Of a stretch of 32,904 nucleotides of DNA, positions 1-32,904 are shown piece by piece. Source of the DNA: an uncultured bacterium (GTDB lineage: Bacteria; Planctomycetota; UBA8108); assembly GCA_913042995.1 (NCBI GenBank), contig CAJWMA010000006.1, forward strand, positions 1 to 32,904, written 5' to 3'. A program made the translations under genes and the position numbers. The notes under the pieces were generated by a model. That model was given only the letters and a program-made list of their open reading frames with translations, made no database searches and was not told the DNA's origin. Position 1 is the first letter of the stretch, and every line of letters begins with the position of its first letter.

Positions 1-356
1 CGAATTCCGGCTCGCTCATGATTGGCGACAAGGGAATGATGTACTCGCCGAATGACTACGGCAGCGGCTGGACGCTCTTCCCCGAGGAGTTCAAAAAAGG
101 GTACAAGGAGCCGACTCCCTGGATTCCCCGCTCCCCGGGCCACGCCCAGGAATGGATCAATGCCTGCAAGGGCGGCCCGGCGGCGATGTCGAACTTCGAC
201 TACGCCGCCCTGCTCACCGAGACGATCCTGCTTGGCAACCTGGCCATGAAGGTCGACGGCAAGATCGAGTGGGACGGTCCCAACCTCAAGTCGCCGAATT
301 CGCCCGAGGCGAACAAGTTCGTCCACTACGAGTACCGCAAGGGCTACGAGCTCTAG
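1..356 (+). CDS. Gfo/Idh/MocA family oxidoreductase, C-terminal part (gene begins upstream of window)
   Basis: Frame is open from the window edge (NSGSLMIGDKGMMYSPNDYGSGW...), ending ...SNFDYAALLTETILLGNLAMKVDGKIEWDGPNLKSPNSPEANKFVHYEYRKGYEL, typical of the C-terminus of planctomycete-type Gfo/Idh/MocA proteins. Confidence 0.85.
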   Translation, partial: NSGSLMIGDKGMMYSPNDYGSGWTLFPEEFKKGYKEPTPWIPRSPGHAQEWINACKGGPAAMSNFDYAALLTETILLGNLAMKVDGKIEWDGPNLKSPNSPEANKFVHYEYRKGYEL

Positions 357-383
357 GGAGACCGGCAGGTCACCTGGAGTTGT

Positions 384-423
384 AACCGGGCCCGTCTCCT
401 GCTGGAGACGGGCCCGGTTTTTT
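384..423 (+). terminator. Rho-independent terminator after the oxidoreductase gene
   Basis: Perfect 14-bp stem CCGGGCCCGTCTCC (386-399), TGCT loop, GGAGACGGGCCCGG (404-417), followed by TTTTTT (418-423). Confidence 0.93.
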
Positions 424-455
424 CTGAACTCCCCCATCCCCCAAGGAGAATCCCT

Positions 456-1991
456 GTGAGCCAGTTCGCCACCCTCGACTGGGCCATCGTGATCCTCTAC
501 CTCCTGGGCTCAGCCGCCATCGGTATCTGGAGCCGGCGCTACGTCAAGAATATGAGCGACTTCGTGGTGGCTGGCCGGTCGCTGAAATCGCACCTCGGGA
601 TCGCCACCATGATCGGCACCGAGCTCGGGCTGGTGACGGTGATGTTCGCCGCCCAGAAGGGCTTCACCGGCGGCTTCGCGGCTTTTCACATTGCCCTCAG
701 CGCCGGTGTCGTCTGCCTGGTGGTCGGCTGGAGCGGATTCATCGTCGTACCTCTTCGCAGGATGGGAGTCATGACCATCCCCGAGTTCTACGAGAGGCGC
801 TTCGGACGCGGTGTGCGCATCCTCGGAGGTCTCATCCTGGCACTGTCGGGGATCCTCAACATGGGAATGTTCCTCAAGGCCGGCTCGATCTTCGTTGTCG
901 AAGTTACCGGGCTCGAGGGAACCACCATCAAGTGGGTCATGACCGCCCTGCTTGGACTCGTGCTCTTCTACACGATTCTCGGCGGCATGTTCTCCATCGT
1001 GCTGACCGACTACGTGCAGTTCGTGGTGCTCTCCTTCGGCCTCATCGTCACCACCCTCTTCGCCATCCAGGAGCTTGGCTGGCAGAACATCGTCAATGGG
1101 GTGGAGAAGCTCAAGGGCGCCGGTGGCTTTGACCCGATCGCCAGCGAGGCATTCGGTCTGGACTACGTAGTCTGGATGATCTTCCTCGGATTGGTGTCCT
1201 GCGCGATCTGGCAGACCGCGGTGATGAGAGCCTGCTCGGCGCGAAGCGTCGAGGACGTCAAGCGGATCTACGCCTGGAGCTCGATCGGCTTCCTGGTCCG
1301 CTTCCTGGTGCCCAACTTTCTCGGCCTCTGCGCGCTGGTTTACTTCGCCGATCACGCGGAGCTCTTTCCCGAGGGCCTCGAAGGTGAAGGCGGCAGCGGC
1401 CTCCAGGCCATGCCCCGGTTCCTCGGCCACCTGCTGCCAAGCGGCCTGCTCGGACTGGTGGCGGCCGGAATGCTGGCCGCCTTCATGTCCACTCATGACA
1501 GCTACCTGCTGTGTTGGAGCTCTGTGCTCACCCAGGATGTCATCGCGCCGCTTGGGGGCGACCGCATGTCAAACCGCAGCCGCCTGAACCTGACACGCCT
1601 GCTGATCTTCGCCATCGGCATCTTCCTGCTCATCTGGAGCCTCTGGTACGAACTCCGCCAGGACCTCTGGGACTACATGGCCATCACGGGCGCCATCTAC
1701 TTTACCGGCGCCTTCGCCCTGCTGGTGGCGGGTCTCTACTGGAAAAAAGCGAGCCGGGTCGGCGCCTACCTTGCCCTCGTGGTCGGACTTTCAGCTGTGC
1801 TGGGCCTCAAGCCCATCCAGGAGACCGTCCAGAAAATCCTGGGTGTCGGGCTCGAGTGGGATGGTGAAATCATAGGCATCTCAACCGTCGCGGCCAGCTC
1901 GTTGGTGATGGTCCTCGGCTCGCTGGCCTTCCCGGACCGTCGGGGGCCGGAGCCCTGCGATGAAACCGCCAAGAGGGAGGTGACGACATGA
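456..1991 (+). CDS. Sodium:solute symporter (SSS family)
   Basis: 511-aa multi-TM protein, MSQFATLDWAIVILYLLGSAAIGIWSRRYVKNMSDFVVAGRSL... ; GTG start preceded by AAGGAG. Confidence 0.93.
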   Translation: MSQFATLDWAIVILYLLGSAAIGIWSRRYVKNMSDFVVAGRSLKSHLGIATMIGTELGLVTVMFAAQKGFTGGFAAFHIALSAGVVCLVVGWSGFIVVPLRRMGVMTIPEFYERRFGRGVRILGGLILALSGILNMGMFLKAGSIFVVEVTGLEGTTIKWVMTALLGLVLFYTILGGMFSIVLTDYVQFVVLSFGLIVTTLFAIQELGWQNIVNGVEKLKGAGGFDPIASEAFGLDYVVWMIFLGLVSCAIWQTAVMRACSARSVEDVKRIYAWSSIGFLVRFLVPNFLGLCALVYFADHAELFPEGLEGEGGSGLQAMPRFLGHLLPSGLLGLVAAGMLAAFMSTHDSYLLCWSSVLTQDVIAPLGGDRMSNRSRLNLTRLLIFAIGIFLLIWSLWYELRQDLWDYMAITGAIYFTGAFALLVAGLYWKKASRVGAYLALVVGLSAVLGLKPIQETVQKILGVGLEWDGEIIGISTVAASSLVMVLGSLAFPDRRGPEPCDETAKREVTT

Positions 1992-2155
1992 TAGAATCCT
2001 GGGCAACCTTCTGGGGCTGGACCCTTGGCGCCAGCCTCGTGATCTTCGCGGTGATCTCTGTGGTCGTCACCATCGGCGGATTCCGCGACATCCGGGCCCT
2101 GCTGGCTAAAGCCTCCGACAACGAAGAAAACGGCCCCGAAGGTGACGAAGAATGA
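1988..2155 (+). CDS. 55-aa single-TM small protein, candidate symporter accessory protein
   Basis: Read directly from sequence (below the ORF-track length cutoff): MIESWATFWGWTLGASLVIFAVISVVVTIGGFRDIRALLAKASDNEENGPEGDEE*. ATGA overlap with the SSS stop (1988-1991) and ATGA overlap with the downstream CehA-like start (2152-2155). Confidence 0.85.
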   Translation: MIESWATFWGWTLGASLVIFAVISVVVTIGGFRDIRALLAKASDNEENGPEGDEE

Positions 2156-4236
2156 ACCGGCTCTTCACAACGGCCGCCGCCCTCGCCCTGCTGCTGGCTG
2201 TCCGCCCCGCCGAAGGAGAAACACTCGATGGCAAGCTTCACCATCTGCGCTCCGGCAAGACCCGTGAATGGAGCGCGTTCCCCGTCAGCGCCGAAGGTGA
2301 CCGGCTCGAGCTGAGCTTCCAGGCGGCGAAGAATGCCGCCGCCGTGACGCTGGTGCTGCGCCAGCGTGACGTCAAGATGGCGTGGAGGGTGGAGCTCAAC
2401 AGGAAACGCCTCGGCCAGTTGGCTCGCGATGAGAACGACCAGCTCATTCGATTTACGGTTCCGCCCGGAGCGCTCCAGGACGGCGCCAACCAGCTGCGGA
2501 TCACCCCCTCGGCTCAACACGGCGATGACATGCTCGTTGGCGAGATCCGTCTCGAACCGCGCGCTCCAGCCGTCTTCCTCCACGAGGCCAAAGTCCATAT
2601 CCGGGTGCTTGATTCCGACAGCGGCAAACCGCTGCCCTGCAGGTTGACCATAGCGGCCGACTCAGGCGCCCTGGCGCTCGTCGGCGCTGAATCGAACGAA
2701 CGCCTGGCCGTACGCACGGGCGTGATCTACACAGCCGACGGCGAGGCGGGCTTCGGACTCGAAAGCGGCGAATACACCATCTGGGCCGGACGGGGCTTCG
2801 AGTACGGAATCGACAAGACCATCATCAAGGTCAAGCCCGGCGACCGGGTGAGCCGCACCCTGAAGATTCGCCGCGAGGTGCCGACGCCCGGGCTGGTAAG
2901 CTGCGACACCCACATCCACACCGTGACCCACTCCGGCCACGGCGACTGCGATATGCCCGAGCGCATGATCACCATCGCCGGCGAGGGTCTCGAACTTCCC
3001 ATCGCCACCGACCACAACAAACACATCGACTACGTGCCCACGGCGCGCAAGCTTGGCCTCCTGCGTTATTTCACACCGGTCATCGGTAACGAGGTCACCA
3101 CCCGCCATGGTCACTTCAACGTCTTTCCGATCGCGGCGGGCGTCAAGCCCCCGGACCACACTCCGGAGGACTGGAAAACGATCTTCGAGAACATCCGCGG
3201 CGCCGGCGGGGGGAAGCCCCAGGTGGTGATCCTCAACCATCCACGCGATGTCCATGGCGGCTACCGGCCGCTGGGTCCCCTGCACCACAACGAAGCGGCC
3301 GGACAAAACATCGACGGGGAGCGACTCGAGGCCAACGCCATCGAGGTCATCAACTCCGCCGCGCTTCACTCCGACCCGCTGCGGATCTTTCGCGACTGGA
3401 TGGCCATGCTGAACAGCGGCATGCGGCTCACCCCGATCGGCTCGAGCGACTCGCATGAGGTCTCAACCAAGATCGTCGGACAGGGGAGAACCTACATCTC
3501 CTGCGCTGACGGCAACCCGGGAAAGATTGACGTGGAGGGCGCCGTGAAGGCGCTGCTGGCTGGCAGGGTCTCGGTCTGCCTGGGACTGCTCGCCACCATT
3601 ACCGTAGATGGCCAACACGGCCCCGGCGACCTGGCCCCGGCAAACGATGAGCTCCGTGTAGAGCTCGAGGTTCTTGGTCCCTCGTGGTCCCGGCCAGGCA
3701 AGGTCCGGCTCTTCAGCAACGGGCTGGTGATTCGCGAGGCGGACATCCCCGTGGCCGCGGCCCGACGCCCGGGCAGCAAATGGAAGAAAACCTGGGTCAT
3801 ACCCAGGCCGCTCCACGACGTCCACCTTGTCGCCGCCGTCACCGGAAAGAGTGACGCCTTTCCCTTTCATCCGATCGCCAAGACCTACCAGCCTGTTACG
3901 CCGGATTGGCGGCCGTATATTTTCGGCTCCACCGGCGCCGTCTGGATCGACGGCGATGGCGATGGCAAGCCGACCAGCGCGCGACGCCATGCGGCGCGGA
4001 TCGCCGACAGCGTCGAAGACTCTCTCTCCGCTGTTGTCGACAAGCTCGCCGTCTGCGACGAGGCGGTCTCCACCCAGGCGGCCGCCGAGCTGGAGGCCCG
4101 GGGGGTCGACATCGACAGTGACAAGGCCCGCCGCCGCATAGCAGGCGGCTCCAGGGCCGCCAGGCGGGGCTTCAAGGCCTACCTGGACGCGAAGGCCAAC
4201 TCGAAAGCCGCCGTCGAAGCCGCCTCGCGGAAATAA
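2152..4236 (+). CDS. CehA/McbA family metallohydrolase (PHP-type), secreted
   Basis: 694 aa with signal peptide; metal-ligand motifs DTHIHTVTHSGHGD, ATDHNKHIDY, GNEVTTRHGHFN, NHPRD, GSSDSHE; C-terminal DGDGDGK motif. Confidence 0.88.
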   Translation: MNRLFTTAAALALLLAVRPAEGETLDGKLHHLRSGKTREWSAFPVSAEGDRLELSFQAAKNAAAVTLVLRQRDVKMAWRVELNRKRLGQLARDENDQLIRFTVPPGALQDGANQLRITPSAQHGDDMLVGEIRLEPRAPAVFLHEAKVHIRVLDSDSGKPLPCRLTIAADSGALALVGAESNERLAVRTGVIYTADGEAGFGLESGEYTIWAGRGFEYGIDKTIIKVKPGDRVSRTLKIRREVPTPGLVSCDTHIHTVTHSGHGDCDMPERMITIAGEGLELPIATDHNKHIDYVPTARKLGLLRYFTPVIGNEVTTRHGHFNVFPIAAGVKPPDHTPEDWKTIFENIRGAGGGKPQVVILNHPRDVHGGYRPLGPLHHNEAAGQNIDGERLEANAIEVINSAALHSDPLRIFRDWMAMLNSGMRLTPIGSSDSHEVSTKIVGQGRTYISCADGNPGKIDVEGAVKALLAGRVSVCLGLLATITVDGQHGPGDLAPANDELRVELEVLGPSWSRPGKVRLFSNGLVIREADIPVAAARRPGSKWKKTWVIPRPLHDVHLVAAVTGKSDAFPFHPIAKTYQPVTPDWRPYIFGSTGAVWIDGDGDGKPTSARRHAARIADSVEDSLSAVVDKLAVCDEAVSTQAAAELEARGVDIDSDKARRRIAGGSRAARRGFKAYLDAKANSKAAVEAASRK

Positions 4237-4245
4237 ACGCTCCCC

Positions 4246-7200
4246 TCAAGGGGCGCAGGCGTCCTCGCAGCCCGGAATCGGTACGCATTCGGTACCCAGC
4301 ACCGGCGGCGCGCCTCCCTGGTAGAGGAAGTTGAGCACGTAGATCGCGTCCGCCATGTGGATCGTTCCACCGCCATCGCTGTCGAGAAGCGCGCGGTTGC
4401 CTTCATCTGCTGCCGAACCATCCCCGCAGGGCAGCTCAGCCGGGGCGCCCTGGAAGAGATAGGTCAGGACCGAGACCGCATCGGAGAGATTCAGCTGGCC
4501 ATCCTGGTTGACGTCGCCGGGCATCTGCAATCCTCCGCCGGGCTCGACCTCTCCATCGTCCGCGGCGCCCGGCGTCCCCAGGCGTCTCGAGCTCGCTCTC
4601 CAGCTCGCCTCTTCACCCCAGCCCTCCAGCGGCAGGCTCGTATCACGGATCACCAATGAGTAGCCTTCGCCATCGGTCTGCGGGTGCCAGGTGTCGCTGT
4701 AGGAAAAGTTGTGGATCGGAACCTCCAGCTCGCCGAGGAATTCAATCGTCTCGGTTCTGTCGCTGAAGCTGCCGGAGAAGTCTCCCAGGACCGTGATCCC
4801 CTCGGTGCCGTAGCGCGCGGTGAAGGCCTCGAGATCTCCGACGAGAACGCCATACTCGCCCGCGCCGAGCACCTGGCCCTCCTCGAACTCGAAGCGTACC
4901 CCCCGGCTGAATTTCATGCCCGCCAGGTCGAGAGGTTCCGTCCCGATATTCTGAAACTCGATGAATTCCATATTCGTGGCGCTGAAATTGTCTTCCGGGT
5001 CTTCCGCGAGGGTCGGATCGGGCGGGTGATACATCAGCTCGGTGATGCGCAGGGTCGGGATGCCGGTAACGAAAACCGCGCTGCGGGGCAGACTCCAGAA
5101 CTCCGGCCCGCTCCGAACCCGGGCGGTTACCTGGGTATTCTCGGACAAGACGATCGGGGCCTCGTAGAGAAGGGCCGCCTCCCCCAGCACCGCCCGCGGC
5201 CCCTTCGGGTCGCTGCCATCGAGCGTGTAGTAGATCTGCCCTTCATCCCCCGAGGTGATCGACAATTCGAAACCCGGGTCGATGAAGCCTCCGTTGGAGC
5301 TGAACTCGGGTCTTGTCGGCAGGCCGATCAGCTGCCCATCCATCCAGGCGACCCGGTTCTCGAGCCAGTTGCTCATCCAGCTGATCTCGTCCTCCCAGGT
5401 CGGGGCGATGTAGAAGTTCGGCCAGACATAGCTGCCAAGAATGTTCCATCTCTGGAAATTGCGCTCCTGCGACTCGCGCAGCTTCCCGGCCCACTGGTCG
5501 ACCGTCCCGAGCAGGTAGTCGAGGCTGAACAGCTCGCCCCTGAGCTGGCGCCAGCGCTCACTGTACATGGCCCGGAAGCCCCGGGTGTCCTGGAAGAGCC
5601 TGGCATACCAGGGATAATCACCGGCGCCCAGCTGCGGATAGTACCAGCCAACCGGGTTGCCCCCATTGAGATAGTTGGCGTTGCCGAGGGAGAGATTGTA
5701 ATCCCAGATGGGGCCCATCCTGAGCCTGCCGCCGCGCGGCTTGTACATGAAGGTGCTCAATCGGTAGCCGTCGATGTTCTTGGCTATCTCAACCATGATG
5801 TGATGGTCGATAAAAGACATCACGTCGATGTGGGCGGCGTACCCGGCCTCAGGATCAGTAAAGTTGGCCCCGTAAAGAGCGGCCTCAAAGGCGTTGAGAT
5901 AATTGCGGATGTAGGTGCGCTGCGCCGGGCGGATGAGCCTCTCCTTGGGATAGAAATAGGCCAGCCTCTGCCCTCGGCTGGTGGTCAGGCCTGTATCACC
6001 GGGGTCGAGACGATCCTTCTTGAGAATATAGCCGCCGGTAACCTCGGGAGCGCTCTCGTCACCCGGCAGGAGCCTCTCGATGTCAACCCGGTCACCATCT
6101 CTCTTGATCTTCTCCATGAAGACATACACGCCCATGTACTCCGCCGGCGAAGAGCCGATGCGGGTGTTGCGGCGGGTGTTCATATAGACCTCGACAAACT
6201 TGGTCCGCACCGCGTATTGCCCGATGTGGTTGCTCCACTGATAGCAGAGAACGTTTCGCATGAGCGATTTGTCGGAATAGGGCGCGTGGAGAATCCAGTC
6301 GGACTCCGCGGGCATCCCCAGGACCGAGACATCCAGATCTTCGTTCGCTTCATCCCAGGTCTCGAAGGCGTACTGCTTCTTGGGGAAGCCCGTCGAACTC
6401 GAGCCCCTCACCTTCATGCCCGCCCTGCCGACATAGTCCGGCTCTCCGGTAATGCTCGCTCGTCCATCCTCACCAACATCGATGAACTGGCAGAAAACCT
6501 GGGTATAGCTGCCCTCCCCGATTCCCCGGCCGAAGGTGTCGATCAGGACGATCGGCAGGTTCGAGGTGAAGGCCTGCACCGAGTCCGAGAGCATCAGGTA
6601 GCTCCTGGAGACCGACTCCCCGGGAAGTGAACCCTCGACCCAGACCCTGGCGGTGAGCGTGGCCGCGGCTGTGACCGCGACGGGGCCGGCATAGACTTCA
6701 GAGCCCGCATCGGGAATCGTCCCATCAAGGGTATAGCGGATCACGGCCCCCTCGCCCTCGGTGGCCAGCTCAACCATCAGGTTGCCGCCATACGCGCCGG
6801 AGTCATGAGAGAAGGTCGGGTCCGGGCTGACCGAATCCACCCCCTGGCGATTCGGACCGCCCGGGGTCGGCTCGACGAAATACTGGCGCACCTCGGCGTT
6901 CACCGGGCCGAGATCGATCAATTCCAGGGTCGGGTTGACCAGGAAATCATTGCTCGTGGTGGAAACGTTGAGACCCTGGATCGCGAGCACGTTAACACCA
7001 TCGCGCAGCAGCGCGGTGTGTTCGGAGAGATCAAACTCCTCAAACTCCAGGGCCCGGGTGTCCGGATTGCTGGTGTCGGCCTCGGAATCCCAGGCCAGCT
7101 CGGCGGGCGGCGGGCCGTTGGCATCAACAATTCTCTCTCCATTGAGAAAGAGAACGAAACCATCATCGTATTGCATGCCGAGCACCATGGAGTCGATCGC

Positions 7201-7917
7201 CGAGCTGTCAGCGACATTGAAGGTCGAACGAATGTAGATCGAGCCGTTCACGCGGTACATGGCCTCCTCGACATCGGTCCCTATCATCGGGGCAAAGCTC
7301 CTGGCGGAGTTGGGGGACCGTTCGAGACCGACGCCGAAGGTGCCCTCGCGCCAGGAAGAGTCATCAAATCCCGGAGCGACCCAGTCGAGACCGGTGGCCG
7401 CATCCGCGGGGACATGGACCCGCACAGCGGTTTCCGAATCGACAACCTGGGTAAATTCCGAGTCTGTCGCCAGCCCCCAGGAAACATCGGACACCTGCCG
7501 CGGATATTGAGGCGCGAAAGCCGCGACAACATTCGACCCATCGGGCGTGATCAGCGCCAGCAGCTCTCCCTGTCTCTCAAGCTTGAAGTTGGTATGAAGC
7601 GGCGAGTTCGGCAGCCGGCGATCCTTGTCTGAGGCGAAAACCAGGAGATAGCGCCGGGGGCCGAGGGTCACCTCGGGAAACTCCCACTTCGTAAGATCCT
7701 CGAGATCGTCGGTCAGCTTGTAGCCGGAAAGATTGATCGCCGTGTCGCTGTTGTTGTAGAGCTCGATCCAATCGCTGTACTCGCCATCCTCATCCTGTAG
7801 ACCAGAACGGTTCAGCGAAAGAATCTCGGTAATCACCAGTCCTTCCTGCCCGTAGGCGGGAACAGAGGCCAGCAGAACCAGCCCTGCCAGCAAACAGCAT
7901 CGGCCTAGATGTCGCAT
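4246..7917 (-). CDS. CotH kinase family protein with lamin-tail domains, chitobiase-like/FN3 repeats and C-terminal dockerin type I
   Basis: ORF track 4246..7941; start refined to MRHLGRCCLLAGLVLLASVPAYG (7917), preceded by a GGAG motif. Contains LVITEILSLNRSG...DWIELYNNS (lamin tail), KVRGSSSTGFPKKQYAFE / DWILHAPYSDKSLMRN / GPIWDYNLSLGN (CotH), YYTLDGSDP repeats, and GDVNQDGQLNLSDAVSVLTYLF (dockerin). Confidence 0.9.
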   Translation of the reverse strand: MRHLGRCCLLAGLVLLASVPAYGQEGLVITEILSLNRSGLQDEDGEYSDWIELYNNSDTAINLSGYKLTDDLEDLTKWEFPEVTLGPRRYLLVFASDKDRRLPNSPLHTNFKLERQGELLALITPDGSNVVAAFAPQYPRQVSDVSWGLATDSEFTQVVDSETAVRVHVPADAATGLDWVAPGFDDSSWREGTFGVGLERSPNSARSFAPMIGTDVEEAMYRVNGSIYIRSTFNVADSSAIDSMVLGMQYDDGFVLFLNGERIVDANGPPPAELAWDSEADTSNPDTRALEFEEFDLSEHTALLRDGVNVLAIQGLNVSTTSNDFLVNPTLELIDLGPVNAEVRQYFVEPTPGGPNRQGVDSVSPDPTFSHDSGAYGGNLMVELATEGEGAVIRYTLDGTIPDAGSEVYAGPVAVTAAATLTARVWVEGSLPGESVSRSYLMLSDSVQAFTSNLPIVLIDTFGRGIGEGSYTQVFCQFIDVGEDGRASITGEPDYVGRAGMKVRGSSSTGFPKKQYAFETWDEANEDLDVSVLGMPAESDWILHAPYSDKSLMRNVLCYQWSNHIGQYAVRTKFVEVYMNTRRNTRIGSSPAEYMGVYVFMEKIKRDGDRVDIERLLPGDESAPEVTGGYILKKDRLDPGDTGLTTSRGQRLAYFYPKERLIRPAQRTYIRNYLNAFEAALYGANFTDPEAGYAAHIDVMSFIDHHIMVEIAKNIDGYRLSTFMYKPRGGRLRMGPIWDYNLSLGNANYLNGGNPVGWYYPQLGAGDYPWYARLFQDTRGFRAMYSERWRQLRGELFSLDYLLGTVDQWAGKLRESQERNFQRWNILGSYVWPNFYIAPTWEDEISWMSNWLENRVAWMDGQLIGLPTRPEFSSNGGFIDPGFELSITSGDEGQIYYTLDGSDPKGPRAVLGEAALLYEAPIVLSENTQVTARVRSGPEFWSLPRSAVFVTGIPTLRITELMYHPPDPTLAEDPEDNFSATNMEFIEFQNIGTEPLDLAGMKFSRGVRFEFEEGQVLGAGEYGVLVGDLEAFTARYGTEGITVLGDFSGSFSDRTETIEFLGELEVPIHNFSYSDTWHPQTDGEGYSLVIRDTSLPLEGWGEEASWRASSRRLGTPGAADDGEVEPGGGLQMPGDVNQDGQLNLSDAVSVLTYLFQGAPAELPCGDGSAADEGNRALLDSDGGGTIHMADAIYVLNFLYQGGAPPVLGTECVPIPGCEDACAP

Positions 7918-8134
7918 TTTCTCGTCTTCTCCGCTCAGCATGACAACCCAGTAATAAGCTGAATCTACGGCTTGCCGGCAACAGGCAGGCTGCGCCTGAC
8001 CGGTTCGGCTCGGTAACTCTCAGACCCCCTCAACCCGACTCAATAATATCCTTCAGGACCGGCGGCTCAAAGTCCCAATTCTTTCCCCCATAAAAGGTTG
8101 AAGCCCTTCCGCTGCGACTGAAGCAGGGCCTTTC

Positions 8135-8151
8135 TGACAACAATCTTGTCA
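8135..8151. promoter_or_regulatory. Palindromic operator-like site TGACAA-CAATC-TTGTCA upstream of the kinase/sigma54 regulator
   Basis: Perfect 6-bp arms, 5-nt spacer; overlaps a possible promoter CTGACA (8134-8139) N18 TAGAAT (8158-8163). Confidence 0.55.
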
Positions 8152-8209
8152 TTATGATAGAATCCGCCTCTGTGCAGATCTCAGGTGCTGTATTCACCCC
8201 GGAAAATTG

Positions 8210-11200
8210 ATGAAGCTGCTTGGTAAGGACCGTCGCTACCGGATTCTTGAAACCCTTGGTAAGGGCGGCAGCGGAGCCGTCTACAGGGCCTTTGATTCAG
8301 TAGAGAAGAGAGAGGTCGCGATCAAGGTGCTGAGCGCGGAGCTCTCCGCCTCGCAATCATCCCTGGCCAGCGAGGAATTCCGCCTCCTTGCCTCCCACAC
8401 ACACGCCAACCTGGTCCAGGTCTACGACTACGGCACCACGACCGATGGCCTGCGTTACTTCACCATGGAGCTGCTTGAAGGTGAGGATCTCCTCGGCTAC
8501 CTGGGCCGCACCCTGCCCGCACCAGCTGAACGAGCGGCGGCTCCGCACCTGGCCGACCTGCTCGACCAGGTGCTCGCGGCCCTCGATTACATCCACTCCA
8601 GGGGCCTTGTACACCAGGATCTGAAACCGCAGAACATCCTGGTCTCGGAGCAGGAGGGAGCGGCCCGGGTGAAGCTGATTGATTTCGGGCTTGCCAGGGC
8701 GGCTGGAACTGAGAGCCAGGAGCTCTCGGGGACGATCGAATACCTGGCTCCGGAGCTCATCAAGGGAGAGCCCCCCACCGCCCGAAGCGACCTCTACTCA
8801 CTCGGCATCCTTCTCCATGAAATCTTCCTGGGCCAGCCCCCCTTCCACGGCAGAAAGATGGAGGAGCTCATCAAGGGGCATCTCGAGGGCGGCGGCGTGG
8901 ACCCCGGCTCTCTTCCGCGAGAATACCGCGAGCTGACCATGCGGCTCCTGGAAAAAGACCCCGCGGATCGGCCGCGTGCGGCGGAAGAGGTTCGCCGGGA
9001 GCTGCCTGGCGCGCGCGAACGAACGCCGCATTCCCTGCCAGCCTTCTCGCCGGTTTTCGTCGGCCGCGAGGCGACCCTCTCAAAGCTTCTCGCACGCATC
9101 GCCGCTGAACCGGACGGCGGCCCCGGCGGTGCGCTGCTTCTCGGACCCACCGGGATGGGAAAATCCCGGCTGCTGCGCGAGCTCCAGGTTCGAACGCAGG
9201 TGAGCGAAATTCCGATCTACCTGGAAGCCTGCAGAGAGGAAGATCATCCCGGAGCGCTCCTCCAGCGTCTGCTCGGGCGCATCGCGGCCGAAAACGATGG
9301 CGAACACGGGCTCGTTGCAAGACTTGATGAATGCCTTGATAACCTGCTCCAGGATGACTCTGCGGGCGCCTCCATCGAGAGCTTCCACTTCAAGGTAACC
9401 AACCTCCTGGTGGAGCTCGCCGGGGGCGAAGCCTGCGCCATCGCCATCGATGACCTCCAATGGGCCGACAGCCTGAGCCTGAACACCCTTGCCCACCTCG
9501 CGCGCCGCGCGGCGGGAGCGGGGACGCCTCCAGGGCTCTTTCTTGCCTGCAGGCTCGATGGGGAAGAGGACCTTGGCTTTACCCGCAACCTCGAGGAGCT
9601 CTTCGATATTCCCGAGTCCCTCGAACGAATCACCCTCGAGGGCCTGGAGCCCGGTGACCTGTCCACCTACATGGAGAGGCTGCTGGGCCACGCGGAGGGA
9701 CTCCCAGAGGGGCTGCGGGAGCCGCTGCAGAGGGACACAGGCGGCAATCCTTTCTATATCGAAGAATACCTCCGATTGCTCGGGGACCTCGGCGCCTTCG
9801 AACGCAAGGGCTCTACCTGGACCCTCAAGGCGGATGTCTCCATCCCCATACCCGGCTCGCTCGAAGACGCCGCGCGCAGGCGCCTGGAAAACGTCGGTGG
9901 GCGGCGACGCGCCGTCCTCGAGGCCGCCGCTGTCCTGTCCAGACCCTTCAGCATCGAAGAGCTGCGCGGACTGCTGGCGCTCATCGATGGGGAGAAGCCA
10001 TCCCCCAAGGGAAAGCTGCGCGAGGCCCTCGATGGCGTTGTCCTTGACCAGCTCCTCAGGCGCGAGGGAAGCCTCTACTCCTTCGCGCACGCGGCGCTCG
10101 AACAGGCCGCCTATGCGGGCCTTGAAGAGAAGGCCCGCCGGAGCCTGCATGGGCAGGCCGCCGCCTGGCTGCTGCAGGAGAGCGGCCCGGAAAAGGAGCC
10201 GCCGCTTGAAGAGCTCGCGCGCCACCTCTTCTTCTCCGACCATCCGGAGCGCGCAAGGGAGAGCCTTGAGCGCGCGGGGCGACAGGCCCTTCGCCAGGGC
10301 GGCCTCCGCGAAGCCTCCACCTGTCTCGGCCGGGCCATCCAGGTCAGCAGGGAGCCCGAAGATCTCTTCTCCTCCTGCCTGCTGCGCGAGGAGGTCTGGG
10401 GCAGGCTTGGCCGCAAAGAAGAACAGCTCGAGGACATCGGACGGCTGCGCGAGCTGGCCGATGAGCTTGGCGACGAGACCAACCGAGGCGAGGTCACCCT
10501 GCGAGAGGCTCTCTATCTCGACTCCGTGGGGAAGAAGCGGGAGGGGCTTGCGAAGCTCGATGAGATGCTCGAAACGGGAACCGCCGAGGGTTCTCTCCGA
10601 GCACGGCTCCTGAATCGCCGGGGAATGTTTCTCCTGTTTCTCTCGGAATTCGCCGAGGCGGAGAGCTCGCTGCGCGCGGCCCTCCAGGTCGCCGGGGAGC
10701 TCGAAGACCAGGAGCTGCGGGCGGAATGTCTCCAACTGCTGGGCTCCGGACACTACCTCCAGGGCATCTACGATGAGGCTCTCGCGGAAATGGATGGAGC
10801 GCTGGCGATCAGGCGGGAGCTTGGAGACAACCAGAGAGCGGGCGCCCTGGAATCGAACATAGGGCTCATACGCCTCGACCGCGGCGAACTGGAAGTGGCC
10901 GAAGAACACTTCAAGGGCTCGCTGAAGACCTTTCGCCGGATCGGCCTGCGCAGCGCCGAGGCCGGCAACCTCGTGAACCTGGGGCTGGTATATACCGAGA
11001 TGGGACGGCTGGAGCGCGCCCTCGACTTCATCAGCGAGGCCCTGCAGATCCGGCGAGAGCTCGCCCATCGCCAGGGCATCGGCACCGACCTGGGCAATCT
11101 CGGGGCGGTGTGGATGCGCATAGGGAAATACGAAAAGGCCATACCGCTGCTGAAGCAGGCCATCGAGATCGCCGAGGAGGTCGAAAATCTCCCCTCGCTG

Positions 11201-13339
11201 GCGATCAACGAGAGCCGCCTGGCGACCATCCTCATCCACAAGGGGGAGGGGGAGGCGGCGGCCCGGGGACTCGAGCGAGCAAGGGCAGCGGCGGCGGATG
11301 GCGGCGGCAGCCGCCAGCGTCTCGAGATCCTCCTGGCTGGCGCGCGCCTCCAGCTCCACCAGGGGGCGCCGGCCGAGGCTGTCGGCGAGTTGGACCGGGC
11401 GCTCGAGGTGGCCTCCAAGGCGGGAGCCGGCAATTCGGTGATCGAGTGCCTGGGCCTGCGCGCCGAGGCTCTCATCGATAGCAACTCCCTGGAGGAGGCC
11501 GACAAGGTCTCCCTCGAAGCTGTCCGCCTGCTTGAAGAACACCCCGGCTGGCTCGATTGCTCCCAGGAGGTCTGGTTTACCCGTCACCGGGCGCTCACCG
11601 CTCTCCATTCAAGCGGACTGAAATCCGGCGACCCGGACGCCGCCCTCAGAAGGGCCTACATCCTCCTGCGGGAAAAGGCCGACGCCTTTGAAGACCCGGA
11701 CCTGCGAAGCGCCTTTATCGAGAGCCTGCCCCGCCACCGGGAGATCGACCGCGCCCATGCGGAACTCCTGACGAGAAGGCGGGAAGAGGCCGGAACCCGG
11801 GAGCGCTCCTTCTACGAGATCGCCAAGAGCCTGCACTCGATCGTCGATCTCGACCCGCTGCTAGACCACCTCCTTGAGCTGGCGATCGAGACCACCCGGG
11901 CAGGGAAGGGTCTCATCCTCCTGCGCGACCGGGAGCAGTCCCTGACAATCAGGGCGGTCCGCGGAATGCAGCGGGAATCGGTAACTGACGCCACGGAAAT
12001 CTGCCAGAGCGTAATCGAGGACGTAACCGTAGGCGGGGCGCCGGTGCTGGCCGTCGATGCGAGCTCTGACGAGCGCTTCCGGCAACGCGAAAGCATCATC
12101 TCTTTTAAGATCCAGACGCTGATGTGCGTCCCCCTCAGCGTCCGCAACGAGGTCCTCGGGGCCGTCTACGTTGATGGCCGGGGCACCGACAGCTTCTCCA
12201 CCGAAGATCTCGACTTCCTGGTTTCTTTCGCCCAGTTGGCGGCCATAGCCATCGATAACGCCAACCTGATGAAGAGCCTCAAGCAGGAGAACCTCTACCT
12301 GCGTAAGGAGGTTGAGACCCGCTACCAGTTCCAGAACCTGGTCTGCAACTCCGAGGTGATGCAGCAGCTCGCCCATCTCCTGGAGAAGGTCTCCCGCTCC
12401 GATGTCAGCATCCTGGTTACAGGCGAGACCGGAACCGGCAAGAGCATGGTCGCCCGGGCGGTCCATTACGCCAGCCAGCGCAGCTCGAAGCCTTTCGTCA
12501 CGGTCGATTGCGGAGCCCTGCCGGAAAACCTCCTGGAGAGCGAACTGTTCGGCCATCTCAAGGGCGCCTTCTCGGGCGCCGTCCACGACAGGACCGGGCT
12601 CATTGAAGAGGCCGATGGCGGGACCCTCTTCCTCGACGAAGTGACCAACACCTCGCTCGAGCTGCAGGCCAAGCTGCTGCGGGTGCTGCAGGAGGGCGAG
12701 ATTCGCAAGGTCGGCGAAAACAAGCCGCGGAAGGTCGATGTACGGATCCTGGCGGCGACCAACACCCCGATCCGGGAAGCTGTCGAGGAGGGAATTTTTC
12801 GCGAAGATCTCTTCTACCGCCTGAACGTCGTACCCGTAGAGATGCCCGCGCTGCGCGAACGCAGAGAGGACATCTCGGCGCTCACCATGATCTTTCTCGA
12901 ACTCGCCTGCGAGCGCTCCGGACGAAAAATGACCGGCTTTACCGAGGAGGCCATGAACCTGCTGGAGGCCGCCCCCTGGCGGGGCAATGTCCGTGAGCTC
13001 GAGAATTCGATCGAGAAGCTGGTGATCCTGGCCGAGGCGGAGCGCATCGATGGAGATACGCTGCGCGCGATCCTGCCGGGACTCTCAGGCGCGGAGAGCC
13101 CCGCGAGGCTTCCAGCGGCGGCGGCCCCAGCCGCCGCATCGCCGGAAGCGGAGCTGGCCAGGTTGGAAGATTTCGATCGACACTGGCAGGAGGCTGAGCG
13201 GCTCTACCTGCTCGCCCTGGTTGAGAAGGCGGCGTGGAACCTCTCAGCGGCCGGGCGAATCGCAGGGGTCCGTAACCGCAACACCCTCATCTCCCGGCTC
13301 AAGAAACACGGCATTCGAAGACCCGGCAAAGACAAATGA
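8210..13339 (+). CDS. Multidomain regulator: Ser/Thr protein kinase + AAA/ATPase (AAA_16-like) + TPR + GAF + sigma-54 interaction AAA+ domain + Fis-type HTH
   Basis: ORF track 8207..13339 begins at TTG; the adjacent ATG is at 8210. Kinase motifs LGKGGSGAVY, VHQDLKPQNIL, DFGLA, APEL; ATPase GPTGMGKS and AIDDLQWAD; TPR-like helices; GAF (VLGAVYVDGRGTDSFSTEDLDFL); sigma54 module GETGTGKS, LFGHLKGAFSGA, GGTLFLDEV; C-terminal HTH NLSAAGRIAGVRNRNTLISRLKKHGI. Confidence 0.93.
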   Translation: MKLLGKDRRYRILETLGKGGSGAVYRAFDSVEKREVAIKVLSAELSASQSSLASEEFRLLASHTHANLVQVYDYGTTTDGLRYFTMELLEGEDLLGYLGRTLPAPAERAAAPHLADLLDQVLAALDYIHSRGLVHQDLKPQNILVSEQEGAARVKLIDFGLARAAGTESQELSGTIEYLAPELIKGEPPTARSDLYSLGILLHEIFLGQPPFHGRKMEELIKGHLEGGGVDPGSLPREYRELTMRLLEKDPADRPRAAEEVRRELPGARERTPHSLPAFSPVFVGREATLSKLLARIAAEPDGGPGGALLLGPTGMGKSRLLRELQVRTQVSEIPIYLEACREEDHPGALLQRLLGRIAAENDGEHGLVARLDECLDNLLQDDSAGASIESFHFKVTNLLVELAGGEACAIAIDDLQWADSLSLNTLAHLARRAAGAGTPPGLFLACRLDGEEDLGFTRNLEELFDIPESLERITLEGLEPGDLSTYMERLLGHAEGLPEGLREPLQRDTGGNPFYIEEYLRLLGDLGAFERKGSTWTLKADVSIPIPGSLEDAARRRLENVGGRRRAVLEAAAVLSRPFSIEELRGLLALIDGEKPSPKGKLREALDGVVLDQLLRREGSLYSFAHAALEQAAYAGLEEKARRSLHGQAAAWLLQESGPEKEPPLEELARHLFFSDHPERARESLERAGRQALRQGGLREASTCLGRAIQVSREPEDLFSSCLLREEVWGRLGRKEEQLEDIGRLRELADELGDETNRGEVTLREALYLDSVGKKREGLAKLDEMLETGTAEGSLRARLLNRRGMFLLFLSEFAEAESSLRAALQVAGELEDQELRAECLQLLGSGHYLQGIYDEALAEMDGALAIRRELGDNQRAGALESNIGLIRLDRGELEVAEEHFKGSLKTFRRIGLRSAEAGNLVNLGLVYTEMGRLERALDFISEALQIRRELAHRQGIGTDLGNLGAVWMRIGKYEKAIPLLKQAIEIAEEVENLPSLAINESRLATILIHKGEGEAAARGLERARAAAADGGGSRQRLEILLAGARLQLHQGAPAEAVGELDRALEVASKAGAGNSVIECLGLRAEALIDSNSLEEADKVSLEAVRLLEEHPGWLDCSQEVWFTRHRALTALHSSGLKSGDPDAALRRAYILLREKADAFEDPDLRSAFIESLPRHREIDRAHAELLTRRREEAGTRERSFYEIAKSLHSIVDLDPLLDHLLELAIETTRAGKGLILLRDREQSLTIRAVRGMQRESVTDATEICQSVIEDVTVGGAPVLAVDASSDERFRQRESIISFKIQTLMCVPLSVRNEVLGAVYVDGRGTDSFSTEDLDFLVSFAQLAAIAIDNANLMKSLKQENLYLRKEVETRYQFQNLVCNSEVMQQLAHLLEKVSRSDVSILVTGETGTGKSMVARAVHYASQRSSKPFVTVDCGALPENLLESELFGHLKGAFSGAVHDRTGLIEEADGGTLFLDEVTNTSLELQAKLLRVLQEGEIRKVGENKPRKVDVRILAATNTPIREAVEEGIFREDLFYRLNVVPVEMPALRERREDISALTMIFLELACERSGRKMTGFTEEAMNLLEAAPWRGNVRELENSIEKLVILAEAERIDGDTLRAILPGLSGAESPARLPAAAAPAAASPEAELARLEDFDRHWQEAERLYLLALVEKAAWNLSAAGRIAGVRNRNTLISRLKKHGIRRPGKDK

Positions 13340-13725
13340 CCCGACAGGAAGACGAAGACATCCTCCGGCAGCAGCGCGGCATCATGGAGGAGCTTGGGAT
13401 GACCGCGTCCCGCAGACACATCTTTCTCTGCTGTGACCAGACCAAACCCAAATGCTGCGGACGCGAGGAATCGATGGAGGCGTGGGACCATCTCAAGCGG
13501 CGGCTGAAGGAGCTGGGACTCTCCGAGCAAGGCGGAATCCAGCGAACCAAGGCGAACTGCCTGCGGGTCTGCTACGAAGGACCGATCGCGGTCGTCTACC
13601 CCGAAGGAGCCTGGTATTCGCGCTGCGGACCGGAAAACCTCGACCGGATCATCGAGGAGCACCTGCTGGGCGGGAAGGTGGTTGAAGAGCTCCTGATCGG
13701 GATCCACCCCCCCGGCGCAAGCTGA
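13336..13725 (+). CDS. (2Fe-2S) ferredoxin domain-containing protein (thioredoxin-like ferredoxin)
   Basis: 129 aa: HIFLCCDQTKPKCCGREES...RTKANCLRVCYEGPIAVVYPEGAWYSRCGPENLDRIIEEHL; ATGA overlap with upstream regulator gene. Confidence 0.87.
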   Translation: MTRQEDEDILRQQRGIMEELGMTASRRHIFLCCDQTKPKCCGREESMEAWDHLKRRLKELGLSEQGGIQRTKANCLRVCYEGPIAVVYPEGAWYSRCGPENLDRIIEEHLLGGKVVEELLIGIHPPGAS

Positions 13726-13731
13726 CACGCA

Positions 13732-15975
13732 TCAGAGGTTGCTCTTCCAGAAACCGAGCATCTTCCTGTAGAGATGGCGGCGGGCGTGATCGTCTCGAAT
13801 GCCGTGCTTACGCCCGGGATAGAGCATCATCTCGAACTGGATGCCGGCCCGGATCAGCTCATTCACGAAATGCAGGGTGTTCTGCGGATGAACGTTGTCA
13901 TCGTGGGTGCCGTGAACGATCAGCAGGTTTCCTCGCAACTCGGAAGCTTTGCGAACCAGGGAGGTGCGCTCGTAGCCCTCTGGATTGTCCTGCGGCCGCT
14001 TCATGAAGGCCTCCGTCCAGATCGTATCGTAATAGTCCCAATCGGTAACCGGGGCCACCGAGATCCCCGCGCGAAACTCACCGCTGCCGGTCATCGCCCG
14101 CAGGGTGAAGGAGCCGCCGCCGCTCCAACCCCAGATGCCCACCCGGTCGGGATCGACCCAGGGCTGCGATTTCAGCCAGCCGATGGCCTCGAGCAGATCC
14201 GCCAGCTCGCCGCTGCCCCACGCATCGTGAAGGATCCCATTTTCGAGAGCTTTGCTCCTGGCGGTAGCGCTCCTGTTGTCGCATCGAAAAACCACGTAGC
14301 CGTGATTCAAGAGCACCTGGTCGAAGTAGGTTCGGGAGGGCCAGGCATCCTTCACCATCGGGGCGGCCGGGCCTCCGTAGACGTGCATGATGACAGGGTA
14401 CTTGCGGCCAGGGCTGAAGCCGGCCGGCTTGAGCAGCTCCGCCGGCATCCTGAACCCGTCGCCGGTCTTGATGGAGAAATGCTCGGGAGAGCGCATGCCG
14501 AGGCTGGAAAAAATCTCAGGGCGCGCGGGCGCGACCACCTCGAGCTGACTTCCGTCCCGGGCGTGAAGCGCAAGAGAGGGCGGCGTCGAACCGCTTGAAT
14601 GCTGGTTAAAATAGAACTGCCCGCTCTCGCTGAAGCCGATCCCGTGGGTCCCGGCCTTCTTCGTCAATCGCTCGAGCCCCGAGCCATCGAGCCGGACCCT
14701 GTAGAGTTGCTTCTCGATGGAGGACTTCCGTATCGAGGTGAAATAGACCCAGCCGCCCTCCTCATCGATCGAATGAACCGCCTGGCGCAGCCAGGAGACG
14801 GCGCCGGCGGCTGAGCGGATCGCCCACTCACCGCTGGTGACCGGGCCGAGGAGTTTGCCGCTGAGGTCATACAGGTAGAGATGCATATAGCCGCTTCGCT
14901 CCGAGGCCCAGAGAAAGCGCTCGCTCTTCTTGAGGAAATAGAGGTCGTCATGAATATTCACCCATCCCTTGTCCCGCTCGGTGAGGATGTGAGTCGGCGG
15001 GCCTCCTTCTCGATTCACGAAGAACAGGTCCAGTCGCGTCTGGGAGCGATCCATGGTCTGCACCGCCAGGCGCCGGCTGTCGTTCAGCCACTTCACCCGG
15101 ACGATGTATTCATGTTCATGCTTCGAGAGGTCGACCCAGGTGGTCTTGCCGCTGGCGAGTTCGAGGACGCCGAGGCGAACGGTGGGATTCACGCCCCCGG
15201 TCTTCGGATACCGCTGCCTCGTCAGGTCTGGAATGTTCGGCTCAAAACCCTGGTAGACCATCTCGGTGACAGCCGACTCATCGGTACGCAGGTAGGCCAG
15301 CGCGGTGGAGTCTTCCGACCACCAGTAGCCCAGATCCCGCCGGGCGAAGACCTCCTCCCAATAGACCCAGGAGAGCGTACCGTTGAGCAGGGTGTCCGAC
15401 CCATCGCTGGTCAACCGCTGCTCGACGCCTCTACCCAGATCCCAGACGTAGAGGTCCCCCTTGCGTACAAAGGCCAGCCTGGAGCCGTCCGGTGACAGGC
15501 GGGGCGACTTTTCGCGCGCCTCGGTCCTGGTAATCCGGCTGATCGCCGAGGTCGACAGGTTGAGGGTGAAGAGGTCTCCGTCAAAGAGATAGACGCCCCA
15601 TCGCCCGCCCCGGTCGATCACCGCAGGCCAGCCCAGCCGGCTTGGCGCCTGGTCTTTGCCAAGCAGCGCCTCGAGCTGCTTCAGCACCTTCGCCGCATCA
15701 ACCAGGTCGACCCTCGTACGCGTCGCAGGATCGAGGCGCTCCAGGGTCTGTTTGTTCGCGGGTCGGCGCCGATCATGCAGGACAGCGGTGCCGTCAGAGA
15801 GCCAGGCGAAAGTTGGGATCGAGGCGGCGGCCTTTCCTTCGTCACTGTAGATCCATCCGACCGTGATTCCTCCGGAGGACCCGGAAGATTCAGCCAGCCG
15901 ACAACCCGATACCGACAGGAAGCAAAACGACAACAGCAGGGGGGCAAAATGTTTCAAGGTGGTGCCTCCAGGCAA
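13732..15975 (-). CDS. S9 family peptidase (DPP-IV/prolyl oligopeptidase type), lipoprotein
   Basis: 747 aa; lipobox-like LSVSGC; beta-propeller N-terminal half; catalytic motifs GIWGWSGGG, HGTHDDNVHPQN, GRKHGI. Confidence 0.92.
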   Translation of the reverse strand: MPGGTTLKHFAPLLLSFCFLSVSGCRLAESSGSSGGITVGWIYSDEGKAAASIPTFAWLSDGTAVLHDRRRPANKQTLERLDPATRTRVDLVDAAKVLKQLEALLGKDQAPSRLGWPAVIDRGGRWGVYLFDGDLFTLNLSTSAISRITRTEAREKSPRLSPDGSRLAFVRKGDLYVWDLGRGVEQRLTSDGSDTLLNGTLSWVYWEEVFARRDLGYWWSEDSTALAYLRTDESAVTEMVYQGFEPNIPDLTRQRYPKTGGVNPTVRLGVLELASGKTTWVDLSKHEHEYIVRVKWLNDSRRLAVQTMDRSQTRLDLFFVNREGGPPTHILTERDKGWVNIHDDLYFLKKSERFLWASERSGYMHLYLYDLSGKLLGPVTSGEWAIRSAAGAVSWLRQAVHSIDEEGGWVYFTSIRKSSIEKQLYRVRLDGSGLERLTKKAGTHGIGFSESGQFYFNQHSSGSTPPSLALHARDGSQLEVVAPARPEIFSSLGMRSPEHFSIKTGDGFRMPAELLKPAGFSPGRKYPVIMHVYGGPAAPMVKDAWPSRTYFDQVLLNHGYVVFRCDNRSATARSKALENGILHDAWGSGELADLLEAIGWLKSQPWVDPDRVGIWGWSGGGSFTLRAMTGSGEFRAGISVAPVTDWDYYDTIWTEAFMKRPQDNPEGYERTSLVRKASELRGNLLIVHGTHDDNVHPQNTLHFVNELIRAGIQFEMMLYPGRKHGIRDDHARRHLYRKMLGFWKSNL

Positions 15976-16022
15976 GGGGGAAAAGCTGGAAGAGGTTTCA
16001 GGAGCGGAAGCTCCCCGAGGGA

Positions 16023-16679
16023 TCAGGGCTCGCTGTTACCGGCATCGTCTTCTTCGCCAGCCTTCCCGGACAACTCGACGAATTTCAGGCTGATGCCGTT
16101 GATGCAATAGCGCAACCCGGTTGGGGCGGGCCCATCATCGAAGACATGGCCCAGGTGCCCATCACATTTCGCGCAGAGGACCTCGGTTCGACGAGAGAAG
16201 AAGCCGTTGTCCTCGGCCGTGGCGACATTCGCCTTGACCGCCGGAGCCCAGAAGCTGGGCCAGCCGGTTCCGGAATCATATTTCTCCACCGATGAGAAGA
16301 GCTCCGCTCCGCAACCGCCGCAGAGATAATTCCCCGACTTCTTGTTCCTCGAATAGCCACTCGAAAAACGCGGCTCCGTACCCTTCTGCCGCAGAACATA
16401 GAACGCCTCGGGAGACAGGCGCTCACGCCATTGCTCGTCGGTAAGGTCCGCCGCCGCCGGGGCGGCCTCCTCGGGGTTCTGCTGCACGACAGGTGCCTCC
16501 GTAGTTTCCTCGGTTTTCTCGGGTTCCGCAGCCTTCTCGGCCTGGACCGGCCTGGCGGAAGGCGCGGCCGGCGCGATTCGCGCCTCTGGATCACCAGCGC
16601 CCTCGCCGCAGGCGGAAAGGCCTAGCAGCGCCGCCAACACTCCCGCAGGTAACACTCCACGATACTTCATAAGCTCCAT
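16023..16679 (-). CDS. msrB: Peptide-methionine (R)-S-oxide reductase MsrB, predicted lipoprotein
   Basis: 218 aa; lipobox-like LSAC; MsrB core TEPRFSSGYSRNKKSGNYLCGGCGAELFSSVEKYDSGTGWPSFW...RTEVLCAKCDGHLGHVFDDGPAPTGLRYCING with CGGC and CAKC zinc-ligand pairs. Confidence 0.93.
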   Translation of the reverse strand: MELMKYRGVLPAGVLAALLGLSACGEGAGDPEARIAPAAPSARPVQAEKAAEPEKTEETTEAPVVQQNPEEAAPAAADLTDEQWRERLSPEAFYVLRQKGTEPRFSSGYSRNKKSGNYLCGGCGAELFSSVEKYDSGTGWPSFWAPAVKANVATAEDNGFFSRRTEVLCAKCDGHLGHVFDDGPAPTGLRYCINGISLKFVELSGKAGEEDDAGNSEP

Positions 16680-16741
16680 CCTGAACTACCCCGCACGCGG
16701 ATGCAAGAGCCTGCAGCCGCCGAAAAACCCGCTCCGCGGCC

Positions 16742-18928
16742 TCATTTCTTTTTCTCCGCCCTGGAGGCGGCAGGGGGCTCCTTGAACAGGTCAAGGACGT
16801 CCAGCGTCTTTGCGTACTTCCTGAAGGCCTCCCCGCGGCTGGCCTCGAGAATCTCGATGAACTCCTCGAGCTCGCTATTGGATCTCTTCTGCAGCTTCGA
16901 GTAGATGTCCACCAGGACCAGCTCGAGATTTTTCCTGAAGAGACCGGCGGCAAGAATGACGGTGATCTCGTCGTGAACCCTGAGAGCCTTCGCCAGGGCG
17001 ACGCCATCCGTTCCGTGCTCGGCCACCAATGCGCGCGCGTAGTCCCCGGGAGCGGAGAACTTTCCATCTCCATCGCCATCAATCCAGACCGGATTGGTCG
17101 CGCCGACCACGTAGCGGTCATCCTGTGGCGGAGTCCAGTAGGAGTTGTCCAGCGGAGGGCCGGAAGCAATGACGACAAGATGGACATCTTTGGACGGGCC
17201 GCCGAAAACCCAGCGCTCCTTGTACTTCACGATAGCGCTGGAGGGGTGCTGGATCTTCTCCTCGCGCACCTTGCGGCCATTGAGAAAGAGAGCGACCCGG
17301 CTGGCCCGCGCCCACCGGGGCCCCCTGACCTCGATGTCGACCTCGAGATCCTCGCCAACACCGGTGGCGAGGTCTCCGGCGGAAAACATCCCGTTCACCT
17401 TCGCATCCGCCAGGAGTCCCATGCTGACCAGCACCTTGCCCGCCAGGATGTTGTCAACCACCTCGCCTACATTGATACGGCGCGGATCATCCGTCGAGCT
17501 GCGAATGTAGGTCCGGCAATGACCCACCGGCTGGGCTACGGTATGGGAGTCGCTGCCCGCGACCGCCGTCAGCCGATGGCCCGCGTTCAGCAGGGCGAAC
17601 CAATCGGAGAAGTTATCAAAGACCTGCTTTTCCAGGGTCTTGCCGTTGATCACCTCAACCGCGTCAAGGCCGAGCCACTGGCGGCCATCGCTGAATTCGC
17701 CAGAGACGGGATCGAGACCGATCGTACCCCAGGGACCCTTCTTGAAGCCCTCGCGGCGCGGATGGTTACAGATCACCACCCTGACTCCCGGGGTCGCCCG
17801 TACGGCCTTGAGCAGCTTGTCCCAGTCCTTGTGCTTGTGGTTCGCGGGCTTGGCGTTCTTGTCGGCCGGGAAGGCGTTGAAGTGACCGATGGATGTGGTG
17901 AACTCGTTTCCCACCACCGATTTGTAGTGATCTCCGGAGCCGGCCTTGGCGGTAAATGGGCTGTAATCAGTGTGATGGTTGTGATCCGTCGCGATCGCGA
18001 CCTCGACTCCCTCCCCGGCTATGGTCACCACACGCTCAGCGACGCTCGCATCGCCGTGCTTGGAATAGGTCAGCGTGTGAATATGAGTATCTCCGGCGAG
18101 ATAGCCGGTGGTGTCCACCTCCCGCTCGAGAACCAGCTCAACCCGTCTCTTTTCTCCCGGCGAGAGGTCTACGCGGGCCATACCCAGCCCGTACTCGAAG
18201 CCCCGGGTCGCGTAGACCCTGTACTTGCCCGGCTTGAGGGCCAGGTCCAGCCGGCCGTCAAGGGTGTAGGCCGTTCCCTTGCGGAAGGCGAGCTTCGAGC
18301 TCTTCTCGAGCTTGAACTCCGCCGGCTCCTCGACAATCTTCGCCTTCTTCGAAACCAGGCGCACCACGGTCAGCCGGCAGGGCAGGCCCTGGCCCGGCCC
18401 CTCCTTCGAGGTCACCACCACCTCGACCTCCGCCAGGCGCTTCATCCGCGCCACCGAGTGGGCGTGGAGAACGACAGGCCCGAAATAGAGATCGTCGGTG
18501 GTCTTCTCCTCGTATTGCACCAGCAGTACATTGCCTGTCTTTTTCAGCAGATCCGCAGGCACCTTGAAATACTGGATGTTCTCTCCCTTGCCGCCCTTGC
18601 CCTTGACCAGGCTGCCAAGCCGCCGGGAGTTGAGCGTGACGCCGCATTTTGAGTTCACATCGCCTGACCTGATCTCGATGGCTCGTTCAGATTTGTTCGG
18701 CTCAGAGCTGAACCTCAGGCTGATCTTCTTTCCATCGTGCGGCTTCGCCCGGGTGAAGGACTTCCAGTCCTTCTTCTCATCATTGCCGAGGTGAAAGACC
18801 TCGGCGCTGATGACGGTCTCAGCCTTGCCCTGTGGGGCGCCGCTCGCCTGTGGATACGGCAGGAAACGAGCCCCTGCGACCGCTACCAGGCAACAGCAGA
18901 AAAGCAGGCTGACGGCGTTCTTCTTCAT
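16742..18928 (-). CDS. CehA/McbA family metallohydrolase, second paralogue
   Basis: ORF track 16742..19006; start refined to MKKNAVSLLFCCCLVAVAGA (18928). Shares DTHIHT.T.S.HGD, ATDHN.H.DY, GNE.TT..GHFN, NHPR, GSDSHT and VWIDGDGDGK with the 2152..4236 product. Confidence 0.88.
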   Translation of the reverse strand: MKKNAVSLLFCCCLVAVAGARFLPYPQASGAPQGKAETVISAEVFHLGNDEKKDWKSFTRAKPHDGKKISLRFSSEPNKSERAIEIRSGDVNSKCGVTLNSRRLGSLVKGKGGKGENIQYFKVPADLLKKTGNVLLVQYEEKTTDDLYFGPVVLHAHSVARMKRLAEVEVVVTSKEGPGQGLPCRLTVVRLVSKKAKIVEEPAEFKLEKSSKLAFRKGTAYTLDGRLDLALKPGKYRVYATRGFEYGLGMARVDLSPGEKRRVELVLEREVDTTGYLAGDTHIHTLTYSKHGDASVAERVVTIAGEGVEVAIATDHNHHTDYSPFTAKAGSGDHYKSVVGNEFTTSIGHFNAFPADKNAKPANHKHKDWDKLLKAVRATPGVRVVICNHPRREGFKKGPWGTIGLDPVSGEFSDGRQWLGLDAVEVINGKTLEKQVFDNFSDWFALLNAGHRLTAVAGSDSHTVAQPVGHCRTYIRSSTDDPRRINVGEVVDNILAGKVLVSMGLLADAKVNGMFSAGDLATGVGEDLEVDIEVRGPRWARASRVALFLNGRKVREEKIQHPSSAIVKYKERWVFGGPSKDVHLVVIASGPPLDNSYWTPPQDDRYVVGATNPVWIDGDGDGKFSAPGDYARALVAEHGTDGVALAKALRVHDEITVILAAGLFRKNLELVLVDIYSKLQKRSNSELEEFIEILEASRGEAFRKYAKTLDVLDLFKEPPAASRAEKKK

Positions 18929-18968
18929 GCGCAAAGAGTTCCCTGGCGAGGTGAGCTGTGAACTGATG

Positions 18969-18990
18969 ATTATACCCTTCACCGGGCAGT
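18969..18990 (-). promoter_or_regulatory. Promoter -10 (TATAAT) with ACTGCCCGGT element 6 nt upstream, for the second CehA/McbA gene
   Basis: Minus strand reads ACTGCCCGGT-GAAGGG-TATAAT; 40 nt upstream of the refined start at 18928. Confidence 0.6.
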
Positions 18991-19050
18991 GGTTGCAGTC
19001 GTTCACGAAAGGTTTCGGACAGGACAGAGTCTGTTGCTGGAGCTTTCTTT

Positions 19051-19073
19051 ACTGCCCGGTAAAAGAATACAAT
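19051..19073 (+). promoter_or_regulatory. Promoter -10 (TACAAT) with ACTGCCCGGT element 7 nt upstream, for the PhoD-like gene
   Basis: Plus strand reads ACTGCCCGGT-AAAAGAA-TACAAT; 66 nt upstream of ATG at 19140; perfect inverted partner at 18981-18990. Confidence 0.6.
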
Positions 19074-19139
19074 AGTCCCCCACCCCAGGCGGGCTGGAAG
19101 GGAACGGGTTTTAAAACAAAAAACTGAGGTCCAGGCGAC

Positions 19140-20975
19140 ATGCTCTCAAAACTCCATTGCGCGGCCGCGCTCATCTTCCTGGCGCCGGTCGTCTGTTCGG
19201 CGAAGGACGAAATCCCCAACTATATAACCCACGGCCCGATCCTCGGCCGCCTGAGTTCCGACGGTGTCGGTGTCTGGGGCCGCACGGCGCGCGCGGGTTC
19301 GTTCTCGGTACAATACGGAACCTCTCCGAAGCAGCTCAACTCTACAAGCAACCCGGTCAAAACCAGCCTCGGCCGGGACAATACCGGCTGGGTCCATCTC
19401 CAGGGGCTGAAGCCTGACACGAAATACTATTACGAGCTGATACTCGCCGATGGCGTTGGCCGCACCGCCAGGGGCGGCTCTTTTCGTACACTGCCAAGCT
19501 CGAAGACACTCAAAGACGCCAAGCTGAATCCCGAAGGTCTCTTTAACTTCAGCTTCGAGTTCGCCTGCGGAAACAACCAGAACCCCAGGCATTCGATCGG
19601 ACCCTCGCTGCCAGCCTTCGCCACCATGCTGAGAGAACTCGAGGACCGGATCCACTTCGCCATCCTCAACGGGGACTGGCTCTATGAAACCAGGCGCGAA
19701 TACACGGTGGACAGCTGGTTGAAACAGGTCAGCGCGGAGGCGAAGGCGCTGCCCGCCGACCTCCAGTTCGCCCCCACCCTTGTAGGGGTCTGGGAAAACT
19801 ACAAGCACTTCCTGAACCAGGGGCCCAACCTGGCGCGGTGGCACACCAGGATCCCCTCCTTCTTCACCTACGACGACCATGAATGCCTCAATGACATCTG
19901 GGGCGCCGGCTCACCTGGGCTCCGCGACCGCCGGGCCGTGTTCCGCGATATCGGCGTTCGCGCCTGGCACGACTATCTCGGGTGGAGCAACCCCTCGAGC
20001 TTTACCCAGAGAACGCATTTCGGACGCTGCGAGCTGAAAAAAGGCGGCGACATCCTGGTCGACCCACGGGCCGACTTCACCAGGACGGACCTGAGACAGG
20101 TCAACAACCTCCACGTCCACTGGGGCACGGCCAGCGCCGGAGTCAACGACAACTCTCTCGATGGCGTCGGCGGCGACCCCAACGCCGGAGTCTACGAAAT
20201 CGTTGAGGTTATCGATGCCCATCGCATCCGTATCAGGCCAGCGGCTGACGTCGATGGCAGCAGCCTTTATTCCCTCGGCCGACGTTCCTATTCACGCTTT
20301 CGCGTCGCCAACTGCGATTTCTTCCTCCTCGACACCCGTGGCCAGCGCCAGATGCACGACACCCGCAACCCTGCCAAGAAGGGGCTCTCCATGCTGGGCA
20401 CCGTCCAGCGAGACTGGCTGATGCGCGAGCTCGCCGCCAGCGACGCGGACTTTCACTTCGTCGTCTCCTCGGTCAATTTCATGATTCCCCACGTCGGCGG
20501 CGGCAAGATCCGCGCCGGCGACAAGGACGAGGCCTGGACCGTTTTCCTCGACGAAAGAGAGAAGCTCATCAATTTCTTCGACTCCCTCAAGAGTCCGGTC
20601 CTCATGCTCACCGGCGACCTTCACAACAGCTTCGCCATCAAGATCACTGACAAGGTCTGGGAGTTCGCTTCCGGCCCGCACAATTCCAACAACCACTGGG
20701 CGAGCGATGAGGGAGACCGCCCGGCGAACGGTCCCTTCAAATACGGCCCGCGCGAGGTCGACATCCGCTGGTCAAGCTATTACCGCTCGGATATTCCGAG
20801 GGCCAATCTCCTGCACCCGACCTACTGCGTGGTGCAGGTGAACAACGTCTTCAACAACCCGCTGGAGGTCTCTGGGACGCGGTGGGTGGCCTATCCGCGA
20901 CCACAGGTCATTTTCCAGTATTACGACGGGCGTACTGGCAGGCTGCGTTACGCCGAGTCCATCCTGACGCGATAG
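19140..20975 (+). CDS. Alkaline phosphatase D (PhoD-like) family metallophosphatase
   Basis: 611 aa; THGPILGRLSSDGVGVWGRTARAGSFSVQYGTSP (PhoD N-terminal domain), ILNGDWLYE, FTYDDHECLNDIWGAG, MLTGDLHNSF. Confidence 0.9.
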   Translation: MLSKLHCAAALIFLAPVVCSAKDEIPNYITHGPILGRLSSDGVGVWGRTARAGSFSVQYGTSPKQLNSTSNPVKTSLGRDNTGWVHLQGLKPDTKYYYELILADGVGRTARGGSFRTLPSSKTLKDAKLNPEGLFNFSFEFACGNNQNPRHSIGPSLPAFATMLRELEDRIHFAILNGDWLYETRREYTVDSWLKQVSAEAKALPADLQFAPTLVGVWENYKHFLNQGPNLARWHTRIPSFFTYDDHECLNDIWGAGSPGLRDRRAVFRDIGVRAWHDYLGWSNPSSFTQRTHFGRCELKKGGDILVDPRADFTRTDLRQVNNLHVHWGTASAGVNDNSLDGVGGDPNAGVYEIVEVIDAHRIRIRPAADVDGSSLYSLGRRSYSRFRVANCDFFLLDTRGQRQMHDTRNPAKKGLSMLGTVQRDWLMRELAASDADFHFVVSSVNFMIPHVGGGKIRAGDKDEAWTVFLDEREKLINFFDSLKSPVLMLTGDLHNSFAIKITDKVWEFASGPHNSNNHWASDEGDRPANGPFKYGPREVDIRWSSYYRSDIPRANLLHPTYCVVQVNNVFNNPLEVSGTRWVAYPRPQVIFQYYDGRTGRLRYAESILTR

Positions 20976-20979
20976 AGGG

Positions 20980-23151
20980 TCAGTCTCGCGCGCGAAGCCA
21001 GCGCAAGAGGAGCTCGTGCTGCGACCGCTGAAAGCGGCCGATGTCGTCTGGAGAGTGGAATTCGAGCGCCTCCGGAGCTCCTCGAGAGCTCCAGGCCTTC
21101 CGTGCCCGGTCGACACATTCACTCACCGCCGCGGGATCGAGCTCCCGGTCACGCTGCGCCGCGTAGACCAGGCAGGGTCTTGGCGCGACCAGGGCCAGAA
21201 CATCATGATAGTCGACGGGGATCTCCGACTCGGAGCCATCGAAGAGGCCGAGGCGGGGTACCAGCGCGTGCCACTGCCACAGACGTCTCAAGCCGCCGGT
21301 GGCGGCCGCGGTGTCGGTACGCATCGGCGTAAAACCGCCGAAGCTGGCGACTCCAGCCAGCCTCTCATCCAGTGCGGCGGCATAGAGTCCTGCCATGCCC
21401 CCGACACTGAAGCCCAGCACGTAGACCTTGTCGGCGGCAATCTTCGGCAGGGCCCCTTTCGCGGCCCCCTTGCCGTCGATGAGGAAATCCGCGGCGGCGC
21501 TGACATCGGCCACCATTCTTCCCAGCCGTGACCAGTGCGGCGCCTGGGTGTAAAAATCCCGCCCTTCCAGCAGGCGCAGCCCGAAACCGCATTGATCGTA
21601 CGCCAGGACGATGTACCCGGCGGCGGCGAGGCGGTGGTAGACCGTGGTGCCCTGCACCCCGTAGCCCTCGTTGTAGCCGCTGTGATAGGAATAGGGGTGG
21701 AGCCAGATAACCGCTGGAGACGGCCCGGCGCTCCCCGCCTTGAAATACACGTTGCCCCGAACCCCGGCCCCGAAGCGAACCGGGACTCTCGAGGTCCCCC
21801 CAACCTGCCAGCGATCGTGAGTCATCATCGCGGACTCCTCAGGCGTGATGAAGTCCCGCCTCTTCTCACCCGCGAGCTTCGCCGGTGGATCGCCGAGCAG
21901 CCAGCGAACCCTCTCCCGCCGATCAGCGTCCGCGGTCGCCTCCCCCGGCGTAAAACGCTTCCGGAGCTCCTCTCCCGCCGCACCTTTCTTCCAGGCTTCC
22001 CAGTCAAAATGGTGGATCAGCTCCTCGGGAAAGTCTTCCTGTTTCGCCGTACCGCGACCAAAGCTGAGATCGAACCATTCCATGTTCCGTCGGCGCTGCT
22101 CCTCGGTGACCGGACCATGCTGGCCGGAACGGTAGAGAACGCGCAGGTTCTCAGGGTGGCCCAGGAGTGAATAAACCTTGCGGCCCTCGAGGTAGGCCCG
22201 CTCGACGGCGAAGGTGGGCTCGGAACCATCATTGTGCGCGGTGTGAATCAGGCAGCGGCGCGGGGCGATGAGAGCGTACCAGCCGTGCGCATCGATCGGC
22301 AGCTCGTGCTCGCGGCCGGTATAGCCGCGCAGCGAGGGGAGGAACCATTCGGAGGGAAAGTCCCGCGGAGCCTCGGCGCAGGTGTTTCTCGAGGTGAACC
22401 TGTAGGGGCTGGAGCCCGGCGAACCGGGGCTCCTGGCGACAACGCTGGTGATTCTCTCGTCGAAGGCGGCGGCTATCAACGACTGCTTGCCGTAGCGCGA
22501 AAAGCCGATGATCCCGACCTCTCCCGGCGCGAAGCGGTAGCCGCTGGAAGGAGCCAGCAGGTAGTCGAGAGAGCGGCTGGCAAGCCAGGCCTTCGTCGAG
22601 ATCTCGCTCCAGGCGGCTCCAGGGTACTCCCTGCGGAAATCCTGCCAGACGCTCTCATAGCGGGGAAAATCCTTCTCCCGGTGATGGCTGTCAACACCGG
22701 GGTACAGGCAGGCGATGTAGCCCCGCTCGAGCGCCAGCTCGGCCCAGCGCAGCTGGTAATAACGCGGCTGGGTAAGAAGAACCGGAAAGGGGCCAGCGCC
22801 TTTCGGCACCCAGACCCTGACCTCAAAGGATGCCTTTTTCGGTGTGTCAAAGGTCAGCCGAACCCGGCGGCGCAGTGAGCCATCCTCAGCCCGGCGCTCA
22901 GCGAGCACCCTCGCCGACAACAGGGCCGGCACCTCATCGGGGAAGGAGCCGATGAAATAACGCTTGAGAAGCGCCGCCACCTCGCGCTTGCGGCGTTCCA
23001 GGCCCGCCGCGGTCTTCACCTCGGAACCATCGTTGAACTGAAGCAGCGGCGGCAGGTCAGCGCGGGCCTTGAAAGCATCCTCCGACCGGGCGGGGGCCGC
23101 GAAGAGCAGCAGCGCCAGGCAGCCTGTGACTGCGGCTGGTTTCCTGTTCAT
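20980..23151 (-). CDS. Fused alpha/beta-hydrolase protein: CE15 glucuronoyl-esterase-like domain + second acetyl-xylan-esterase/dienelactone-hydrolase-like domain
   Basis: ORF track 20980..23262; start refined to MNRKPAAVTGCLALLLFAAPARS (23151). First domain GIIGFSRYGKQSLIAAAFDERI...RGYTGREHELPIDAHGWYALIAPRRCLIHTAHNDG...SGQHG; second domain WLHPYSYHSGYNEGYG...VLAYDQCGFG...VLGFSVGGMAGLYAAALDERL. Confidence 0.82.
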   Translation of the reverse strand: MNRKPAAVTGCLALLLFAAPARSEDAFKARADLPPLLQFNDGSEVKTAAGLERRKREVAALLKRYFIGSFPDEVPALLSARVLAERRAEDGSLRRRVRLTFDTPKKASFEVRVWVPKGAGPFPVLLTQPRYYQLRWAELALERGYIACLYPGVDSHHREKDFPRYESVWQDFRREYPGAAWSEISTKAWLASRSLDYLLAPSSGYRFAPGEVGIIGFSRYGKQSLIAAAFDERITSVVARSPGSPGSSPYRFTSRNTCAEAPRDFPSEWFLPSLRGYTGREHELPIDAHGWYALIAPRRCLIHTAHNDGSEPTFAVERAYLEGRKVYSLLGHPENLRVLYRSGQHGPVTEEQRRRNMEWFDLSFGRGTAKQEDFPEELIHHFDWEAWKKGAAGEELRKRFTPGEATADADRRERVRWLLGDPPAKLAGEKRRDFITPEESAMMTHDRWQVGGTSRVPVRFGAGVRGNVYFKAGSAGPSPAVIWLHPYSYHSGYNEGYGVQGTTVYHRLAAAGYIVLAYDQCGFGLRLLEGRDFYTQAPHWSRLGRMVADVSAAADFLIDGKGAAKGALPKIAADKVYVLGFSVGGMAGLYAAALDERLAGVASFGGFTPMRTDTAAATGGLRRLWQWHALVPRLGLFDGSESEIPVDYHDVLALVAPRPCLVYAAQRDRELDPAAVSECVDRARKAWSSRGAPEALEFHSPDDIGRFQRSQHELLLRWLRARD

Positions 23152-23232
23152 CCGGTAAGCTCCAATTGTTGAGAGAAAGGACATCCTACCCGAGCCCGGC
23201 TCCACAAAGAAGGCTGCTTGCCCAGTGCGCAG

Positions 23233-23262
23233 TTGAAACCTCCCCCGCCTGAGCGTTAACAT
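23233..23262 (+). promoter_or_regulatory. Possible sigma70-type promoter of the enolase-superfamily gene
   Basis: TTGAAA (23233-23238), 18-nt spacer, TAACAT (23257-23262); 33 nt before ATG at 23295. Confidence 0.35.
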
Positions 23263-23294
23263 GCCCAGTCGATTGCATCACAAGGACAAGGCTC

Positions 23295-24398
23295 ATGAAG
23301 ATAACCAAGATCTCCGCGTACCAGGTCGACCTCCCCCTGCACGAGGGCAGCTACAATTGGTCCGGAGGAAAATCCGTCAGCGTTTTTGACAGCACCATCG
23401 TTCGAGTTGAAACCGATTCCGGCCTCGCCGGCCATGGAGAGATCTGCCCGCTGGGTCCCTTCTACCTGCCGGCCTACGCCGCGGGAGCGCGCGCTGGAAT
23501 CGCCGAGCTCGCAGCCCATCTCATCGGTGAGGACCCGACCCAGCTGCGGCCCCTGAATCGCCGCATGGACGCGGCGCTCAAGGGACACCCCTACGTCAAG
23601 TCAGCCATCGATATCGCCTGCTGGGACATCCTTGGACAAGCCTCCTCGCAGCCGGTCTGCACCCTGCTGGGCGGCCGCTATGGAGAAGACTTCCATCTCT
23701 ACCGGGCAATCTCTCAGGAGTCGCCCGAACAGATGGCCTCCAAGGTCAAGGGCTACCGGGAAGAAGGCTACCAGCGCTTCCAGCTGAAGGTGGGGGCTGA
23801 TCCGGAAACCGACATCGAGCGGATCCATGCGGTCAGGGCCGAGCTGCAGAAGGGCGACTTCCTCATCGCCGATGCCAACACCGGCTGGCTCATGCACGAG
23901 GCCGCCCGGGTGGTCCGAGGTGTACGCGATGTCGACGTGTATATCGAGCAGCCCTGCCTGAGCTACGAGGAGTGCCTCGCCATCCGGCGCAGGACCGATC
24001 ACCCCTTCGTGCTGGATGAATCCATCGACTCGCTGGAGGTTCTCCTGCGCGGACGAGCAGACGGCGCCATGGACGCGGTCAATATCAAGATCAGCAAGTT
24101 CGGAGGGCTCACCAGGGCCAAGGAAGCGCGTGATCTCTGCGTTTCACTGGGCATCGCCATGACGATCGAAGATGCCTGGGGCGGCGACATCACCACCGCG
24201 GCCATCGCCCACCTGGCCCATTCCACCCCCACCGAGTTGCTCTTTACGGCCACCGATTTCAACAGCTACGTTACCGTGAGCACCGCCGAAGGCGCTCCCC
24301 AGCGGCAGAACGGACGCATGGCGGCAAGCGAGTCGCCCGGGCTGGGTGTCGAACCCAGGTTCGAAGTGCTCGGCGAGGCGGTCCTCGAGATCGCCTAA
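23295..24398 (+). CDS. Mandelate racemase/muconate lactonizing enzyme family protein, cis-3-hydroxy-L-proline dehydratase-like
   Basis: 367 aa; [100 protein letters not shown]. Confidence 0.87.
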
Positions 24399-25687
24399 TC
24401 GGCAGAGGCGTCCTCTTCCTTGCCGGTTTCCGCAGCGGGCTCTTCCTTATTGGTGGCGGCGCCGCCGGGCCTGATCCCCATGGCGCGCGCGCCGATGATC
24501 GCCATGAAGGCCGCCGCGAAGCTTCCCAAGGCTCCCATCTTGACCGGATCAAGCCCTGGAGTCCCGGGCTTAAAAGCCGCGGTCGCCACGAACAGCGCCA
24601 CCGTGAAACCGATGCCCGCGACCATACCGACCGTCAGCAGGTGGCGAAAACCCATCCCCGTGGGCAGCTCGAGCTTGAAGATCTTCTGTCCCAGCCAGGT
24701 AAAAAGCGTGATGCCCACCGGCTTGCCGATCAGCAGGCCGGCAAGAACCAGCCAGGTGCCCGTGCCGAAGCTCGAGAGGACAACTCCCGCGTTCGCCAGG
24801 GCGAAGAGGCCGAGAAAGATCTCGACGGGATTCTTCCACCAATGCTCGAACTCGTTGAGCGTGTCGTGACGGCCGAGCTCCTCCCGGGCGAAGAGTCCGA
24901 GGTCGGTTTGCGCGTGCGGCAGAGTCGGGATGATCGGCACCAGGCCGAGAGCCGGATGGATCCCGGCCTTGAAGAATGAATACCAGCTCAGGGCCCCCGG
25001 CAGCAGCAGGTACCACCAGAAGCTCTGCAATCTCATGCGGCGCATCAGGAGTCCAAGGATGATGGCGCCCACGGTGGCGAGCAGCCAGAGGGGAGCGAGC
25101 TCTTTTTGAGGATAGAAGATCGCGAGAATAAGAAGGCCACCCGCGTCATCGGCGATCGCCAGCAGCAACAGGAAGGGAATCGCCACATGCCCCGGCCCGA
25201 AGATCAGCCGGGCAACGAGGTAGCTGAAGGCGATGTCGGTCGCCATGGGAACCGCCCAGCCGTTTCCGAGCTCCGACATGGTTCCCGTATAATAACAGCC
25301 CAGGAGGTAGAGCCCCGCCGGCCCCGCCATGCCTCCCAGGGTGGCGATCAAGGGCGTGGCCGCCTTGCGCATATTTGACAGCGGGCCACCCGGCAACAAG
25401 GCCTCCCAGACCTCCTTGCCGGCGATGGCGAAGAAAAACGCCATCAGGATGTCACTGATGACGAAATGCACCGAGAGGCCGTGATGACCATGGCCTCCCC
25501 CAGGCGGCGCATCGTGATGGACACCGCTGATTCCCAGCCATTCGAGCAGGTCGGTATTTATGAACTGCCCATAGGACGTTTTATCGAAATTGGCCCACAC
25601 CAGCGCCGCGATGGCTCCGGTAATCAGAAAGACCGAGTTGTCTAGCAGGAACTTGAGCCTTCCCCGCTTTGTTTTTTCTCCACTCAT
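24395..25687 (-). CDS. nhaA: Na+/H+ antiporter NhaA
   Basis: ORF track 24395..25762; start refined to [20 protein letters not shown] (25687). Motifs [14 protein letters not shown] and [21 protein letters not shown] (paired Asp), [13 protein letters not shown]. Confidence 0.9.
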
Positions 25688-25760
25688 ATGGCTCGGAAAG
25701 ATACCAGCACAGAGCCCAAGAGGGAATAAAAAGTCGGGCCTGAAATACGACCGACAAGAC

Positions 25761-25779
25761 ATGACAATGATCTTGTCAT
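25761..25779. promoter_or_regulatory. Palindromic operator-like site ATGACAA-TGATC-TTGTCAT upstream of nhaA
   Basis: Perfect 7-bp arms, 5-nt spacer; matches the site at 8135-8151 over TGACAANNATCTTGTCATT. Confidence 0.6.
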
Positions 25780-25814
25780 TGTAAAATCGAGGGAGTGCGA
25801 CATCGCCCCATATT

Positions 25815-25831
25815 TAACAATCTATTTGTCA
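25815..25831. promoter_or_regulatory. Third related site TAACAA-TCTAT-TTGTCA
   Basis: Same 6-5-6 layout with one arm mismatch, 53 bp from the 25762 site. Confidence 0.45.
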
Positions 25832-25899
25832 CTATTGGGCCTCCAGGCGACCTTTTTACACGTAAAATAAGGACTTAGGTAATTGGCACGGAATGTGAA

Positions 25900-26388
25900 T
25901 ATAAGGGTCTCCTGTAACCTTGATCTTCCCGTAAGGGAGAGTCGTTTTCAAGGCTGCAACTGAAGACAGGTTAAGGAAACGCGAAAGTATTGAGAGGGCG
26001 GACGACTGATGGATGTTGTCATAGTTTATCGATTTACGGTACGGACACAGGCCCGACGTTTGTTTTGCCGTCACCGTCCGTCCCTTTCTTTCTCTCGCGC
26101 TCGCCTTGCAGGTTTCCCCAGAAGCTGTGGGCTCCACGACCCGTTGCCGGCTGCAGATATTGAATTCGATGAAGGCTCGGTCCAGGCGGTACCTGCCAAC
26201 CACCGAAACCCGGCCCGACTCGCGACACTCCAATGCGGGCAGACAGAATACTCCTTCGGGTTCGGCAATCGACCCAAACTATTTGCCCCTGGCTCCTCAT
26301 GATCTGAGGAGCAAGGCAAACCGAGACCGGAAGAGTGAACTTTCCTCCAATCCAAAGGGCTCTCGGAATCATTCGGGAGCCCTTTTTT
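25900..26388 (+). ncRNA. Candidate structured non-coding RNA or long structured leader (family unknown; 5' end approximate)
   Basis: No convincing ORF on either strand; hairpins TTCCC-GTAA-GGGAG (~25926-25939), a compound hairpin TTTGCC...GCTCCTCA-TGATC-TGAGGAGC...GGCAAA (26282-26320), and a strong intrinsic terminator at 26354-26388. Confidence 0.5.
26354..26388 (+). terminator. Rho-independent terminator
   Basis: 14-bp stem (two G-U pairs) AAAGGGCTCTCGGA-ATCA-TTCGGGAGCCCTTT continuing into a T-tract. Confidence 0.93.
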
Positions 26389-26531
26389 ATGGAAAGTAGA
26401 ACGCGATGACCCTGAAAATTGATAATAGTTGCGGAACTACCCTGCAAGAGGGCCCCCCGGACCCGGGCCCAATCGTCCTGTAACCGCCGTGTCCGTTTAA
26501 TGGAAAACTCCCCGCGGCCAAGAGTAAGCCC

Positions 26532-29500
26532 ATGGCACTCACCAGAACCCAATCCAGTTCAGTGAAAACCGATGGCGGAAGCCGGCGGCCACTGGGGCGA
26601 TGGGGCGGGCTCCTTACAGCCCTCTTCCTGGCCCTGGCCGCCCTCTGCTCAACGGCAAGCCTGCCCGCGCAGCTTGGCGGACGACCCGGCAATGGCATCG
26701 ATGCCAACCGGCCAAGGAACCTGAACCTGAGGCTCCTTCCGAGGGGGCGAGTACGCCTGAACTGGCTTTCTCCCAGGCGCCTCAACTACCAGCAAATCCT
26801 CCGCGCTGATGGCGACGGTGATTTCCGCGTGATTGAAAATCGCCTGCCGGGCGACCTGCAGGTCTATGTCGACCCGAATCCCGGCCGTGGCCCCCATCGC
26901 TACATTGTCGAAGCCAACGGCGACCCGGGCCTGCGGTCCGAGCCCGCGACGATCACGGTGGGAGACCTCGTGGTGCGGAACATGGCCTGCTCACAGATTC
27001 GCGGATCGCCGAGAATCCGTATCACCTGGACACCCGACGACGACAGCCGCCTCATGATACGGCTCGATGGAGAGCCTGCGGAGGGCCTCCAGAACATCTC
27101 GCCAAATCGCCGCCAGGCAACGATCGACGTTCCACCGCCGGGGCCTGGGGGACGAAACTTCGTCGTTGAGATCGTCGCCGCGGACGAACCGGCCGGTCCC
27201 GCCGCGCGCTGTGAAACCCTGGTGGCGACCACCGACCTCCAGGCCGTCAGGAACCTGGAGTGCGCTCGCGCACGAGACAACGAAAGAAGGGTGCGCCTCA
27301 GCTGGGAAGAGAACGAGAGCTACGCCGTCTACGAGATCGAACGCAATGGCGTTGTCCTCTCCGAAACTGAGAGCTCCTCCTGGGTTGACGAACTCCCTCC
27401 CCCGGGGATCGAGCTGCGCTACACGGTAACCGGCCTCACCGCCCGCGATCACCCGGGGCCCGCCAGTTCCTGCGTTCAGGAAGTCGAACCGCCGCCGGAG
27501 ACCACGCTCGCCGGCGAGGTGGTCTTTGATGACAGCACCGACACCCCCCTGGGACGCGGCATCGTCCTTGTCTTCGCGGAGGGAGGAGACGAGCTCCTTG
27601 CCCGCGGTGGAATCGATGACGACGGACGGTTCAACATCGCTGTTGAAAACCACGCTGGGCCCTTCGATCTCGAATACCGGGTCCGCTTCCATGATCATAT
27701 CCGGCTCGGACTGCTCGAAGTCTTCGCCCCCAAGCGCGGCGAAAACGGAACCCCGGGCCGCTTCCTGCGCGCCTTCGCCCCCGCAGTGTCAGCCGGAGAG
27801 AACAACCTCAAGCTGCGCGTCGCTCTTCCCGTCATCACCGTCTCGCCCGAGAGAAGCGGCGTTCGGCGATGGCAGGCCCTGCACGACCACTTCCTCGAGA
27901 CAGGCGAGGGGCTGCTGATCCCGATCGCTACCGATGGAGGAATCGTCCAGGGAAGCCTGAACCTCGTCCATGAGATCGAAAACGTCAGGAACCACTTCCT
28001 GAGACAGTTCGGCAGCAGCCCCCGGCAGGTAGACATGATCGCCTACGGCTTCGCCGGACTCTCGGCCAGGCTCTACGGCCACACCTCCCCGGTCTTCGAG
28101 ACCAGGAGGCTGCTGCTGCTCGGCGCTCCGAACAGGGGAACCCCGCGAGCCCTCGTCGAGACTCGCTCGGACGTTGGCGCCCGGCCGATACGTGGTGGAA
28201 TCCAGGCGCCTGAGGAGCTGGGCTACAAGGCCGCGGACGAGCAAACCTCTCGCTTCCTCGACCTCTACAACGAACGCATCACCAGCTCGAGAGCGACGGC
28301 CCTCTATCTCGTGGCCGGCACAGGCGGACGGCGGGAGCTCGATGACGTGCTTGACTGCGCCGAACACGATGGGCGTGTCTGCCTGCAAAGCGCCCTGGGA
28401 CAGGGCCTCGACCGGGGGATCTTCAGCAACCCTCGCCGCTTCATCCTAGGCTCGGACCACAACAGCCTTGGACGCGACCGGGAGTCACTTGCCCTGCTCG
28501 AACGGCTCGGCTTCGGACGGATCCTCGGCGATGGCGAGGAGGAGGAAGAGGGAAACGCGGGCGATGGCGGCGGGGCTGGAGGAGGAGGCTCCTCGATGAC
28601 CCTCGGCAAGGTGGGGCAGGGCGAGCTGGCGCCCGGCGATGCGCGGGAGATCCCCTTCGTCTCCGACACATCCGGTTCGATCATCATCATCCTGAACTCC
28701 GAAGACAAGGGGCCGCTCAATTTCCAGCTGAGAACCCCGGGGATGGACATCGAAGACGAAGGGATCAACGGCGAGAACGCGGCTGAGCGCGGCTTTGTCT
28801 ATGAATCCTACAACGACGGAGAAGGAACCAACGTCATCTACTTCAAGACCGGTTCCGGAGAACACGGCACCTACCTGGGCAAGCTCGACAATCCCGATGA
28901 CAACCCCGACATCAGGTACACCATCGAATTCCATCTGGAGAGCTCGATCTACCTCAGCAGCGAGCTGGACGGCTACGATATCCCGCTGGGCTCCACCCCG
29001 TTGCTGACCACCGAGCTCGAGGACTCCCAGCTGCTGCCCGGCGGGGTGGAGGTGACCCAGAACGCCCGGGTCTTCTTCCCCGACGGCAGCCTCTCCCTGG
29101 TCGACCTGAACGACAGCGGCGAGGGAGGTGATGCCCAGGCGGGAGATGGCGTCTATTCGTCCACCCTCCCCGAAAGCTCCCAGCCGGGCTATTACATTAT
29201 CGAGATCGAGGCCTCCGACACCGAGGGAGACTCCTTCCAGCGAGCCGACACCCTGCAGCTCCTCGTACGCTCCGACCTCGCCTCCCTTGGCGAAGAGTAC
29301 GAATCCGGCGCCGATGATGTGGAGCAGGAGGGCGATGGCGGAGGCGCGGGGGGCGGGGAGCTCAAGGACAACCTCTGGGTGCGAGGCCTCCTGGATGCAA
29401 ACCGCGGAGGCGACCTGGTCGTCCTGGGAACGCTCACCGATCTCGAGGGCAACACCATCGCCCAGGCCGGGTCTCTCTACTCGCTGGAGTCAGCGGCGTC

Positions 29501-29957
29501 GGAGGTGGGCTTCCAGATCGACTTCGATGGCTACGAGATCTTCGGCTCCCGGTCCGATGGGCCCTATCAGCTCACCAACGTGGAGATCATCGACGCCGGG
29601 GTGGGCTTTATTCGCGCTGACCTCGCCGACGACGTACACACCACCAGCGCCTACAGCTGGAGCGAATTCTCTCTCACAGGCGGACTGCTCTTCCTGCGCG
29701 GAGACACCAACAATGACCAGCAGATAGATATCAGTGATTCGATCACGCTTCTGAGGCACCTCTTCACCGACCCGGACACCGACCTGACCTGCCGAGATGC
29801 CGGCGATGCCAACGCCGACGGGACGGTCGACCTCAGCGACGCGGTCAGCATCGTGAACTATCTCTTCCTCGGCCAGGGCGGCGGCATTCCGCAGCCCTAC
29901 CCCGATTGCGGCCAGAACGAGAACCTCGGCTGCGAATACTACCCCTACTGCCGCTGA
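26532..29957 (+). CDS. Large secreted multidomain protein: FN3-like repeats, lipase-like alpha/beta-hydrolase domain, Gly-rich linkers, choice-of-anchor-X-like module, C-terminal dockerin type I
   Basis: 1141 aa; signal peptide region; VDMIAYGFAGLSARLYGH and LLLLGAPNRGTPRA resemble lipase motifs; DGVYSSTLPESSQPGYYIIEIEA; GDTNNDQQIDISDSITLLRHLF and GDANADGTVDLSDAVSIVNYLFLG (dockerin). Confidence 0.82.
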   Translation: MALTRTQSSSVKTDGGSRRPLGRWGGLLTALFLALAALCSTASLPAQLGGRPGNGIDANRPRNLNLRLLPRGRVRLNWLSPRRLNYQQILRADGDGDFRVIENRLPGDLQVYVDPNPGRGPHRYIVEANGDPGLRSEPATITVGDLVVRNMACSQIRGSPRIRITWTPDDDSRLMIRLDGEPAEGLQNISPNRRQATIDVPPPGPGGRNFVVEIVAADEPAGPAARCETLVATTDLQAVRNLECARARDNERRVRLSWEENESYAVYEIERNGVVLSETESSSWVDELPPPGIELRYTVTGLTARDHPGPASSCVQEVEPPPETTLAGEVVFDDSTDTPLGRGIVLVFAEGGDELLARGGIDDDGRFNIAVENHAGPFDLEYRVRFHDHIRLGLLEVFAPKRGENGTPGRFLRAFAPAVSAGENNLKLRVALPVITVSPERSGVRRWQALHDHFLETGEGLLIPIATDGGIVQGSLNLVHEIENVRNHFLRQFGSSPRQVDMIAYGFAGLSARLYGHTSPVFETRRLLLLGAPNRGTPRALVETRSDVGARPIRGGIQAPEELGYKAADEQTSRFLDLYNERITSSRATALYLVAGTGGRRELDDVLDCAEHDGRVCLQSALGQGLDRGIFSNPRRFILGSDHNSLGRDRESLALLERLGFGRILGDGEEEEEGNAGDGGGAGGGGSSMTLGKVGQGELAPGDAREIPFVSDTSGSIIIILNSEDKGPLNFQLRTPGMDIEDEGINGENAAERGFVYESYNDGEGTNVIYFKTGSGEHGTYLGKLDNPDDNPDIRYTIEFHLESSIYLSSELDGYDIPLGSTPLLTTELEDSQLLPGGVEVTQNARVFFPDGSLSLVDLNDSGEGGDAQAGDGVYSSTLPESSQPGYYIIEIEASDTEGDSFQRADTLQLLVRSDLASLGEEYESGADDVEQEGDGGGAGGGELKDNLWVRGLLDANRGGDLVVLGTLTDLEGNTIAQAGSLYSLESAASEVGFQIDFDGYEIFGSRSDGPYQLTNVEIIDAGVGFIRADLADDVHTTSAYSWSEFSLTGGLLFLRGDTNNDQQIDISDSITLLRHLFTDPDTDLTCRDAGDANADGTVDLSDAVSIVNYLFLGQGGGIPQPYPDCGQNENLGCEYYPYCR

Positions 29958-29970
29958 GAACGCGCCGCGC

Positions 29971-31425
29971 TCAGGCAAGCAACCCGTGGCGGACCTCCCC
30001 GAACACATCGGTGAGCCTGTAGTCGCGACCTTGGAAGCGAAAGGTGAGGCGCTCGTGGTCAAATCCGAGCAGGTGCAGAATCGTAGCCTGGAGGTCATGC
30101 ACGTGAACCGGATTCTCAGCCACACGGAAGCCCAGCTCGTCGGTTTCTCCGTAGGAGATCCCCGCCTTGAGCCCGCCGCCGGCCATGAACATCGAATAGC
30201 AGTCCGGATAGTGGTCGCGGCCAAGCACCTTGCCCTTGGAGGTGCGCCCTTCCCGGAAGGGAGTCCGCCCGAACTCGCCACTGAATACCACCAGGGTGGA
30301 TTCGAGCAGGCCGCGGCGCTTCAGGTCGTTCAATAGCGCCGCGACAGCCTGGTCTGTCCCGCTGCACTTACTGGTCAGGCCTCCCCGGATGTCCTCACGC
30401 GGATTTGTTCCGTGAAAGTCCCAGCCCCAGTCAAACAACTGGACAAAGCGCACGCCGCGTTCAACCAGGCGGCGGGCCAGCAGGCAGTTGTTGGCGAAGC
30501 TCGCGGCTCCTGGCTTGGCGCCGTATTCCTCGACGATCTTCTTCGACTCCCGCGAGATGTCCATGGCCTCGGGGGCCGACATCTGCATCTTGAAGGCGAG
30601 CTCGAACTGGGAAATCCGGGTGCGGGTCTCAGGATGCCCCAGGGCCCCGAGCTGGATCTCGTTGAGCCCACGGATCGTATCCAGGCTCGAACGCCTCAGC
30701 TCCCGGCTCATGCCGGGCGGGTCTGAAAGGTAGAGCACCGGGTCACCCTTGGATCGACATTGAACACCCTGGTAGACCGAGGGAAGAAAGCCGCTTCCCC
30801 AGGCTGTTTTCCCCGCGCTCGGATTGGAGCCCCCGGAGACCAGCACGATGAAGCCGGGCAGGTCCCGGCTCTCGGAGCCGAGCCCGTAGGTGGCCCAGGA
30901 TCCAATCGAGGGGCGCCCCATACGAGGGGAGCCGGTATAGAGCATCAGCTGCGCCGGGGCGTGGTTGAACTGTTCGGTGTGCATGGACTTGATGACGGTC
31001 AGGTCATCGGCCATGGCCGAGAGCTTCGGCAGCGCGTCCGACATCCAGATGCCGCTCTCGCCGTGACGCTTGAATTTTCGCGGGGTGCCCAGCAGCTTGG
31101 GAACTCCGGAGGTGAAGGCGAAACGCCGACCCTCGAGATAGTCCTTGGGGCAGGGCTCTCCGGAATGCTTGACCAGCTCGGGCTTGTAGTCAAAGAGATC
31201 GAGATGCGGCGGAGAGCCGGCCATGTGGAGAAAGATGACGTTCTTCGCCGGCGGGGCGAAATGGGGCTGCCGGGAAGCCAGCGGCTCGGAAACCGCGCCT
31301 TCCTCGGCGGAAAGCGACGCCAGGGCCATGGTGCCGAGCCCCATCGAGCAATCGCGCAGAAAATGGCGGCGGGTCGGAGCGAAGAGATCCGCGGAAGACG
31401 GATGTTGGAAAAGTTGATCTGTCAT
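29971..31425 (-). CDS. DUF1501 domain-containing protein (Tat-like signal)
   Basis: 484 aa; TRRHFLRDCSMGLGTMALASL signal; KNVIFLHMAGSPPHLDLFDYKPEL; VFSGEFGRTPF; GRDHYPDCYS, typical DUF1501. Confidence 0.93.
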   Translation of the reverse strand: MTDQLFQHPSSADLFAPTRRHFLRDCSMGLGTMALASLSAEEGAVSEPLASRQPHFAPPAKNVIFLHMAGSPPHLDLFDYKPELVKHSGEPCPKDYLEGRRFAFTSGVPKLLGTPRKFKRHGESGIWMSDALPKLSAMADDLTVIKSMHTEQFNHAPAQLMLYTGSPRMGRPSIGSWATYGLGSESRDLPGFIVLVSGGSNPSAGKTAWGSGFLPSVYQGVQCRSKGDPVLYLSDPPGMSRELRRSSLDTIRGLNEIQLGALGHPETRTRISQFELAFKMQMSAPEAMDISRESKKIVEEYGAKPGAASFANNCLLARRLVERGVRFVQLFDWGWDFHGTNPREDIRGGLTSKCSGTDQAVAALLNDLKRRGLLESTLVVFSGEFGRTPFREGRTSKGKVLGRDHYPDCYSMFMAGGGLKAGISYGETDELGFRVAENPVHVHDLQATILHLLGFDHERLTFRFQGRDYRLTDVFGEVRHGLLA

Positions 31426-32904
31426 GGCCTTGCTATCGTTTCATCCAGGTTTAAGAGAACATTGCCGACAACGGTCCAGGCCGCCAGGTCGGCGAGCTCA
31501 ACCCCCTCCGGCGCCGCGCCGGCGTAGGAGGTCGCCATCTTTTTCGCCTCATCGAGCCTGGCGGCAAACAGTTTCCGGCTCTCGGTGAAGAGCTCCTGCA
31601 GCAATTTCTTTTCTTTCTCCGTTGGCGAACGTGAGAGGACCAGTCGAAAGGCGAAGCTCGCCCTCTCAGCCGCGTTGGCTCCGCCCTCAGCCAGCAGGCG
31701 ACGCGCCAGGGCCTGCGCGGCCTCGACGTAGACCGGGTCATTCAGGGTCACCAGGGCCTGCAGAGGCGTGTTGGTGCTGATGCGTCGAATCGTACAGAAC
31801 TCGCGGCTGGGAGCATCGAAGGTGATCATCGAGGGGTAGGGAGAGGTCCGACGCCACTTGGTATAGATTCCGCGGCGGTACCTGTCCCCGCCAGGACTGG
31901 TCTTCCAGTCAGTCGAGCCTCCAAAGGCCGACCGGTTTCCAAGCGCCGGCTGGGGAGGGCGAACCGATGGACCGAACATGGTCCGGCTGAGCAGGCCGCT
32001 GACAGCCAGCGCCTGGTCCCTCACCATCTCCGCCGACAATCGGAGCCGCGGCCCACGCGCGAGCAGACGATTTCGCGGATCCTTCTCGGCAAGCTCAGCT
32101 GTCACCCTTGATGATTGCCTGTAGACCGCCGAGGTGACGATAAATTTCAGCAGCTGGCGAACGTTCCATTTCTCGCGCAACAGGTAAAGGGCAAGATGGT
32201 CAAGGATCGCGGGGTGCGAGGGTTTCGCTCCCCTGAGCCCGAAATCTTCGCTGGTCTCAACCAGGCCGAGACCGAAGAGCTGCTCCCAGTAGCGGTTGAC
32301 GATCACCCTCGCCGTCAGCGGGTTGCTGCTGTCCATGAGCCAGCGCGCGACGCCGAGGCGGTCCGGCTTGCTGCCCGCGGGAAGAGGAGGAAAAATCGAG
32401 GGCGTTCCCGGCTGGACCTCGCGCCCCTTCTGCTTGAAGCTCCCGCGAACATGAATGTTGGTCTTCCGCATGCGATTCGCGGGCCGCTCAACCATGACCG
32501 GCGTGGTCGTCGTCTTGAGCGCCCCGATCTTCTTTTTCAACTCGGCGATCTTCGCGGCCTCGGGAGAGGCCCCCGCGGTGCCTGAAAAGGCGAGAATCTC
32601 TTTTTTCTGCGCGGCACTGAGCTTCGCGCCGCTCTCTGGCACGGCAAGCTCGCTGCTGGGCATGGGGGCGGCGGCCTGGCGTTGGACGAACACCGGCTTG
32701 TGGCCCCCATCCAGCAACGCCACCCGGAAGCCGGCGAGGCGAGAGCCGACACCTCCATCCGTTCGATTCCAGATCACGACCTTGTCAACACGACGGACCG
32801 ACCCGAGATCCACCTCCCACCAGGGGCCCTGGTCCTCTTGCGTATGGGTCGTCGACTTCGCGACATGGTAGTCGCCGTTGGTGTTTCCGTCGATCGCCAG
32901 GGCG
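31422..32904 (-). CDS. DUF1549/DUF1553 family protein with N-terminal F5/8 type C (discoidin-like) segment, 5' part beyond window edge
   Basis: Frame stays open to the window edge ([51 protein letters not shown]...); DUF1553 motifs [50 protein letters not shown]. The ORF-track GTG start at 32813 is internal. ATGA overlap with DUF1501. Confidence 0.92.

Follow-up and report, generated by a model that had tools for sequence, protein, structure and literature searches.

A one-helix protein encoded behind, and in some relatives fused to, one branch of bacterial SSS symporters is probably a dedicated transporter subunit

The window analyzed here, a stretch of 32,904 nucleotides from an uncultured member of the Planctomycetota (UBA8108), carries near its start three overlapping genes on the forward strand (Table 1), in which a small open reading frame (ORF) lies between a gene encoding a sodium:solute symporter of the SSS family and a gene encoding a CehA/McbA-type PHP metallohydrolase. 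The names given to both neighbors in an earlier, sequence-only reading of this DNA hold: the symporter matches PF00474 at 3e-34 with 118.9 bits, which makes it a member at the Pfam gathering cut-off of 22.8, and the hydrolase exceeds the cut-off of the NF038032 CehA/McbA model (135.7 bits against 80). The symporter also matches TIGR00813 at 7.6e-49, but its 167 bits lie below the 184-bit cut-off. Its closest solved relatives by sequence are human SGLT1, vSGLT, and SiaT, with SGLT1 being the nearest. The 55-aa product of the small ORF consists of a single hydrophobic segment followed by GGFRDIRALLAK and an acidic tail; this layout of one hydrophobic helix, a basic segment, and an acidic tail, together with the ATGA overlaps on both sides, is directly readable in the DNA, as had been claimed. 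Both GGAGGTGA, located within the SSS reading frame, and AAGGTGA, located before the hydrolase ATG, are good ribosome-binding sites.

Table 1. Features of the SSS transcription unit and its 5' border (window coordinates)
Feature	Position	Strand	Basis or detail
Intrinsic terminator, 16-bp perfect GC-rich stem and U tract	384..424	+	fold -36.7 kcal/mol, z -8.1
Shine-Dalgarno AAGGAGA of the SSS gene	443..449	+	sequence
SSS-family sodium:solute symporter, 511 aa, GTG start	456..1991	+	PF00474, 3.4e-34
Shine-Dalgarno GGAGGTGA of the small gene	1976..1983	+	
ATGA, SSS stop/small-gene start overlap (translational coupling)	1988..1991	+	sequence
Small gene, 55-aa single-TM accessory protein	1988..2155	+	ATG start; product MIESWATFWGWTLGASLVIFAVISVVVTIGGFRDIRALLAKASDNEENGPEGDEE
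Ribosome-binding site AAGGTGA of the hydrolase gene	2139..2145		
ATGA, small-gene stop/hydrolase start overlap	2152..2155	+	sequence
CehA/McbA-type PHP metallohydrolase, N-terminal hydrophobic signal-like stretch	2152..4236	+	NF038032

The terminator sits behind an upstream Gfo/Idh/MocA-type gene, whose full-length copy in the congener G001 encodes a Gfo/Idh/MocA oxidoreductase, and delimits the SSS transcription unit on its 5' side, the hydrolase gene being a co-transcribed neighbor within this unit. Only about 30 nt separate the terminator from the SSS start codon, and since this leaves scant space for a promoter, the SSS unit may need read-through or a promoter overlapping the terminator.

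Among 148 relatives searched with tblastn, orthologs of the small protein adjoin an SSS gene in G001, G004, G007, and G052 (91, 78, 47, and 54% identity, respectively), and in the two congeners, G001 and G004, the small gene stands at the same place as in the window. Its dN/dS ratio between the window and these congeners is 0.24 (G001) and 0.30 (G004), the corresponding values for the SSS gene being 0.17 and 0.24; changes relative to the more distant congener cluster at third codon positions, and frame-shifted readings of the same DNA compared with G001 give ratios of 0.47 and 3.8. Another 28 close pairs gave a finite ratio, which lies between 0.05 and 0.32 in 26; the two others are L051-L054, which differ by four changes in all, and L076-L098 (0.58).

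Scanning the genomes of 84,980 species with an SSS alignment yielded at least 80 loci in at least five phyla (Planctomycetota, Verrucomicrobiota, Latescibacterota, Gemmatimonadota, Acidobacteriota, and others), of which six were left out because the sequence ends at or near the SSS stop codon or the SSS frame is broken. Among the matches listed, 73 of the 74 assessable loci carry a homologous ORF encoding a one-helix protein of 41-71 aa directly downstream, mostly at -17 to +17 nt relative to the SSS stop codon, with gaps of up to about 137 nt. The sole exception, L080, retains behind an intact SSS gene no more of the small gene than its 3' end (L080:2414-2590), a remnant that reflects either gene loss or an assembly error; the L087 symporter shares the C-terminus of its SSS and is followed 137 nt downstream by an intact small gene. 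In the set formed by these 73 listed loci and the window (n = 74), a Shine-Dalgarno core is present at -20 to -5 in 61 small genes, compared with 8% of ATGs inside SSS genes taken as a control, and the small-gene start overlaps or abuts the SSS stop codon in 31. Because orthologs are in place in the congeners, codon changes are constrained, homologs recur at nearly all listed loci, and Shine-Dalgarno cores are in excess, the ORF is a real gene, beyond chance. The two checks proposed in the sequence-only reading, namely a conserved small ORF at this position in related genomes and purifying selection at its codon positions, were both passed.

The linkage also holds in the opposite search direction. 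When 294 genomes of the phylum were searched with a profile of the small protein, 37 gave a hit, and the 30 loci fetched comprise 23 stand-alone copies and seven copies fused to SSS; the upstream sequence is long enough to judge for 22 of the stand-alone copies, among them that of the window, and each of these immediately follows an SSS gene of the window's subfamily. The window genome contains eight SSS-like matches as against a single small-protein match, which lies beside the window symporter, and seven further genomes or records contain exactly one small-protein match each. On a plasmid of Cetobacterium somerae (Fusobacteriota), an SSS gene, joined by ATGA to a gene encoding a 48-aa protein, is followed by a sulfatase gene, with a ROK regulator gene upstream. 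This 48-aa protein (WP_023050524.1), the one annotated record seen, is labeled 'hypothetical protein' and matches the small-protein profile, with values of 1.6e-9 when only two sequences are tested and 1.6e-6 over the plasmid. The small protein is almost always encoded directly behind one branch of SSS symporters in at least six bacterial phyla, its prevalence outside the window's phylum being based on the SSS-led scan, six extra genomes, and one plasmid.

In some longer planctomycetal SSS proteins (L125/L023, L127, L129, L131, L132, L133, and L134/L024), the small domain forms the C-terminus (i-E from 1.5e-5 to 1e-11 in the seven copies inspected). Their C-terminal helix and GGxRDxR motif are homologous to the small protein, and SSS cores show about 30% identity for the two that were compared; in each protein the domain is joined covalently to the SSS core by exactly one additional TM-like segment, whereas in the window it is encoded by a separate gene. 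L129 shows a second such segment, which corresponds to the final helix of the core and escaped the profile. All fused proteins group in a single clade (support 100/100) lying within the split ones, and since this clade stands on a long branch, the direction of change between the split and fused states is unsure. The fusions demonstrate association for the fused relatives and not for the window protein itself; the small protein is probably the equivalent of the last TM helix of these longer transporters. The proposal of the sequence-only reading that the small protein is a symporter partner is well supported by the near-universal linkage in both search directions and by these natural fusions.

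Conserved residues of the family comprise W5, W9, L/F13, L17, F/Y20, V27, G30-G31, D34, I35, R/K36, L/M38, and F/L39, and their positions cluster on one helix face (p = 0.001), while the tail is variable and mostly acidic. The conservation foreseen for GGFRDIRALL recurs as GGxxD[IVL][RK]x[LM][FL]. The SSS core has 13 TM helices and ends inside, so that, after one further TM segment, the small helix would begin on the outside and reach the inside with its GGxRDxR end. This N-out/C-in topology, predicted from the fusions, agrees with the juxtamembrane net charges of the stand-alone proteins (-0.35 on the N-terminal side and +1.6 just C-terminal of the helix).

As a modeling device, and not as a claim of read-through, the natural in-frame chain of L086, comprising the SSS, its stop codon read as Ser, and the small protein, was submitted to AlphaFold2 (89 rows). 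The model reached a pTM of 0.83 and a mean pLDDT of 85, with a pLDDT of 77-84 for the 43-residue small helix and a disordered joint (pLDDT under 50); a lone helix likewise folds with good pLDDT, and these scores neither locate a docking site nor prove contact. Foldseek placed human SGLT1 and SGLT2, in complexes with MAP17, first (TM 0.70-0.75), with SiaT close behind (0.71); with an rmsd of about 7 Å to the SGLTs, the position of the small helix may differ from that of M13 or MAP17.

The 55-aa protein matches no entry in Pfam, NCBIfam, or PDB, and its relatives match none in Pfam or NCBIfam. The highest-ranking candidates, BC85_0335_fam (0.043) and Anthrone_oxy (0.044) for the window protein and ArfB_Rv0900 (0.029), DUF2621 (0.21), and others for its relatives, lie far below cut-offs and align mainly with the hydrophobic stretch; profile matches in PDB to a de novo GPCR modulator (0.25) and to myosin-binding protein C are due to chance. 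The window protein possesses the features proposed here to define the family, namely a single TM segment with W-x3-W at its start, followed by GGxxD[IVL][RK], in a protein encoded directly behind SSS or fused to its C-terminus.

Small SSS partners are already known. In VC_2705-type/DUF4212, PanF/YhdT, and ActP/YjcH (DUF485) systems, a small membrane protein is encoded beside the SSS gene, and the DUF4212, DUF485, and YhdT partners have two TM helices, in contrast to the one hydrophobic segment of the window protein, which matches none of their profiles; the window symporter scores 69 bits with the VC_2705 model, far below its cut-off of 321 bits. NCBIfam NF045580 ('symport_access'), which we take to denote a symporter small accessory protein, is likewise very small (a 33-position model), as the window protein is tiny and encoded beside a symporter gene. 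The window protein and six relatives do not match NF045580 (35-bit cut-off), and the model finds nothing in the window genome or 20 relatives and only Methanosarcina acetivorans among 14 control genomes; the window protein shares the functional kind of NF045580, not its family membership. Given these known partners (NF045580; DUF4212, DUF485, YhdT), the small protein is, as far as sequence comparison can tell, a new family among an already known sort of protein, its pairing in fused and split form being the most telling feature. Literature searches found neither the phrase 'symporter small accessory protein' nor a paper combining DUF4212 with 'solute symporter'; those on MetPS gave nothing useful, and those on transporter auxiliary subunits in general gave nothing on SSS partners.

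A further parallel is offered by human MAP17 (PDZK1IP1), an auxiliary subunit of SGLT2/SGLT1 (SLC5, the SSS family); SGLT2 requires MAP17, which binds to M13 of the transporter (PMC9616851). Like the window protein, MAP17 is a single-span partner; unlike it, MAP17 is human, longer, and encoded by an unlinked gene, so that the likeness is one of analogy only, and a profile search against PDB chains, including SGLT-MAP17 complexes, retrieved no MAP17 chain up to E = 10.

The sequence-only reading had gone further and joined the three genes into one uptake and processing module with a secreted hydrolase. In the window the small gene is ATGA-coupled to both neighbors, and G001 and G004 have the same gene order, which favors a small protein that belongs with the hydrolase, as its membrane anchor or as a component of such a module. 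Elsewhere among the loci examined, however, the small gene follows SSS without a CehA/McbA gene: the hydrolase gene adjoins the SSS-small pair only in the window's genus (G000, G001, and G004), G007 has the pair with its closest hydrolase homolog on another contig, and fusions are to SSS only. When 33 same-strand downstream neighbors were scanned, only L025, on the same contig as G001, matched the CehA/McbA model, and only two families, both methyltransferase-type, had more than one member; these neighbors include URO-D/MtaA-like proteins (8 of 33), heparinase, peptidases, SDR, and others. Upstream neighbors include DUF5107-TPR (6 of 30) and Gfo/Idh/MocA proteins (4 of 30), and sulfatase genes or, at some loci, opposite-strand genes also occur around the pair. 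A conserved neighborhood beyond the SSS-small pair was not found at the loci examined, and the three-gene module is not supported outside the genus; a hydrolase partner is already contradicted as a general role and highly improbable for this protein. The mixed sugar-related neighbors suggest sugars or sugar derivatives as the substrate of the symporter.

An ORF so short, overlapping both neighbors, might also be non-functional or serve as a translational bridge whose peptide is irrelevant, a reading that is scarcely credible and is already refuted by the codon-level and fusion evidence: selection acts in its own frame, residues are conserved across phyla, the gene has its own Shine-Dalgarno sequence, and its product occurs as a protein domain in fusions, while retention at gaps of up to about 137 nt, at which stop-start coupling is unlikely, speaks against a bridge. 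The small protein could instead be a regulator, not a constitutive subunit, acting as a switchable single-span inhibitor or as a membrane-protease adaptor that protects the symporter or hands it over. Small bacterial proteins of 28-55 aa, such as AcrZ and MgtS/MgtR/MgtU, are known to modulate larger transporters, and MgtR, MgtU, and MgtS act in such ways on MgtA/MgtB (PMC10710835); recognition might occur through the variable, mostly acidic tail. These examples, however, concern other transporter families and share no demonstrated sequence relation with the window protein, and most of their genes are distant from those of their targets or controlled separately; switches such as SgrT or MgtS are under separate control. 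A gene that is linked to SSS at nearly every locus, often translationally coupled to it and in one clade fused to it, fits a subunit of fixed stoichiometry better, and this constant linkage and fusion make a regulator or protease adaptor unlikely.

The near-constant position behind SSS and the occurrence as an SSS tail elsewhere make it very likely that this 55-aa protein serves the symporter encoded immediately upstream as a dedicated single-span subunit. With the overlapping, Shine-Dalgarno-led genes, the subunit would be made beside the nascent transporter; its N-terminus would face the periplasm, the helix stripe W5-W9-L13-L17-F20-V27-GG may pack against the outside of SSS, and the conserved amphipathic segment GGxRDIRxLL/F and the variable, mostly acidic tail would lie in the cytoplasm. 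By analogy with MAP17 and SGLT2, the subunit most likely helps the folding, stability, or activity of the symporter. Whether the likeness extends to a widespread bacterial counterpart of SGLT2-MAP17, in which a branch of SSS has an obligate single-span subunit, separate or as its own last helix, that is required for transport, is evenly balanced; if so, cultured hosts would offer a tractable model for one-helix control of SSS/SLC5 transporters.

Although neither Pfam nor NCBIfam contains a match to the family, its genomic position is as conserved as that of a subunit. Attempts to express these SSS transporters in a heterologous host may fail if the small protein is left out, as happens with SGLT2 when MAP17 is absent. 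The fused relatives offer structural work a ready-made single-chain target and allow a test of whether auxiliaries with a single helix are general in SSS/SLC5 transporters.

Several other features were observed at related loci and in the remainder of the window. A DUF5107 and TPR protein of about 1000 aa is encoded directly upstream of the pair in L027, L028, L031, L038, L055, and L078, which gives a recurring DUF5107-TPR/SSS/small context at Phycisphaerae/Planctomycetota loci. In the window, a second hydrolase homolog (16742-19006, minus strand), 38% identical and lacking a Pfam match, lies about 12 kb away. The minus-strand gene at 4246-7941 encodes CotH kinase and lamin-tail domains, chitobiase-C/Fn3-like repeats and, as judged by eye, dockerin-like repeats at the end, and a plus-strand ORF of 1141 aa (26532-29957) has no Pfam match at E up to 1e-5. 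The plus-strand gene at 8207-13339 encodes a fusion of a kinase with a sigma-54 enhancer-binding protein: its 1710-aa product combines Ser/Thr kinase, AAA, TPR, GAF, and sigma-54 activator domains, the last with an AAA lid.
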